Source: Halieaceae bacterium
Lineage (GTDB): Bacteria > Pseudomonadota > Gammaproteobacteria > Pseudomonadales > Halieaceae
Assembly: GCA_016744355.1 (NCBI GenBank)
Contig: JADGEN010000002.1
Span: 1 to 64,000, forward strand
Direction of reading: 5' to 3'
Length of the DNA stretch: 64,000 bases
Numbering within the stretch: position 1 is the first letter of the stretch; every line of letters starts with the position of its first letter. The notes under the pieces were generated by a model, which saw only the letters and a program-made list of their open reading frames with translations, did not search any database and had not been told where the DNA came from. The position numbers and the translations under genes were made by a program. Positions 1 through 64,000 of this stretch are shown piece by piece.

Positions 1-720
1 GGTAGCTGGAGCTCGCAGGATACAGATGTAAGCTGGTCCGGCGGCAAACTCAATGGTACGGCCTGGTTTGTGCAGGATTGCCGTAAGGTCGATAAATTAC
101 TGGTCAGCGCGCGAGGCGGAGCGGGCGTTGCGCTGTATTGGGTTGATATTAATGCAGCCGGCGTGTCCCTCTCGCCTGATGGCATCATTGATCTCACCCG
201 GGATCAGGGCCACATCAGTTTTAACGATGTGGATGCAGTTGAGGTATGTGTCGATGGCGTGGCAGCGTTGGACAAAGCTTTTCCGGCTATCTGGACCGTT
301 GCAGCCGCCGATATGGTGGGCGCCGGTGAGTGGCTTCTACAAACGACGGTAGATTATGTCTCTACCCGTAAACAGTTTGAGCACCCGCTGGGGTTTTTCC
401 AGGCGGTAAAGCATCCGCTGGTTAATGTGATGGTACAGATAGACGAGACCAAGTCACTGGTCTACAACGCCGCTTGTGCTATTGATTGCGAACCTGAAAA
501 CGCGATTAAATTTGCGCATATGGCCAAAGCGTCGGCTAGTGAAACGGCGGCATTTTCTGCCAGCCGTGCAGTGCAATACCACGGCGGCATTGGCTTCACC
601 TGGGAATGCTACGTGCACCTGTATTTCAAACGTCAAAAGCACAGTCAGTTGCTGTGGGGTGATGCCCAGTGGCATAGAGAGCAGCTGGCAGAACTATTGA
701 TAGGGCCGGTGGCTGCCTGA
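1..720 (+). CDS. acyl-CoA dehydrogenase, C-terminal part (5' end outside window)
   Basis: The frame is open from base 1 to the TGA at 718-720 (239 codons), so the N-terminus lies upstream of the window. The visible part carries the end of the middle beta domain (LNGTAWFVQD, then DKLLVSAR) and the all-alpha C-terminal domain. That domain includes VDYVSTRKQFEHPLGFFQAVKH and the late motif HGGIGFTWE, where GFTWE is typical of FAD-dependent acyl-CoA dehydrogenases of the FadE type. The family performs alpha,beta-dehydrogenation of acyl-CoA thioesters in the cytoplasm. The GFTWE variant is common among dehydrogenases of sterol side chains and branched acids, but the substrate cannot be read from this fragment. 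The next gene follows after 34 bp on the same strand. Confidence 0.9.
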   Translation, partial: GSWSSQDTDVSWSGGKLNGTAWFVQDCRKVDKLLVSARGGAGVALYWVDINAAGVSLSPDGIIDLTRDQGHISFNDVDAVEVCVDGVAALDKAFPAIWTVAAADMVGAGEWLLQTTVDYVSTRKQFEHPLGFFQAVKHPLVNVMVQIDETKSLVYNAACAIDCEPENAIKFAHMAKASASETAAFSASRAVQYHGGIGFTWECYVHLYFKRQKHSQLLWGDAQWHREQLAELLIGPVAA

Positions 721-754
721 CTGTCCTGGTGAATGATTTGAGGAATACAGTGAT

Positions 755-2464
755 ATGAAGTGGAAGACCACCCTGTTGGTGCTTGCCGTGGGGGCAGTAG
801 CGATAACCATACTATTCAAAATGGCGACGCGTGTGCCTGCGCCTCCAGCCCATCAGGTATTTATCCACGGCGAAGTTCTCACCATGGATAGTAATGACCA
901 AATTGCACAGGCAGTCTCGGTGAAGGGTGACCGAATAGAGGCTGTTGGTAGTGATGCGGACATTATGAAGCTGGTTACCGACAAAACCGTGGTGACCGAC
1001 CTGCGTGGACGAACGCTCATGCCCGGCTTCGTCGATGCTCATGGGCACTTCCCCGGATCGGCACTTTCCCAGATTAACGCGGACCTCAACAGCCCGCCTA
1101 TTGGCAAGTTAAATACCATGGACGAGGTGATGGCGGCCCTCCGGGATCAAGCTGCGAAAACCTCCGCTGGAGACTGGGTTGTTGGCGTGGGATACGATGA
1201 TTCGCTGCTGGCCGAGAACCGGCATCCTACCAGGGCAGAACTTGACCAGGTGTCATCTGAGCACCCTGTGGTAGCCGTACATATTTCTGGGCATATGGTG
1301 GTTGCCAACAGTGTTGCGCTGGCCGCAGTGGGAATTGACGCGAGTACAGCAGACCCTGAAGGTGGCGTGATAGGGAGACGCCCAAATTCACAGGAACCCA
1401 ACGGATTACTGCAGGAAAATGCTCAGTGGGACGTGGTAAAGCATGCGTATGAACCCGGCCTTATGGATTCCGTACGCATGATTAAGATGGCCTCTGTAGA
1501 ATATGCGTCCAGAGGTGTAACCACGGCGCAGTCAGGTGCTGTCGACGCAAGCCTGATGAAGGGAGTATCGCTGTTCATCAAGTTGGGGGTTATTCCCATA
1601 CGGGTCGTGCTATTTCCGGCAGAGCTAGAGCTAGGTAAAGCCCTGCTGGCTGGCGATTTTCAAGGCGAAGATTATTCCAGCGACCGGCTCACTATCGGCC
1701 CTGTAAAGCTCATTGCTGACGGTAGTATTCAGGGCTATACCGGCTATCTCAGCAAGCCTTATTACACACCGTACCACGGAGATGCCAGCTACCAGGGTTA
1801 TCCCTCTATATCCAGGGAGTTGCTGTTTGAACAGGTTAAGGCGCTGCACCAGGCGGGCTATCAAATGGCGATTCATGGCAATGGCGATGCGTCTATAGAA
1901 GACATACTCGATGCTTTTGAGGCCGCGCAAAAATTACACCCCGTGGAAGACCCACGTTTAATCCTGATCCACTCACAAATGGCTAGAGAAGACCAGATAG
2001 CGCGAATGAAAGAACTGGGTGTTACGCCTAGCTTTTTCTCCGCACATACCTGGTATTGGGGCGATCGGCACCGGGATATATTTATGGGACCAGAGCGGGC
2101 AGCAAACATGAGTCCCGCCCGCTGGGCGCAAGACATTGGCTTACGCTACAGCACGCATTTGGATACGCCTGTGACCCCCATGCTGCCTTTACAGTCGGTA
2201 TGGAGTGCCGTATTTCGCAACACGTTTGGAGGAGATACATTGGGCTCCCATCAGCGTGTTAGTGTAATGCAGGCTCTGCGCTCGGTTACCATTGAGGCGG
2301 CCTGGCAGGTGTTTGAGGAAGACAATCGTGGCTCGCTGGAACCCGGTAAATATGCGGATATGATAATTCTGTCTGGCAGTCCGCTGCAGGACCCCATGGC
2401 GATGCGTGAATTAAAAGTTAAAACCACGATGGTAGGCGGTGCTACCATCTACAAAACGCGCTAA
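755..2464 (+). CDS. exported/membrane-anchored amidohydrolase family protein (YtcJ-like, Amidohydro_3)
   Basis: 569 residues. An N-terminal hydrophobic segment (about residues 5-22) suggests a signal anchor or signal peptide, so the enzyme probably acts in the periplasm. After it comes the small beta domain (VFIHGEVLTMD), then the metal site GFVDAHGHF with His96-x-His98. Later elements are the HGNGD and LIHSQ segments and a C-terminal SLEPGKYADMIILS segment, usual for the YtcJ group of metal-dependent hydrolases. The family cleaves amide or ester bonds; the substrate is unknown. A GAGGAA Shine-Dalgarno at about 740-745 supports the ATG at 755. The PQQ dehydrogenase follows after 26 bp, so they are probably co-transcribed. 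Confidence 0.88.
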   Translation: MKWKTTLLVLAVGAVAITILFKMATRVPAPPAHQVFIHGEVLTMDSNDQIAQAVSVKGDRIEAVGSDADIMKLVTDKTVVTDLRGRTLMPGFVDAHGHFPGSALSQINADLNSPPIGKLNTMDEVMAALRDQAAKTSAGDWVVGVGYDDSLLAENRHPTRAELDQVSSEHPVVAVHISGHMVVANSVALAAVGIDASTADPEGGVIGRRPNSQEPNGLLQENAQWDVVKHAYEPGLMDSVRMIKMASVEYASRGVTTAQSGAVDASLMKGVSLFIKLGVIPIRVVLFPAELELGKALLAGDFQGEDYSSDRLTIGPVKLIADGSIQGYTGYLSKPYYTPYHGDASYQGYPSISRELLFEQVKALHQAGYQMAIHGNGDASIEDILDAFEAAQKLHPVEDPRLILIHSQMAREDQIARMKELGVTPSFFSAHTWYWGDRHRDIFMGPERAANMSPARWAQDIGLRYSTHLDTPVTPMLPLQSVWSAVFRNTFGGDTLGSHQRVSVMQALRSVTIEAAWQVFEEDNRGSLEPGKYADMIILSGSPLQDPMAMRELKVKTTMVGGATIYKTR

Positions 2465-2490
2465 TAATAATTAAGAAGAGGAACACAAAA

Positions 2491-4595
2491 ATGAAGATGA
2501 CACAACTGGCCCTGCTGATGCTTGGCACATTGTTTATTGTCTCCTGTTCAAACGAGGAACCGCCTGCAGTGGTCAGCGCGCCAGTCTCAGATGCGAAGCC
2601 TGCCAGCGAGGCCACTGCGCCAGATGTGGACTGGACCAAGTACGGCCTTGATAATGGTGAGGCGCGCTATAGTACCTGTCAGATATTAATGATGGTAATG
2701 TGTCGCAGCTATCTCTTGCCTGGGCTTTCGACTATCCCACCGACAGGGGTATGGAGACCACACCTCTGGTGAGTGATGGCGTTATCTACTCAACCAGTTC
2801 CTGGAGTATGGTGTATGCCAATGATGCGCTCACGGGTAAATTACTGTGGATGTACGATCCCAAGGTGCCGCGTCAGTGGGCAGTACATGCTTGCTGTGAC
2901 GTGGTCAATCGTGGCGTTGCCTTACAGGATGGCAAGCTGTTTGTAGGGACTCTGGATGGACGCCTGGTTTCCCTTGACGCGGCCACTGGCAAAGTGCGCT
3001 GGGACGTACAGACTACAGATAAAACGCGGCCCTACACCATAACCGGTGCCCCCCGTATTGCTAAAGACAAGGTTATTATCGGTAATGGCGGGGCTGAGTA
3101 TGGCGTGCGCGGTTATGTCAGTGCCTACAATATCGATTCGGGTGAAATGGCTTGGCGGTTCTATACGGTTCCCGGCAACCCCGATGAGCCCTTCGAACAC
3201 GCTGCAATGGAAGTAGCAGCTAAAACCTGGGGCGGTGGGCCATGGTGGGAAATTGGCGGTGGCGGCACAGTCTGGGACTCTATGGCCTATGACGAAAAAC
3301 TCAACCTGTTCTACATAGGTGTGGGTAATGGCGCCCCCTGGAACCGCGAAATACGCAGCCCGGACGGCGGCGACAACCTCTATGTATCCAGTATTGTTGC
3401 ACTTAACCCCGATGACGGAAGTTATGTATGGCACTACCAGACAACCCCGGGAGACAGCTGGGATTACACCGCCACGCAACATATGATTTTGGCGGATATG
3501 GAAATTGACGGGGCAGAGCGCCAGGTCATTATGCAGGCGCCCAAGAACGGCTTCTTCTACGTGATCGATCGCAAGACAGGAAAGTTTATTTCAGCCCAAC
3601 CCTACGCGACGGTAACCTGGGCCACTCACATTGATCCAGATACGGGCCGTCCGGTAGAGGCCAAAGGTGCTCGCTACGAAGATGAGGCCATTCCGGCCTT
3701 TCCGGCGCCTTACGGCGCGCATAATTGGCACCCTATGAGTTATAGCCCCGCAGCTGGTTTGGTTTATATCCCGGCTCAGGACATTCCCCACGTCTATGCA
3801 CAAGATGAGAACTTCACCTATAAACCCGGTTTCTGGAATACTGGCACCGATTCGATTCCCGCCTTATTGCCAACCGAGCCTGTTGCGCGCGAAGCGGTTA
3901 AAGACATGGTCAAGGGCTTTATCACCGCCTGGGATCCGGTTGCGCAAAAAGAGCGCTGGCGCGTTACCCATGAAGGGCCATGGAATGGTGGCATGCTCTC
4001 TACCGCAGGTAACCTGTTGATTCAGGGCAACGCAGAAGGGCAGCTGGTGGCATATTCTGCGGATAAAGGCGAACAGCTGTGGCAGTTTGACGCCCAGACC
4101 GGCATCGTCGCCCCACCTATGACTTTTCGTTTAAAGGGAGAGCAGTATATTGCGGTAGCGGCTGGCTGGGGGGGCACCTTTGCCCTGACTGCCGGTGAGG
4201 ACGATAATAGTGGTCCTCGCCCTAATTACAGTCGACTACTGGTGTTCAAGATAGGCGGGGAGGCCAAGCTTTCTCCCGTTCCGGATCGTCCCGCCAAGCT
4301 GGTATTTACGCCGGGGGAGCAAACTGCTTCCGCTGAGCAGATAGACGAAGGCTTGCGCTTGTTTCACACCTTTTGCTATGTTTGCCACGGCGCTGAGGCC
4401 ATTGCCGGAGGAACACCTCCCGATTTGCGAGCTATTTCTCCGGAGACCAGAGCGAAGTGGGACCCCATTGTTCGAGGGGGCATGCACTGGGAAAAAGGCA
4501 TGGTTGGTTTCTCTGAGGTCTTGAGTAAAGAGGACGCAGATAATATCCTTGCATATGTAACAGAGCAGGCAATTTTGGCACTCAACAAAGACTAG
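2491..4595 (+). pseudogene. PQQ-dependent quinohaemoprotein alcohol dehydrogenase, interrupted by an apparent -1 frameshift
   Basis: Two frames together make one protein of about 701 residues. Frame 1 from the ATG at 2491 gives a lipoprotein signal (lipobox IVSC) and the conserved start of the propeller (DWTKYGLDNGEARYS). The rest, from about 2677, lies in another frame (LSDINDGNVSQLSLAWAFDY). Adding one C to the CC at 2675-2676 restores a continuous family-like sequence (RYSTLSDINDGN). Downstream are the adjacent-cysteine pair HACCDVV of quinoprotein dehydrogenases, repeated W-docking propeller blades, and a C-terminal cytochrome c domain with CYVCHG. The family oxidises alcohols in the periplasm using PQQ and haem c. 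As written the gene makes a truncated lipoprotein; a sequencing error in a short homopolymer is equally possible. Confidence 0.85.
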
Positions 4596-4598
4596 CCC

Positions 4599-5756
4599 AT
4601 GTATCACAACAACGTAGATCAGCACATCGTTTATAGCGCAGAAGATCTGGTGCTCTTCCGGGAGTCGCCTTTTGCCTGTTGGATGGAGCGTTTGACGCTG
4701 GAAAACCCCAGTCACGGAATACCCGTTGACGTTCAACCACATTCGTTCGACGCTGGTGAAGTTGTGGAGAATGCGCTGGCGCAATCTCTGCGGCTGGAAG
4801 GGAAGGATGTGATAGTAATCGACAGTGATACCGATGAGTCCATGCGCCGCACTGCAACGCTTGCCGCCATGCGTCACGGTGTCAATTATATTGTTAATGG
4901 CCAACTGGCTGTTGGCCCTCTGTCAGATTCTGCTGAACTGCTAATGCGTACCCCCGGATTTTCCGAGCTGGGTAATTATCTTTATATACCATGTGAAACC
5001 GAAGTGTCGACAGTTCAGAACAGCGCTTTTCGCCTGTGCTTTCTTGCCGATTTGCTGCATAGCTTACAGGGCCAGTTGCCACCCCAGGTTTTGGTTTTAC
5101 GAGATGATTCTGATGTGCTGCCATTGCGCAGTGAAGATTATATTTTCCACTACAGAGCGGTGAAGCAACGTTTCATGGCATCGCAGAATGCGTTTCGAAA
5201 ACATCGTATGCCCGACCCGGTGGAGTCTGCGCACTTCGGGCGCTGGTCAGATTGTGCCAACGAGTTGCTCAAGCAACGCGCACTGGGACAAGCGCCCAAG
5301 CACGACTTTGAATACGAACAGGAGCACGACCCGGAACCACAGCAGGAAGAAATACAGCAGCAGGAGCAAGTCGTACAGCAGCTGTCTGCAGTGGCCTCTG
5401 GTGCAAGTTCCAAATACGATATGGATACAAATTCCCAGCGTGCGGGGACACTGGTTGAGCAGGCGCGCATGCTGGAACCAAGCTCCAGCCCTGATAATGT
5501 TCGAGAACACAGCACCGATAGCCTGCAAAATCTGGAATTTATCGGCAGTAGCCAATATCCCCCAAGTATTGGGGAGTCCTATAGCAAACGGACCGCTGCC
5601 GAGGTTACGACGTTCGGGGAGCCACCTCCTGCGAGTTTACGTAATCCGGCTAATGTCGATCTAGATATTCTTCAGGATGAAGATTCAAATTTTGAGAGAC
5701 GTTCTCCTACGCCGTTCAACAGTCGACTGATGACCAATCACGAGAATTCAGATTAG
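4599..5756 (+). CDS. unrecognised protein; N-terminal region resembles a degenerate RecB-like (TM0106-type) nuclease domain
   Basis: 385 residues, starting 3 bp after the PQQ dehydrogenase stop, with no clear Shine-Dalgarno. Residues 1-210 recall, from memory, the N-terminal nuclease domain of TM0106-like RecB-family proteins: an opening YSAEDLVLFRESPFACWMER, then AAMRHGVNYIVNGQL, then a strand-rich part followed by LCFLADLLHSLQG. In those proteins a D...DxK site is expected. Here the corresponding stretch reads YIPCETEVS, so the lysine seems to be lost and activity is doubtful. Residues from about 245 to the end are low-complexity and Q/E-rich (DPEPQQEEIQQQEQ), then Ser/Pro-rich. No signal peptide is seen. 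The similarity is a memory-based inference. The stop abuts the convergent thioesterase with no gap. Confidence 0.7.
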   Translation: MYHNNVDQHIVYSAEDLVLFRESPFACWMERLTLENPSHGIPVDVQPHSFDAGEVVENALAQSLRLEGKDVIVIDSDTDESMRRTATLAAMRHGVNYIVNGQLAVGPLSDSAELLMRTPGFSELGNYLYIPCETEVSTVQNSAFRLCFLADLLHSLQGQLPPQVLVLRDDSDVLPLRSEDYIFHYRAVKQRFMASQNAFRKHRMPDPVESAHFGRWSDCANELLKQRALGQAPKHDFEYEQEHDPEPQQEEIQQQEQVVQQLSAVASGASSKYDMDTNSQRAGTLVEQARMLEPSSSPDNVREHSTDSLQNLEFIGSSQYPPSIGESYSKRTAAEVTTFGEPPPASLRNPANVDLDILQDEDSNFERRSPTPFNSRLMTNHENSD

Positions 5757-6455
5757 TTAGCTCTGTGTTTCGCTTCGCATTGAGGCGGAGGGCAAGCCTT
5801 TTGCTGGCCTTATAAATAGGCCTTCGCAGGTGGCGGTTACCGTGCCACCTGCACGCATCTCTCCTTTTACCAGTGTTTTTCTCCCCTCAAGAATAAATAC
5901 CTCTGCCTCCAGATCAAGATCGGTGTTCAGTGGGGTGGGCCGTAGATAGCGCATGCTGAGCGTGCCAGTCATCCCGGGTTTTTTACCAGCAATTTGGGCC
6001 ATGCCCAGAAACTGATCCATTATTGCTGCAACAAAACCGCCGTGGATAAAGCCCGGAGGGCCTTCGTAAGCATAACCGCAGCGAACAGTTCCGTAAGCCT
6101 TGGTGTCTTCCAGCCACATATTGAGGCCGGGTGACAAAGGGTTGCTCCAGCCGCCCACGGCGTTTATTTCATGGCTGAGCTCTCCCTGGCTACCATGATT
6201 GCCATCGCCTATAAACTCAAGCATTCCGTATAAACGTTTACAGGAGGCAAACTCTTCAGCCTGCTGCTCAAGCCTTTGTGCAATATCGTGTAATTCGTCT
6301 ACCGGTGGCGTGCTGGTGATAAGTACATCGGTGAGTTTGCGAATAGCATCTGCCACGCGGCGTTTTGCATGCCAGTGGTCGGAGTAGGGTGGGGTTATCT
6401 CCTGCGACTCAAAGGGGTTGAAAATCGGCGCACTTGCTTTAGGTGTTTCACTCAT
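5757..6455 (-). CDS. PaaI-type hotdog-fold thioesterase
   Basis: 232 residues. The C-terminal half carries the hotdog signature: AYEGPPGFIHGGFVAAIMDQFLG holds the catalytic-loop glycines and the acidic residue on the central helix, and LSMRYLRPTPLNTDL is the following strand. An N-terminal extension of about 90 residues (helical, with DELHDIAQRLEQQAEEFA) is longer than in minimal PaaI proteins. The family hydrolyses acyl-CoA thioesters in the cytoplasm. The ATG overlaps the epoxide hydrolase TGA as ATGA at 6452-6455, so both are translated from one leftward transcript. The substrate is unknown; the neighbourhood suggests clearing CoA esters during lipid or xenobiotic breakdown. Confidence 0.88.
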   Translation of the reverse strand: MSETPKASAPIFNPFESQEITPPYSDHWHAKRRVADAIRKLTDVLITSTPPVDELHDIAQRLEQQAEEFASCKRLYGMLEFIGDGNHGSQGELSHEINAVGGWSNPLSPGLNMWLEDTKAYGTVRCGYAYEGPPGFIHGGFVAAIMDQFLGMAQIAGKKPGMTGTLSMRYLRPTPLNTDLDLEAEVFILEGRKTLVKGEMRAGGTVTATCEGLFIRPAKGLPSASMRSETQS

Positions 6456-7612
6456 TCAGAGTTCCTTAATACGCTTAACCAGGCTCGAAGTTCCCTGATG
6501 AAAACCTCTGGCTGTTCCAGTGCAGCGAAGTGTCCGCCTTTGTCCAGTTCATTCCAGTAAATGAGATTCGAAAAACGTTTTTTTGCCCAGCGTTCACTGC
6601 AGCGAAAAATTTCTTTCGGAAAAATGGAGCAAGCGACGGGCATATCTATGGGATCAAAATTGGGTTTGTTAAAACTTTCCCAGTATATACGCGCGGAACT
6701 ACCCGCTGTATTGTTTAGCCAATACAGCATCACATTGTCTAAAATCTCATCCTTACCCAGAATATTTTCGGGATGTTTGACACCATCTACTTCACAGTCC
6801 ATCCATGCGTAGAATTTTTCGGCTATCCATGCCATTTGTCCGACTGGCGAGTCAGCTAGCCCGTAGGCCAGGGTCTGCGGTCTGGTGGATTGCTGTTTCG
6901 AGTACCCGGACTCCGAGTCATTGTAATAACCCATTGCTTGAAGAGCGTCGGTCTCCTGCGGTGTTAATGAATCCATGGTGTCGGGATCGGGTGCTACAAT
7001 GGGCATATTAATATGAATGCCAGCACAATGCTCCGTTTGGGTTTGCCCCATACTCTGGGTAATCATGCTGCCCCAGTCGCCACCCTGCGCGACGTAGCGG
7101 TCGTAGCCCAGACGGGCCATTAACAATCCCCACATTTCTCCGATTTTTTCGACAGAGGTTCCAGGGTTTGTGGGTTTGCCGGAAAATCCAAAGCCCGGGA
7201 GGGAGGGTGCCACTACATGAAAAGCATCTTCCGCCGCTCCACCGTGAGCGGTAGGGTCGGTGAGGGCGTCAATAACCTTGTGAAACTCAACAATGGAGCC
7301 TGGCCAGCCATGTGAAATAATCATCGGCATAGCATTTTCATGGGGGCTCTTACAATGGATGAAGTGGATGTCCACGCCTTCTATTTCAGTTTTAAACTGT
7401 GGCCATTGATTGAGCTTTGTTTCGAAGCGCTTCCAGTTGTAGTCGTTCTCCCAGTAGCGCGCTAATTCCCGGGTGTAAGCCAAAGGAATGCCTTGCTGCC
7501 AATCTCCGGTTGTTTCTGCATCGGGCCATCGCGTGTTCTTCAGTCGACAGTGCAGGTCGTCGAGTTCTGACTGGGGGATATCTACAGAAAAAGGTTTTAT
7601 GTCGCTTTGCAT
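6452..7612 (-). CDS. epoxide hydrolase (EHN domain plus alpha/beta hydrolase)
   Basis: 386 residues. The start at 7612 is preferred over a longer open frame to 7699, because AGGAAC lies just upstream and the protein then opens with the family's N-terminal EHN domain (SDIKPFSVDIPQSELDDLH). The hydrolase fold follows: oxyanion-hole motif SHGWPGS, nucleophile elbow QGGDWGS with the catalytic Asp, and the late catalytic His in KGGHFAALEQP. This is the microsomal/juvenile-hormone-type epoxide hydrolase family, which opens epoxides to diols. There is no signal peptide, so it is probably cytoplasmic. It is the first gene of a leftward pair with the thioesterase and is divergent from the sortase operon; the shared upstream region has three direct repeats. 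Confidence 0.92.
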   Translation of the reverse strand: MQSDIKPFSVDIPQSELDDLHCRLKNTRWPDAETTGDWQQGIPLAYTRELARYWENDYNWKRFETKLNQWPQFKTEIEGVDIHFIHCKSPHENAMPMIISHGWPGSIVEFHKVIDALTDPTAHGGAAEDAFHVVAPSLPGFGFSGKPTNPGTSVEKIGEMWGLLMARLGYDRYVAQGGDWGSMITQSMGQTQTEHCAGIHINMPIVAPDPDTMDSLTPQETDALQAMGYYNDSESGYSKQQSTRPQTLAYGLADSPVGQMAWIAEKFYAWMDCEVDGVKHPENILGKDEILDNVMLYWLNNTAGSSARIYWESFNKPNFDPIDMPVACSIFPKEIFRCSERWAKKRFSNLIYWNELDKGGHFAALEQPEVFIRELRAWLSVLRNSE

Positions 7613-7665
7613 TCGGTGTTCCTGTGGCTTTAGGTTTGATAAAGTTAAACTGGTATCTTGCAGAG

Positions 7666-7737
7666 AAACAACTGGAATGTACAACTCATTGAAAAACAAC
7701 TAGAATGTACGCATCATTGGAAAATAAATAGAAATAC
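7666..7737. repeat. three direct repeats at 28-bp spacing in a divergent promoter region
   Basis: AAACAACTGGAATGTAC at 7666-7682 recurs as AAACAACTAGAATGTAC at 7694-7710 (one mismatch). A weaker third copy, AAATAAATAGAAATAC, starts at 7722. The starts are exactly 28 bp apart, and the short spacers also resemble each other (CTCATTGAAAA and ATCATTGGAAAA). The array lies between the epoxide hydrolase start (7612) and the sortase start (7801). It may be a regulator binding array or simple local duplication. No coding role is likely, because it is upstream of the chosen epoxide hydrolase start. Confidence 0.65.
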
Positions 7738-7800
7738 ATTCAGTGTTTACTATGTTGGCCTGCAGTTTAAGGTTAACAAAAAGGGGATAGTTACAACTTA

Positions 7801-8463
7801 ATGACAGGCGAACCAAATTTGTTGCTTGTTCGGATAGGAGAAGTACTCAGCTATCTTGCTGGTGTGCTTTTTGTCGGTTTTTTTGTGGTGCAGCTTGCAC
7901 AGGGTGAGATTCAACGCCGCGAAGGCGTCGCCCAATTTCCAACTGATCCAACCCCTGCAGACATTGCTAAAATCTCCGAATTTGGCGCACCCGATACAAC
8001 GCTATGGGCACCCGGACGAGTATCCGACTATGAGTCCAGCCTCAATGCAGAATTACCTCCCGTTCTTGGCGTACTAAAAATTCCTTCTGTAGGGCTGGAA
8101 GTTCCCGTCTACCCATCAGATTCAGAATTACTTATGGACCGCGGGTCAGGTGTTATCGACGGTATGTCTTACCCTCACGAGCCCGGAAACATAGGTATCG
8201 CAGGGCATCGCGACGGTTATTTCAGGTCGCTTAAAGACGTACGGGCAGGAGATAAGATTTTTCTGCAAACCCTTGAAGGCCCCAAACAATTTGTAATCAA
8301 TGCCACAGAAATCGTGGAAATTGATGACCTTAGTTTGCTTCAGGATACTCAAGAGCAGTCTGTAACATTAGTAACTTGCTACCCATTTTATTTTGTCGGA
8401 CATGCGCCCCAGCGATTTATCGTGACTGCGTCGCTCGACATAACCAGTGTCAATCAACACTAA
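7801..8463 (+). CDS. sortase (class D-like) of a Gram-negative bacterium
   Basis: 220 residues. One transmembrane segment near the N-terminus (about residues 10-32) anchors the enzyme with its catalytic part in the periplasm. The sortase beta-barrel begins at PPVLGVLKIPSVGLEVPVY. The three catalytic residues are visible: His136 in GIAGHRD, Cys193 in TLVTCYPF and Arg205 in APQRFIV. Sortases cut a C-terminal sorting motif and join the freed carbonyl to an amine. The gene ends one base before the ribosome binding site of a single small protein with a sorting signal, so it is very probably a dedicated enzyme-substrate pair. An AGGGGAT element at 7782-7788 precedes the ATG with rather long spacing. 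Confidence 0.92.
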   Translation: MTGEPNLLLVRIGEVLSYLAGVLFVGFFVVQLAQGEIQRREGVAQFPTDPTPADIAKISEFGAPDTTLWAPGRVSDYESSLNAELPPVLGVLKIPSVGLEVPVYPSDSELLMDRGSGVIDGMSYPHEPGNIGIAGHRDGYFRSLKDVRAGDKIFLQTLEGPKQFVINATEIVEIDDLSLLQDTQEQSVTLVTCYPFYFVGHAPQRFIVTASLDITSVNQH

Positions 8464-8477
8464 AAGGAGGAGTTGAC

Positions 8478-9032
8478 ATGAAAAAGAAGCTAGTAGTAGG
8501 AATAGGTTTTGCGTTATCGCTGGGCATGGGTCAAGCAATGGCTCAGGATGCTGCACCAACTTGTGCCGACCTGAATTGGTCTGCAGAAGTATTGGCATCT
8601 AACCCTGATATCGCGCAAAGCTGTAAAGGCGTGTATGAGAAAAATGGCGAGTTGTACGCCAAGGTTTCGATTGAGGTTATCCGTGTACGCGGTAACCGCA
8701 TGACCTTCCGTCCCATGCACACTGACGGCAGTAAAGGTGACAGCCGTAGTATCGTTCTGGACAACAGCTTCCGTGCAGAAATTGGTGGTCGCGAGTATCG
8801 CGCCAGCGACCTGATGCGTGGACAAGAGCTGAATGTCTACATGCCTCAAGATCGTTTTGCTCTGGCAGTTGAAGACGCAGACGGCCCTGACGCTGCAGAC
8901 ATGGTGGTTATCGAGGAAGAGATGGTTGAAATGCCCACTACCGCGAGCCCACTGTTCATGATTGGCCTTCTCGGTGGTGCATTTGTAGCACTGGGTGGCA
9001 TATTGAGTGGAATTCGTCGTCGTTTGGCGTAA
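8478..9032 (+). CDS. secreted sortase substrate with C-terminal MPTTA sorting signal
   Basis: 184 residues. A Sec signal peptide (MKKKLVVGIGFALSLGMG, probable cleavage after AMA near residue 23) is followed by a mature domain of about 125 residues with two cysteines (CADLNW and AQSCKG) and no family I recognise. The C-terminus is a classic three-part sorting signal: MPTTAS at residues 152-157, a glycine-rich hydrophobic span, and a basic end (IRRRLA). MPTTA is close to the LPXTA motif used by class D sortases. The start has a near-perfect AAGGAGG at 8464-8470, overlapping the end of the sortase gene, and suggests strong translation. A terminator follows at once. The function of the displayed domain is unknown. 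Confidence 0.9.
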   Translation: MKKKLVVGIGFALSLGMGQAMAQDAAPTCADLNWSAEVLASNPDIAQSCKGVYEKNGELYAKVSIEVIRVRGNRMTFRPMHTDGSKGDSRSIVLDNSFRAEIGGREYRASDLMRGQELNVYMPQDRFALAVEDADGPDAADMVVIEEEMVEMPTTASPLFMIGLLGGAFVALGGILSGIRRRLA

Positions 9033-9050
9033 TTCTTACTTAATATAATC

Positions 9051-9073
9051 AAGGGGCTTAGGCCCCTTTTTTT
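9051..9073 (+). terminator. intrinsic terminator of the sortase operon
   Basis: AAGGGGC (9051-9057), loop TTAG, GCCCCTT (9062-9068), then a run of T to 9073. This is a perfect 7-bp GC-rich stem followed by a U-tract, 18 bp after the substrate gene stop. It closes a two-gene unit. Confidence 0.92.
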
Positions 9074-9130
9074 ATGTACAGGACGTACGGTATGCCGCGG
9101 GCGCACGGATGCGCAGGAGCGGCGATCGCG

Positions 9131-9460
9131 TTATTCCTCTACCCATACATGCCGTAGGGGTTCACCAAAGTCGTCGTACACTGTTTTTCGATGGCGTTGA
9201 GTACGTCGTTTGCCCTTTGCAGGCGGTTTGGTTTTGTTTCCTCTTCTGGATTCGATGGCGGCAATAACCTCTGGTACCGGTGTGCGTTCAACGCTGGGTT
9301 CGATGAAAAGACTGCGAGAAGGAAGCACGTTTGGCAGCGCTTCGTCGCGACCGCTGACTCCTCTGGGGACTTTTTCAACATGGCCGCCCCGATTGAGATA
9401 GCGTGCCATCTCTTGTTCCATGTCTGCGCGGATGTCCGCTTTGGTGGGGAGCTTCTTCAC
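9131..9460 (-). CDS. small basic hypothetical protein with a SutA-like 'YLxRGG' motif
   Basis: 109 residues, GTG start. The N-terminal 35 residues (DIRADMEQEMARYLNRGGHV) resemble the C-terminal 'FLxRGGxI' segment of the RNA-polymerase-binding protein SutA of pseudomonads and related small proteins. This is a remembered similarity, not a search result. The middle and end are strongly basic (KTKPPAKGKRRTQRHRK) and end with an aromatic/acidic tail (RHVWVEE). No signal or membrane segment is seen. The even charge pattern and lack of a competing frame make it a plausible real gene, but its role is not established. Confidence 0.65.
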   Translation of the reverse strand: MKKLPTKADIRADMEQEMARYLNRGGHVEKVPRGVSGRDEALPNVLPSRSLFIEPSVERTPVPEVIAAIESRRGNKTKPPAKGKRRTQRHRKTVYDDFGEPLRHVWVEE

Positions 9461-9625
9461 TAGTCTCTATATTAGCCATTAGCCAAACGACCTAGTATAG
9501 CCGCACTCAAGTTGTTTTACAGGTTTTTAGCGGCAGCTATCTGTCTGCGAACAAATCAGAGTGGGGTTTTCCACCGGACGCTTATTCTGGTTTAATACAC
9601 GGCAATTCTGTTTGGAGGTACCCCT

Positions 9626-10699
9626 ATGGCGTGGTTTGCATTGATATTGCTGGTTTTTCTGGCGTTTAGTTTTTTCTACCTGCGCGGGGAAAACTTATCC
9701 TACCTCGATACTAATGTATTGCCCCGTCCCGTGGGTGAGCCAAGTGAAGCACACCATGAAGTTGTCGCTTCGCTTTCGCAAATGACCGACGTACTCAAAA
9801 GTGGTTCGCGTAAAACCCGCCTTGCACGAATTCGTGACTATATGGACTCTATGAGTGATGACAAAGAATTCGACAGCGAATTTCAGTCAGTACAGGAAGG
9901 AACCTTGCGTGGTGAGTGGGTTTTAGCCCCCGGTGTAGACCCGAAGAGGCGTATTTTGTATATCCACGGTGGCGCCTGGATGATGGGCAGCCCTAAAAGT
10001 CATCGCAGTATTACCGACAAACTTTCGCGCCTGGCAAACGCCGCAGTATTTTCCCTGGACTATCGCTTGATACCCGAAAACAGTAGGCGTGATGGAATTG
10101 AAGACTGCCAGAAAGCCTATCGATGGATTCTTAACAATGGCCCTGCAGGCTCAGAAAATCTTGATTTCCTGATGGTGGCGGGTGATTCAGCAGGGGGCAA
10201 TCTCACGCTTTCACTCATCGCCTGGGTTAGAGACCAAAAGTTGCGGGCACCCGATGCGGCGGTGGCTTTTTCTCCGGCAGTTGACACTGCTCTGACATCG
10301 CCCAGCTTGCGCAGCAATATCAGTAGCGACCCTATGCTGGGGCCACAGTTCGGAAAACTCGCTAAAGTACCACTGATACTCATGTGGTGGTTTACCTGGC
10401 TCAGCTCCCGGATTCGTCCTTCGGATCCTATTGGGTCACCTCTGCGGGGTGATCTTTCTGGCTTACCGCCTGTGCTGGTTCAGGCTAGCGAGGCAGAGAT
10501 GTTGTTCGATGACGCACGTCGTTATGTCGCCAAGGCGCAGGCTGCCGGCTCGCCGGTTGAACTCCAACATTGGCCCTTTATGGTGCATGTGTGGCAAATA
10601 TTTATCCCGCAGCTGCCTGAGGCTGAAGAGGCCTTCCAGAATATTGCGGAATTTTTGCGCAGCGTAGAAGGTGATGCTATGGCAGAGGAAGCTGCATGA
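9626..10699 (+). CDS. membrane-anchored alpha/beta hydrolase of the HSL (GDSAG) esterase family
   Basis: 357 residues. An N-terminal transmembrane segment (about residues 1-20) anchors it. The hydrolase domain has the oxyanion motif YIHGGAWMMGSP, the nucleophile motif VAGDSAGGNL, an acidic residue near SEAEMLFDDA and the catalytic His in MVHVWQ. This combination marks hormone-sensitive-lipase-type carboxylesterases acting on short or medium acyl esters. GGAGG at 9613-9617 supports the ATG. Its TGA overlaps the next ATG as ATGA (10696-10699), so it is translationally coupled to an acyltransferase, suggesting paired deacylation and reacylation of lipids. Confidence 0.9.
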   Translation: MAWFALILLVFLAFSFFYLRGENLSYLDTNVLPRPVGEPSEAHHEVVASLSQMTDVLKSGSRKTRLARIRDYMDSMSDDKEFDSEFQSVQEGTLRGEWVLAPGVDPKRRILYIHGGAWMMGSPKSHRSITDKLSRLANAAVFSLDYRLIPENSRRDGIEDCQKAYRWILNNGPAGSENLDFLMVAGDSAGGNLTLSLIAWVRDQKLRAPDAAVAFSPAVDTALTSPSLRSNISSDPMLGPQFGKLAKVPLILMWWFTWLSSRIRPSDPIGSPLRGDLSGLPPVLVQASEAEMLFDDARRYVAKAQAAGSPVELQHWPFMVHVWQIFIPQLPEAEEAFQNIAEFLRSVEGDAMAEEAA

Positions 10700-11433
10700 A
10701 CGCCCTCAGGTCCATACTGGTATTTGCCTGGATTGTAATTTCAGTCATTCCCTGCGGATTGGCTTTAGTGTTTTGTTCGCTTTTTTTGCGTAGCGACACC
10801 CTGTGGTGGTGGTTCGCAGCGCCATTTTTAAGAGGCGTTATCGTTGCTGCGCGAGTGGTAGGTGGCGTAAAACATCGAGTGCATGGCGCGGAAAACTGGC
10901 CCACCGCAGACGATATGCGCCGGGTAATTTTGTGCCCCAAACACCAATCTACCTGGGAAACGTTTTATTTTCCCAGCATGACCTCGCATCCCCTGGCATA
11001 TGTTTTCAAGAAGGAGCTGCTACGTATTCCAATATTTGGTTGGTGTATGGGGCGACTCGATATGATCCATATAGACCGCAAGCAGCGTGCTAAGGCGTGG
11101 ACCAAAGTAGCAGAACAGGGCGAGGTGCTAATGGATCAGGGGAAGTGGATCATTATGTTTCCCGAAGGCACCCGCATAGCGCGTGGAGAGAAGGGCGTTT
11201 ACAAAGCTGGTGCATCCCGACTGGCCGTTGCCACCGATGCTTATATTATTCCTATTGCGGTTACCTCTGGTCGCTGCTGGCCCAGGCGCTCATTCAGCCT
11301 GCGTCCGGGTGTTATCGATGTGTCCATTGGCACGCCCATTTGTGCCACGGGTAGGGAGTCGGGCGAGCTAATGGATGAAGTAGAACGCTGGATTGAAAAC
11401 GAGATGCATCGCCTGGATCCCGAAGCCTACTAG
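10696..11433 (+). CDS. PlsC-type 1-acyl-glycerol-3-phosphate acyltransferase family protein
   Basis: 245 residues. A hydrophobic N-terminus (about residues 5-30) places it at the inner membrane. The acyltransferase blocks are in order: CPKHQSTWE (HX4E instead of the usual HX4D), MIHIDRK, and the FPEGTR block that binds the phosphate. These define the PlsC/LPLAT family, which moves an acyl chain from acyl-ACP or acyl-CoA to a lysophospholipid or similar acceptor. It is coupled to the preceding esterase by ATGA. A second lipid acceptor, such as a lysoglycolipid, cannot be excluded. Confidence 0.9.
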   Translation: MNALRSILVFAWIVISVIPCGLALVFCSLFLRSDTLWWWFAAPFLRGVIVAARVVGGVKHRVHGAENWPTADDMRRVILCPKHQSTWETFYFPSMTSHPLAYVFKKELLRIPIFGWCMGRLDMIHIDRKQRAKAWTKVAEQGEVLMDQGKWIIMFPEGTRIARGEKGVYKAGASRLAVATDAYIIPIAVTSGRCWPRRSFSLRPGVIDVSIGTPICATGRESGELMDEVERWIENEMHRLDPEAY

Positions 11434-11438
11434 AGGGC

Positions 11439-11465
11439 AACATTAGCGGTGATGCAGCTAATGTT
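11439..11465. terminator. hairpin between convergent acyltransferase and Lrp/AsnC genes
   Basis: AACATTAGC (11439-11447), a 9-nt loop, then GCTAATGTT (11457-11465) form a perfect 9-bp stem in the 39-bp gap between two converging genes. There is only a weak T-rich tail on the + strand, so it may act as a weak bidirectional terminator or protect 3' ends. Confidence 0.6.
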
Positions 11466-11472
11466 CTTGTGC

Positions 11473-11907
11473 TTAGCGTTCAAACTTGGTTGCAAGAACA
11501 ATAGAGCTGGTGGTTTTTTCCACGCCAGGTAATTCGCCAATGTCATCCAATACCCGGTCCATTTCCTGTGTGGTTACCGTTTGTACTGTCGTTACCAGGT
11601 CATAAATACCACTCACCGTCTGCACGTTCATTACCGCGGGCATGCGCGATAGGGCATCGACAATTTTCTGGCTCTGCTTCGGGTTAACTTCAATCATGAC
11701 ATGGGCGTTAAGCTGACGTCCCGCAAAGGCATCGTCGTAGCGGATGGTATAGCCCGCGATAACTTTTTTGCGCTCAAGGCGGTTAATCCTATCCTGCACC
11801 GTACTGCGGGATATGCCTAGCTTTCGCGCCAAAGCGCTTGTCGCCTCTCTGCTATTGGTTTGCAAAAGCGCTAGTAGTTCCCTGTCTGTTTTATCTAAAT
11901 CCATCAT
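11473..11907 (-). CDS. Lrp/AsnC family transcriptional regulator
   Basis: 144 residues from the ATG at 11907; another ATG at 11904 and a TTG at 11928 are alternatives. The N-terminal winged helix-turn-helix (DKTDRELLALLQ, then LARKLGISRSTVQDRINRLE) and the C-terminal RAM ligand domain (VMIEVNPKQ, then SGIYDLVTTV) are both complete, and the length is normal. The family senses amino acids and binds DNA as dimers or octamers. It is divergent from the PLP decarboxylase gene across about 130 bp, so that gene is a likely target along with its own promoter. Confidence 0.93.
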   Translation of the reverse strand: MMDLDKTDRELLALLQTNSREATSALARKLGISRSTVQDRINRLERKKVIAGYTIRYDDAFAGRQLNAHVMIEVNPKQSQKIVDALSRMPAVMNVQTVSGIYDLVTTVQTVTTQEMDRVLDDIGELPGVEKTTSSIVLATKFER

Positions 11908-12034
11908 ATTGATTATCGATACCGTCAAATCGTGAAAAATTAGTCGTCAATCCGTTAAATAGGGTGTTCATAATAACGCATACAGTCAATAAAATAGCGG
12001 TAATAAGTTTTACTAACGAGACGGAGAATACCGC

Positions 12035-13942
12035 GTGCGAAAGCCGATGAGCCACGTTGCTATAGTAAGTACCAGCGCCACCTTGCGAGAGCGCTGGAGC
12101 GATGGATTGGGTGAGTGTAGCCGTAACGATCCTGCGGCAAGTAACAGCTGTAAGTTCAGTTTTGTGTCGGTGGATTCCGCGGCGCGTGCGCTGCAACTCG
12201 CGGTTGAAGACGGCTTATTACAGGCTGTAATAATTGATGCAGTGACCATAACGGATGCAGAGGAACTCATTGTGTCACTGAAAGCCGCTCGCGCAGAGCT
12301 GGATCTGTTTATCGCGGTTGAGCACGGGCAAGCGGATACCTTTGCTGCTCACTCGGTGGAATTGCTGGATCGCAATGATGACAATATGAACCAGTTGTTC
12401 CGTCAGGTGCAGTCGGCGATTGCGCATCGCGCCAGTACACCCTTTGCCGACACACTGCGCGATTATGTCTACAGTGCCAAAGATGCCTGGCATACACCAG
12501 GTCATTCTGGCGGTGATAGCCTGCGTGATAGCCCCTGGGTGGCAGATTTTCACCAGATGATGGGCGAACATATTTTCAATACAGATTTGTCCGTTTCGGT
12601 GCAGGTCTTGGATTCACTGTTGGAGCCGCACAGCGTTATTCAGGAAGCCCAGGATCTGGCAGCAGAGGCTTTTGGTGCCAGAGAAACTTTTTATGTAACC
12701 AACGGCACATCGACGGCTAACAAGGTAATCATTCAGCATTTACTTGGTGCTGGCGGAAAAATGATTGTCGATCAGGCCTGCCACAAGTCCATTCACCACG
12801 CCGCAATTTTATTCGGCGTTGAGCCAATTTACCTGCAAGCTTCACTCAAGGCCGAGTATGGATTCTACGGTCCTGTGCCCAAAGCCCGTATATTTACAGC
12901 GATTGATGCCAACCCCGACGCCGGCCTGTTGGTATTAACATCCTGCACCTACGATGGCTTCTACTATGATTTAAAGCCTATTATTGATTACGCTCACCAG
13001 CGCGGCATAAAAGTACTGATTGATGAGGCATGGTATGCCCACGGGCGTTTTCATCCCGAGTTGCGTCCCAATGCCCTGGAATGTGGCGCAGACTATGTGA
13101 CTCAGAGCACCCACAAAATGCTCTCGGCATTTTCCCAGGCCAGCATGATTCATGTTGCCGACCCTGACTTCAATGAACACAGGTTTCGCGAAGACCTCAA
13201 TATGCACACCTCGACCAGCCCTCAGTACGCCATGATTGCGAGTCTGGATGTGGCGCGTAAGCAAATGAGTATGGAGGGATATTCACAGCTGCAGCGGTGT
13301 ATCGACATTGCGCAGCGCTTGCGCTCGGGAATCAATAAAACTGGCGTGTTCAGGGTGCTGGAACTTGAGGATATGTTGCCGTGCGAACTCGCTGACGATG
13401 GTGTTCGTCTGGACCCCAGCAAATTGAGCGTGGATATATCCGCCTCTGGTATGAGTGCCAGGGAGTTGCAGCTTGCGCTGTTTGAAAGTTACGGTGTGCA
13501 AGTAGAGAAGGTCACCCATAATACCTTGTCGGTGTTAGTGACACTGGGTTCGACCGAGAGCAAGGTTCTACGCCTACTTAATGCTTTTCAGAAGCTCGCT
13601 GCAAAGGCGTCCAGAACAAGTGAGACTGTACGCCGCAATGTGCCACCGCTTCCCAAACTCAGCGCTTTCCATATTCTGCCGCGCGATGCTTATTTTGGCA
13701 AAGCTGTAGAGATAGCCCTGGTGGCAGAGCAACATGGCCTGAATGAAGCGGTGGTGGGCGCGGTTAGTGCCGATCTGGTTGTGCCGTATCCGCCTGGAAT
13801 TCCTGTGTTAATCCCGGGTCAGGAAATATCCGAGAGCATCGCCAGCTTTCTGCTCAACTTGTATCACAGCAAAAACGGTACAGAAATTCACGGACTGGTG
13901 GAGCGTGGTGACAGCGCCTTATTACGAGTTGTTGAGCGTTAG
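12035..13942 (+). CDS. Orn/Lys/Arg-type PLP decarboxylase (fold type I)
   Basis: 635 residues from a GTG start at 12035, chosen because GGAG lies 8 bp upstream; an ATG at 12047 is the alternative. An N-terminal wing domain of about 125 residues precedes the core with AWHTPGHSGG, YVTNGTSTANK, DEAWYAHGRFHP and the PLP lysine (Lys361) in QSTHKMLSAFSQ. The C-terminal domain begins near residue 540 (FHILPRDAYFG). This is the family of biodegradative lysine, ornithine and arginine decarboxylases, cytoplasmic enzymes that consume protons and make diamines. At 635 residues it is shorter than the usual 710-750, mainly in the wing and C-terminal parts. The substrate cannot be fixed from sequence. Control by the divergent Lrp/AsnC protein is likely. 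Confidence 0.88.
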   Translation: MRKPMSHVAIVSTSATLRERWSDGLGECSRNDPAASNSCKFSFVSVDSAARALQLAVEDGLLQAVIIDAVTITDAEELIVSLKAARAELDLFIAVEHGQADTFAAHSVELLDRNDDNMNQLFRQVQSAIAHRASTPFADTLRDYVYSAKDAWHTPGHSGGDSLRDSPWVADFHQMMGEHIFNTDLSVSVQVLDSLLEPHSVIQEAQDLAAEAFGARETFYVTNGTSTANKVIIQHLLGAGGKMIVDQACHKSIHHAAILFGVEPIYLQASLKAEYGFYGPVPKARIFTAIDANPDAGLLVLTSCTYDGFYYDLKPIIDYAHQRGIKVLIDEAWYAHGRFHPELRPNALECGADYVTQSTHKMLSAFSQASMIHVADPDFNEHRFREDLNMHTSTSPQYAMIASLDVARKQMSMEGYSQLQRCIDIAQRLRSGINKTGVFRVLELEDMLPCELADDGVRLDPSKLSVDISASGMSARELQLALFESYGVQVEKVTHNTLSVLVTLGSTESKVLRLLNAFQKLAAKASRTSETVRRNVPPLPKLSAFHILPRDAYFGKAVEIALVAEQHGLNEAVVGAVSADLVVPYPPGIPVLIPGQEISESIASFLLNLYHSKNGTEIHGLVERGDSALLRVVER

Positions 13943-14045
13943 TTTGTCCCAATTCAAAGTATCCAATTTAAATTTTAATCGGGGCATAGCTCTCGCCCTG
14001 CCTTTGTAATAGTCTATCGCCTCTCTTGGTTGATGGAGGCTTACA

Positions 14046-15629
14046 TTGGTACATTGGAATTTTGGTGATTTATTTGACGGTTGTGGCGAAGTCCTTCCGC
14101 CTGACACTCCTGCTCTTATACACGGTGAGAGGGTGGTCAATTGGGGGGAGCTAACCGCCCGTAGTAATAATCTGGCCCGCGCCCTTCTTGAGCAGGGAGC
14201 TTCTGCGGGCGATAAAGTCGCTATTTATCTGCGCAACTGCCCCGAGTACATGGAAACACTGGTGGCCTGCTTCAAGGCACGATTAGTTCCAGTAAACGTC
14301 AACTACCGTTACCTTGACGATGAACTTCATTATATTTTTGATAATTCTGATGCCGTAGCCGTAGTCCACGGTGAAGAGTTTCGCGAGCATATAGCTAGCC
14401 TGGATTCACGTTTGCCAGGCATGCACTGGATAGAAGTCGGCGATACCTATGAAAAACTAGCCTTGACCGGTAATGGTACTCCGCTGAATATTGAACGCTC
14501 CGGAGACGATCTGCTTTTCATCTACACCGGGGGCACCACAGGTATGCCCAAGGCAGTGATGTGGCGTCAGGAAGATTTATGGTTTGCCTTTAGCTCCGGC
14601 GCAACGTCACCTTGCAATGCAGGAGCGCCAGTAGAGTCACCTGCTGCACATTTAGAAAATTTGCGAAATTTTGGCACAGTCTTTAACCAGATTGTGGCGT
14701 GTCCGCTGATGCACGGTACAGGTTTGCTAACGTCTGTAGCTGCGCTGTTCGGAGGAGGCTGTGTTATTACTCTCACTCAGCCAGGACTCGATGTAGAAGA
14801 GTTGTGGGATACCGTTGAAAAGCAGCATGTGAATGGCCTTATTATTGTCGGTGATGCCTTCGCCAGGCCTATGCTTAAATCACTGAAAGAAAACCCGGGT
14901 CGCTGGGATATCAGTTCACTACAGATGATGCTGTCGTCGGGTGTCATGTGGAGTCCATCGGTAAAAGAAGGCCTGCTAAGCTACAACGCGAGTATGCTGT
15001 TGGTTGATGCTTTCGGTTCATCCGAGGCGTTGGGCTTCGGTTCCTCTACATCAGGGGCGGGCACTACTGCAAAGAGCGCCAGGTTTACCATAGGCCCCGA
15101 CTGCAAAGTATTCACCGAAGATTTTATAGAGGTTGAACCAGGCAGTGGTGTTAAAGGTTTTATCGCACGGCCGGGCCCCATTCCCATGGGATACTACAAA
15201 GACGAGGAAAAAACTGCAGAGACCTTCCCCACGGTTGATGGAGTGCGTTATTCCATACCCGGTGACTGGTGTACGGTAGAGGCGGACGGCACACTGAATC
15301 TGCTTGGGCGCGGCAGTGCCTGTATAAATTCAGCAGGTGAGAAAATTTATCCAGAGGAGGTTGAGGAGGCTTTAAAAACCCATCTCCACGTCGACGATGC
15401 TCTGGTATTTGGAATTGATGACGAGAAATGGGGGCAGGCTGTCACGGCTGTTGTTTCACTATCTGAAGGTCAGTCCGTGGAAGCCCGGGAACTAAGCCAG
15501 TATGTGCGTACACGTCTCGCAGACTATAAATCACCCAAAGCAATTTACGCGGTTAAAACCATGTTCCGCGCACCCAATGGCAAGGCTGACTACAAAGCGG
15601 CTAAAGCCTATGTGGCGGCGCTGAAATAA
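14046..15629 (+). CDS. acyl-CoA synthetase (AMP-forming, FadD type)
   Basis: 527 residues with a TTG start, supported by GGAGG at 14035-14039 and no in-frame ATG nearby. The adenylate-forming signature is IYTGGTTGMPKAVMW; further motifs are the aromatic/acidic DAFGSSEALGFG, the hinge LLGRGSACINSAGEKIYPEE and a C-terminal lysine in APNGKADYKAAK. It activates a carboxylic acid to its CoA ester through an acyl-adenylate. The sequence style recalls the FadD group acting on bulky or sterol-derived acids, but this is only an impression. It begins a run of seven rightward genes and is followed by a thiolase after 27 bp. Confidence 0.92.
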   Translation: MVHWNFGDLFDGCGEVLPPDTPALIHGERVVNWGELTARSNNLARALLEQGASAGDKVAIYLRNCPEYMETLVACFKARLVPVNVNYRYLDDELHYIFDNSDAVAVVHGEEFREHIASLDSRLPGMHWIEVGDTYEKLALTGNGTPLNIERSGDDLLFIYTGGTTGMPKAVMWRQEDLWFAFSSGATSPCNAGAPVESPAAHLENLRNFGTVFNQIVACPLMHGTGLLTSVAALFGGGCVITLTQPGLDVEELWDTVEKQHVNGLIIVGDAFARPMLKSLKENPGRWDISSLQMMLSSGVMWSPSVKEGLLSYNASMLLVDAFGSSEALGFGSSTSGAGTTAKSARFTIGPDCKVFTEDFIEVEPGSGVKGFIARPGPIPMGYYKDEEKTAETFPTVDGVRYSIPGDWCTVEADGTLNLLGRGSACINSAGEKIYPEEVEEALKTHLHVDDALVFGIDDEKWGQAVTAVVSLSEGQSVEARELSQYVRTRLADYKSPKAIYAVKTMFRAPNGKADYKAAKAYVAALK

Positions 15630-15656
15630 TTTCACAACGAAGGAGTTAAGCAGAAA

Positions 15657-16841
15657 ATGTCTGAAGCATATATTGTTGGTGCTGTTCGAAGTGCCGGTGG
15701 CAAAAAAAACGGTCGGCTTTCCGCCGTTCATCCCATCGACCTCGGCGCATCGGTCGTAGACGCTCTGGTCTCAAAAATCGGTTTGAGCGTGGATGAAGTT
15801 GATGACCTTATATTTGGCTGTGTCTCCCAGGTTGGAGCGCAGTCTTCTAATATCGGAAGAAACGTCTGTCTGTCATCCGTGTTAGGTGAATCTGTGCCGG
15901 GTACATCGGTGGATCGCCAATGTGGCTCCGGGCAGCAGGCTATACATTTTGCAGCCCAGGCAGTGATGTCTGGTACGCAGGATGTGGTGATCGCAGGCGG
16001 TGTTGAAAGTATGTCGCAAGTACCTATAGGTGCAAATATTGTTGATGGCTACAAAGCAGATCATGGCCTCCCTTATGGCAAGAAAATTTCTGAGCGTTAT
16101 CCGGGCGTGCAGTTTAACCAGTTCGTAGGCGCTGAAATGTTGGCTGAAAAATATGACGTAAGCATCGACGAATTAAATGAATTTGCCCTGGCCAGTCATA
16201 TGAAGGCAAAGCAAGCAGTTGAGGAAGGGCGCTTTAAGGATGAGATTGTTCCCATAGAAATAGAGCTGGAAGACGGCAGTCTTGCCATGCACGACCAGGA
16301 TGAAGGCATTCGTATGGAGGCCACTCTGGACGCTATAGCAGGCCTGCAACCCCTGCAGGAGGGCGGCAGAATTTCAGCAGCTAATGCCTCGCAGATTTGC
16401 GATGGTGCTTCAGCGGTGATGGTCGTTAGTGGCGATGCCTGTAAACGCCTTGGTTTGAAGCCTCTGGCAAAGATCGTTGCCATGTCGGTAGTGGGCAGTG
16501 ACCCCGTCATTATGCTGGAGGGCCCGATAAAGGCTACCGAGGAGGCTCTGCGTAAAGTCGGCTTGCAATTGGACGATATCGATTTGGTAGAAGTAAACGA
16601 AGCATTTGGCTCGGTTCCCCTGGCTTGGGCAAGAGCACTTGGTGCTGATAAGGACAAGCTTAATGTCAACGGCGGGGCACAAGCCCTGGGGCATCCTCTG
16701 GGCGCTACTGGCGCCAAGCTGATGACCACCCTGATCCATGAACTGCACAGAACGGGCAAGCGCTATGGTCTGCTCACAATCTGTGAAGGGGGTGGTACTG
16801 CCAATGGCACTATTATCGAGCGTGTCGACTCGGTAGCTTAA
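15657..16841 (+). CDS. thiolase (acetyl-CoA C-acyltransferase)
   Basis: 394 residues, full length. The acyl-enzyme cysteine is in SVDRQCGSGQQA, the histidine in NGGAQALGHPLGATGA and the second catalytic cysteine in LLTICEGGGTANG, all in the standard thiolase arrangement. It carries out the last beta-oxidation step, releasing acetyl- or propionyl-CoA from 3-ketoacyl-CoA. AAGGAG at about 15639-15645 precedes the ATG. Position just after an acyl-CoA synthetase argues for breakdown rather than synthesis. The DUF3604 gene follows closely. Confidence 0.95.
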   Translation: MSEAYIVGAVRSAGGKKNGRLSAVHPIDLGASVVDALVSKIGLSVDEVDDLIFGCVSQVGAQSSNIGRNVCLSSVLGESVPGTSVDRQCGSGQQAIHFAAQAVMSGTQDVVIAGGVESMSQVPIGANIVDGYKADHGLPYGKKISERYPGVQFNQFVGAEMLAEKYDVSIDELNEFALASHMKAKQAVEEGRFKDEIVPIEIELEDGSLAMHDQDEGIRMEATLDAIAGLQPLQEGGRISAANASQICDGASAVMVVSGDACKRLGLKPLAKIVAMSVVGSDPVIMLEGPIKATEEALRKVGLQLDDIDLVEVNEAFGSVPLAWARALGADKDKLNVNGGAQALGHPLGATGAKLMTTLIHELHRTGKRYGLLTICEGGGTANGTIIERVDSVA

Positions 16842-16874
16842 ATGCGCTGTAGCGGCATTACATTGGAGAGAACT

Positions 16875-19085
16875 GTGCCCGGCGCAACGCGAAGGGCACA
16901 ACTGTTTACTCTCGTTGCATTGGTTGCTTCAGTTATATTATCCGGCTGTGGTAAGCCCGAGGGCAGGGGCGACATTAAAGGCCCTGCCGTGCCCGCCGCT
17001 GTGGTTGAGCAAAAACAGGTGAGGCAGAGATCTACAGCCTTGCCGTTACCTGCGGATGAGTCGCAAATTCTATTTGGGGACTTGCACGTACACACAACGT
17101 TTTCTCCCGACGCATTTATAATGTCAGTGCCGCTTACCGGTGGCACCGGTTTACACCCGCCTTCACAGGCCTGCGATTTTGCACGTTACTGTTCCAGCCT
17201 GGATTTTTGGTCAATCAACGACCATGCGGAAGGTCTTACCCCACGTCGCTGGGACGAGACGAAAAAGAGCGTGCGCGAGTGTAATGCGATATCAGGCGGT
17301 GGTGGAAACCCTGATATGGTGACGTTTCTGGGGTGGGAATGGAGTCAAGTTAACACCGATCCCAGTAAGCATTACGGCCACAAGAACGTTATTTTCCCCG
17401 ATACTGAGGAGGCAGAGGTTCCCGCTCGGGCCATTGCATCTCCCAGAGAATTGTTGGCAAAGTCCCCCATAAGCAGAGCCCGGCAAATGATGATGTCGCT
17501 CATCGACTTTGAGAGTCGGGAGTTTTATTGGGGTATACAGGGTTATTACGATGAAGTAGCAGATACTCCCGTATGTGACAGCGGAGTCGATACGCGGCAG
17601 TTGCCGGTTAATTGCCGGGAGGTGGCGCAGGATCCGCGAGAACTGTTTGCCAAGTTAGATCAATGGGGCTACGACAGCATCGTCATTCCCCATGGAAATT
17701 CCTGGGGAATGAATACGCCGGCTACGACCTCCTTCGATAAGCAACTAAACCTAACCCAGCACGACCCGGACCGGCAGATTCTGTTTGAGGTTTATTCCGG
17801 TCACGGTAATTCCGAGGAGTACAGAGACTGGCGTGCATCAGTGAAAGATGAAACGGGGCAGTTGTCCTGCCCAGAACCCAGTGATGGATATTTGCCCTGT
17901 TGTTGGCGCGCGGGACAAATCATTAAAGAGCGCTGCGATGCCGCGGGTTTGGATGCCTCGCAGTGCGAGTTGCGTGAAAGCGAGGCGCGGCAAAACTTTG
18001 TCGATGCCGGAAACTCAGGGCATCTCACTATACCCGGGCAGCAGGTGGGGGATTGGCTCAACTGTGGCGTCTGCCCTGATTGCTTTAACCCTCCCATGGA
18101 TCACCGGCCAGCTGCCAGCGCACAGTATGCAATGGCTATTACTAATTTCGATTCGAAGGAGGGTCCCTTGCGTTTTCGGTTTGGTTTGATTGGTTCCAGC
18201 GACAATCACCGCGGACAGGCCGGCACCGGCTATAAGCAAATGTATCGCAAGAAGATGACAGAAACGTTTGGCTCAGATAACGAACGAATCGCCAAAATAT
18301 CCGGTATGGACAGCCGTGAACCCGTTCCACGCTCTGTTTCTTTGGGCGACGCGAAGGACGTTGGTCTGGTAAATTTGCGCAATATGGAGCGGCAAAATTC
18401 TTTCTGGCTAACCGGGGGACTGGTGGCGGTGCACAGCAATGGACGCGAACGCGAGGCTATTTGGGAGGGACTCAAAAGTCGCGAAGTATATGCAACATCC
18501 GGCGACCGAATTCTACTCCACTTCGACTTGTTGGCTGGGGATAAAAAGGTACCCATGGGTTCGGAAACTTCCTCTGCAACGGCACCTCGCTTTCAAGTCG
18601 GTGCTGTTGGAGCGTTTAAGCAGCTGCCCGGCTGTCCGGATTATGCCTGGCAAGCGCTGGGTGAGGAGCGTCTCGACATGCTGTGCAGTGGGCAGTGTTA
18701 CAATCCGGGTGATGAGCGCTACCTGATCGACCGCATAGAAGTCGTGCGAATAAGGCCGCAGCAGAGCCCGGGAGAAAATGTAGCAGACCTGATTGAAGAT
18801 CCCTGGCGCAGCTTTAAGTGCGAACCCGATCAGGCGGGCTGCCAGGTTGAGTTTGAGGATCCGGAATTTGTTAAAGGGGAGCGCGAAACGATCTACTACG
18901 TGCGCGCCATTCAAGAACAGACGCAGATGATCAACGCCGACAATGTGCGCTGTGAGTACGATGAAAGCGGCCAGTGTGTCGATGTAGATCCATGCTACGG
19001 TGACTATCGCACCCCGGAGTCGGAAGACTGTTTGGCGCCGACAAACCAGCGCGCATGGTCGTCGCCCATCTTTGTGGCCTTCTGA
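16875..19085 (+). CDS. DUF3604 family lipoprotein (PHP-like metal site)
   Basis: 736 residues from the GTG at 16875, chosen because GGAGAG lies just upstream and it gives a normal lipoprotein signal with lipobox LSGC near residue 24; an ATG at 16842 is the alternative. The mature protein opens with FGDLHVHTTFSPDAF and WSINDHAEG, the His-rich start of the DUF3604 fold, which resembles PHP metal-dependent phosphoesterases. Further metal-type motifs include GHKNVIF, VIPHGNSWGMN and GSSDNHRGQAGTG. Many cysteine pairs in the second half suggest an oxidising periplasmic or outer-membrane location. The reaction is unknown. It sits between the thiolase and the DUF1302/DUF1329 set. Confidence 0.88.
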   Translation: MPGATRRAQLFTLVALVASVILSGCGKPEGRGDIKGPAVPAAVVEQKQVRQRSTALPLPADESQILFGDLHVHTTFSPDAFIMSVPLTGGTGLHPPSQACDFARYCSSLDFWSINDHAEGLTPRRWDETKKSVRECNAISGGGGNPDMVTFLGWEWSQVNTDPSKHYGHKNVIFPDTEEAEVPARAIASPRELLAKSPISRARQMMMSLIDFESREFYWGIQGYYDEVADTPVCDSGVDTRQLPVNCREVAQDPRELFAKLDQWGYDSIVIPHGNSWGMNTPATTSFDKQLNLTQHDPDRQILFEVYSGHGNSEEYRDWRASVKDETGQLSCPEPSDGYLPCCWRAGQIIKERCDAAGLDASQCELRESEARQNFVDAGNSGHLTIPGQQVGDWLNCGVCPDCFNPPMDHRPAASAQYAMAITNFDSKEGPLRFRFGLIGSSDNHRGQAGTGYKQMYRKKMTETFGSDNERIAKISGMDSREPVPRSVSLGDAKDVGLVNLRNMERQNSFWLTGGLVAVHSNGREREAIWEGLKSREVYATSGDRILLHFDLLAGDKKVPMGSETSSATAPRFQVGAVGAFKQLPGCPDYAWQALGEERLDMLCSGQCYNPGDERYLIDRIEVVRIRPQQSPGENVADLIEDPWRSFKCEPDQAGCQVEFEDPEFVKGERETIYYVRAIQEQTQMINADNVRCEYDESGQCVDVDPCYGDYRTPESEDCLAPTNQRAWSSPIFVAF

Positions 19086-19216
19086 CTTGCTACAGCCATT
19101 GATCTCGTTATAACCTTGATATATGACATGTTGCATTATCGAGACCTTGCTTATACTAACAACATAATATGACTATTTAATTTAATCTAGTTGCTATAAG
19201 AAAGGGGATCACACAC

Positions 19217-21052
19217 GTGTCTAATATACCTGTTTTTCAATACACCCGTCTTGCCGCCGCAGTTTTGGCTGCGGGTCTGGCTGTTCCTGCTTCGGCTGTC
19301 ACTTTTGACCTGGGGCCTTTCGAGGGCAACTTCAACTCCAGTCTTTCCGTGGGAGCAAGTTGGCGCACCCAGGATCCTTCAAACCGGGTAGTGACCCCGG
19401 GTAACACCGATGGCGAAGGGCGCGCTTCTTCCAGTACAGCCGACGACGGAAACCTTAATTACGACAAAGGGGATATGTATTCCTTGCTGTTCAAGGGTGT
19501 TCACGACCTGGACCTTAATGCGGGGAACTTTGGTGTTTTCACCCGGGTTAAGTATTGGTATGACTACGAGTTGGCCAATGGCAACGTTAATCACGGTCAC
19601 GCCGCGAATGGTTATCAGGCTAATTCAGAACTCGAGCTGTCAGATTTTGAAGACCTGGCACAGGAGTCGGGCATTGAATTTCTCGATTACTATGCCTATG
19701 GCAGTTTTGAGATGGGCGATATGCCCGTTGAATTACGCGCGGGCAACATGGTGCTGAGTTGGGGTGAGAGCACGTTTATCCAAAACGGCATCAATTCGAT
19801 TAACCCTTTCGATGTCACTGCATTGCGTAAGCCCGGCTCTGAAATTAAAGAAGCACTATTGCCAGTTGGATTACTGTACGCCAACGTGGGTATCACCTAC
19901 GACCTGAGTGTTGAAGCTTTCTACCAGTACGACTGGCAACGCACTATTTTGGATGAGTGTGGCACCTACTGGAATGCCGCCGACCCTTACGGTGGTGGGT
20001 GTAATTATCTGACCGCATCGAATTCTCGCAGTGATCTGGAACAGCAGGAAACAGGCTTTATCGTGCCAAGGGGTAAAGATCAGGAGGCGTCAGACGATGG
20101 CCAGTGGGGGGTTGCGGCACGATATTTTATCGACTCGCTAAATTCCACAGAATTTGGCCTCTATTATATGAATATTCACAATAGAACGCCTATATTCAGT
20201 GCCACCAATGCCACAGAAAATTTCGGCGCACCATTTATCTTCGGTGCCAACCCTGAGTATTTCTTTGAGTTTCCTGAAGACATCGACCTTTATGGCGTCA
20301 CCTTTGCGACTAATGTTGGGGATTGGGCCGTGTCGGGTGAATACAGCTATAGACCCGATTTCCCCCTGCAGATAAACACAGTTGACCTGCTGCACAGTGT
20401 TGCCTTAAGTACCTGGGGTGAGTGGTCACCCATGCTGGATCGTTCTTTGGAAGCTGGGCCCGGTGGGTATGTACAGGGTTACGATGAAGTCGAGTACTCC
20501 CAATTTCAGGTTACGGTAATCAAATTTTTTGAGCAGGTACTGGGTGCCAGTCGATTATCCTTCGCTGCGGAAGCGGGAGCGACATGGCTGGATGGTATGG
20601 ATTCCAGTGTGAATTATGGTCGCTCAGCTGCTTATGGTATTGCCAGTTTCGAACCTTTCCAGAGCGAGATGTTTGACGTTCCTGTAAGTTGTAATTCTCA
20701 CCCTGCTCTTGGCCCACTGGGTGTCGTGCCCAACACCAATGCCGGTTATTGCAATAAAGATGGCTTTACTGATGATTTTTCATGGGGCTATCGGGCGAGG
20801 GCCAGTCTCGATTACGCAGACGCTTTTGCCGGAATCAACTTGACGCCCAACATGGCATGGTCGCACGATGTGAAAGGTAATTCGCCAGCGCCCAATTTTA
20901 TCGAAGATCGTATGGCCCTGAGTTTGGGCGTACGCGCTGATTATCTGAACATCTATCGTGCAGATATTTCCTATACCACTTATTTCAATGCTGACTACAA
21001 TGAGTTTCAGGACAGGGACTTCATTTCACTAAGTTTTTCGGCGGCCTTCTAA
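19217..21052 (+). CDS. DUF1302 family outer-membrane beta-barrel protein
   Basis: 611 residues with a GTG start and AAAGGGG upstream (19201-19207). A signal peptide with cleavage near PASAV is followed by a long region of alternating aromatic and polar strands and a C-terminal FISLSFSAAF, whose last residue is Phe as expected for recognition by the Bam complex. The DUF1302 hallmark is AGNMVLSWGESTFIQNGIN and the following INPFDVTALRKPGSE. The family is thought to form channels for hydrophobic compounds; the function is inferred from neighbours. The DUF1329 gene follows after 27 bp, a pairing seen repeatedly in proteobacteria. Confidence 0.92.
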   Translation: MSNIPVFQYTRLAAAVLAAGLAVPASAVTFDLGPFEGNFNSSLSVGASWRTQDPSNRVVTPGNTDGEGRASSSTADDGNLNYDKGDMYSLLFKGVHDLDLNAGNFGVFTRVKYWYDYELANGNVNHGHAANGYQANSELELSDFEDLAQESGIEFLDYYAYGSFEMGDMPVELRAGNMVLSWGESTFIQNGINSINPFDVTALRKPGSEIKEALLPVGLLYANVGITYDLSVEAFYQYDWQRTILDECGTYWNAADPYGGGCNYLTASNSRSDLEQQETGFIVPRGKDQEASDDGQWGVAARYFIDSLNSTEFGLYYMNIHNRTPIFSATNATENFGAPFIFGANPEYFFEFPEDIDLYGVTFATNVGDWAVSGEYSYRPDFPLQINTVDLLHSVALSTWGEWSPMLDRSLEAGPGGYVQGYDEVEYSQFQVTVIKFFEQVLGASRLSFAAEAGATWLDGMDSSVNYGRSAAYGIASFEPFQSEMFDVPVSCNSHPALGPLGVVPNTNAGYCNKDGFTDDFSWGYRARASLDYADAFAGINLTPNMAWSHDVKGNSPAPNFIEDRMALSLGVRADYLNIYRADISYTTYFNADYNEFQDRDFISLSFSAAF

Positions 21053-21079
21053 TTGCAGATAATAAAGAGAGATTCAACT

Positions 21080-22447
21080 ATGTCCAGGAAAATACTATCG
21101 TTAGCTGTAGGTGCTGTGTTTTGTATAAGCACACCATTGGCTATGGCAAAAATTACCGCTGAAGAGGCGGCTACACTTGGGGGCGATGTGCTGACCCCTG
21201 TGGGGGCCGAGCGCGCAGGCAATGCGGAGGGAACCATACCGCCCTGGACCGGCGGCGGCCTTAAGGAGTTGCCGGCAAACTACGAGCCAGGCGGTCGTTT
21301 GGTTGACCCCTATCCCGATGACAAGCCGCTCTACCACATCACAGCCGCTAATTATCAGGAGTACGAGGGTAAACTGTCCCCCGGGCAGATTGCTTTGCTC
21401 AAGCGTTACCCTGATACATTTAAGATGCCGGTTTATCAGACAAGGCGTAGTGCCCGCTTGCCCGATTTTCAGTATGAGCTGATTAAGCAGGGGGCGACTA
21501 CCGCAGAGACAGGGGAGGGAGGCAATGGTTTGAAGAACTTCGTTGCCAACGTACCTTTCCCCATTCCTAAAACGGGCAACGAAGTCCTCTGGAATCATGT
21601 TGTGCGCTACCGCACCAAATTGGGGACGAAGCGTCGTTACACCCAGATACCGGTACAGTCAAACGGTAACTTCGCACCGGTGTTATTTGAAGATAAGACC
21701 ATATTTGCCAACCGTATGCCGGACAATCCCTATCCCAACCGTTTGTTTGTCTTTCTGCAGCGAATTTTAGCGCCGGCGCGCCTTGAAGGTAATGTGCTGC
21801 TTGTGCATGAAAATATCGATCAAATAAAAGAACCCCGTTCTGCCTGGATTTATAACGCGGGTCAGCGCCGTGTTCGACGCGCTCCCAGTGTAGCCTACGA
21901 TGGCCCCGGCACTGCGGCGGATGGTCTGCGCACCGCCGATGATCTCGATATGTACAATGGTTCGCCCGATCGTTACGACTGGGAACTGGTCGGCAAGCAG
22001 GAGCTCTACATTCCCTATAATAGCTACAAGCTGCGTCGTGGAGATATTAGCTACAAAGACATTATTCAACCCGGGCATATGAACCCCGAGTATCTGCGCT
22101 ATGAACTACACCGTGTGTGGGTGGTAGAGGCAAAGTTGAAGCCGGATGCACGGCATATCTATGCCCGCCGTACGTTCTATGTTGATGAGGACACCTGGCA
22201 GGCGGCTATTATCGATCACTACGATGGCCGGGGCGAAATGTGGCGTGTACATGAAGGCCATGAAATATCACACTATCAGGTAGATATTCCATGGTTAGCG
22301 GTTGAAACATTACACGATTTAGTGTCGGCCCGCTATTTGTTGATCGGCTTGGATAACGAAGAAAAGGGCTACCAGTATGACTTTGATTACAAGGGTCGTT
22401 TCGAAGACTTTACCCCTGCGGCACTGCGACGTGCCGGGCGTAAGTAA
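21080..22447 (+). CDS. DUF1329 family periplasmic protein
   Basis: 455 residues. ATG at 21080 with AAGAGAG upstream; a TTG at 21053 would only extend the signal peptide. The signal peptide (SLAVGAVFCISTPLAMA) is followed by the DUF1329 opening ITAEEAATLGGDVLTPVGAE and TIPPWTGGG, and a large beta-rich body with many Tyr/Arg residues (APSVAYDGPGTAADGLRTAD). The fold is distantly similar to LolB/LolA-like lipid carriers in related proteins, which fits periplasmic transport of a hydrophobic ligand. Partners are the DUF1302 barrel before it and the YCF48-like and RND proteins after it. Confidence 0.92.
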   Translation: MSRKILSLAVGAVFCISTPLAMAKITAEEAATLGGDVLTPVGAERAGNAEGTIPPWTGGGLKELPANYEPGGRLVDPYPDDKPLYHITAANYQEYEGKLSPGQIALLKRYPDTFKMPVYQTRRSARLPDFQYELIKQGATTAETGEGGNGLKNFVANVPFPIPKTGNEVLWNHVVRYRTKLGTKRRYTQIPVQSNGNFAPVLFEDKTIFANRMPDNPYPNRLFVFLQRILAPARLEGNVLLVHENIDQIKEPRSAWIYNAGQRRVRRAPSVAYDGPGTAADGLRTADDLDMYNGSPDRYDWELVGKQELYIPYNSYKLRRGDISYKDIIQPGHMNPEYLRYELHRVWVVEAKLKPDARHIYARRTFYVDEDTWQAAIIDHYDGRGEMWRVHEGHEISHYQVDIPWLAVETLHDLVSARYLLIGLDNEEKGYQYDFDYKGRFEDFTPAALRRAGRK

Positions 22448-22484
22448 GGAAGGTTTGCTGGCACACAGGGGCAATGTCGAGACT

Positions 22485-23660
22485 ATGCTCGATAGGTTTA
22501 AGTTGAACGGTAGCCTGTTTGCCGTTTGGCTTCTGTGTTTCTCGGTGCTGGCAGTTCCTGCTAGTGCCGAGGATTTTGTTTTTTCACCTGCTATAGCGGT
22601 CAGCGATGCTCCGTCGCTGCCACTATTGGATATAGCCCGGGCAGGTGAACGTCTGGTGGCGATAGGGGAGCGCGGTCTGGTTATTGTCAGTGATGACGAG
22701 GGCGAGAACTGGCGCCAAGCTTCCGTTCCCGTTAGCGCGACGCTGACAGCACTGTCGTTTGCCACTGCACGTAAGGGTTGGGCGGTAGGACACGCGGGAG
22801 TGATTTTGCACACCGATGATGCCGGCAACAGCTGGCAGCGGCAATTTGACGGGCACGATGCAAATCAGCAATTTCTGGATTACACCAGCAAGCAGGTAGA
22901 AAAAATCAAGGGCCAGATCAATGGGCTTGCTATGGCAGGTGAGTCAGAAGCTTCTGATTCAGCGGCTACCATTCTCGCCGATCTCGAATACAAACTTGAA
23001 GATGCCATTTTCGCCCAGGAAGATGCACAGTCTGCGGTGGATACTGGCCCCGCCGACCCGTTTCTGGATGTGCTGGCTATTTCTGTGGATACCGCCATCG
23101 CAGTCGGTGCATACGGCATGATTTACCGCACCGATAACGCCGGTAAAACTTGGCATCTGGCTGCCGCCGGTATCGAAAATATCGACCGTTATCACTACTA
23201 CGCTATCGCTCGCAGTGAGCACGGGCAGATGTTTCTCAGTGGCGAAGCGGGTCTGCTCTACCGTTCAACTGATAACGGCTCTACCTGGGAGCGATTGGAC
23301 GAGCTTTATGACGGCAGCCTGTTTGGTCTGGTGGTGAATGGACATAGTGCCGTAGTCTTTGGCCTGCGAGGTAATATTTTTCGCAGTGACGATGATGGTA
23401 ACACCTGGTCACAGTGGAATAACCCGAACGAATATAGCTTGTACGGAGGCTCTGTGCTCGCCGATGGCGGTGTAGTGTTGTTGGGTTCGGGCGGACTGGT
23501 GCTGTTGGTCGATCAGCAGTCTAGCGAGATACGGGCTTTGTTTGACCCATCGCGCACTACTTTTTCTGCTGCTGTAAAAGGCGCAGGCAGTGAGTTATTG
23601 GTGGTTGGCATGAATGGAGTACGACGGATTAACACCGCCAAGGAGCAGGTCAATGACTGA
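22485..23660 (+). CDS. YCF48/BNR-repeat beta-propeller protein, exported
   Basis: 391 residues from the ATG at 22485; earlier in-frame starts would overlap the previous gene. A signal peptide (LFAVWLLCFSVLAVPASAE) precedes repeated propeller blades with the pattern 'TxDxGxxW' (EGENW, DAGNSW, NAGKTW, NGSTW, DGNTW), as in YCF48/HCF136 photosystem assembly factors and sialidase-type repeats. A helical insert (about residues 125-180) splits the blades. It is periplasmic, and probably a scaffold for the RND protein encoded next; the genes overlap by 8 bp (23653-23660). Confidence 0.9.
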   Translation: MLDRFKLNGSLFAVWLLCFSVLAVPASAEDFVFSPAIAVSDAPSLPLLDIARAGERLVAIGERGLVIVSDDEGENWRQASVPVSATLTALSFATARKGWAVGHAGVILHTDDAGNSWQRQFDGHDANQQFLDYTSKQVEKIKGQINGLAMAGESEASDSAATILADLEYKLEDAIFAQEDAQSAVDTGPADPFLDVLAISVDTAIAVGAYGMIYRTDNAGKTWHLAAAGIENIDRYHYYAIARSEHGQMFLSGEAGLLYRSTDNGSTWERLDELYDGSLFGLVVNGHSAVVFGLRGNIFRSDDDGNTWSQWNNPNEYSLYGGSVLADGGVVLLGSGGLVLLVDQQSSEIRALFDPSRTTFSAAVKGAGSELLVVGMNGVRRINTAKEQVND

Positions 23661-26052
23661 ACTGGATGCGCTAGCAGTTACAGCAGAAGACGGCCGTTTT
23701 CGCCCCTGGCTTGGAAAACAACTACTCGCCATCAGGCTTCCCCTGATAGCGATTTTTGCGGTAATTACCGCTGCGCTCGCTTGGCAGATGTCACTGCTTA
23801 AGCCAGATGCAAGCTTCGAAAAAATGATCCCGGTGTCCCATCCCTTCATCAAAAACTTTATCGACAGTAAGGACGACTTAAAGGGCTTGGGTAACTCCGT
23901 TAGAATTATCGTAGAGACAACTGAAGGCGATATTTTTACTGCTGAGTTTCAGGAGTTGCTCAAGACCATGACCGATGAGGTGTTCTATCTCAACGGTGTT
24001 GATCGCTCCGGTTTGAACTCCCTGTGGACGCCAAATGTTCGCTGGCAGGAGGTTACAGAAGAGGGGTTTGTTGGCGGTGCTGTTATTCCGGACGACTACG
24101 ACGGTTCCCCCCGAACATTGGATGTATTGCGTTCGAATACCCTGAAATCTGGTCAAATTGGACGTCTTGTCGCCAACAATTTCAAATCCACGACCATTGT
24201 TGCGCCACTGATGGAAATTGATCCATCTACCGGCGAGCGCCTCGATTACCATAAATTTTCACAGCAGTTGGAAGTTCTGATACGAGACAAGTACCAGTCC
24301 GACACCGTCAAAGTTCATATCACCGGCTTTGCCAAGCTCATTGGTGACCTGATAGACGGCGCCACCCTGGTTGGATTGTTTTTTCTGGTGGCGTTTGGTA
24401 TTACAGCAGTTCTGCTTTTTGCTTACTCCCGCTGCGGCTGGTTAACGTTCGGCCCACTTCTGTGTTCGACGGTAGCGGTCGTGTGGCAGATGGGCTTACT
24501 AAAACTCATGGGGCTAGGTCTGGACCCCTATTCAATGCTGGTACCGTTTTTGGTTTTCGCCGTGGGTATCAGTCACTCAGTGCAAATTATCAACCGCTTC
24601 AGTCATTACGTTTATCACGGCGTTTCTAATCGCGATGCCGCGAAACTTGCTTTCGTGCGCTTGTCCAAGCCGGGTTTTATTGCTTTGCTTAGTGACGGCG
24701 TGGGCTTTATGACTTTGCGGGTTATCGAAATCCCCGTTATTCAGGAATTGGCGATTGTGGCCAGTACCGGTATTGCAGTATTGGTAGTGACTAATTTGGT
24801 CCTTTTACCGCTGATCTTATCCTTTACCGGCATCACCGATCGCTGCGTAAAGTACCGTCAAGCGAAAGACCATAGTGAGTTCCGGCATTGGCGCATACTA
24901 TCGAAAGTCACAGAGATGAAACCGGCTCTGTCTATCGTCACCGTTTGTGCGGGCTTGTTCGCGGTGGGTCTCTATTTTGGACAGTTCCAGAAAATTGGCG
25001 ACCTTGACCCGGGTGCACCAGAATTGCAGCCAGATTCGCGCTATAACCAGGACAATGCTTTTCTCACCAAAAATTACTCAACCAGCACTGACGTCTTTAT
25101 TGTTATGGCCTATACGGCTGAGCAGCAGTGTGGCGAGTATAGTTTTATTTCAGGTGTAAATTATTTTCAAGGCGTGATGGCTACGGTACCTGGCGTTCAG
25201 TCAGTACTGTCCCTGGTGGATGTTTCCAAGCTGGTGATTATGGGGATGAATGAGGGTAATCCAAAGTGGCACGACATCAGTAGCAACCAGTATATTCTAA
25301 ACAATTCGCTTAGCCGCGCCTCCAGCTTACGTAATACCGATTGTTCCATGGCACCCGTGCTGTTGTTTTTGGATGATCACAAGGCCGATACGCTAAACAA
25401 GGTTGTCGATGCAGTGCAGTCGTTCAGCGATGACCACAATAGCGACAATCTGGAGTTTCGTATGGCGGCGGGTAATTCCGGCGTGGAAGCTGCGACTAAT
25501 ATTGTCATCGCCGAAGCACAGAACAAAATGTTGATGTGGGTATACGGCGTTGTTATTTTGCTCTGCCTGATAAACTTCAGGTCCTTGCGCATAACGGCCT
25601 GTATTATTACCCCGCTGTTGCTGACTTCCGTTCTCGGACAGGCTTTGATGGCAGCACTGGATATTGGCGTGAAAGTAGCAACCTTACCGGTTATCGCGCT
25701 AGGTGTGGGCATTGGCGTAGACTACGGTATTTATATCTATACCGCGCTTGAGGAGTCCTTGCGAAGAGGAGCGACACTGCAGGAGGCTTATTTCAGGGCG
25801 CTACAATCCAGTGGTACGGCTGTTGCGTTCACGGGCTTTACACTTGCAGTTGGGGTGGGTACGTGGGTTTTCTCACCGATTAAATTCCAGGCCGATATGG
25901 GCTTAATGCTGACCTTTATGTTCTTCTGGAATATGTTGGGTGCTTTGCTGTTCCTACCTGCTCTAGCTTGGTTGATGCGTAGGGAGAGTGGGGCAATTGG
26001 CCTTGAAGCTACCCGTTTACTGGCTCAAAGCGGTTCAGAGGCACGTTCTTAA
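23653..26052 (+). CDS. RND superfamily (MMPL-like) transporter
   Basis: 799 residues from the ATG at 23653 (AGGAG at 23641-23645). One N-terminal membrane helix, a large periplasmic loop, a bundle of helices with the sterol-sensing-like segment MLVPFLVFAVGISHSVQ, then the repeat of the same plan with LPVIALGVGIGVDYGIY. This two-half design is typical of MMPL/HAE-type RND pumps that move lipids or hydrophobic molecules using the proton gradient. It is the last gene of the DUF1302-DUF1329-YCF48 set. The last 44 bp overlap the 3' end of the opposite asparaginase-like gene. Confidence 0.93.
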   Translation: MTELDALAVTAEDGRFRPWLGKQLLAIRLPLIAIFAVITAALAWQMSLLKPDASFEKMIPVSHPFIKNFIDSKDDLKGLGNSVRIIVETTEGDIFTAEFQELLKTMTDEVFYLNGVDRSGLNSLWTPNVRWQEVTEEGFVGGAVIPDDYDGSPRTLDVLRSNTLKSGQIGRLVANNFKSTTIVAPLMEIDPSTGERLDYHKFSQQLEVLIRDKYQSDTVKVHITGFAKLIGDLIDGATLVGLFFLVAFGITAVLLFAYSRCGWLTFGPLLCSTVAVVWQMGLLKLMGLGLDPYSMLVPFLVFAVGISHSVQIINRFSHYVYHGVSNRDAAKLAFVRLSKPGFIALLSDGVGFMTLRVIEIPVIQELAIVASTGIAVLVVTNLVLLPLILSFTGITDRCVKYRQAKDHSEFRHWRILSKVTEMKPALSIVTVCAGLFAVGLYFGQFQKIGDLDPGAPELQPDSRYNQDNAFLTKNYSTSTDVFIVMAYTAEQQCGEYSFISGVNYFQGVMATVPGVQSVLSLVDVSKLVIMGMNEGNPKWHDISSNQYILNNSLSRASSLRNTDCSMAPVLLFLDDHKADTLNKVVDAVQSFSDDHNSDNLEFRMAAGNSGVEAATNIVIAEAQNKMLMWVYGVVILLCLINFRSLRITACIITPLLLTSVLGQALMAALDIGVKVATLPVIALGVGIGVDYGIYIYTALEESLRRGATLQEAYFRALQSSGTAVAFTGFTLAVGVGTWVFSPIKFQADMGLMLTFMFFWNMLGALLFLPALAWLMRRESGAIGLEATRLLAQSGSEARS

Positions 26053-26497
26053 CTACTTTGTCTGCGTCGAATACCTGGCCATTCATGGCAATGTAGACAC
26101 CGGGCGCTTTACTCTGGGCTGCGCCAATAGCGCAGCCCACATTAAAGATTGCATCGCTCTGGTGGAAAGCCGCGGGCTGCAGTGCTCCGGTTAACACAAT
26201 GCATTTCCCCGCAATTCCTTGCAGCGCTTCGGCAGTTTTAACCATACCGTCGGTACCGTGAGTAATTAGCACGCACTCTTCACTACACTGTTCTACTCTT
26301 GCTCGTATCAAGGCTCTGTCGGCATCAGTAATGTGCAGGCTGTCTTTGCGCAATGTGGACTCTACGGTGAACTCGAAGCCCACCTGCATTCTAGCAAGCA
26401 ACTCTCCAATAACCGGGTCGCCTACCTGAAAGTCACTTTTGTCGTCGAAATAGATTTTATCGATGGTACCGCCGGTGGTTATGATATGCAGGTTCAT
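26009..26497 (-). CDS. short asparaginase-domain protein (N-terminal domain only)
   Basis: 162 residues, half the length of bacterial L-asparaginases (about 330). The two catalytic threonine motifs of the N-terminal domain are intact: ITTGGTIDKI and ITHGTDGM. The second domain, which completes the active site across the dimer in full-length enzymes, is absent. Such short proteins occur as stand-alone members of the asparaginase fold, so this is probably not a truncation; the sequence closes naturally with VPLNRFEPVNG. Its reaction is uncertain. Its 3' end runs 44 bp into the RND gene. Confidence 0.85.
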   Translation of the reverse strand: MNLHIITTGGTIDKIYFDDKSDFQVGDPVIGELLARMQVGFEFTVESTLRKDSLHITDADRALIRARVEQCSEECVLITHGTDGMVKTAEALQGIAGKCIVLTGALQPAAFHQSDAIFNVGCAIGAAQSKAPGVYIAMNGQVFDADKVVKNVPLNRFEPVNG

Positions 26498-26668
26498 GGC
26501 GCAGGGTCTCAGTTCTCAGTTGGTGAGCAGTATCATCCAGCGCAGATAACAATGCTAGCGTCGTGATCACAAAACTTAATTGTCAGTGATCATTCTGCGT
26601 CAGCAGTTAGCCGTATTTTTGAGATTTGGATGCGGCTATAATGAACGATTTCGGATGGGAAAAATATC

Positions 26669-27301
26669 ATGGGTTTTTACGACAAACATATTCTACCGCG
26701 CTTTATTAACTGTGCCTGTGGTTCAAGTCCAATGATGAAACAACGGGAGAAAGTGATTCCCGGGGCGAAGGGCGTTGTGTTGGAAATTGGTATTGGCACC
26801 GGGCTTAATTTGCCCTATTACGATGCTGATAATATTGACAGAGTCATCGGGCTGGATCCTTCTGAAGAGTCCTGGCACCTTGCTGCAGATCGAATCGCCG
26901 CCGCGGATTTTGATGTTGACTTTATCGGCTTACCAGAGGGAGAAATTCCACTGGAGGATGGTAGCGTCGATACAATTGTCGTCACTTATGCCCTGTGCAC
27001 CATTCCCGATCCTGTCGCTGCACTGCAAGGTATGCGTCGCGTGTTACGGCCCACTGGCCAATTGATCTTTTGCGAGCATGGTAAGGCCCCTGATGCCAAG
27101 GTGCAGAAGTGGCAGAATCGCCTTGATGGCTTTTGGGGTACGGTCTCCGGGGGCTGCCATTTAAATCGGGACATTCCTGAAATCCTCTCCGCTGGTGGAT
27201 TCTCTGTCAATGGCATGGATGAAATGTACTTGCCCGGTACACCACGCTTTACCGGCTATAATTTTTGGGGTACGGCCAAGTCTTCGAGTCACAATGCCTG
27301 A
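26669..27301 (+). CDS. class I SAM-dependent methyltransferase
   Basis: 210 residues. The SAM-binding motif is VVLEIGIGTGLNLPYY, followed by the acidic VIGLDPSEES and the post-motif VVTYALCTIPDPVAALQGM. The opening MGFYDKHILPRFINCACGS resembles the METTL7-like or phospholipid-type methyltransferase branch. The substrate is unknown. It lies 11 bp before tamA on the same strand and is probably co-transcribed, though that does not prove a shared role in the envelope. Confidence 0.88.
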   Translation: MGFYDKHILPRFINCACGSSPMMKQREKVIPGAKGVVLEIGIGTGLNLPYYDADNIDRVIGLDPSEESWHLAADRIAAADFDVDFIGLPEGEIPLEDGSVDTIVVTYALCTIPDPVAALQGMRRVLRPTGQLIFCEHGKAPDAKVQKWQNRLDGFWGTVSGGCHLNRDIPEILSAGGFSVNGMDEMYLPGTPRFTGYNFWGTAKSSSHNA

Positions 27302-27312
27302 GATCGAAGAGA

Positions 27313-29061
27313 ATGCGATGGAGTGTCTTCCCATTTATCTTCCTTGTGCTGTGGACCGCGCCCGGCATGGCCGCGGTGTCTCTCGAGTATTCTGTAGAGC
27401 TTGACCAGAGTAGCCTGCGCAAAAACGTAGAAGCATGGTTAGGCGAGCCCCCTGAGACCACACTGGATCGCGCTCAGTTTTTGTCTACTGTGAAAGAGCG
27501 TGTGTCCAATAGTTTGCAGGCCGTGGGTTATTACAATGTTGATGTTTCTGTCAGTGTGAATAAAACTGAAACGCCCTGGCAGGCAACAATTACGGTGGTG
27601 CCCAATAAACCAGTGAGAATCGAGAATATTTCTGTCGAATTACTGGGTACGGCAAAAGGCACAGCTGCTTTTGAGAATGTCATCAACAGCAAGTCACCCG
27701 CAGTGGGCGATGTGTTGCATCACGGCGAATATGAAACGCTAAAGAACTCAATATTGGGAGTAGGGCAGAAACTGGGGTATTTTGACGCTGTGATGAGTAC
27801 CCACACGGTAGAAGTGGATGCGCAGAAGCATGCCGCTTCGATCCGCCTGCGTTATAACAGTGGCCAGCGTTACCGCTTCGGCGACATTGAAAGTGATGAG
27901 AATCAGTTCGATGTCGAGTTAATCGAAGCGCTTCGCCCCTTTAGTGACGGAGATTATTTCGACCTGAGCTTGGTGCAAAGTTTTCAGGGTGCACTACAGC
28001 AGACCCGTTTTTTCTCCAGCGTTATTGTCAGGCCAGAACTGGAAGAGGCTACGGATAAAGCTATTCCCCTGTCAGTACGAATGTACCCGGCCAAGCGGCA
28101 CAATTTCGATGTAGGGCTGGGCTTCAGTACAGATACCGAGGAAAGGGTTTCTTTCACCTGGCGCAGCCCAAAGCTCAATCGCCATGGTCACAGCCAGGAA
28201 ACGCGGCTTGAATATTCACCGGTCAACCCGAGCGGACGTATTAGCTACAATATCCCGCTGACGCATCCGCTTAACGATATTCTGCAGCTCACCGCCAGAC
28301 TGGAAGATAATGAGTTTGGCGATATCGACAGCCTGCAACATGAACTGGGCGTTCGCCGTGAATTCAGAACCGCCAATGGCTGGATTCGCAGTTATTTTGT
28401 ACGTGTTCTGGAAGAATCGTGGAATGTCACCGGCCTGAATAGCGACAATCGATACCTACTCCCTGGCATTACGTTCTCGCACAAGCGTCGCAAAGGTTTG
28501 CTTGTTGATCCCGCGGGCGGTTTTAGCCAGCTGTATCGGCTCGAAGGCGGCGCTGAAAACTTGGGGTCCGATATTGACTTGATACGCGGGTATAGCAAGT
28601 TCACAGCGGTATCGACGCTTGCTCAGGATCATCGCCTGGTAGCGCGTGCTGAGCTAGGCGCGGTTGTAATCGCCGATAGCGATAGAGGTAATCTTGCCCC
28701 GTCTCTGAGTTTCTTTGCCGGGGGGTCACAGAGTATACGGGGCTTTGGCTATCAGTCTTTGGGAAACGAAGTGGATGCCACCGGCAACGATTCCACCGAG
28801 AAAACGATAACCGTAGGTGGCGACAGGCTTGTAACCGCAAGCCTTGAGTACCAGTACTATTGGAACGATACCTGGCGTAGCGCTATGTTTGTTGACGCCG
28901 GAGATGCCTTCGATAAAGGTGAATTTGATGCCAACTACGGAGCGGGGTTTGGCCTTCACTATCTCACTGCGGTAGGTGCCATAAAGATTGAGTTTGCAAA
29001 TAGCGTCAGCGACGACAATCCGGAGTGGCGTTTGCATATTAATATCGGGGCGGAATTTTGA
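27313..29061 (+). CDS. tamA: translocation and assembly module subunit TamA (Omp85 family)
   Basis: 582 residues. ATG at 27313 gives a signal peptide (SVFPFIFLVLWTAPGMAA). Three POTRA-like repeats follow (for example YNVDVSVSVN and RFGDIESDENQFD), then the Omp85 barrel with GLGFSTDTEERVS and the conserved FAGGSQSIRGFGYQSLG, the RGF motif of the barrel lid. TamA sits in the outer membrane and works with TamB in envelope protein and lipid assembly. The tamB start overlaps its stop as TTGA. Confidence 0.95.
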   Translation: MRWSVFPFIFLVLWTAPGMAAVSLEYSVELDQSSLRKNVEAWLGEPPETTLDRAQFLSTVKERVSNSLQAVGYYNVDVSVSVNKTETPWQATITVVPNKPVRIENISVELLGTAKGTAAFENVINSKSPAVGDVLHHGEYETLKNSILGVGQKLGYFDAVMSTHTVEVDAQKHAASIRLRYNSGQRYRFGDIESDENQFDVELIEALRPFSDGDYFDLSLVQSFQGALQQTRFFSSVIVRPELEEATDKAIPLSVRMYPAKRHNFDVGLGFSTDTEERVSFTWRSPKLNRHGHSQETRLEYSPVNPSGRISYNIPLTHPLNDILQLTARLEDNEFGDIDSLQHELGVRREFRTANGWIRSYFVRVLEESWNVTGLNSDNRYLLPGITFSHKRRKGLLVDPAGGFSQLYRLEGGAENLGSDIDLIRGYSKFTAVSTLAQDHRLVARAELGAVVIADSDRGNLAPSLSFFAGGSQSIRGFGYQSLGNEVDATGNDSTEKTITVGGDRLVTASLEYQYYWNDTWRSAMFVDAGDAFDKGEFDANYGAGFGLHYLTAVGAIKIEFANSVSDDNPEWRLHINIGAEF

Positions 29062-32000
29062 CCAGAATTCCCAGAATAATTTTAGGCCTTATAGCGGCGG
29101 TATTGCTGTTACTGTCCCTATTGCTTATCGCACCTTTCACTGATGTTGGAAGTCGTTTGGTGATTGGGTTGGTAACTGATTTCTCTCCAATTGAGATTGA
29201 ATACGACAGCGGTAGCTTACTGTCGGGAATAAAACTGACAAGAATAGAGCTTGAGACCGACAGTTTCGATCTGAAGCTGGATCGGGTGTCGGCGGCACTG
29301 GAAACTTCCTGCCTGTGGCGCAGCACATTTTGCTTACCCGATTTTCGGGCTGATCAGGTTGTAGTTAATTGGGCAGGCGGTCAATGGCGTAATGGAGCGG
29401 TTCGCGCTCGTATTTCCTTGAGCGAAACGCAAGTAGTGATAGACGAAGTGGAACTACAAGACGCCGACCTCGCGCTAACAGAGACAACAGGGGAGGTGGA
29501 AAGATCAGGCGAGATACCCGAAGTCGCATTGCCCCTTGCTCTGGTTGTGAAAAAACTGACGATTTACAACGCGCACTGGAGCGTAGGGGGGATAGAAGCA
29601 CAGCACTCGAAAATTTCAGCTAAAGGAAACTGGATAGATACGCTGCTGAAGTTAGAACATCTCGCTATCAATAGTAATGATATGGGCGTTTTTGAGCTAT
29701 CGGGTCAACTGAGTCTTAGCGGCGACTGGCCTTTTGAAGTTGATGCTACGGCGGATTGGGACAGTGCCTTTGCCCCTGCACAACATATCGGTTTGCCCGC
29801 AGACGTGGAAAAAATAGCGCTACAAAATCGATGGTTATTGTCAGCCAGAGGCACAGCAGACAAGCAAGACCTCTCCGTAAGTGGCGCGTTTGGAGGACTG
29901 GGCTACGACTCGCTGGAACTGTTTGCAGAAGGCCAACATGAGACTCAGAAATCTGATCCTGGGGTATCACATCTTCTGCTTAATCGTTTTGAATTACGCG
30001 ATAAGGCCTCTGGCAGTAGTCTCATTGCAGATGCAAATGTCACTCTGGGTGAGCAAGGGCATGCGAGTTTCTCTATCAACAGCAGTGGCTTTACCCTGCC
30101 TGCATTGGCCACTGGTATCGCCGGACGAATGTCGGGCGTCGTGGATGGGCATGCGAGTTTTTCTGCGGCGACATGGGGATTGGCGCTAGAACAAATTGAC
30201 CTAACCGGTGAGGTCAATGGTCTGCCTGCAAAAGTGCATGGACATTTAGATATTAATGAAAAACTGCACATTGCAAAGACACAATTGTCGGCAGATCTAA
30301 ATGGCACTCAGCTAAGCTTATCGGCGACTGAGCGAAATGATGATAGCGCCGAGCTCAAATTGAAAATTGAAGATCTAGGTCTATGGCTGCCCGGTAGCAG
30401 TGGTCGTATTGAAACCTCAGGTGTACTAACTGCCGGCCTGAGTACATTGGCATTCAACGGGCGCGTGCAAGATTTTCGATGGCAAACGATCGATTTTAAA
30501 AGTTCCGAACTGAACGGCAAGGTAGCGCTAGACGGTGAATTCCCCTTTGCAGTGACGGCCACGGTCTCTCACACGGCGATAGATTCAATCGCTCTCGAGA
30601 GCTTGCAATTGGACGTTTCGGGAAACAAAGTCTCGCAGTCCGCTCGCTTACGTAGTGTCGGTGAATTTGATGGTGAGATACAACTTAGTGGCCGGGAAAG
30701 CACTCAGGGGTGGCAAGGCCAGTTACATCCTACTCGCCTGAATACTCCAGCGGGGTCATGGCAGTTAGAGCGTACGCTTGCATTGGACTGGGTGAGCAGT
30801 TCAGGCCAACTCAGGATCGATTCACATTGTTGGCTGACGACTGATGCAAAGATTTGCCCTGATCCGTTCGTTTTCGCCTTCAATGATGATAGCTCCACAA
30901 TTACCGGCGGTGCAGTGTTTTCTGGTGGTGTGTCAGCGCTAGCCTTTTTTGTACCCCAGGGCTACGCCTTAGATACAAATCTGGTATTGGAAACTAAAAT
31001 TGCGTGGAATAGCGTAGCGGGCATGACTCTCTTGGGCGAGCTTACAGTGCAAGAGGGCGAGTTGAGAAAAGAATTGCTGGAGGAAAGGTTTGCCAGTTTT
31101 AACTGGGACGCTGCGAATCTACGTTTTAGTTTCGATAAGGGCGGGGCGAAGATTGTCGCAAGTCTGTCTCAAAACGGCGTTGATGTTATTGCAGCAGATG
31201 TCAACTTGCCGGACCTGAAAACAACAGCGTTGTCAGGTGAAATAGCAGTCACACAATTGCAGTTGCAAACCATTCAACCCTTTGTAGCAAGCTTCAGTTC
31301 GGCGGAGGGCTATGTCAATGGGCGGGTGACTTTGTCCGGTACAGCTGAGCACCCTCAAGCCCGAGGCGGTTTACGCGTGACCGATGCAGATTTTACCCTG
31401 CCAGCAATGCCTGCGAAATTTCAGTCTTTGCAGCTAGAGATTGAACTGCAGGGTGATAGCGCAACCATTCTCGGTGACGTTAATGTGGGAGGCGGGCAGA
31501 TGGACATCTCTGGTAGTGTGCAATTTGTGCCCCAGCCGCTTGCAGTGCTTCGTCTAGTGGGACGCAAAGAGTCTTTGATCTTTCCTCCCAGCGTGCAGGT
31601 CCAAGTGTCACATGATCTCACGCTGACAGCGTCGCTGGAATTTCTTACCATTACCGGCGAGCTTCGCGTGCACGAGGGTGAACTGCAGCATGAGTCACTA
31701 CCCCAGGGTGGCGTAAGTCTGTCAGGTGATGTGGTAACAGTCGATTACATGGGGGGAGAGCTGGAGCGTCCCGCTCCATTTGATATCGCCATGGATGTGC
31801 AAGTCGATATCGATGATAAATTCAAAGTTACTGGCAGCATAGCCGATGTCACAGTAGGGGGCGATCTGCACTTGCTGCAAGAACGCGGTCAACCTTTACA
31901 GCTGTTTGGCAATCTCAATGTATTGGGCGGAGAATTGCGGGCTTACGGGCAGACTTTGAAAGTAAAGCGGGGTAGCGTTTCATTCGCTGGCGCGCCTGAC

Positions 32001-32489
32001 AATCCCTCGCTGGATATGAGAGCAGTGAGGATAATCAGTAAAGATAATATAACCGTGGGGATGGAGCTTACAGGGACGCTTGAATCTCCCGTTTTAGAGG
32101 TTTACTCGGACCCGGTGATGCAACAGACGGAAACACTATCCTACCTGGTGCGCGGTCGTGGATTGGATACCGGGGCCTCTGCGGACGGAACAACGATGGC
32201 ACTATCCATGGGCAGCACTATGCTGAATCAATCGGGTGTGTTTGGTGCTCTGGATAAGCTCCCTGGAATCAATAGTGTGGGGCTTAGCGCCGAGGGTTCA
32301 GATGACGACACTACTGCTACTATCGGTGGCTATCTTGGGCAGCGTATATACTTATCGTACGGCGTGGGCTTATATGAACCGATTAATGTGCTAACTGCAC
32401 GCCTGTATCTACAAACGCGCTTGTGGCTGGAGGTTGTGAGCAGCCTGGAGAATTCGCTGGACCTGTACTACTCCTTCGACATTGAATAG
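29058..32489 (+). CDS. tamB: translocation and assembly module subunit TamB
   Basis: 1143 residues, TTG start (29058-29060) overlapping the tamA stop, with GGGGCGGA upstream. A single N-terminal membrane anchor (IILGLIAAVLLLLSLLLIAPF) is followed by a long repetitive beta-helical region (AsmA-like, with many 'LSG' turns) and the C-terminal TamB/DUF490 domain (YLVRGRGLDTG, then GLSAEGSDDDTTATIGGYLGQRIYLSYG). TamB spans the periplasm and is linked with phospholipid transport to the outer membrane and with TamA. It is slightly shorter than the E. coli protein (about 1259). Confidence 0.94.
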   Translation: MTRIPRIILGLIAAVLLLLSLLLIAPFTDVGSRLVIGLVTDFSPIEIEYDSGSLLSGIKLTRIELETDSFDLKLDRVSAALETSCLWRSTFCLPDFRADQVVVNWAGGQWRNGAVRARISLSETQVVIDEVELQDADLALTETTGEVERSGEIPEVALPLALVVKKLTIYNAHWSVGGIEAQHSKISAKGNWIDTLLKLEHLAINSNDMGVFELSGQLSLSGDWPFEVDATADWDSAFAPAQHIGLPADVEKIALQNRWLLSARGTADKQDLSVSGAFGGLGYDSLELFAEGQHETQKSDPGVSHLLLNRFELRDKASGSSLIADANVTLGEQGHASFSINSSGFTLPALATGIAGRMSGVVDGHASFSAATWGLALEQIDLTGEVNGLPAKVHGHLDINEKLHIAKTQLSADLNGTQLSLSATERNDDSAELKLKIEDLGLWLPGSSGRIETSGVLTAGLSTLAFNGRVQDFRWQTIDFKSSELNGKVALDGEFPFAVTATVSHTAIDSIALESLQLDVSGNKVSQSARLRSVGEFDGEIQLSGRESTQGWQGQLHPTRLNTPAGSWQLERTLALDWVSSSGQLRIDSHCWLTTDAKICPDPFVFAFNDDSSTITGGAVFSGGVSALAFFVPQGYALDTNLVLETKIAWNSVAGMTLLGELTVQEGELRKELLEERFASFNWDAANLRFSFDKGGAKIVASLSQNGVDVIAADVNLPDLKTTALSGEIAVTQLQLQTIQPFVASFSSAEGYVNGRVTLSGTAEHPQARGGLRVTDADFTLPAMPAKFQSLQLEIELQGDSATILGDVNVGGGQMDISGSVQFVPQPLAVLRLVGRKESLIFPPSVQVQVSHDLTLTASLEFLTITGELRVHEGELQHESLPQGGVSLSGDVVTVDYMGGELERPAPFDIAMDVQVDIDDKFKVTGSIADVTVGGDLHLLQERGQPLQLFGNLNVLGGELRAYGQTLKVKRGSVSFAGAPDNPSLDMRAVRIISKDNITVGMELTGTLESPVLEVYSDPVMQQTETLSYLVRGRGLDTGASADGTTMALSMGSTMLNQSGVFGALDKLPGINSVGLSAEGSDDDTTATIGGYLGQRIYLSYGVGLYEPINVLTARLYLQTRLWLEVVSSLENSLDLYYSFDIE

Positions 32490-32551
32490 AATCATTGATA
32501 GAAATATTTAAACAAACTGATTTGTAGAATGGTGTATTAAGGAGTTGTCCC

Positions 32552-33133
32552 ATGAATGATCACACAACAATCGACGGTGTCAATTATGGCCCCCTTGCTG
32601 CCCTGATCGGTGTCTGGAAGGGTGATAAAGGTGTAGACCGTGCCCCCGAGCCCAATGCCGAAGAGCGCAACCCCTATTATGAAACAATTACCTTCGAAGC
32701 CGCAGGCGATGTCGATAACGCTGAAGAGCAGGTGTTAGCTGTTGTTCGCTATCACCAGGTGGTCAGTCGCAAGTCCAACGACGAAGTGTTTCACGATCAG
32801 GTGGGCTATTGGTTGTGGGATTCCGCCGACGATACCATCGTAGAGACCTTCACAATTCCACGAGCCGTGGCAGTGGTAGCTGGCGGAAAACTGGGACAAC
32901 CCGAGTCTCTGGCGCAGGAGCTGGTGTTTGAGGTGTCCGCTGAAACAGGGTCATTGGAGTTTGGTATCGTGCAGGCACCGTTTATGTTCAACAAAGCTAA
33001 AACCACAGCCTTTAGCCATAGGCTCACCGTAAAAGGTGATGAAATGCGTTATACCGAAACAACCGTGCTGGACATCTATGAGAAGAAGGCCTACGACCAT
33101 ACTGATGTGAATACGCTCACGCGGCAGGAGTAG
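32552..33133 (+). CDS. nitrobindin-like heme-binding beta-barrel protein
   Basis: 193 residues. AAGGAG upstream of the ATG. The first motif, PLAALIGVWKGDKG, is the typical opening of nitrobindin/THAP4-type barrels, and the end TDVNTLTRQE with a His nearby (KAYDHTDVN) fits the family. The length and lack of a signal peptide suggest a cytoplasmic barrel. Heme and NO binding are family properties; the heme-ligating histidine was not confirmed here. The next gene starts 9 bp later. Confidence 0.75.
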   Translation: MNDHTTIDGVNYGPLAALIGVWKGDKGVDRAPEPNAEERNPYYETITFEAAGDVDNAEEQVLAVVRYHQVVSRKSNDEVFHDQVGYWLWDSADDTIVETFTIPRAVAVVAGGKLGQPESLAQELVFEVSAETGSLEFGIVQAPFMFNKAKTTAFSHRLTVKGDEMRYTETTVLDIYEKKAYDHTDVNTLTRQE

Positions 33134-33142
33134 GGCGCAGAC

Positions 33143-34147
33143 ATGGACCCTTTAACTCAAGGTGTGTTGGGGGCGGCGTTACCACAAGCGAGTGTTTCTA
33201 AAAAGACTGTAGCGGTAGCGGGGATATTTGGGTTTCTGTCGGGTATGTCGGCAGACCTTGATGTTTTGATACGCTCCACTACCGACCCCCTATTGTTCTT
33301 GGAATATCACCGCCAGTTCACACATTCGCTTATTTTTATACCGTTTGGCGGGTTGCTGTGTGCTGTGGTATTGCATGCTTTGTTTGGTCGCCGGGCTGGT
33401 TTAGGATTCAAACAAAGCTATATATTTTGCACGCTGGGTTATGCTACCCACGCGGTGCTGGATGCCTGTACCACTTATGGCACCATGCTGTTCTGGCCCT
33501 TTAGTGATGCACGCATAGCGTGGAACGTTATTTCTATCATTGATCCTCTGCTTACCTTGCCGATGCTCGCGCTTATTGTTTTGGCAGGAATTAAACGGAG
33601 GCCCGCCTTTGCCAGAGCGGCGCTGATTTGGGGTTTAAGCTACATGAGCTTAGGGCTGTTACAGCGCAACGAGGCGATGGATATGGGCTATGAGATCGCC
33701 AGAACGCGCGGGCATAACCCTATTCGACTGGAAGCGAAGCCGAGTTTTGCCAACTTGCTGGTGTGGAAGATAGTTTATGAAACGCGAGATAAGTTTTATG
33801 TAGACGCGGTCCGCGCGCGACTGTCGCCCACTGTCTTTCCGGGTAGTTCCGTCGACAAACTTGATGTTTCAAAAGATCTGCCCTGGCTTGATGCAAACTC
33901 GCAGCAGGCCAGGGATATCGAGCGCTTTCGTTGGTTCAGCAACGGTTATATTGGGCTAGACCCACGCAATGACAACAGGATAATTGATATTCGATACTCC
34001 CTTGTGCCCAATGAGGTTGCACCGCTTTGGAGCATAGAGCTGAGACGAGATGCAGGTCCCCTAAAGCATGTTGCCTATATGACACACCGCGACCTCAACG
34101 ATGAAAGAACGGCGACTATGCGCGCTATGGTGATGGGCGGGAATTAA
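33143..34147 (+). CDS. YdjM/DUF457-type membrane-bound metal-dependent hydrolase
   Basis: 334 residues. The signature opening is MDPLTQGVLGAALPQ, with SADLDVL and EYHRQFTHSL giving the conserved Asp/His metal ligands, and YATHAVLDACTTYGT a further His/Asp pair. Four or five hydrophobic segments lie in the first 190 residues; the remainder is soluble. The family is membrane-bound and is annotated as metal-dependent hydrolase (LexA-regulated in E. coli for YdjM), with no defined substrate. The 3' end overlaps the opposite permease gene by 23 bp. Confidence 0.88.
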   Translation: MDPLTQGVLGAALPQASVSKKTVAVAGIFGFLSGMSADLDVLIRSTTDPLLFLEYHRQFTHSLIFIPFGGLLCAVVLHALFGRRAGLGFKQSYIFCTLGYATHAVLDACTTYGTMLFWPFSDARIAWNVISIIDPLLTLPMLALIVLAGIKRRPAFARAALIWGLSYMSLGLLQRNEAMDMGYEIARTRGHNPIRLEAKPSFANLLVWKIVYETRDKFYVDAVRARLSPTVFPGSSVDKLDVSKDLPWLDANSQQARDIERFRWFSNGYIGLDPRNDNRIIDIRYSLVPNEVAPLWSIELRRDAGPLKHVAYMTHRDLNDERTATMRAMVMGGN

Positions 34148-35459
34148 CACGGTGTTGGCGATGGCGACCCAGTTTTACGCTCGCCAGGTAAAACACAGCA
34201 CCTGAGGCAATTATGCCTGCGCTCATCCAAGCCTCTACCGGCCGTTGCATTACCGTGTAGATAAGCGTCCAGCCAGTGATGCTCAGAAACACAATCGGCG
34301 GAAGAGGGTATAGCCAGGTTTTATAAGGGCGCTCCAGCTCCGGGCAACGCCAACGTAATACAAAAACCCCAAGTACAGCAAAAAAGGTATTCAAGGCCAT
34401 GGTTGCGCCGGAAAATATCAGAATACTTTCGAAGGAGGAAGTCCACAGAAACATAAGTGTTACGATGCATTGTAAAATTATAGCTCGGGCTGGAATCCCA
34501 TCCGCGTTGCTTACGCCCATTTCTTTAAATGCAGGAAAGTCCTGTCCTATAGCATGTAGTACGCGAGGGCCAGCGAGAATCATCGCGCTCACAGTGGAAA
34601 CTAGTAGTGTGGCCAGCAGGCACCCCATGATAGCTGCGCCCGTATCGCCAAAGGCATACTGTGCTGCAACATAGCCAACTTCCACTTTGCCAGCGAGCGC
34701 ATCAACCGGCGCTGTATACAGAAATACATAGTTCAGCAAAAGATAGCATAGGGCCACTAACACTGTACTGCTGATAAGAATAATGGGTAGGTGCTTACGC
34801 GGCTGTTCGAGTTCACTGCTGATGTATGTGGCGGCATTCCAGCCCGAGTAGGCGTAGTTTACGAAAATAAGTGCCACGGCAAAACTGCCGGACATCAGCA
34901 GGGCGCCATCACCCTCAACAGGTGTAAATACAATGGGCTGAACGTCCTCAACCCATACCAGGGCCAAAATAGAAAAGCCCACTATCAATAGTAGTTTTAA
35001 TACAGTGAGCGCGCTTTGCAGACCGCCGCTGCTTGCATGGCTACTGGAGTGTGTAGCAGTCAATACCAGGACCAATCCGGTTGCCAGCCACAATGCAGAG
35101 AAACTGGGAAACACCGAGCTGAAATAGCTACCGAATGTGAGTGCGGCCAGTGCAGTTGGCGCGGCGAAACCCACCGTAGCCGACACCCAGCCGGAAATAA
35201 AGCCCGCCATAGGGTGATAGATTTGCGAGAGAAAATTGTACTCTCCGCCAGAGCGGGGCAGGGTCGCCCCTAACTCGGCATAGCACAGTGCGCCGCACAG
35301 CGCAGATACGCCGCCAATGGCCCAAAGCGACAATAATACGAAGCCGGATTGAATTTCCAACAGCTGAAACCCGAGACTGGTGAATACGCCAGTGCCAATC
35401 ATATTGGCAATAACGATAGCGGCAGCAACACTGGGTTTGAACTTACCAGAGTGAGTCAA
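34125..35459 (-). CDS. APC superfamily amino acid permease
   Basis: 444 residues with about 12 hydrophobic segments. The first helix motif is IVIANMIGTGVFTSLGF, the substrate-backbone-binding GTG loop of the APC fold, and the second conserved part is YAELGATLPRSGGEYNFL. The start is a TTG at 35459 with no clear Shine-Dalgarno, so translation may be weak or the start misplaced. It is an inner-membrane symporter or exchanger; which amino acid it carries is not visible. Confidence 0.9.
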   Translation of the reverse strand: MTHSGKFKPSVAAAIVIANMIGTGVFTSLGFQLLEIQSGFVLLSLWAIGGVSALCGALCYAELGATLPRSGGEYNFLSQIYHPMAGFISGWVSATVGFAAPTALAALTFGSYFSSVFPSFSALWLATGLVLVLTATHSSSHASSGGLQSALTVLKLLLIVGFSILALVWVEDVQPIVFTPVEGDGALLMSGSFAVALIFVNYAYSGWNAATYISSELEQPRKHLPIILISSTVLVALCYLLLNYVFLYTAPVDALAGKVEVGYVAAQYAFGDTGAAIMGCLLATLLVSTVSAMILAGPRVLHAIGQDFPAFKEMGVSNADGIPARAIILQCIVTLMFLWTSSFESILIFSGATMALNTFFAVLGVFVLRWRCPELERPYKTWLYPLPPIVFLSITGWTLIYTVMQRPVEAWMSAGIIASGAVFYLASVKLGRHRQHRVNSRPSP

Positions 35460-35597
35460 TGTGGACAGGGTTTAAACTTCCTTAGTAGTTTTTAGTGCAT
35501 CTTGATCGTAAGAGTATGTGCCAATTCCATAAGGACTGCATTCAGTATATGCTGTGGCAGAAATATTTTTCCAACCATTAATCAAAGGTAGTTACCA

Positions 35598-36209
35598 ATG
35601 AAACTATTTAATTCAATGGGGCCAAACCCCAGAGCTGTACGTATGTTTATCGCTGAATTGGGCGATACCGTTGAAATGCAAGAAGTTGATCTTATGGCTG
35701 GAGAAAACCGTGGAGAAGACTTTCTGAAAATTAATCCCGGTGGGCAGTGCCCCGCACTACAGTTAGACAACGGTGAGGTTATTTCGGAGATTACCGCGAT
35801 TTGCGAGTACCTTGATGACAAAAAAGGTTCCACGCCTCTGATTGGAACGACAGCTGAGGAACGAGCAGAGACTCGTATGTGGGTGCGACGTATTGACCAC
35901 GGCATTCTTGAAAACCTTATAAACGGATTTCGCTACTCTGAAGGCGCACAATTATTTGAAGGTAGAATGCGCTTAATTCCCCATGCCGCCGATGACTTGA
36001 AAGATCTGGCTCAGGAAAAAATTACCTGGTTGGATGGGCTAATGGCGGGTAAGGATTATATCTGTGGAGACCGCTTTACGCTGGCCGATATTTTACTGTT
36101 TGCCTTTTTGGAGTTCGGTACACAGGTCGGTCAGCCTCTCAATGAAGACAATGCTGCGATAATCGCCTGGTACAATCGCGTCAAAGAACGATCCAGCACC
36201 GCAGCCTGA
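35598..36209 (+). CDS. glutathione S-transferase family protein
   Basis: 203 residues. The N-terminal thioredoxin-fold half has FNSMGPNPRAVRMFIAELG and the cis-proline region NPGGQCPALQL followed by ISEITAICEYL, the glutathione gamma-glutamyl site. The helical C-terminal half has GDRFTLADILLF, the N-capping motif of GSTs. AAAGGTAG precedes the ATG. It is cytoplasmic, conjugating or reducing electrophiles; the specific substrate is unknown. It converges with the lysoplasmalogenase gene with only 3 bp between the stops. Confidence 0.92.
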   Translation: MKLFNSMGPNPRAVRMFIAELGDTVEMQEVDLMAGENRGEDFLKINPGGQCPALQLDNGEVISEITAICEYLDDKKGSTPLIGTTAEERAETRMWVRRIDHGILENLINGFRYSEGAQLFEGRMRLIPHAADDLKDLAQEKITWLDGLMAGKDYICGDRFTLADILLFAFLEFGTQVGQPLNEDNAAIIAWYNRVKERSSTAA

Positions 36210-36237
36210 TAATCAGGCGCTAGGTGACACCTGCTGC
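36201..36237. repeat. nested inverted repeats spanning two convergent stop codons
   Basis: GCCTGAT-A-ATCAGGC (36204-36218) and AGGTG-A-CACCT (36222-36232) lie side by side, enclosed by GCAGC (36201-36205) and GCTGC (36233-36237). They cover the ends of the GST gene and the opposite YhhN gene, which are 3 bp apart. They may serve as a compact 3'-end structure for both messages; no T-run is present. Confidence 0.6.
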
Positions 36238-36857
36238 TGATGCCTCACCGCCTGCATGACACCCCATAGTATGAGCAACTGGGCTCCATAGTATGTCAGC
36301 ATAATGGCATATTGGGAGCCCGGAAACGGGGTCACGAAACGGTTGATACCAATCATGCTGTCGGAGGCGACAAACAGTAGTGCCCCCACAAAAACCAGCG
36401 CGGTTGGTGCCTGGTAAAACGCGGCGGCAACGCCCATGGCTGCGATGGCCAACATATAGATTGCCACGGGAATGAAAATATCACCTGCATTGGAGATTAC
36501 CGGATAACTGACGCTCATCATGACTACCACAATAAGAATCAGGCGAGTGTAGGGTGGGGTGTCTGTAGTTCGCTGGCTGAAAAAATACCACGCGTAGCAC
36601 AATTGAGCGATCAGAAATGATGTGAGCCCCGGCGTAAACTTGTCCAATTCAAGAAAGATGTCGCCCCCTGCAGAAAAAAACAAGGCTGCCACCATGAATG
36701 AACGCGTGGACCCCTGTAGTGAAACCCAGGCGACTCCCAGTAGAATAAAAATGGGCAGCGCTTTTACCAGTAACGAGCCCGGGTAGGGCGCGTAGGGGAT
36801 GGTCAGTACATAGGCCAGCGCACACAGAATGAAACTGGTCAGCGTTGTCTGTCGCAT
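36213..36857 (-). CDS. YhhN-family lysoplasmalogenase-like membrane protein
   Basis: 214 residues from the ATG at 36857, which gives the usual YhhN length; longer starts at 36896 or 36917 would overlap the upstream aminotransferase. About eight hydrophobic helices. The family motifs KALPIFILL near the start, FFSAGGDIFLEL and VASDSMIGINRF carry the conserved acidic residues. Related proteins (TMEM86) hydrolyse the vinyl ether of lysoplasmalogens at the membrane. It probably shares a leftward transcript with the aminotransferase. Confidence 0.85.
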   Translation of the reverse strand: MRQTTLTSFILCALAYVLTIPYAPYPGSLLVKALPIFILLGVAWVSLQGSTRSFMVAALFFSAGGDIFLELDKFTPGLTSFLIAQLCYAWYFFSQRTTDTPPYTRLILIVVVMMSVSYPVISNAGDIFIPVAIYMLAIAAMGVAAAFYQAPTALVFVGALLFVASDSMIGINRFVTPFPGSQYAIMLTYYGAQLLILWGVMQAVRHQQQVSPSA

Positions 36858-36862
36858 CAGGT

Positions 36863-37978
36863 TCACGCGAGAACGGTCTTCAGTGCTGACAGACATGTCT
36901 CGACATTCTTTTCGCAACTGCTTTCGCCCATTAAACCTATACGCCAGGTTTTTCCGGCCAGTGCACCAAGTCCAGCGCCAATTTCCAGGTCGAATTCATT
37001 GAGTAGCCTGGCTCGTACTGCTGCATCGTCTACACCTTCAGGGATGTTGACAGCATTTAACTGGGGCAGTCGCACATCGGCAGCGACGGCCATACTCAGG
37101 CCCATTGCTTCCAGACCAGTAACCAGCGCCTCGTGGTTACGCTTGTGACGCAGGTGTGCTTGTTCCAGCCCCTCATTTTGCAGCATTAACAGGGATTCAT
37201 GCAGTGCGTACAGGTTGTTTACCGGTGCCGTGTGGTGGTAGGCCCGCTTGGTGTTAGCGCCCCAGTAGCCCATTACCAGTTGCATGTCGAGGAACCAGCT
37301 TTGGACGCGGGTTTTGCGGTTTTGAATGTGGTCTACGGCCCGGTGGCTGAACGTGACTGGAGAAATTCCAGGTACGCAGGACAAGCACTTTTGCGTACCG
37401 GAGTAAACCGCATCGGCACCCCATTCGTCGACTTTCAGGGCGACTCCACCCAGAGAAGTTACTGCGTCTACGATAGACAGTGCATTGTTTTCGCTCGCTA
37501 GAGCACAGAGCGCCTGAGCATCGCTGAGAGCGCCAGTTGAGGTCTCTGCGTGTACAAAGGCCAAAGTGTTGGCATCGGGGTTCTGCTCAAAGGCTAGTGC
37601 CACTTTATCGACGTTAACGGCTTCGCCCCAGTTATCTTCTACCATGATTGCCGTGGCCCCGCAGCGTTCCACATTTTCTTTCATGCGCCCGCCGAAAACA
37701 CCGTTTTGAGCGACAATAACCTTGTCTCCCGGGGAGATGAGATTGACAAAGCAGGCTTCCATGCCCGCCGACCCGGGGGCTGAAATAGGTAGTGTTAACG
37801 CATTTTCAGTCTGGAAGGCATACTGCAGCAAACCTTTAATCTCATCCATTAGCTCCACAAACATCGGGTCCAGGTGGCCAATGGTTGGACGAGCCAGCGC
37901 ATCCAGAACTCGTTGAGATACATCGGAAGGACCGGGGCCCATGAGGATTCGGTGAGGTGGTATAAAACTGCTGATCAT
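36863..37978 (-). CDS. alanine-glyoxylate/serine-glyoxylate-type aminotransferase (class V)
   Basis: 371 residues. AGGAAA lies upstream of the ATG at 37978. The opening HRILMGPGPSDVSQRVLDAL is typical of the AGXT group, followed by GHLDPMFVELMDEI, VHAETSTGAL, DAVTSLGG with the cofactor aspartate, and SGTQKCLSC with the PLP lysine. The enzyme moves the amino group of alanine or serine to glyoxylate in the cytoplasm, in photorespiration-like or glyoxylate removal and serine-cycle routes. The exact donor is not visible. The start of the YhhN gene lies 6 bp beyond its stop. Confidence 0.93.
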   Translation of the reverse strand: MISSFIPPHRILMGPGPSDVSQRVLDALARPTIGHLDPMFVELMDEIKGLLQYAFQTENALTLPISAPGSAGMEACFVNLISPGDKVIVAQNGVFGGRMKENVERCGATAIMVEDNWGEAVNVDKVALAFEQNPDANTLAFVHAETSTGALSDAQALCALASENNALSIVDAVTSLGGVALKVDEWGADAVYSGTQKCLSCVPGISPVTFSHRAVDHIQNRKTRVQSWFLDMQLVMGYWGANTKRAYHHTAPVNNLYALHESLLMLQNEGLEQAHLRHKRNHEALVTGLEAMGLSMAVAADVRLPQLNAVNIPEGVDDAAVRARLLNEFDLEIGAGLGALAGKTWRIGLMGESSCEKNVETCLSALKTVLA

Positions 37979-38130
37979 GTGATTTCCTGTTCGATTAGGA
38001 TTTGAGTAACTTTCAGAGGGCGCACAAGTTAGCAGCTTTTGACGGTAAGCTTAAGTCCCGCGCGCTTATAGTTCCTATTCGTTGCTGTAATATTCACTTA
38101 GGCAGCCTCTATGGCTACCGAGGGAGAGGG

Positions 38131-38478
38131 CTATGAGATACCGTGTTCGGGTGGGCTGGCTGCAAACATCACTAGCAATGTCATGTCTTCTTCTATTTCG
38201 AAAAACGAATGCTTGGTCGTCGCTCCCACATACAGTAGAGAGCCGGGGCCAATTGAGCGGTCTTCATCTTCCAGGCGCATACGCGCTTTACCTGTGAGCA
38301 CCAGATAAACCTCATCCTCATCGTGAGGTGCTTGCATGTCAGTGCTCCCCGCGGCGAGAGAATAGATACCGCAGTTAAGCGCGGGTACATTGAGAAATTC
38401 CAGATACTCAACCGCGTTGCCCTTGAGTTTCCCCTGAATATCCTTGAGGTCGAATACCTGCCAGTTTCCTTCAGCCAT
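38131..38478 (-). CDS. small cupin-domain protein
   Basis: 115 residues forming one cupin barrel. Motif 1 is seen as MQAPHDEDEVYLVLTG: one His and the Glu of the metal site are present, but the usual first His of HxH is not (PHDED). Motif 2 is seen around PGSLLYVGATTKHSF, with its His. A metal may still be held by fewer ligands. No Shine-Dalgarno is obvious. The function is unknown; cupins range from dioxygenases to ligand-binding proteins. Confidence 0.85.
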   Translation of the reverse strand: MAEGNWQVFDLKDIQGKLKGNAVEYLEFLNVPALNCGIYSLAAGSTDMQAPHDEDEVYLVLTGKARMRLEDEDRSIGPGSLLYVGATTKHSFFEIEEDMTLLVMFAASPPEHGIS

Positions 38479-38660
38479 GAAGCCGGTGCCTGTCGCTAAT
38501 GAGTGTGCTTAAAAGTGTATACCTAATTCAACTGCTTTTTAAGATGGTGGCAAGTAAATTTGCTAGTGGTTCATTTACGCCGGGCGCTGCAGATCGGGCC
38601 CTGCCGTCTAGAAGAAACATGTCCTGTGCCCGCGAGGGTATGACAGAAGCACGAGCTAAG

Positions 38661-38682
38661 GTAATATTATTGGAATAATTAC
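38661..38682. promoter_or_regulatory. imperfect palindrome upstream of the second acyl-CoA synthetase
   Basis: GTAATATTATT followed by GGAATAATTAC has outer arms GTAAT/ATTAC and inner arms TATT/AATA. It lies 25 bp before the ATG at 38707 in a 228-bp region with no gene. The position is suitable for an operator of a fatty-acid regulator, but the match to any known regulator was not established. The rest of 38479-38706 holds nothing I recognise. Confidence 0.35.
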
Positions 38683-38706
38683 TAGTATCAAGTCAGGAGC
38701 CCATCC

Positions 38707-40239
38707 ATGCATAGAGCCAGCCATGAGTCCAATCTCGCCTACGGAATGTTACGCAGGGCGGCGCTTAACCCCGAACGTATCGCCTTAATCTTCGAAGAAG
38801 AGAAAGTCAGTTATGGCCAATTGGCCGAGCGAGTACGGCGCCAGGCAACGATGTTAAAAGAGGCGGGTGTTTGTGCCGGTGACCGCGTTGCCTATCTGGG
38901 TTTTAACCACCCGGCTTTTTTCGAAACCCTGTTTGCAGCCAACACGCTTGGCGCAATATTTGTGCCGCTTAACTTCCGGTTAACGGCGGAAGAACTCACT
39001 TTCATCATTAACGATGCTGGTGTGCACACACTAATATGTGACGACCCCCTGCAGCCTACGGTAGAGCAGGCGAGGGCCAATTTGGATTGTCAGAACTACT
39101 ACAGTTCCGAGTCAGAGTCTGACAACTGGTTGCATTTGAATACTGCGAGGGCATCAGCCGCCCCTATGACCGATGTTGCCTCGGTTGATGAGCACGACAT
39201 CTGCCTCATCATGTATACGTCTGGCACTACTGGTCTGCCAAAGGGAGCAATGTTAACGCACGGCAACATACTGTGGAACAATATCAACGCCATGATGGCT
39301 TTTGGCGGTTCCCGTGACGACGTGATTCTCACGGCAGCTCCCATTTTTCACATTGGTGCGCTTAATGTTATGTGTCTGAACTCATTTCTGCTGGGTTCAA
39401 CCGTCGCACTATTGCGCAGTTTTGATCCCGGACAGGTTTTGGCAGACATGCAGCGTTATGGAGCCACTCATATGTTTGGTGCGCCGGCCATGTTCCTGTT
39501 TATGTCGCAGCATCCTGATTTTTCTGGCACAGACCTCAGTTCGATCAAGGCTCTGCTTTGCGGTGGCGCCCCGGTACCCGTTCCTCTGATGGAACTCTAT
39601 GGCGAACGCGGCATCGTTTTCTGCCAGGCCTATGGCCTCACAGAGACAGCACCATTTGCCTGTGGCCTCAGCGAAGAGTGGGCGACGCTCAAGTTGGGTT
39701 CTGCCGGGCAGGCTCCGCTGTTCACCGAAGTACGTATTGTCGGCGATGACAATAAACCCCTTTCCGCTGGGGAGCAGGGCGAGATTTGTATACGTGGCCC
39801 AAATGTTATGAAAGGTTATTGGAATCGCCCTGAAGCGACTGCCGAGGCTATCGATGAGATGGGTTGGTTTCATTCAGGTGACATTGGTTATATGGACGAA
39901 GATGACTTTGTATTTATTTCGGACCGTCTGAAAGACATGGTTATTTCAGGTGGCGAGAATGTTTACCCGGCAGAAGTTGAAAGTACTCTATACAAGCACG
40001 ATGCGATTGCTGAAGTCGCCGTGATTGGTTTGCCCGATGAGAAGTGGGGCGAGGCTGTGACGGCGGTAGTAGCACTGAATGAGGGCTGTGAATTGGCTCT
40101 GGAAGGCCTTAGAGAGTTTGCCAGTGAACATCTTGCGCGCTACAAAATTCCTCTGCGCTTGCACTTTGTAGATGCCTTGCCCCGTAATCCTGCAGGCAAG
40201 GTATTAAAATATGTGCTGAAAGAGCGTCTCTCCGACTAG
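38707..40239 (+). CDS. long-chain acyl-CoA synthetase (AMP-forming)
   Basis: 510 residues. AGGAG precedes the ATG. The adenylation core LIMYTSGTTGLPKGAMLTHGN is complete, followed by QAYGLTETAPFACGLSEE, the hinge FVFISDRLKDMVISGGENVYPAEVE and the C-terminal catalytic lysine in PRNPAGKVLKYVLK. This is the standard FadD-like architecture, closer to medium/long-chain ligases than the synthetase at 14 kb. It activates fatty acids to acyl-CoA for beta-oxidation. Its stop overlaps the opposite ppdK stop by 4 bp. Confidence 0.94.
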   Translation: MHRASHESNLAYGMLRRAALNPERIALIFEEEKVSYGQLAERVRRQATMLKEAGVCAGDRVAYLGFNHPAFFETLFAANTLGAIFVPLNFRLTAEELTFIINDAGVHTLICDDPLQPTVEQARANLDCQNYYSSESESDNWLHLNTARASAAPMTDVASVDEHDICLIMYTSGTTGLPKGAMLTHGNILWNNINAMMAFGGSRDDVILTAAPIFHIGALNVMCLNSFLLGSTVALLRSFDPGQVLADMQRYGATHMFGAPAMFLFMSQHPDFSGTDLSSIKALLCGGAPVPVPLMELYGERGIVFCQAYGLTETAPFACGLSEEWATLKLGSAGQAPLFTEVRIVGDDNKPLSAGEQGEICIRGPNVMKGYWNRPEATAEAIDEMGWFHSGDIGYMDEDDFVFISDRLKDMVISGGENVYPAEVESTLYKHDAIAEVAVIGLPDEKWGEAVTAVVALNEGCELALEGLREFASEHLARYKIPLRLHFVDALPRNPAGKVLKYVLKERLSD

Positions 40240-42842
40240 TCCTCGAGGGTATTCTTCACTGCAGCCTGTGCTGCGGCGATTCTGGCCACTGGCACCCGGT
40301 AGGGGCTGCAGGATACATAGTCCAGCCCCAGGTCGTGGCAAAAGGCAATGGAGCGGGGGTCGCCACCATGCTCGCCGCATATACCGTACTTGATGCCGGG
40401 TTTGCGCGCTTTGCTCTCTCTGACAGCGATTTCCATCAGCCTACCAACCGCTCTTTGGTCCAGCGAGACAAAGGGATCCGCTTCTACCAGCTTTTTCTTC
40501 AGATACTCAGGTAGGAATTTACCAATGTCGTCACGCGAAAACCCGTAAGTCATCTGGGTCAAGTCGTTGGTCCCAAAGCTCATAAATTCGACTTCCGGGG
40601 CCAGGCGGTCGGCACCCAGAGTGGCTCGTGGTGTTTCCATCATGGTGCCTACTTTATAGGGAATGGAAATACGTTTTTCTCGCAGGACGTCTTGAATGCC
40701 CTTGTCGATAATTTTATTTATCAAACGAATTTCACGCACGTTTACCACCAATGGAATCATAATTTCTGGGAAAGGTTTATAGCCCAGTTCCGTCGCCTCC
40801 ACAGCGGCGCTGATTATGGCCTTCACCTGCATTTCGGTGATCTCGGGGTAGACCACCGACAGGCGGCAACCACGGAAACCCAACATTGGGTTGACTTCGT
40901 GCAGCCCTTCAGTGATCGCTCGCACTTTCTCCGGGGATTTGCCGATGCGCTCGGCCAATGAAGCCATTTCCTCTTGGGTATGAGGAAGAAACTCGTGTAG
41001 TGGAGGATCAAGCAGACGAATGGTTAGCGGCATACCGCGCATGACTTTGAACAGCGCCAACATGTCATCGTGTTGAAACCCCAGCAGCACATCCAAATAT
41101 TTTTGCCGTTCCTCTTTTGTCTCTGACAGGATCATCGCCCGCATGGGATCAATTCGCTCAGCTTCGAAAAACATGTGCTCGGTACGGCATAGACCTATGC
41201 CTTCGGCTCCCAGCTCTACAGCCTTGGCAGCATCCTCGGGCGTTTCCGCATTGGCCCTGACTTTGAGCTTGCGATGCTTGTCTGCCCAGGACAGCAGTGT
41301 TTGAAAATCCTCGCCAGTGCTGGCTTCTGTTTTGGGTATATCTCCCAGCATAACGTCACCGGCTGTTCCATCGAGAGTGATGATGTCACCGCGCTTGATA
41401 ATCAGGCCGTTTTCGGTTGTTGCAGTGCCCTCGGCATAATTTATTGTAAGGCCGTGACAGGCTGTAATGGCACAAACGCCCATGCCTCTGGCAACAACGG
41501 CAGCGTGTGAAGTCATCCCGCCCAACTCGGTGAGGATGCCTTCAGCTACTTTCATACCATGAATGTCTTCGGGTGTAGTTTCCCTGCGAACCAGTACTAC
41601 TTTGTCGCCTAGCGCGCTGGTATCCACAGCCTCTTCAGCTGAGAAAACCACTTTTCCGGTTGCGCCTCCGGGGCTTGCGGGCAAGCCTGAAGCTACAACT
41701 TCAGTCTTCTTGTCAGGGTCAATCATGGGGTGTAAAAATGCCTCGACATGCTCTGGAGACACTCGCATCAATGCCTGCTTTTCTGTAATGAGTCCCTCGT
41801 TAACCATGTCGACTGCAATTTTTATTGACGCTCTGCCAGTTCTTTTTCCGCTGCGGGTTTGCAGGATGTAGAATTTACCTTCCTGCACCGTGAACTCGAT
41901 ATCCTGCATATCGCGGTAGTGTTTTTCCAGCAGCAGTTGAGTGTCAAATAGTTCCTGGTAAACCTCTGGCATTTTTTCTTTCAATGAATCGATAGGCAGG
42001 GGCGTGCGTATGCCCGCTACAACGTCTTCACCGGCAGCGTTAAACAGGTATTCGCCGAAGAAAAGATGCTCTCCTGTGGACGGGTTGCGGGTAAAAGCTA
42101 CGCCGGAGCCCGAGTCGTCGCCGAAATTGCCAAACACCATAGCCTGCACATTGACGGCTGTGCCCAAGGAGTCGGGTATATTATTCATTTCGCGGTATAC
42201 ATTGGCCCGCGGTGTATGCCATGAGAGAAAAACGGCCTCAACAGCCAGTTTAAGCTGGATAAAAGGATCCTGCGGGAAGTCGACTAATGTCTTGTATATT
42301 TTTACGATTTCTTTCCAGTCCTCTGCGGACATTTCGATGTCCTGTACCTTATTGTGTGCCGCTTTATAGTTTTGTATTTGCTCTTCGAACTGGTGTCCAT
42401 CCATGCCTAACACAACATCGGCAAACATCTGAATAAAACGGCGATAGGAGTCGTAGGCAAAACGGGGGTTGTCTGTTTTAGCTGCCAAGCCTTCTACGAT
42501 TTCATCGTTGAGGCCCAGGTTTAGAATAGTGTTCATCATGCCAGGCATGGACACAGGGGCACCGGAGCGCACCGAAAACAACAGTGGATTTTCAGGGTCG
42601 CCGAAGCGAGCTCCCATTTTTTTCTCCACCAGATCCAGTGCTACACGGTATTCCTGCTCCAGCAGGGGCGGTAATTTGTTACCCACTTCGAAAAAGTCGC
42701 GACAGGTAGGTGTGGTGATGACAAAGCCAAACGGCACAGGTAATCCCATGTTCGTCATTTCGCAAAGGTTGGCGCCCTTGCCGCCAAGCAAATCTCGATC
42801 ATCTTTACTGCCTTCGTTGAACAGGTATACGCGCTTTGCCAT
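40236..42842 (-). CDS. ppdK: pyruvate, phosphate dikinase
   Basis: 868 residues, the normal length. GAGGACT precedes the ATG at 42842. The N-terminal ATP-grasp domain has LLGGKGANLCEMTNMGLPVPFGF; the central phosphohistidine domain has LTELGGMTSHAAVVARGMG with the phosphorylated His; the C-terminal TIM barrel has LCRTEHMFF, FGTNDLTQMTYGFSRDD and GICGEHGGD. It interconverts pyruvate, ATP and phosphate with PEP, AMP and diphosphate, a usual anaplerotic or gluconeogenic enzyme for bacteria living on fatty acids or organic acids. No regulatory protein gene is adjacent. Confidence 0.97.
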   Translation of the reverse strand: MAKRVYLFNEGSKDDRDLLGGKGANLCEMTNMGLPVPFGFVITTPTCRDFFEVGNKLPPLLEQEYRVALDLVEKKMGARFGDPENPLLFSVRSGAPVSMPGMMNTILNLGLNDEIVEGLAAKTDNPRFAYDSYRRFIQMFADVVLGMDGHQFEEQIQNYKAAHNKVQDIEMSAEDWKEIVKIYKTLVDFPQDPFIQLKLAVEAVFLSWHTPRANVYREMNNIPDSLGTAVNVQAMVFGNFGDDSGSGVAFTRNPSTGEHLFFGEYLFNAAGEDVVAGIRTPLPIDSLKEKMPEVYQELFDTQLLLEKHYRDMQDIEFTVQEGKFYILQTRSGKRTGRASIKIAVDMVNEGLITEKQALMRVSPEHVEAFLHPMIDPDKKTEVVASGLPASPGGATGKVVFSAEEAVDTSALGDKVVLVRRETTPEDIHGMKVAEGILTELGGMTSHAAVVARGMGVCAITACHGLTINYAEGTATTENGLIIKRGDIITLDGTAGDVMLGDIPKTEASTGEDFQTLLSWADKHRKLKVRANAETPEDAAKAVELGAEGIGLCRTEHMFFEAERIDPMRAMILSETKEERQKYLDVLLGFQHDDMLALFKVMRGMPLTIRLLDPPLHEFLPHTQEEMASLAERIGKSPEKVRAITEGLHEVNPMLGFRGCRLSVVYPEITEMQVKAIISAAVEATELGYKPFPEIMIPLVVNVREIRLINKIIDKGIQDVLREKRISIPYKVGTMMETPRATLGADRLAPEVEFMSFGTNDLTQMTYGFSRDDIGKFLPEYLKKKLVEADPFVSLDQRAVGRLMEIAVRESKARKPGIKYGICGEHGGDPRSIAFCHDLGLDYVSCSPYRVPVARIAAAQAAVKNTLED

Positions 42843-42961
42843 GGGAGTCCTCAGGGCTATAGACTGGATAGTCGTTTAAAAAGGCGCGCAGTATATCGCT
42901 TTCTGGCCGGCGTTGGGAGTTACACCCAATGATTCGTTAGCTTATGGGGCAGTGACGTCTG

Positions 42962-43846
42962 TCAGCGCTTGGCGAGTAACGTACAAAGCCTGTCGATTTC
43001 CGCGAGCTCGGCGGTTGCCGGTACAAGAAATAGTTCCTCGCAGCCAGCTGATTCCGCATTGTCCAGAGCCTGCCTCACCGTGTCTTCGGAGTTGCGGTGT
43101 ACGGATTTAGCCATCATGGTGGCGATTTCATCCCCGGCAATGGCCAAATACTCGTATACATAGTCGTATAATTTTTTCTGGCCATTGTCGGCTAGGGTAT
43201 ACCAGAAGCCCCCTAATCGGTATGGCTTGTTGGGGCGCTCTGCACGACCCCAGGCAGCCTCTGCCATCGAGAAAGTATTCTGCCACTGTGTTGTTTCGCC
43301 GTTGCCCGACCAGGCGTAGAGGCCGTCTGCCCATTTTGAGCAGCGTTCGATGCTCTTTGGCCCCATCGCGCCGGCCAATATATTGGGACCTTGCGCCCGA
43401 GTGGGTGCAGGCCCTATAGGGCCTGCACCGGTTATTTGTTCTCGTTGCTCCCAGACCTGCTTCATTTGCATAATCTGACTGTCCATTCTTGCGTAGCGGC
43501 CTTTAAAACTGGCGCCCACCGCCTCGTAATCTTTCTCGCGCCCGCCATAGCCAACGACCATGTTCTTAACTCTGCCACCGGACAGGATGTCCATTGTGGC
43601 TACTTCTTTGGCGACCCGTGTCGCATTGTGCATGGGAAGAACATACAGTGTGGGCGTTATTTCTACCTTTGTGGTTACCGCGGCTGCGGCCGAAAGCACA
43701 ACTCGCATATCAAAACTTGGACCGTGAATTCGCTCACCGCAGGAAATGCTGTGGAAAGGTCCCTGGTCCACCGCTGCAAACCAATCCATATAATCTTCAC
43801 GACACAGTCCAGCTTTCATATAAGGTAGGCAAATACCAATTTTCAT
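42962..43846 (-). CDS. LLM-class flavin-dependent oxidoreductase (bacterial luciferase-like)
   Basis: 294 residues from the ATG at 43846, supported by GGAG upstream and by the family opening MKIGICLPY; a longer frame to 43912 is not needed. The TIM-barrel motifs VEITPTLYVLPMHNATRVAKEVATMDILSGGR and VVGYGGREKDYEAVG are typical of luciferase-like monooxygenases and F420-dependent reductases. The cofactor (FMN or F420) cannot be separated by eye. It might oxidise ketones or lipids near the acyl-CoA enzymes. It probably shares a leftward direction with ppdK but has its own upstream region. Confidence 0.88.
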   Translation of the reverse strand: MKIGICLPYMKAGLCREDYMDWFAAVDQGPFHSISCGERIHGPSFDMRVVLSAAAAVTTKVEITPTLYVLPMHNATRVAKEVATMDILSGGRVKNMVVGYGGREKDYEAVGASFKGRYARMDSQIMQMKQVWEQREQITGAGPIGPAPTRAQGPNILAGAMGPKSIERCSKWADGLYAWSGNGETTQWQNTFSMAEAAWGRAERPNKPYRLGGFWYTLADNGQKKLYDYVYEYLAIAGDEIATMMAKSVHRNSEDTVRQALDNAESAGCEELFLVPATAELAEIDRLCTLLAKR

Positions 43847-43950
43847 AACTACATTCTCCGGGCTAGGATAAGGAGAACAGTGTCGATATAATCCCGTTCT
43901 CACGCCAAGCATGTTGGAGCACTATCTATTTTGCAAGTAACGAAAGCCCT

Positions 43951-44652
43951 ATGAGAGCACAAAAATATCGATTCTACCTACTGGTATTTACTGTTGTGCT
44001 GAGCTGTGTTCCTTCCCTCGCCAGTGCTCAATCGATACCACTGGCAACTGAAAATTCGACACGTGTTGATTTTAGCGGTTATTGGGAGCTTGACCTGGGA
44101 AAGAGCGACAATATTCAGGCTCGTCTGGATACTCTGGTGCGAGAGTTGGTGGAGCGCGCCAGGCGGCAGGCAGAGGGTCGCCAGGATCGTGGCGGGGGTA
44201 TGACTATCGGTGGGACAGGCTCAAACAGTGCACCTTCCATTATTGGGCTGGCAAAAATGGCAGACATGATTACCGCCTCCCAACTGCTGGAAGTTACTCA
44301 GGACGAAAACGATATATTAGTAAAACGCGAGAACAACTTTGCACTGACTTGCGAGTTCTACAAAGGGGCGTCTCAGACGCAGGAAAGTGTCTTTGGTACT
44401 GAAATCTGTGGTTGGAACTCGCATCAACTGCGATTTCGTATGTTTCTGCCCGATGGTTTGAGCATACAGCATGTACTGTCCTTAGGTAGTGCCGGGGATC
44501 GTTTGAATATCGCCACCACAGTTTACTCCGATCAGGTTTCCTATCCATTTACTCTCAATAGAGTCTACAATCGTTATGAGCCTGACCGAGGGGGCATTCG
44601 CTGTGAGATGACGCTCACCCGCGGTAAGGTCTGCACAACGGAGTCCAGATGA
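43951..44652 (+). CDS. secreted protein of unknown function
   Basis: 233 residues. A signal peptide (FYLLVFTVVLSCVPSLASAQ) is followed by VDFSGYWELDLGKSDN, an 'FSGxWxL...KSD' motif common at the start of small exported lipocalin-like or beta-sandwich proteins. A helical arginine-rich segment (LVRELVERARRQAEGRQDRGGG) comes next, then beta-rich sequence with several cysteines (ALTCEFY, TEICGWN, IRCEMTL). I do not recognise a family. The TGA overlaps the next ATG (ATGA, 44649-44652), so it is translationally coupled to a lipoprotein and they probably act together at the envelope. Confidence 0.8.
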   Translation: MRAQKYRFYLLVFTVVLSCVPSLASAQSIPLATENSTRVDFSGYWELDLGKSDNIQARLDTLVRELVERARRQAEGRQDRGGGMTIGGTGSNSAPSIIGLAKMADMITASQLLEVTQDENDILVKRENNFALTCEFYKGASQTQESVFGTEICGWNSHQLRFRMFLPDGLSIQHVLSLGSAGDRLNIATTVYSDQVSYPFTLNRVYNRYEPDRGGIRCEMTLTRGKVCTTESR

Positions 44653-45803
44653 AAAAGCTCAGTCTTCTGCTGTTTTTGTTCCTGGGAGCCTGTGGATCCA
44701 GTGGTCAAAAATCTGTAGATCCCGCACAACAGGCAGCACTTGCCTGGCCTGTCCCATTGGGTGTCGTGAGATTAAATCAGGAAGAGGGTGTTGTTGAGTC
44801 CGCGCGCCTGGATCTGGGGATCATTGTATTTGATCCCGGTATTCCCAAGGACGCATCAACGCATAGTAAGCTCGGCGTCTTCCCAAAAATACGCGAAGTA
44901 GAAGCGCAATATTTGCCGGTAATTCTGCGCGATGCCCTCATTGCCTCTGACAACTGGGGCGTGGTGCGTGTGGTTCCCGAGGATGATGAAACCCTGGAAC
45001 TGCGCGTTACAGGAAAAATTATTCACTCCGACGGTGAAGACCTGGTCTTACACATCAGGGCTATTGATGCGGCAGGTGGGGTGTGGCTGGACCGTAGCTA
45101 TCACGACAGGACAAACGTCAGCGACTTTCCTGCTTTGGTCAACGGGGCTCCGGCACAAATCAGTGACGACCCGTTCGCCGATCTCTACCGGCAAATAGCC
45201 AACGACCTGGCGCAGGCCAAAGCTCAGTTTACTAGTGCGCAACTGGCAACCATTCGAAATGTTGCTCTACTTCGCTATGCCAGCAGTTTGTCGCCTGAGG
45301 CGTTTTCAGGTTTTTTGTCCAAAGGGCCTGAAGGTGAATATGTGTTGCAGCGCCTGCCCGCCGACGATGATCCTATGATGACCCGCGTGCAACGCATTCG
45401 AAATCAGGAATACTTGTTTATTGATACCGTAGATGAGCAGTATGCGGGTTTGTATGAAACAATGGCCCCTACTTATTATCTATGGCGTCAGTACGGCAGG
45501 GAAAGAGCAGTATTTAAAGCGGAGTATGAAGAGCGCGCCGCAAATCGCGATAGCTACGGAAGACGGGGCAGCTATATTGCGATGGAGCGCACTTATAACA
45601 CGTTCAAGAACTCCAAAATCCAGGATCAGGACCTCCAAGAACTGGCCGGTGGTTTTAACAACGAAGTGGCACCCACAGTGATGGAAGTTAGCGGTAGAGT
45701 GTTCCGTTTGAATGGCGGTCTAAATGCCCAATATGTCGAGTGGAGAGAAATTCTACGCTCAATTTTTGTGCTAGAAACCGGCTTGCCAACCGATAAAAAG
45801 TAG
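44649..45803 (+). CDS. lipoprotein of unknown function
   Basis: 384 residues. A lipoprotein signal with lipobox LGAC at residues 12-15 (ACGGAG upstream). The first 120 residues contain LDLGIIVFDPGIPKD and VVRVVPEDDETLELRVTGKI, a beta-rich domain like those of outer-membrane assembly lipoproteins. The second half is helical and highly charged (EYLFIDTVDEQYAGLYETM, YNTFKNSKIQDQDLQELAGGF). The Ser after the Cys favours sorting to the outer membrane. No family was recognised. It is coupled to the preceding secreted protein. Confidence 0.82.
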   Translation: MKKLSLLLFLFLGACGSSGQKSVDPAQQAALAWPVPLGVVRLNQEEGVVESARLDLGIIVFDPGIPKDASTHSKLGVFPKIREVEAQYLPVILRDALIASDNWGVVRVVPEDDETLELRVTGKIIHSDGEDLVLHIRAIDAAGGVWLDRSYHDRTNVSDFPALVNGAPAQISDDPFADLYRQIANDLAQAKAQFTSAQLATIRNVALLRYASSLSPEAFSGFLSKGPEGEYVLQRLPADDDPMMTRVQRIRNQEYLFIDTVDEQYAGLYETMAPTYYLWRQYGRERAVFKAEYEERAANRDSYGRRGSYIAMERTYNTFKNSKIQDQDLQELAGGFNNEVAPTVMEVSGRVFRLNGGLNAQYVEWREILRSIFVLETGLPTDKK

Positions 45804-45852
45804 ATGCTGCCTGTGGTGGCAACACTGAGAGTAACGTCGTAGAGGTGCAATG

Positions 45853-46599
45853 ATGTCAAATGAAAATGATTCTTCCGGTTCCGATTCTATATTGAGTTCC
45901 CTGATGAGACTAACCGGCCAGATGGCTGGCGGCACGCTGGACCTTGCGCGAAACACGGCTACGATGACTGCCATGTTTGGTGAAAGTTGGCTCAAGGGCG
46001 CACTGCTTAATACACTGGAGCCCGAGCGCCTGGAGGCCATGGCCGAGGCCGGGCGATTTTTGCGTGACGCGCGAGAAACCGCAGGCATGTCTTTAAAGGA
46101 TCTAGCCGAAAACCTGGGTGTGTCAGACAATAGTGTTTTGGAGGATGTGGAAAGCGGCGATAGCATAATGCCGTTGGAGTTAATGCTGCGCAGCGCAGCA
46201 CTGTTAGCGCGACACGACCCCATTCCTTTTCTGATCAAATTCATGCGTACTTACAATCCTGCGCTGGAGGAGAGGCTTGAAAAGTGGGGCGTATTAACGC
46301 TTCCTAAAAACTTTGAACGTGAACGTCGTTTTGTCAATATCTATCGCCAACACGATCAATTGCGAAACCTCAGCGACGATGAACACGCCCGCTTTATCGA
46401 GTATATGAATAGCTCTACCGAATTGGTCCTGAATGTGATGATGAAGGAAAAAGCGGCTGGCAATGGCGCGAAGCGTAAGAGTGCGGCTGCGACTGCTGCG
46501 AAACCCAAACGCAAGGCGAAAAGCACTGCAGCAAAAAAGAAAGCGCCGGCAAAAAAACGCCGTCCCTCCACTAAACCCTCTTCTGGAAGTACTACTTGA
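45853..46599 (+). CDS. XRE-type helix-turn-helix protein with a Lys/Ala-rich histone-like tail
   Basis: 248 residues. Start at 45853 chosen for spacing to GAGGTG; ATG 45850 is possible. Residues about 70-125 form a helix-turn-helix (RDARETAGMSLKDLAENLGV, then DVESGDSIMPLELMLRSAAL). A helical middle region ends near residue 200. The last 45 residues are Lys/Ala/Pro-rich (KPKRKAKSTAAKKKAPAKKR), like eukaryotic linker histone H1 and AlgP-type tails. Such tails bind DNA nonspecifically. The function is unknown, perhaps a nucleoid-linked regulator. Its TGA overlaps the TTG proposed as the rlmKL start. Confidence 0.82.
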   Translation: MSNENDSSGSDSILSSLMRLTGQMAGGTLDLARNTATMTAMFGESWLKGALLNTLEPERLEAMAEAGRFLRDARETAGMSLKDLAENLGVSDNSVLEDVESGDSIMPLELMLRSAALLARHDPIPFLIKFMRTYNPALEERLEKWGVLTLPKNFERERRFVNIYRQHDQLRNLSDDEHARFIEYMNSSTELVLNVMMKEKAAGNGAKRKSAAATAAKPKRKAKSTAAKKKAPAKKRRPSTKPSSGSTT

Positions 46600-48767
46600 G
46601 TCAATCTATGCAACACGACTGGTTCGCCAGTTGCCCCAAGGGGCTGGAGTTATTGCTGGCCTCGGAGTTGACTGAGCTGGGGGCAGAGTCAACGCGTGAG
46701 ACTGTGGCGGGAGTTTATTTCAACGGTGCGTTGGCTACCGGCTATCGTGCTTGTCTATGGTCGCGATTGGCCAATCGAATTTTGATGCCTCTGGGTCGGT
46801 TTGAAGTCGAGGATGCCGATAGTTTGTATCGCGCGTTGCAGAGCATAGACTGGGGAGAAGTGTTTTCACCGGATAAGACCTTTGCAGTTGATTTTTCCGG
46901 GCAGAATAGCGAAATTCGCAACACACAGTTTGGAGCCCAGCGCAGTAAAGATGCCATTGTGGATTGGTTTCAAACGGCTGTGGGTATGCGCCCCTCAGTG
47001 CAAAAACGCGATCCAGATATCCGCATAAATGTTCGCCTGGCCAAATCAAAGGTGATTGTTGCTGTAGATTTTTCCGGTGGCAGTTTGCACCGCCGCGGTT
47101 ACCGTCAGGGTGCCGGAGAAGCGCCCTTAAAAGAGAATCTCGCCGCTGCCATTTTGTTACGCGCTGACTGGCCCACTATAGCGAGTCAGGGTGGTGCGCT
47201 CATTGACCCCATGTGCGGCTCCGCTACGTTGTTACTTGAAGCGGCGATGATGTCAGCAGACATCGCCCCGGCGTTGGCCAGGGAACGTTTTGGCTTCGAA
47301 GCCTGGAAAGGTCACAATGCCACTCAGTGGGAGGCGATTGTATCCGACGCGGCTGGTCGTGCCAGGCGGGGCAGGGAGGCAGAATTGCCAGAAATTCGAG
47401 GCTATGACGCCGACCCCGTCGTGGTGCGCAGAGCGCAGGAAAATATTGCAAAAATTGGGCTTGAGAAGGTTGTTCGAGTCAGTTGCAAGCCTTTGGCAGA
47501 GTTACAAAAGCCAAGCCATAAACCTATGCCCATAGGGTTGGTTCTATGTAATCCGCCCTATGGCGAGCGCCTGGGTGAGAAAGAAAGTCTGCGCTATCTC
47601 TATCGTCAATTAGGCGAGCTTATGCTGCGCGAGTTCAGTGGTTGGCAAGGGGCCGTATTTACGGGTGATGTAGAATTGGGTAAGGCTACCGGCCTGCGCA
47701 GCCACAAACGATATGCTTTGTATAACGGAGCGCTGCCTTCGAGTCTGTTGTTGTTCGATCTAGCCAACAACCAGTTGCGCGATGCATCGCCGCCTAAGTC
47801 TGGGGTCGGCAATGGCACTGCAGAGCTCAGCGAAGGCGCCGCAATGTTTGCTAATCGTATCCGAAAAAACAAGAAGCGCCTGGCCAAATGGGTGAAGCGA
47901 GAGCATATCGAATGTTATCGTTTATATGACGCTGACATGCCCGAATACGCGGTGGCAGTTGATGTCTACGGTGATAGCGCGCATGTGGCAGAATATATGG
48001 CGCCTAAAGATGTTGACCCCGATGCCGCAACACGGCGTATGGGAGAGGTCGTCGCTGCACTGCCAGAGGCGTTGGGGGTAGCTCCCGAGCTCATTAGTTA
48101 CAAACGAAGACAGAAGCAACGTGGCCTGACACAGTACGAAAAAGAAGATAATCGTGGCGAGTTAATTTCAGTGCGCGAGGGGCCGGCCAAAATTTTGGTT
48201 AACCTACATGATTACCTTGATACTGGGTTGTTCCTCGACCATCGGCCGCTGCGTTTACGCATAGGCCGTGAAGCCAAAGACAAAGATTTCCTCAACCTGT
48301 TTTGTTATACCGGTGTCGCATCGGTACATGCCGCGCTGGGGGGCGCGCACACTACCACCAGTGTAGATATGTCTAACACCTACCTGGGTTGGCTGCGCAA
48401 AAATCTGGCTCATAATGGTCTGGGCGAAACCACCCATCACCGGGTGAAGGCCAATTGCATAACGTGGTTGGCTGAGGCGGAAAACACCTATGACTTAATC
48501 ATGCTGGATCCGCCATCTTTCTCTAATTCAAAGAGTATGGAAGACACCTTCGATATCCAGAGGGACCATGTGAGTTTGGTTCGTTCCGCGATGAGTGTTT
48601 TAAGGCGCGACGGGGCTATGTATTTTTCCACTAATCGGCGTGGTTTTGTGCTTGATGAGGAATTGTCGATACAATACCTCTGCGTAGATATTAGTAGAGA
48701 CACCCTGGACCCCGACTTTCAGCGCAACTCAAACATACACAAATGCTGGCGCATAACACATCGTTAG
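46596..48767 (+). CDS. rlmL: bifunctional 23S rRNA methyltransferase RlmKL (m2G2445/m7G2069)
   Basis: 723 residues from the TTG at 46596 (GGAAG 6 bp upstream; TTGA overlap with the previous stop); the ATG at 46608 gives MQHDWFASC, also a good start. The layout is the family's: THUMP domain near WFASCPKGLELLL, first methyltransferase (RlmL part) with IDPMCGSATLLLEAAMM and VLCNPPYGER, then the second (RlmK part) with NLFCYTGVASVHAALGG and IMLDPPSFSNSKSM. It methylates G2445 and G2069 of 23S rRNA during ribosome assembly. The length is close to the E. coli 702. Confidence 0.95.
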   Translation: MSQSMQHDWFASCPKGLELLLASELTELGAESTRETVAGVYFNGALATGYRACLWSRLANRILMPLGRFEVEDADSLYRALQSIDWGEVFSPDKTFAVDFSGQNSEIRNTQFGAQRSKDAIVDWFQTAVGMRPSVQKRDPDIRINVRLAKSKVIVAVDFSGGSLHRRGYRQGAGEAPLKENLAAAILLRADWPTIASQGGALIDPMCGSATLLLEAAMMSADIAPALARERFGFEAWKGHNATQWEAIVSDAAGRARRGREAELPEIRGYDADPVVVRRAQENIAKIGLEKVVRVSCKPLAELQKPSHKPMPIGLVLCNPPYGERLGEKESLRYLYRQLGELMLREFSGWQGAVFTGDVELGKATGLRSHKRYALYNGALPSSLLLFDLANNQLRDASPPKSGVGNGTAELSEGAAMFANRIRKNKKRLAKWVKREHIECYRLYDADMPEYAVAVDVYGDSAHVAEYMAPKDVDPDAATRRMGEVVAALPEALGVAPELISYKRRQKQRGLTQYEKEDNRGELISVREGPAKILVNLHDYLDTGLFLDHRPLRLRIGREAKDKDFLNLFCYTGVASVHAALGGAHTTTSVDMSNTYLGWLRKNLAHNGLGETTHHRVKANCITWLAEAENTYDLIMLDPPSFSNSKSMEDTFDIQRDHVSLVRSAMSVLRRDGAMYFSTNRRGFVLDEELSIQYLCVDISRDTLDPDFQRNSNIHKCWRITHR

Positions 48768-48985
48768 TTACGCTTAGGTTTCACGGCCGAGAAATAGGAA
48801 ACTAGTGAAGTTTATTGCGCTATAAGGTTAGTGGCTGCAAACAAGAGCCGGGCATTGTTATTAACAGACGTCACTAAACCCCTGTATTTACTGCGTTTGT
48901 GCTTAGGTCCGATCATATAAAGCTATAAAAAATCTGTATCTATATGATATCTATAGAAAAAGACGTTATTTACTAAAAGCTTCAA

Positions 48986-49010
48986 AGCGACGTATAGCGA
49001 AGTACAGCGA
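48986..49010. repeat. three AGCGA motifs spaced exactly 10 bp apart (iteron-like)
   Basis: AGCGA occurs at 48986-48990, 48996-49000 and 49006-49010. The last two units share GTAnAGCGA. The 10-bp step places every copy on the same face of the helix, which favours cooperative binding of one protein. The array is short and may be chance. Confidence 0.5.
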
Positions 49011-49045
49011 AATAGTTTTGAGCACGGCCTCCAAGCTATCCCCAA

Positions 49046-49075
49046 AGTTATCCACACAATATTTTGTGGATAACT
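49046..49075. promoter_or_regulatory. inverted pair of perfect DnaA boxes
   Basis: AGTTATCCACA (49046-49056), an 8-nt spacer, then TGTGGATAACT (49065-49075). Each arm contains the 9-mer TTATCCACA (49048-49056; reverse at 49065-49073), identical to the strongest E. coli DnaA box. The 11-bp arms match perfectly. It may recruit DnaA for titration, ATP/ADP exchange or regulation of the flanking genes; an RNA hairpin reading is less likely because there is no T-run. Confidence 0.75.
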
Positions 49076-49208
49076 ATACCAAAGAGCTCAGGGTGAGCTG
49101 TATTCCCCACAATGCCGTCTGCACATAACATCAATGAGTATTTTGGCATGACACAGCGGTGGGGCCTGTGTTCAAATTCAGCTCCAAGTTTGCTTTGAGT
49201 GATATTTA

Positions 49209-49673
49209 GTGCCTGCGCCCAACCCACTGCTTATTGTCTATCACAGCCAGAGTGGCAGCTGTGCAAAAATTGCCCATGCTGCATATCAGGGTGCGTGCTC
49301 AGAAGCCAGTGTCGCGGTGCGCGTGCTGCGCGCGTGGGATGCCTGTACGGCCGACCTGACGGGGGCTGGTGGTCTGCTTTTAGTTGCGGCTGAGAACTCG
49401 GGCGCCCTGAGCGGAGGTATGAAAGACTTTCTTGACCGCACGTTTTATCCAGCCATTGCCGCAGATCTAGTGCTGCCTTACGCATTGTTACTCAGCGCGG
49501 GGAATGATGGCAGAGGCGCAAAGCAGCAAGCCCAACGTATTCTTTCTGGTTATTCTTTTCCTGCGGCGACAGAGCCAGTAATATTGCGCGGCGAAGTTTG
49601 TCCCGCACACTTGGAGAAGGCGGGAGAGTTGGGTGCTGCATTTGTCGCCGGACTTGTTATGGGTATTTTTTAG
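49209..49673 (+). CDS. flavodoxin-family FMN-binding protein
   Basis: 154 residues, GTG start, weak Shine-Dalgarno. The FMN phosphate loop is YHSQSGSCAKIAHA, followed by LLLVAAENSGALSGGMKDFLDRTFY, the flavin-ring loop of the flavodoxin/NAD(P)H-quinone reductase fold. The short length and single domain fit an electron carrier or small reductase. It lies at the edge of the DnaA-box region and starts 9-10 bp before a thioesterase gene begins, so the two are a likely operon. Confidence 0.85.
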   Translation: MPAPNPLLIVYHSQSGSCAKIAHAAYQGACSEASVAVRVLRAWDACTADLTGAGGLLLVAAENSGALSGGMKDFLDRTFYPAIAADLVLPYALLLSAGNDGRGAKQQAQRILSGYSFPAATEPVILRGEVCPAHLEKAGELGAAFVAGLVMGIF

Positions 49674-49681
49674 AGGCATCA

Positions 49682-50158
49682 GTGAAGATGGATAATGTAG
49701 ACGTGGAAGCAGTGCCGGCAGGCTTTGAGTTATTACCGGCGGGCTTGGGTTTCACCGATGCCATTGCGCCGTGCTATCGCAAAGTGGAGGGCAGTAAGGT
49801 CGCGATGGGACTGCGTGTAGAGCAGTCGCATTGCAATATGATGGGGATTTGCCATGGCGGTGTGCTCATGACTTTGGCTGATATTGCCGCAGCATCGGGT
49901 GTGAATCTTGCCCGCGGAAAAAAGTCCGGCAGTCCTACTCTCAACCTCAGCCTCGATTTCATTTCTGCCGGGCGCCTGGGGCAGTGGTTGGAGGCAGAGA
50001 TTACGAATACCACGGTCAAGCGACGTTTCGGTTTTAGTAGCGGTGTTATCAGCAATAGTGAGGGTGTAGTGGCGCGCTTTAACGGCACCTTTTACTTGCC
50101 CGATCACAAAGGCATTTGGAAGGTCAAAGAGCGCACGGATGGTTTCCTGCCCGATTAG
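49682..50158 (+). CDS. PaaI-type hotdog thioesterase
   Basis: 158 residues from the GTG at 49682, preferred because GAGG (49672-49675) is 6 bp upstream; ATG 49688 is the alternative. The hotdog signature is MMGICHGGVLMTLADIAAASG, with the HGG loop and the catalytic Asp, then PTLNLSLDFISAGRLG. It is closest in style to small acyl-CoA thioesterases such as PaaI/YbgC/MenI. It should act on cytoplasmic acyl-CoA. The 3' end overlaps the opposite LysR gene by 4 bp. Confidence 0.88.
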   Translation: MKMDNVDVEAVPAGFELLPAGLGFTDAIAPCYRKVEGSKVAMGLRVEQSHCNMMGICHGGVLMTLADIAAASGVNLARGKKSGSPTLNLSLDFISAGRLGQWLEAEITNTTVKRRFGFSSGVISNSEGVVARFNGTFYLPDHKGIWKVKERTDGFLPD

Positions 50159-51030
50159 CTGTCGCCGGATTTCTGTAGGCATTCAATAAAGGCGCTGGAC
50201 GCTCGTGAAAGGCTTCTGTCGCGGTGATACACCAGGCCAAGTGTTCGCTCAATCGCAATCTCGTCAACTTCAATTGAGGCCAATGAATCATCCTTCATGC
50301 TTCTGGGCAGTACTGTCCAGCCCAGTCCAACCGCAGTCATCATACGTATTGTTTCAAGATAGTTGGTAGCCAGTGAGATCTGAAGTTCCACCTGATGCTG
50401 CTCAAAAAGCGCTTTAATAATTTGTCCGGTGTAAGTATTAAGCCCTGGCAAAATGGCAGGCCAGACGCTGAGTTGTGCTAAAGTGGTGTTTTTGCTCTTT
50501 GCCAACGCGTGATCTCTGCCCACCAGAAAGTCCAACGGGTCGTGCCATACGGGCCGCGTGATCAGGCAGGGCTCAGCTGCTGGAGCCAGGGTGATAACCG
50601 CCAGCTCTACCTTACCTTGTAATACCAACTCGTAGGCCTGCTCTGAATCCATAAATTCGATGTCTATCTGTACTTCAGGACAATTCTGGCTGAAGTCGCT
50701 CAGCACCGGCGGTAGCCTATGCAGGCCAATGTGGTGGCTGGTGGCAAGACGCAATCGGCCGGACACTTCGCCGGAAAGATCTCGCACGGATTGCTCCGCG
50801 TCCAACAGCTCGCGGTGCACATTCCTGGCATGAGGCAGTAATGCCTCTCCGGCTTCTGTAAGGCTCACACTGCGACCAATTCTGTCGAACAATTGAGTAC
50901 CCAGTTGTTGTTCCAACAGTGCGACACGTTTACTGACTGCCGGTTGGGTCAGGTGAAGTTTTTGCGCCGCGCCGGAAAAGGAGCCGGTCTCTGCCACTAG
51001 CGTAAATGCCCTTAAATTTTGAGTATCCAT
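50155..51030 (-). CDS. LysR family transcriptional regulator, divergent from leuC
   Basis: 291 residues. The N-terminal winged helix-turn-helix (LRAFTLVAETGSFSGAAQKLHL, TQPAVSKRVALLEQQLG) and the two-lobed ligand-binding domain are complete. The ligand is unknown. It is divergent from leuC across about 117 bp holding a T-N11-A palindrome (51054-51068), the usual layout for LysR control of the neighbouring operon. A LysR gene also sits next to leuC in pseudomonads. It probably regulates leuCD and itself. Confidence 0.93.
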   Translation of the reverse strand: MDTQNLRAFTLVAETGSFSGAAQKLHLTQPAVSKRVALLEQQLGTQLFDRIGRSVSLTEAGEALLPHARNVHRELLDAEQSVRDLSGEVSGRLRLATSHHIGLHRLPPVLSDFSQNCPEVQIDIEFMDSEQAYELVLQGKVELAVITLAPAAEPCLITRPVWHDPLDFLVGRDHALAKSKNTTLAQLSVWPAILPGLNTYTGQIIKALFEQHQVELQISLATNYLETIRMMTAVGLGWTVLPRSMKDDSLASIEVDEIAIERTLGLVYHRDRSLSRASSAFIECLQKSGDS

Positions 51031-51053
51031 CTTACAGTCTCTTTCTTTTAGCT

Positions 51054-51068
51054 ATTCCAAAAAGGAAT
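51054..51068. promoter_or_regulatory. LysR-type operator (T-N11-A palindrome)
   Basis: ATTCC-AAAAA-GGAAT is a perfect 5-bp inverted repeat with 5-bp spacer; T51055 and A67 of the arms are 11 bases apart (T-N11-A). It lies between the divergent LysR and leuC genes, 22 bp upstream of the candidate -35 element. Confidence 0.55.
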
Positions 51069-51089
51069 CCAAACTATAAAAATAATAGA

Positions 51090-51119
51090 TTGGAGTTATT
51101 GATTCGTCAAGCCTAGAAT
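51090..51119 (+). promoter_or_regulatory. leuC: candidate sigma-70 promoter for leuCD
   Basis: TTGGAG at 51090-51095, an 18-bp spacer and TAGAAT at 51114-51119. Transcription would start about 20 bp before the leuC ATG (51148), close to the AGGAGG at 51137-51142. It is a moderate match to consensus, consistent with a gene needing activation by the divergent LysR protein. Confidence 0.45.
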
Positions 51120-51147
51120 GGCACCTCAAATTAATAGGAGGTATCCC

Positions 51148-52581
51148 ATGGCAGCGCAAACACTGTATGACAAATTGTGGCAGAGCCACCTGGTGGAGCA
51201 GCGCGAGGACGGCACTGCGCTTATTTACATCGACAGGCATTTGATTCACGAAGTGACATCACCCCAGGCGTTTGAGGGCCTGCGTCTTGCGGGGCGCACA
51301 CCCTGGCGTAAGGATGCCAATCTGGCGGTGCCCGACCACAACGTACCCACCGAACGACAGGAGCGCTTGGGAGGCGTTGCAGGGATTGCGGATCCGATAT
51401 CCCGATTGCAGGTGCAGACCCTGGACGACAATTGTTCAGACTTTGACATCGTGGAGTTTCAGATCAACGACCCCAGGCAGGGTATTGTGCATGTGGTTGG
51501 CCCAGAGCAGGGCGCAACCCTGCCCGGAATGACCGTTGTGTGCGGCGATTCCCACACCTCTACCCACGGAGCGCTTGGCTCTTTGGCGCACGGTATAGGC
51601 ACATCCGAAGTTGAACATGTGCTGGTTACCCAGTGTCTGCTTCAGAGAAAGATGAAAAATATGATGGTACGCATCGACGGGGAGTTACAAAATGGAGTGA
51701 CGGCAAAGGATGTGGTGCTCGCAGTTATCGGCGAAATAGGCACTGCCGGGGGCACGGGTTACGCCATAGAATTTGGTGGCCAGGTTATACGTGATATGAG
51801 CATTGAAGGTCGTATGACCGTGTGCAATATGTCGATTGAGGCCGGGGCTCGCATGGGCATGGTGGCAGTGGACCAGACAACACTCGATTATGTGAAAGGG
51901 CGTACCTATGCCCCCAGTGGAGAGCAGTGGAATGCTGCCGAGACCGTGTGGCGCACTTTGCACAGTGATGATGATGCGCAGTTCGATAGCACGGTTGTCT
52001 TGGAGGGAGCACAGATAAAACCACAAGTGACCTGGGGTACGTCTCCAGAGATGGTGTTGCCTGTGGATGGAGAGATTCCAACACCCGCTGATATTGAAAA
52101 TAGTAGTCAGAAAGAGGCGACAGAGCGCGCACTTGTTTATATGGGGCTGGAAGGCGGTAGCAAGGTTTCAGATATCAGGCCGGACAAGGTTTTTATCGGC
52201 TCCTGCACAAATTCGCGTATCGAAGACCTGAGGTCTGCCGCGAAGGTTGTGCGCGGTAAGCATATTGCCGCGTCTATCAAAGAGGCGCTTGTAGTTCCTG
52301 GCTCTGGTGAAATCAAGCGTCAGGCTGAAAGTGAAGGCCTGGATAAAATATTTACCGCCGCGGGGTTTCTCTGGCGCGAACCGGGTTGCTCGATGTGCCT
52401 GGCTATGAATGCCGACAAGTTGTTGGAGGGCGAGCATTGCGCCTCCACTTCTAATCGGAACTTTGAGGGTAGGCAGGGTTTTGGCGGGCGCACGCATTTG
52501 GTGAGTCCGGCGATGGCCGCAGCCGCTGCGGTGGCGGGTCACTTTGTCGACGTTCGTGACTGGAATTATGAGGGGGAGTGA
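51148..52581 (+). CDS. leuC: 3-isopropylmalate dehydratase large subunit
   Basis: 477 residues, normal length. ATG at 51148 with a strong AGGAGG. The 4Fe-4S cluster cysteines are in [14 protein letters not shown] and [13 protein letters not shown]; further signatures are [15 protein letters not shown] and [11 protein letters not shown]. With LeuD it isomerises 2-isopropylmalate to 3-isopropylmalate in leucine synthesis. First gene of leuC-leuD, regulated probably by the divergent LysR protein. leuD follows after 6 bp. Confidence 0.98.
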
Positions 52582-52587
52582 AGTCGC

Positions 52588-53235
52588 ATGAAAAAATTTA
52601 CCGTAGTTAAGGGCGTGCTCGCCCCGATGGACAGAGCCAACGTTGACACAGATTTGATTATTCCAAAGCAATTCCTTAAGTCGATACAACGCAGCGGCTT
52701 CGGACCCAATTTGTTTGACGCGCTGCGTTACACTGATATGGGAGAGCCGGGCCAGGATTGTAGTAATCGGCCGCTAAACCCGGATTTTAGTCTCAATCAG
52801 GCGCGCTACCGCAATGCATCAATTTTGCTTTCACGTGAAAATTTTGGTTGTGGCTCGAGTAGGGAGCACGCTCCGTGGGCGCTGGAAGATTATGGCTTCC
52901 GCTGTGTCATCGCCAGCAGCTTTGCCGACATTTTTTACAATAACTGTTTCAAGAACGGAATTTTGCCCGTAGCCTTGGACGCCAGTCTCATCGATAGCTT
53001 ATTTTCTGCGGTCGATGCCGAGGAGGGCTACCAGTTGACAGTCGATCTCGAACGGCAGTTGGTTGTTAAGCCCGATGGAGAGGAAATAGCATTTGAAGTT
53101 GACGCATTTCGAAAGCATTGTTTATTGAACGGTCTGGACGAGATCGGCCTGACACTGCAAAGTGCGGACGCTATTAAAAAATATGAGCAGCAATGGAGAG
53201 AGAAATCTCCGTGGTTGTTTGACGTAATTCATTGA
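52588..53235 (+). CDS. leuD: 3-isopropylmalate dehydratase small subunit
   Basis: 215 residues, normal length. The signature [16 protein letters not shown] and the active-site [23 protein letters not shown] are both present. It forms the heterodimer with LeuC. GGGGAG precedes the ATG. The gene after it, 18 bp on, is asd; leuB, which often follows leuD in gammaproteobacteria, is not here. Confidence 0.98.
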
Positions 53236-53253
53236 TTTTAAGAGATAACAGAC

Positions 53254-54276
53254 ATGAGTGAGACCTATGATATTGCCGTGGTGGGCGCTACCGGAGCGGT
53301 AGGAGAGGCGATGATCGCCATTCTGGAAGAGCGAGATTTTCCAGTGGGCAATCTATATGCTTTGGCCAGCAGTCGTTCTGCTGGCACTACTATTCGCTTT
53401 AAAGGCAACTCGGTGCGTGTTACCGATTTGGCTGAGTTTGATTTTTCCCAGGCGCAGATAGGCCTGTTTTCCGCGGGTGGCAGCATTTCCGAGGAGTACG
53501 CTCCCAAGGCGGCCGCTGCAGGTTGTGTGGTTATTGACAATACATCGCATTTTCGTCGCGATGAAAGCATCCCCCTTGTGATCCCCGAGGTAAATCCCGA
53601 GGCACTGGCCCTCTACAGTACCCGTAATATTATCGCCAACCCCAATTGTTCTACCATCCAGATGCTGGTGGCGCTAAAGCCTATTTACGATGCGGTCGGA
53701 ATTGAGCGGATTAATGTTGCTACTTACCAGGCGGTGTCCGGTAGTGGCAAAGAGGCCATACAGGAGTTAGCGGGCCAGACTGCGGCCCTGCTCAATGGTA
53801 AAGAGCCCGAGTGTGATGTCTATCCGAAACAGATAGCCTTTAATGCTTTACCACAAATTGATGTTTTTCAGGACAATGGCTACACGCGCGAAGAGATGAA
53901 AATGGTCTGGGAAACACAGAAAATCTTTGAAGACAGTAGCATCACAGTGAATCCAACCTGTGTTCGAATTCCTGTGTTTTTTGGGCATAGCGAGGCAGTG
54001 CACATCGAAACTGTCGACAAAATAACAGCCGAGCAAGCGCGGGAGTTGTTACTTAATGCGCCTGGGGTGACCGTAATTGATGAGCATAATGATGGCGGGT
54101 GGCCCACACCGGTGGGGGATGCGGTAGGTAAAGACGCAGTCTTTGTGGGGCGCATCCGGGAAGATATCTCCCATGACAGAGGTTTGGACCTCTGGGTAGT
54201 GTCAGATAATGTCAGAAAAGGCGCCGCGCTCAATAGTGTGCAAATTGCCGAATGCTTGATTAATACATATATATAA
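53254..54276 (+). CDS. asd: aspartate-semialdehyde dehydrogenase
   Basis: 340 residues. The N-terminal NADP-binding fold opens with VVGATGAVGEAMI. The catalytic Cys132 is in IANPNCSTIQML, and the catalytic His is in IPVFFGHSEAVHIE. It reduces aspartyl phosphate to aspartate semialdehyde for lysine, threonine, methionine and diaminopimelate synthesis. The shorter ASADH type (about 340) is standard in this position before fimV. A 195-bp gap follows with no clear terminator. Confidence 0.97.
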   Translation: MSETYDIAVVGATGAVGEAMIAILEERDFPVGNLYALASSRSAGTTIRFKGNSVRVTDLAEFDFSQAQIGLFSAGGSISEEYAPKAAAAGCVVIDNTSHFRRDESIPLVIPEVNPEALALYSTRNIIANPNCSTIQMLVALKPIYDAVGIERINVATYQAVSGSGKEAIQELAGQTAALLNGKEPECDVYPKQIAFNALPQIDVFQDNGYTREEMKMVWETQKIFEDSSITVNPTCVRIPVFFGHSEAVHIETVDKITAEQARELLLNAPGVTVIDEHNDGGWPTPVGDAVGKDAVFVGRIREDISHDRGLDLWVVSDNVRKGAALNSVQIAECLINTYI

Positions 54277-54471
54277 AAGATACTTGGGCATATGACTAAG
54301 TTAGGGGCCTGGTCGTTACTGATTGAAAAAAGAAGTGTAAGGCGTGACATTCAGATTGTTGCGTAATTACATGAAACTATTAAAGTAAATAATTAGTAAC
54401 TTCCTGGATTAGTGGCCGCATCGAGTGTAGGTGCGGCTTACACGTAGCACGTAGAATAAGAAGGCAAGTAT

Positions 54472-56796
54472 ATGGCTCGTAGGATTGCTGCAGTTATATT
54501 TTCTCTGGGTTGTTTGCACGCTGGCGCAGTGTCTGCGCTCGGTTTGGGCGAACTCACTCTGGATTCATTCCTGAACGAACCTTTTAAGGCAAAGGTCGAC
54601 CTTCTAAATATGGAGGGGCTCAGCGAGCATCAAATTCGTATTCGACTGGCTACCAGTGAAGACTTTGATCGCCTCGGTGTTGATCGAGCGTATTTCCTTA
54701 CAAGCCTCACATTTGAGATTACGGTGGACGACGAGGGCAAAGGCCAGATTTTGCTGAACTCTGAAGGGCCGGTACTCGAGCCCTACCTCGACTTTATCCT
54801 CGAGGCACGTTGGCCCTCAGGTAGGCTCCTGCGTGAGTACACTGTACTGGTCGATCCTCCTGTATTTAAGGCGGAGCAATCAATTACTATCTCGGCCAGT
54901 GCAATAGCGGATCAATCAGATCCCGGCGGGGACGCTAAAAAAAAACCCCAAAGTAGTAGCGGTACCCAGGTAAAGCTGGGTAAGTCGAATTTGGCTGATG
55001 GCGAGATGCCTCAGCGCAATTTCGGTTCTGATGCATCACCTTCAGCTCAAGCGGGCGAGCGCTACCTCATTCGGCGCGATGAAACACTGTGGAAAATAGC
55101 ACAGAGGTCAAAACCAGAAGGCACGTCAGTGCACCAGACGATGCTCGACATACAACGCTTAAATCCCAACGCCTTTATTGGTGGCAACATTAACCGCATA
55201 AAAGCGGGGTATGTTATCTACCTGCCAAGTTCAGGTGATATCAGTTCTGACGACACAAGTTCGGCTATGGCCGAAGTGCGCCAGCAAAACCAGGATTGGC
55301 GGGAGGGTGTGAGTCACAGTCAGTCAGCCGAAACAGGCGGTTCACTGCGAATTTCGACTGAGCCTCAAGCGGCAGCTGGGTCTGGTCAGGCAGCAGGCGA
55401 CTCCCTGTCAGAAAGCGGTTCCGAGTCAGATATGACCAGCATGGAAGGCTTGGAGCGTGCAGAGCGCGACCGTGCAGAAGTTGAAGATCGCCTTGAGTCT
55501 ATGGCTGATCAAGTCGATACCCTGGAACGCATTGTTAGCCTCAAAGATGATCAAATAGCCGCTTTGCAAAAAGCCCTGGCAGACGCCGGCGAAACAACCG
55601 AAGTACAAGCAGCTGAAGGGGAGCTTGTTGATTTACAGTCTCTGGAGTCGATGGCATTGGAGCCGGTCGAAGACAGTGTTGCTGAAAACGATCTGGCCGA
55701 TGAAGCGGTGGTAGAAGCAGTAGAAGAAGTTACTGCGGCAGAGCCCATAGCAGAAGTTGTTGCAAGCGAAGTTCCCGCCGAAAAGCCTGCAGTGACCGCC
55801 GAGAAGAAAGAAAAGGGCGGTTTCTTCAGCACTATCATGTACATTTTGGGCGGTTTAGTCGTCCTGGCCGTCGCGGTCTGGGCGTTTTTACGTCGCCGTG
55901 GCGAGGAGGCCGAGGAAGCGTCAGCGAAGGACGATGTGTTCGCAAACGTTCAATTGAACACCGATAAGCAAGAAGTTGTTGCTGAACCTGAGTTAGAAGC
56001 CGCGCCGGAACCTGAGCCAGTCAAGAAAGAGCCTGCTGAACAAGCCGAGCCAGCACTCACACGTAGTAGCGGTTACGGTGAACGCAAGCACGATGAATAT
56101 GCGTCTGACGCCGACTCAGGCGATGCACTGGCTGAAGCGGATATTTATATTGCTTACGGCCGTTTCCCTCAGGCTGTTGATCTCCTGAAGACAGCAATCG
56201 ACAATGAACCTGCCAATGCTGACTACAAGCTCAAGCTGATGCAGGTCAGTAGTGAAATGGGTGATCAGGCAGAGGTGATGAAGCAATTTGCTGAAATCAA
56301 ACGCCTGGGTGACGCGGCAAGTGTGCAAAGCGGTGAAGAAATCATTAGTGGCATCGATGATCCAGCGGGTGCGCCAGTTCCCCAGCCGGCATCAGATGCG
56401 GCGTCTGCTGCCGACCCTCTGGATTTGTCTGACGATCTGGATCTGGACCTACCTTCGCTCGATACTGACATCGAGGCAGGTGGTGCTGATGTTGACCTCG
56501 AAGAAGAGTTTGGGAGCCTTGAAATAGAGGGCTTTGACGGCGATGCGCCGGAGGATGAGCTCGACCTGAGCAAAGATTTCTCCGAAGGCAGCGCTGCTTT
56601 GGCCGGGGGCGCAGTCGAAGAAGATATGGTTTTTGCAACTGGAAGTGATGCCATGTCAACCAAGTTGGATCTCGCTCGAGCCTATCTTGATATGGGCGAT
56701 CAGGACGGTGCCAGAGCCATTTTCGAAGAAGTACAGGCAGAGGGCAGCGACGAGCAAAAAGAAGAGGCACGGGTGCTGCTAGAGCGGCTTGACTAG
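54472..56796 (+). CDS. fimV: FimV-like peptidoglycan-binding membrane protein
   Basis: 774 residues. A signal peptide is followed by the FimV N-terminal domain (LGLGELTLDSFLNEPFKAKVDLL) and a LysM peptidoglycan-binding module near residues 197-247 (RYLIRRDETLWKIAQRS). A coiled coil follows (AERDRAEVEDRLESMADQVD), then one membrane helix at about 454-476, an acidic cytoplasmic region with tetratricopeptide-like sequence, and the C-terminal FimV domain (STKLDLARAYLDMGDQDGAR). FimV/HubP proteins organise cell poles, type IV pili and chemosensory machinery. GAAGG precedes the ATG. The truA start overlaps its end. Confidence 0.95.
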   Translation: MARRIAAVIFSLGCLHAGAVSALGLGELTLDSFLNEPFKAKVDLLNMEGLSEHQIRIRLATSEDFDRLGVDRAYFLTSLTFEITVDDEGKGQILLNSEGPVLEPYLDFILEARWPSGRLLREYTVLVDPPVFKAEQSITISASAIADQSDPGGDAKKKPQSSSGTQVKLGKSNLADGEMPQRNFGSDASPSAQAGERYLIRRDETLWKIAQRSKPEGTSVHQTMLDIQRLNPNAFIGGNINRIKAGYVIYLPSSGDISSDDTSSAMAEVRQQNQDWREGVSHSQSAETGGSLRISTEPQAAAGSGQAAGDSLSESGSESDMTSMEGLERAERDRAEVEDRLESMADQVDTLERIVSLKDDQIAALQKALADAGETTEVQAAEGELVDLQSLESMALEPVEDSVAENDLADEAVVEAVEEVTAAEPIAEVVASEVPAEKPAVTAEKKEKGGFFSTIMYILGGLVVLAVAVWAFLRRRGEEAEEASAKDDVFANVQLNTDKQEVVAEPELEAAPEPEPVKKEPAEQAEPALTRSSGYGERKHDEYASDADSGDALAEADIYIAYGRFPQAVDLLKTAIDNEPANADYKLKLMQVSSEMGDQAEVMKQFAEIKRLGDAASVQSGEEIISGIDDPAGAPVPQPASDAASAADPLDLSDDLDLDLPSLDTDIEAGGADVDLEEEFGSLEIEGFDGDAPEDELDLSKDFSEGSAALAGGAVEEDMVFATGSDAMSTKLDLARAYLDMGDQDGARAIFEEVQAEGSDEQKEEARVLLERLD

Positions 56797-57637
56797 CTCC
56801 TTTTTTCACACATTCCCCACGGACCCAATCCCCGCAGGAACTCGTATAGCCTGCGGTATTGAGTATAACGGTGGGTCGTACAGCGGCTGGCAAACTCAGA
56901 AAAATCATTCTGTGGTGACCGTTCAATCTGAGCTTGAGCGCGGCTTGGCTGCAATAGCGGCGCTGCCCGAGCCAGTGCGAGTTCACTGCGCAGGCCGAAC
57001 CGACACCGGTGTACATGCTTGCGGCCAGGTCATTCATTTTGATGCTCCCGTTACACGCGGCTTGAAGGCGTGGGTACTGGGCACCAATACACACCTCCCC
57101 GATGCGATACGCGTAATATGGGCAAAACAGGTTCCAGCTGATTTTCATGCAAGGTTTTCAGCTTTATCCCGTCGCTACCGCTACATTATTGGCAACACTC
57201 GCGTGCGACCCGCGTTGCTAAATGGACAAGTTACCTGGCAGCGGCGACCATTGGATGCTGCGCTAATGCATGAGGAGGCGCAAAGTCTTTTGGGTGAACA
57301 AGATTTCAGCTCATTCAGGGCGGCCAGTTGCCAATCCAATACAGCCATGCGTAATATTTATTCAATTGATATAAGCCGCCGTGGTGAGCTCGTTGTCATA
57401 GATGTTCAGGCCAATGCCTTTTTACATCATATGGTACGTAATATAGCGGGTTCACTAATGGCCGTAGGCTCGGGCCAACAGCAAAAGGGTTGGCTTGCCG
57501 GGCTGCTCGCGATAAAAGATCGTAATCAGGCCGCAGATACTGCTTCCCCCGATGGATTGTATTTGTCGAAAGTGGATTACCCTGAAAAATTCTCCTTGCC
57601 GGTTACACCATTGGGGCCTCTTCTATTGTCCAATTGA
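56789..57637 (+). CDS. truA: tRNA pseudouridine(38-40) synthase
   Basis: 282 residues. The start is a TTG at 56789 that overlaps the fimV stop; no in-frame ATG lies before the conserved part. The motif HCAGRTDTGVHACGQV holds the catalytic aspartate, Asp72, in the same relative place as Asp60 of E. coli TruA. NAFLHHMVRNIAGSLM is the second signature. It isomerises uridines 38-40 in tRNA anticodon arms. The position between fimV and trpF is conserved in gammaproteobacteria. Confidence 0.97.
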   Translation: MTSSFFHTFPTDPIPAGTRIACGIEYNGGSYSGWQTQKNHSVVTVQSELERGLAAIAALPEPVRVHCAGRTDTGVHACGQVIHFDAPVTRGLKAWVLGTNTHLPDAIRVIWAKQVPADFHARFSALSRRYRYIIGNTRVRPALLNGQVTWQRRPLDAALMHEEAQSLLGEQDFSSFRAASCQSNTAMRNIYSIDISRRGELVVIDVQANAFLHHMVRNIAGSLMAVGSGQQQKGWLAGLLAIKDRNQAADTASPDGLYLSKVDYPEKFSLPVTPLGPLLLSN

Positions 57638-57699
57638 AGACAGCTTAGTCGCTGATCTGGTATCATGTTCCATTGTATTTTCGATAGAAATTCTCAGCT

Positions 57700-58329
57700 G
57701 TGGCTCATACTCGAATAAAAATTTGCGGTATTACCAAACCGGAAGACGCGTTGAGTGCGATTTCCTCTGGCGCGGATGCTATCGGCTTGGTGTTTTACCC
57801 CGCAAGCCCCAGGGCGGTGACGGTAGAGCAGGCCGCTAGCATTATTGCAGTGGTGCCGCCCTTCGTATCTGTTGTTGCATTATTTGTTGACGAGACAGCA
57901 TATCGGGTTAACCAGGTGCTGAGCTCACTTTCCATTGATGTCCTTCAGTTTCACGGCGATGAAAGCGCTAAATACTGCGAGCAATTCAATCGACCCTATA
58001 TCAAAGCGGTGCGGGTACAGGCTGGCCTCGATCTAAGCGATGCTTGTCGAGCTCACACGGCGGCCAGAGGGGTTTTGTTGGATGCGTGGCAAGCGGGAGT
58101 GCCTGGTGGAACAGGTAAAACCTTCGACTGGCGTCTCGCCGCTCTGGAGCTGCCTTTACCCGTGGTGCTGGCAGGCGGATTGAACCCTGACAATGTCAGT
58201 GAAGCCATGGCGACACTGCAGCCAGCGGCAGTCGATGTTAGTGGTGGTGTTGAGTTGAGCCCCGGCGCCAAAGATTGTGTAAAAATTAAACAGTTTATTT
58301 CAGCGGTGAAAACTGCAGATCAACGTTAG
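57700..58329 (+). CDS. trpF: phosphoribosylanthranilate isomerase
   Basis: 209 residues, GTG start. The family opening TRIKICGITKPEDALSA has the catalytic Cys; YPASPRAVT, VQFHGDE-like LQFHGDES, and VDVSGGVELSPGAKD form the phosphate-binding end of the TIM barrel. It converts phosphoribosylanthranilate to the carboxyphenylamino-deoxyribulose phosphate in tryptophan synthesis. No strong Shine-Dalgarno is visible. trpB begins within 13 bp. Confidence 0.97.
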   Translation: MAHTRIKICGITKPEDALSAISSGADAIGLVFYPASPRAVTVEQAASIIAVVPPFVSVVALFVDETAYRVNQVLSSLSIDVLQFHGDESAKYCEQFNRPYIKAVRVQAGLDLSDACRAHTAARGVLLDAWQAGVPGGTGKTFDWRLAALELPLPVVLAGGLNPDNVSEAMATLQPAAVDVSGGVELSPGAKDCVKIKQFISAVKTADQR

Positions 58330-58341
58330 ATGGAATGCAAC

Positions 58342-59562
58342 ATGAGTAAAGACAGGTCAGACATAGATTATTCATCCCTTCCCGATGCACAAGGACGTTT
58401 TGGACAGTACGGCGGAAAGTTCGTTTCGGAGACGCTGATGGCGGCTCTCGCAGAGCTGGAAGAATTGTATTCGAGGCTCTCAGCAGACCCCGCTTTTCAG
58501 CGCGAGTTAGACGAAGATTTAGCTCACTATGTAGGGCGTCCATCGCCACTGTACGAAGCGAAGCGCTGGTCTGATCAAATTGGTGGAGCGCGCATTTTTT
58601 TAAAAAGGGAAGACCTCAATCACACTGGCGCGCACAAAGTTAACAACACCGTTGGACAGGCACTACTGGCAAAGTATATGGGTAAGCCCAGGGTTATCGC
58701 TGAAACCGGAGCGGGGCAGCACGGTGTAGCCTCGGCCACGATCGCTGCTAGACTGGGTTTGGAGTGTCAGGTGTATATGGGCGAAGAAGATATCAAACGC
58801 CAGGCTCTGAATGTCTACCGCATGCGCCTGTTGGGCGCGGACGTGATACCGGTTACCTCCGGTTCCAAAACGCTCAAAGATGCCATGAATGAGGCTATGC
58901 GTGACTGGGTGACCAACGTCGACTCAACCTACTACATCATTGGTACAGCGGCAGGGCCACACCCTTATCCCAAATTGGTTCGGGACTTCCAGAGTATCAT
59001 TGGACGGGAAGCGCGAGCTCAATCCTTAGCCCAGACAGGTAAGCTGCCCGACGCACTGGTCGCTTGTGTAGGTGGTGGATCCAATGCAATTGGTTTGTTC
59101 CATCCCTTTTTAGAGGATGAATCTGTCGCGATGTACGGCGTTGAAGCCGGTGGACTGGGTGTAGCTACTGGCGAGCACGCAGCGCCACTTACTATGGGGA
59201 CACCGGGCGTATTACACGGCAATCGCACCTACTTAATGCAGGATGAGGATGGGCAGATATTACACACCCACTCAATATCCGCCGGGCTGGATTATCCCGG
59301 GGTCGGCCCCGAGCACTCCTGGTTGAAGGATATAGGTCGGGTAGATTACGTGGATGCAGATGACGCCGAAGCGCTGCGTGCCTTTCACACACTTACTGAG
59401 GTTGAGGGGATTATGCCCGCGCTGGAGAGTAGCCATGCGTTAGCCTACGCAGAAAAACTGGCGGCCAGCATGGACAAAGACCAAATGATTATCGTCAATC
59501 TGTCTGGTCGTGGTGACAAAGATATACATACCGTCGCACAGCTCGATGGTATAGAAATATAG
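58342..59562 (+). CDS. trpB: tryptophan synthase beta subunit
   Basis: 406 residues from the ATG at 58342, with GGAA at 58334-58337; ATG 58330 directly after trpF is the alternative. The PLP lysine lies in [17 protein letters not shown]; also [14 protein letters not shown] and [15 protein letters not shown] for cofactor phosphate. It joins indole with serine to make tryptophan, with TrpA. trpA follows after 10 bp. Confidence 0.98.
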
Positions 59563-59572
59563 GGGAAGGGTA

Positions 59573-60391
59573 GTGAGTCGCATAGCAGATCGTTTTAAAC
59601 AACTAAAAGAGCAGGGCCGTAAGGCCCTAATCCCTTACTTTGTAGCCGGTGACCCCTGCGCAGATATCGCGGTGCCATTGATGCATGGCCTGGTTGAAGC
59701 CGGAGCCGATATCATAGAGGTAGGTGTCGCCTTCTCTGACCCCATGGCCGAGGGTCCTGTGATTCAATTGGCGCACGAACGCGCTCTCGCCAATGGAATT
59801 AGTTTACGTAAAACGCTGGAGGTCGTTCGTCAGTTTCGCGAGAACGACCAGGACACGCCCGTGTTACTGATGGGCTATGCCAATCCAGTTGAGCATATGG
59901 GCTACGATGTTTTTGCCGATGCCGCTGCGAGTGCAGGTGTGGATGCGCTGCTCACGGTGGATATTCCTCCAGAAGAAGTAGACGCAGTAAACGTCGAGTT
60001 GAACCGCGTGGGTATAGATAATATTTTTCTCATCGCACCCAATACACCGGAGAATCGAATAGACACTATCGTGGAGCAAGCCAGTGGCTTTATATACTAT
60101 GTCTCGCTCAAAGGTGTAACTGGCGCTGGAAATCTTGATACAGAGGAGGTCTCCAGACGAGCGCAGTTGATTCGCAGCCACACAAATCTGCCCCTTGCGG
60201 TGGGTTTTGGCATTAAGGATGCGGATTCTGCTAAGGCGGTCGCCGTGGTTGCCGATGGCGTGGTGGTGGGTAGTGCGCTGGTTAACGTTATGGCTGCCGC
60301 AATCGAATCAGGTGGATCCCCAGAAGCTGCAATTGTTGCGGCTAAGAGTCTGCTTGGCGATATCAGAGCGGGCATAGATTCGCTATCCTAA
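59573..60391 (+). CDS. trpA: tryptophan synthase alpha subunit
   Basis: 272 residues, GTG start, GGGGAAGGG upstream. The catalytic Glu and Asp lie in [19 protein letters not shown], with [10 protein letters not shown] and [14 protein letters not shown] completing the barrel. It splits indole-glycerol phosphate and passes indole to TrpB through the intersubunit tunnel. It is the last of trpF-trpB-trpA; accD follows after 46 bp. Confidence 0.98.
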
Positions 60392-60437
60392 TGCACAGCA
60401 GCGCGTCTATAATGATGCAAATACAGCGGGGGATGTC

Positions 60438-61379
60438 ATGAGTTGGATTGATAAAATATTACCGTCAGGTGTACGTACAGGCGAGGGTGAGAAACGAGCC
60501 AGTGTACCCGAGGGGCTATGGAAGAAGTGCGTCAAATGTGAGGCAGTGCTCTATCGTCCCGATCTGGAACGCAATGACGATGTGTGTCCAAAATGCGATC
60601 ATCACATGCGTATCGGTGCCCGTAGGCGTCTGGATGTTTTTCTGGATGAAGAGGGACGTGAAGAGGTTTTCACCGATATAGAACCTGTAGACAGGCTCAA
60701 ATTTAAGGACAAGAAACGCTATCGGGATCGCCTCACGGCCGCCCAAAAGTCCACAGGAGAAAAAGACGCTCTCATTGCGATGCGTGGAACACTACAGGGC
60801 CTACCTGTGGTGGTTGTCGCCTTCGAATTCAAGTTTCATGGTGGATCAATGGGCTACGCGGTAGGTGAAAAATTTACCCGAGCTGCACAATTGTCTCTGG
60901 CTGAAAATATTCCCCTGGTGTGTTTTTCGGCGTCCGGCGGCGCCCGCATGCAAGAAGCCCTTATTTCATTAATGCAAATGGCCAAAACCAGCGCCGTGAT
61001 AGAGCGCATGAAGCAACAGAGCGTGCCCTATATATCGGTGATGACAGACCCTATTTACGGTGGCGTATCAGCGTCCCTCGCGCTTTTGGGAGACATTAAT
61101 GTTGCTGAACCCGATGCTCGTGCGGGTTTTGCAGGGCCAAACATAATTGAGCAGACAATACGGCAGAAATTACCCAAGGGTTTTCAGCGTAGTGAGTTTT
61201 TACTCGAACACGGTGCGATTGACATGATTGTTCACCGCAACGATATGCGTGACACGCTTGCTCGTATACTTTCCAAGCTGTCCCATCAAGCTCTGAATCA
61301 TTCAGAGCAAGAGCAAGAGCAAGAGCAACGCGAAACTGAGGATGGGGCGGACGTCGAGGCAATTGAGGTGGATGAGTAA
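60438..61379 (+). CDS. accD: acetyl-CoA carboxylase carboxyltransferase subunit beta
   Basis: 313 residues. The N-terminal zinc ribbon has [20 protein letters not shown] with a second CPKC pair; the crotonase-type core has [20 protein letters not shown] and [18 protein letters not shown]. With AccA it transfers carboxyl from biotin to acetyl-CoA to make malonyl-CoA. The C-terminal tail is acidic and encoded by four GAGCAA repeats. Its last 8 bp overlap folC. Confidence 0.97.
61305..61328 (+). repeat. accD: four tandem GAGCAA hexamers inside accD
   Basis: GAGCAA is repeated four times (61305-61310, 61311-61316, 61317-61322, 61323-61328), giving an alternating Glu-Gln stretch in the disordered AccD tail. 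Because the unit is 6 bp, copy-number change would keep the frame and only alter tail length. Confidence 0.85.
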
Positions 61380-62670
61380 GACATCACTTAATGAGTGGTT
61401 GCAGCGTCTGGAGACGCTTCACCCAAGCGAGATAGATCTGGGTCTGGAGCGAGTGGCGTCAGTGGCAGAGACTATGCAGCTTTTACCGCCACCCCAGCCG
61501 GTAATCAGCGTGGCTGGAACTAATGGCAAAGGATCAACTGTTGCTGTTATGGAGGCGATACTGGTCGAAACTGGCTGTGTTAGCGGTGCTTGTACTTCCC
61601 CTCATCTGCTGAGTTTTAATGAGCGTATTCGCGTAGCAGGAGTGCCAGTAGACGACAGTGAGATCGTACAGGCATTTGAGCAGATCGAGTCCGCCAGAGG
61701 TGAGACATCTCTTACCTATTTTGAATTTTCGACATTGGCTGCACTGGTGGTTTTCCGCCAGCGCAATGTAGACGTAATTCTTCTGGAAGTTGGGCTCGGC
61801 GGACGTCTTGATGCGGTCAATATTGTCGACGCAGACGTAGCTGTCATTACCAGTATCGACATAGACCACCAGGATTGGCTGGGAGATAGCAGAGAGCAAA
61901 TTTCCCTGGAAAAAGCCGGCATACTGCGTCGTGAACGGGCAGCGGTGATCGCAGAGAAAGATCCACCACTAGTGTTGCTGGAGCACATCGAGTCTCTTGG
62001 CTGTCAGGCATTATTCAGCGGTGTCGACTATCAGTTGATGGACGAGGGCAGTTCTTGGTCCGCTAGTTTACGCACGAGTAGTGGTGTAGAGCGGAAGCTA
62101 CCGACTATCGCCTATGGTTCCGTCTTAGCCGATAATATTTGTGCGGGTCTGCAGGCTCTGTTGCTGATAAAACGGGATTTCACCGACAAACAATTACTGC
62201 GCGCATTAGAGGTTTTGTCTCCGCCGGGGCGGCGAGAACTGCAGAAATTTGCGGGCAAAGAGTATCTATTTGATGTGGCACACAATGTGGCATCACTTGA
62301 TAAGCTACTTGAGTATATCGATGCGACTCCCTGCAAAGGGAGAACTATGGCCATTTTTTCTGCCATGGTGGATAAAGATTTTCGGGCAATGCTCGGGGCC
62401 TGTTCCGGGTACTTCGATGCCTGGTTTACTGCTAATCAGCCAGCTGTTCCGCGCGCTTTGGAGGCAGAAGTCGTTGCGCAATGCCTGCATGAGCAAGGTG
62501 AAAAAATGATTAGTGTGAGTAAGAATCTTCGTCAGGCCTTTCGCCGGGCACAGGGGCTAATGGTCGAAGGCGACAGACTGGTAATTTTTGGCTCGTTTTA
62601 TACAGTGGCAGTGGTGTTACCACTGCTGGAAAAAGACCGCAGGAAAGGGCGCATCGCCACCCATGAATGA
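61372..62670 (+). CDS. folC: bifunctional folylpolyglutamate/dihydrofolate synthase
   Basis: 432 residues from the ATG at 61372 with GAGGTGG upstream. The P-loop is [17 protein letters not shown] (Lys53); other Mur-ligase-like parts are [28 protein letters not shown] and [11 protein letters not shown]. It adds glutamate to dihydropteroate and folates. The start overlaps accD, and its stop overlaps the SPOR-protein start by 8 bp (62663-62670), so the cluster is tightly coupled. Confidence 0.97.
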
Positions 62671-63316
62671 AATCCTCAAGCAGCGCCTTGTCGGCGCTCT
62701 TATACTGATTGCTCTCGGAGTCGTGTTCTGGCCGGTTATTTTTGTCGAGCCAGTCGACAAACCGTTGGGAGAAGCTGCGCAAGTGCCTGTCAGGCCCACT
62801 ATAGACACCACTCCAATCGACACGCCCGGTAGGGGCGGCTTGCGGTCTTCGCCCACATGGCAAGCTGGTGAAGAGGCCGCTGGCGAAGCAAAAAAAGAGA
62901 GCGAAGCCGTTCCTGCTAAGGAGCTGGACCTGGCTGTTATTGATAGTCAGGTAGAAAAAGCACCAGTGCCGCAGAAACCTGTGGTCGAAAGTAAACCGGT
63001 TCTCCCACCTGTTACAAAGCAGGCGAAAACTCGCACTGAGGCGCCGGCTAAACCTGCAATAGATGCTGACGGAGTTCCCATAGGTTGGATATTACAGGTG
63101 GCCAGCGTGAGCAGTTCCGCCAAGGCTGAAGAGCTGCGCGCTGGTCTGGTCGATATGGGCTACAAGGCTTATGTTAAGAAAATCAAAAGGGAAAATGGCG
63201 TTCTTCTAAGAGTCTATGTGGGTCCCAAGTTTGAACGTGCTCGACTCGAAACCATGCAGCCCAAGGTCGATGCGCAGTTCAAGGTCAAATCGATGGTGCG
63301 GCGCTATATACCGTGA
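62663..63316 (+). CDS. dedD: SPOR-domain cell-division protein (DedD-like)
   Basis: 217 residues. A short cytoplasmic end and one membrane helix (LVGALILIALGVVFWPVIF) precede a Pro/Glu/Lys-rich linker and a C-terminal SPOR domain (WILQVASVSSSAKAEELRAGL, then GVLLRVYVGPKFERAR). SPOR domains bind denuded glycan at the septum. The folC-dedD-cvpA-purF order matches many gammaproteobacteria, which supports the symbol. Confidence 0.9.
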   Translation: MNEILKQRLVGALILIALGVVFWPVIFVEPVDKPLGEAAQVPVRPTIDTTPIDTPGRGGLRSSPTWQAGEEAAGEAKKESEAVPAKELDLAVIDSQVEKAPVPQKPVVESKPVLPPVTKQAKTRTEAPAKPAIDADGVPIGWILQVASVSSSAKAEELRAGLVDMGYKAYVKKIKRENGVLLRVYVGPKFERARLETMQPKVDAQFKVKSMVRRYIP

Positions 63317-63407
63317 AGATCACCACTTTCTTTTGGTTTAGTCGCACCATGTGCTCTGTTAGACTTGCGCTCCAAAGGCCAGCTGTAATGGAGTATAAGG
63401 TTTAGTC

Positions 63408-63938
63408 GTGGATTGGACGCTCATGAACTGGGTTGATTGGGCTATTATTGCCGTATTGACTGTATCCACGCTCATTAGCTTATGGCGTGGCTTTGCGCGT
63501 GAAGCGCTTTCACTGCTGGGTTGGGTAGCGGCTTTTGTCCTTGCCAACCTTTTTGCTGATCGTCTGTCAGTCCAGCTTGTCCAATTTATAGACAATGAGC
63601 CGGCCCGTTATATGGCGGCGTTTGCGTTATTGTTTGTCGGCGTTTTGTTGCTCTTCAATCTATTGGGGATCGTAGTTCGCCAGTTAATTCGTTTAACAGG
63701 ACTGAGCCCGCTGGATCGTTTGTTGGGTACGGTATTTGGTTTTGCCCGGGGGCTAATTATCCTACTGGTAGTAGTCTTCATACTCAGGCAGCTAATGCCT
63801 GCCAGTAATCAACAGGCGTTTAATCAGTCTCTGCTAATGCCACATTTAGATCTTTTAATGCAGTGGGTGCAGTCCACGTTCGGTACTATGGATATTCCCA
63901 GTGTGGTGAGTGATGCTGTACCAAATATTACTATTTAG
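63408..63938 (+). CDS. cvpA: CvpA family membrane protein
   Basis: 176 residues, GTG start with AAGG spaced 7 bp; an ATG at 63423 is possible. Four hydrophobic segments with the family motif NWVDWAIIAVLTVSTLISLWRGFAREALSLLGWV at the start and LDRLLGTVFGFARGL later. CvpA is linked to colicin V production, bile-salt tolerance and envelope stress; the mechanism is unknown. purF follows after 36 bp as in E. coli. Confidence 0.93.
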   Translation: MDWTLMNWVDWAIIAVLTVSTLISLWRGFAREALSLLGWVAAFVLANLFADRLSVQLVQFIDNEPARYMAAFALLFVGVLLLFNLLGIVVRQLIRLTGLSPLDRLLGTVFGFARGLIILLVVVFILRQLMPASNQQAFNQSLLMPHLDLLMQWVQSTFGTMDIPSVVSDAVPNITI

Positions 63939-63974
63939 GCCCTGGTGGTCAGTTCTTTGTGAGGTGTTTGCCTA

Positions 63975-64000
63975 ATGTGCGGCCTGGTCGGATTAGTCGG
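63975..64000 (+). CDS. purF: amidophosphoribosyltransferase, first codons only
   Basis: ATG followed by TGC and the sequence MCGLVGLV reaches the window edge. Cys2 is the nucleophile of class II glutamine amidotransferases, exposed after Met removal. Position just downstream of cvpA makes purF by far the likeliest gene. It makes phosphoribosylamine, the first purine step. GAGGTG lies 9 bp before the ATG. Confidence 0.85.

What the first reader, a model, noticed from the sequence alone, without database searches (positions are those of the whole stretch)
7801..9073. Dedicated sortase-substrate pair with an MPTTA signal in a Gram-negative bacterium
The sortase (His136, Cys193, Arg205 visible) sits one base from an ideal ribosome binding site for a 184-residue secreted protein. 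That protein's C-terminus is a complete sorting signal: MPTTAS, hydrophobic span, IRRRLA. A terminator closes the unit. MPTTA is near the LPXTA motif of class D sortases. Gram-negative bacteria lack the thick wall in which sortases usually act, so the nucleophile that receives the protein, and the membrane or peptidoglycan it ends up on, are open questions. The displayed domain matches no family I know.
Basis: partly seen in the sequence, partly recalled or inferred. Interest (0 to 1): 0.75.

Follow-up and report, generated by a model that had tools for sequence, protein, structure and literature searches.

The report
Gram-negative sortase with one dedicated substrate
A family of marine Gram-negative bacteria carries a two-gene unit in which a protein-anchoring enzyme (a sortase, usually known from Gram-positive bacteria) sits beside its only visible substrate; in relatives that lack the enzyme gene, the substrate has also lost exactly the tail the enzyme would cut, which is strong evidence that the two genes work together.

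Summary
At 7801-8463 lies an intact sortase (His136, Cys193, Arg205 invariant in homologues) and, 14 bases on, a 184-residue exported protein ending MPTTAS, a hydrophobic span and IRRRLA, with an intrinsic terminator behind. All 35 homologous substrate genes with a sortase directly upstream carry an [ML]PxTAS tail; all 15 without an adjacent sortase end after the domain with no motif, hydrophobic span or basic tail. One orphan fusion is the exception. Several tailless genes sit at the same chromosomal site, and one flanking-gene tree rejects a single origin, so sortase and signal were probably lost together at least twice. In 12 genomes a profile of the tail finds only these genes. The sortase is nearest class D but scores below the curated class cut-offs, and it is clearly not the known Gram-negative class (GN), which related genomes often carry separately. 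The substrate domain matches no named family; a modest model suggests a small OB/SH3-like barrel. Best reading: cleavage between Thr155 and Ala156 and transfer to the m-diaminopimelate amine of periplasmic peptidoglycan, as for Bacillus anthracis class D sortase. The pairing is well supported; cleavage site and acceptor are inferred. Surface display is not supported.

The parts
7801..8463 (+). class-D-like sortase, 220 aa, N-terminal membrane anchor (about residues 12-33), catalytic His136/Cys193/Arg205
   Evidence: PF04203 E=8e-25; NF058671 117.3 bits (cut-off 140), NF033746 107.4 (165), GN 71.4 (158); catalytic residues invariant
8465..8470 (+). AGGAGG ribosome-binding site of the substrate gene, one base after the sortase stop codon
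   Evidence: read directly; most relatives have a gap of about the same length
8478..9032 (+). sortase substrate, 184 aa
   Evidence: homologues in 43 of 140 genomes of the family and in 4 genomes from other families of the order; no Pfam family
8478..8546 (+). signal peptide of the substrate (about residues 1-23)
   Evidence: KKK, hydrophobic stretch and AMAQ cleavage-like site, read directly; the aligned N-terminus keeps this pattern
8547..8876 (+). mature domain (residues 24-133), conserved Cys29 and Cys49, predicted small beta-barrel
   Evidence: AlphaFold2 pLDDT about 80-90 in residues 41-120; weak OB-like matches, best Z 5.0
8931..9029 (+). C-terminal sorting signal MPTTAS + hydrophobic helix + IRRRLA (residues 152-184)
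   Evidence: P153, T155, A156, S157 invariant in 16 diverse homologues; present only in genes with an adjacent sortase, one exception
9051..9068 (+). intrinsic terminator closing the unit
   Evidence: 7-pair stem with T run

Best explanation
This is a dedicated, operon-encoded sorting system. The substrate is exported by its signal peptide and held at the inner membrane by its C-terminal helix. The membrane-anchored sortase cuts between Thr155 and Ala156 of [ML]PxT-AS through Cys193, forming a thioacyl intermediate, and transfers the approximately 130-residue mature protein to an amine in the periplasm. The acceptor is most likely the m-diaminopimelate side chain of lipid II or nascent peptidoglycan. 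The product would be a small disulphide-stabilised beta-barrel protein on the periplasmic cell wall, not on the cell surface. Shown here: gene pairing, signal conservation, coupled presence and absence, one substrate family per sortase. Inferred: cleavage site, transfer, acceptor, location and disulphide. What the domain does is unknown; a structural or ligand-binding role at the wall is a guess.
For: Sortase directly upstream in 15/15 loci. Tail present in 35/35 genes with an adjacent sortase and absent in 15/15 without, one orphan exception; tail hydropathy confirms. Several tailless genes lie at the same site between the same flanking genes; no sortase remnant there. A flanking acyltransferase tree rejects one tailless clade, AU p=0.0014. 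A tail profile finds only these genes in 12 genomes. Tail codons show purifying selection, pN/pS 0.17, near the domain's 0.13. B. anthracis class D sortase cleaves LPNTA between Thr and Ala and uses m-Dpm as acceptor (PMC3297441); that m-Dpm is also the peptidoglycan diamino acid of proteobacteria is general knowledge.
Against: No biochemistry. The acceptor could be something other than peptidoglycan, or water. Tailless orthologues persist as predicted soluble proteins, so anchoring is not needed for whatever the domain does in those lineages. The orphan L089 keeps a signal without an adjacent sortase. The substrate-gene tree (AU p=0.27) and the epoxide-hydrolase tree (p=0.33) do not exclude a single loss event. 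The sortase model was poor (pLDDT 50), so the active site was not checked in three dimensions.
Confidence: 0.65

Rival explanations
1. The sortase works mainly as a release protease: it cuts the tail and water resolves the intermediate, freeing the domain as a soluble periplasmic protein, perhaps in a regulated way.
For: Tailless orthologues at the same site are predicted soluble periplasmic proteins, so a soluble form is evidently viable.
Against: If the soluble form were the only end product, tail and sortase would be pointless; yet both are kept under purifying selection.
Confidence: 0.17
2. The sortase joins the substrate to another molecule: to itself as a short polymer, to another protein, or to a lipid or polysaccharide that may reach the outer membrane.
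For: Class C sortases polymerise pilins, and in a tree the single class C sequence falls next to this clade, on a long branch. The L003 and G034 genomes have two substrate copies in tandem.
Against: The substrate is one small domain with no evident pilin motif or isopeptide domain; the nearest class by profile is D, not C. No third partner gene is conserved in the operon.
Confidence: 0.13
3. The two genes are neighbours by chance or history, and the tail is an ordinary C-terminal membrane anchor.
For: A hydrophobic helix with arginines is also a plain tail anchor, and no processing has been measured.
Against: Invariant P-x-T-A-S among homologues down to about 30% identity, near-perfect association with the sortase, and joint absence at the same site.
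Confidence: 0.05

Closest known systems
Bacillus anthracis class D sortase (called SrtC or SrtD) with BasI and BasH, motif LPNTA(S)
   Same: Nearly the same motif (LPNTAS, PMC4498605), nearest sortase class by profile, srtC and basI in one operon (PMC3208642); an m-Dpm acceptor is described there (PMC3297441) and is expected to be available here.
   Different: Gram-positive spore former; the sortase here is below the class D cut-offs; the substrate domain matches no named family; Leu is replaced by Met in the window's branch.
Class GN sortase (TIGR03784) with marine proteobacterial sortase target protein (vault/von Willebrand A type)
   Same: Gram-negative, dedicated adjacent pair, the only LPXTG example in its genome (PMC3237569); example with an LPQTG tail in L121.
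   Different: Separate sortase clade (support 100); the window's sortase scores 71 bits against a cut-off of 158; PxTAS instead of LPxTG; small substrate instead of a large target; related genomes often carry a second sortase, and the ones tested are GN.
Gram-positive plasmid class D pairs (Priestia L116, L119)
   Same: Small secreted protein of about 177 aa with an LPETAS or LPKTAT tail next to a class D sortase.
   Different: Substrate is upstream of the sortase; the class D sortases tested (L115, L116) pass the class D cut-offs.
Rhombosortase/GlyGly-CTERM and exosortase/PEP-CTERM
   Same: Same three-part tail logic in Gram-negatives (PMC3237569, PMC1569441).
   Different: Unrelated enzymes and motifs.

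Membership tests
Sortase superfamily (PF04203) | Profile match above the gathering score, with catalytic His, Cys, Arg | tested here: met
   87.4 bits vs 26.6; residues invariant
Class D sortase (NF033746, NF058671) | Score above the curated cut-off | tested here: not met
   107.4 vs 165 and 117.3 vs 140; three members from elsewhere also fall short, the best at 137.1 vs 140
Class D sortase (NF033746, NF058671) | Groups with reference class D sortases in a tree | tested here: inconclusive
   Own clade (support 85) beside class D and one class C sequence; few references
Class D sortase (NF033746, NF058671) | LPxTA-type sorting motif in the neighbouring substrate | tested here: met
   [ML]PxTAS in 16 diverse homologues
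LPxTATN sorting signal (NF058670) | Score above the curated cut-off | tested here: not met
   16.4 bits vs 32
Class GN sortase system (TIGR03784) | Score above the curated cut-off and a vault/VWA-type target | tested here: not met
   71.4 vs 158.25; substrate matches no such family; GN clade separate with support 100
Class D-type anchoring | Transfer of the substrate to m-diaminopimelate of peptidoglycan | not testable with these tools
   needs mass spectrometry of the mature protein

The most novel reading that the evidence does not exclude
A second, independent kind of Gram-negative sortase system, in which a class-D-like sortase covalently fixes one small, previously unnamed beta-barrel protein to periplasmic peptidoglycan, a fate so far associated in proteobacteria mainly with Braun-type lipoproteins and other L,D-transpeptidase products (last clause from general knowledge).
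Probability: 0.5. Interest if true: 0.65.

Novelty: new variant of a known kind. Interest (0 to 1): 0.52.

Why it matters
What sortases do in cells with a thin wall and an outer membrane is an open question. This system is a clean test case: one enzyme, one small substrate, at most one other sortase gene in most genomes, and natural relatives in which both enzyme and signal are gone. Named strains in the collection carry it (Seongchinamella, Pseudohalioglobus, Parahaliea, Halioglobus).

Tried and rejected
Class GN membership: rejected by score and tree. A named family for the domain: none in Pfam or above cut-off in NCBIfam for the window protein, and no PDB sequence match; two distant members touch a KOW (SH3-like) model weakly. 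Fold search: no Foldseek match at E<=0.001; the structure aligner gives only middling OB-like matches, Z 5.0 or less (eIF5A/EF-P), which may be just a common arrangement. Sortase structure: model too poor to use. Wider spread: in a class-wide sample of 321 genomes only the window's own had the domain; in a phylum-wide sample of 349 only one other genome, of the same order, had this sortase at E<=1e-30. A single loss event: not rejected by the substrate-gene and epoxide-hydrolase trees, rejected by the acyltransferase tree. Viral contigs: alignment too diverse for the scan. Literature: no paper in the held library mentions both sortase and Halieaceae.

Full report
The observation. The window carries a sortase ORF at 7801-8463 and a second ORF at 8478-9032, read from the ATG that follows AGGAGG. 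The sortase matches PF04203 well above the gathering score. The substrate has a signal peptide, a domain of about 110 residues, an acidic linker and the tail MPTTASPLFMIGLLGGAFVALGGILSGIRRRLA. A terminator-like hairpin follows at 9051-9068.

Relatives. A scan of 84,980 species genomes with the substrate found 15 loci, titled as Halieaceae genera or simply as gammaproteobacteria. In all 15 the sortase gene lies directly before the substrate. MPTTASPLF is shared by 15 of 17 aligned sequences; the window has the same nine residues and one sequence has MPSTAS; invariant columns in the second alignment confirm M152, P153, T155, A156, S157, P158, L159 and F160. In the family-wide search 43 of 140 genomes hold the domain and 62 of 140 hold some sortase. 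In a sample of 294 genomes of the order, four members from other families appeared, all with the sortase next door.

The natural control. Homologues of the domain fall into two groups. Thirty-five genes with a sortase directly upstream (one is the second copy of a tandem pair) all carry [ML]PxTAS, a hydrophobic span and arginines. Fifteen genes without an adjacent sortase end shortly after the domain and have no motif; the greatest 19-residue hydropathy in their last 45 residues is 0.13-0.89 against 1.46-2.15 in the tailed group. The one exception is L089, a 374-residue orphan in a genome that also holds a normal pair. Several tailless genes lie between the same neighbours as the pairs (epoxide hydrolase-like on one side, a 109-residue conserved gene on the other), so this is the same locus minus the sortase and minus the signal. 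No sortase remnant was found there. Because members in other families of the order have the pair, the pair is probably ancestral. A parsimony count on the substrate tree gives three changes, but that tree does not reject one tailless clade (AU p=0.27). Of two flanking genes, the acyltransferase rejects it (p=0.0014) and the epoxide hydrolase does not (p=0.33), although the latter places L071 and L073 with tailed loci at support 96. I therefore claim at least two joint losses with moderate confidence only.

Dedication. A profile of the tail alone, searched in 12 genomes, gives strong hits only at these domain genes, the orphan L089 included; the next best hits are at chance level. The window's assembly is about 94% complete, so an undetected second substrate is possible but unlikely given the complete relatives.

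Selection. In ten close pairs, mean pN/pS is 0.17 for the tail, 0.13 for the domain and 0.30 for the linker; the motif residues use several synonymous codons while the residues stay fixed.

Which sortase. The window's sortase scores best against the LPxTATN class D model but below its cut-off, and all 16 close members match that model. Members from elsewhere come closer (137.1 of 140). In a tree with six class D, one class C and several GN sequences, the group forms its own clade (support 85), apart from GN (support 100). The three other sortases from family genomes that were scanned are genuine GN by the curated cut-off. I describe the window's enzyme as class-D-like, not as class D.

Mechanism. 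B. anthracis class D sortase cuts LPNTA between Thr and Ala and uses m-Dpm as acceptor (PMC3297441), and is reported to prefer LPNTAS (PMC4498605); its gene shares an operon with a substrate (PMC3208642). With the same motif type, and m-Dpm as the diamino acid of proteobacterial peptidoglycan (general knowledge), the simplest reading is cleavage after Thr155 and attachment to periplasmic peptidoglycan. Export by a signal peptide in a Gram-negative leads to the periplasm by default (PMC3297441); nothing here implies passage through the outer membrane. Two conserved cysteines fit an oxidising periplasm.

The domain. No named family. AlphaFold2 from 17 sequences gives pLDDT near 80-90 in the core with a small beta-barrel, weakly like OB domains. 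Function unknown; I make no claim about function from the fold.

Novelty. Dedicated Gram-negative sortase pairs were described for TIGR03784 (PMC3237569). This one differs in sortase lineage, motif and substrate, so it is a new variant of a known kind.

Noticed in passing
L089:3445-4569: Orphan fused homologue (374 aa): the domain and an LPKTAS signal are followed by a second hydrophobic segment and a further domain-sized stretch, with no sortase next to it.
   Followed up: partly
L003:6001-7168 and genome G034 contig C121: Two substrate copies in tandem behind one sortase; in L003 both were seen to carry intact tails.
   Followed up: partly
window:7669-7730: A near-repeat upstream of the sortase (AACTGGAATGTAC... 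/ AACTAGAATGTAC...); several relatives share an ACTAGAATAT-like element there, perhaps a promoter or regulator site.
   Followed up: partly
L090:2935-4314 and L091:2528-3900: Diverged second subfamily of the pair (LPTTAS tail, substrate about 30% identical), in genomes that also hold another copy of the domain.
   Followed up: partly
L088:1928-3771: The homologue in genome G053 is split over two reading frames, either a frameshift or a sequencing error.
   Followed up: no
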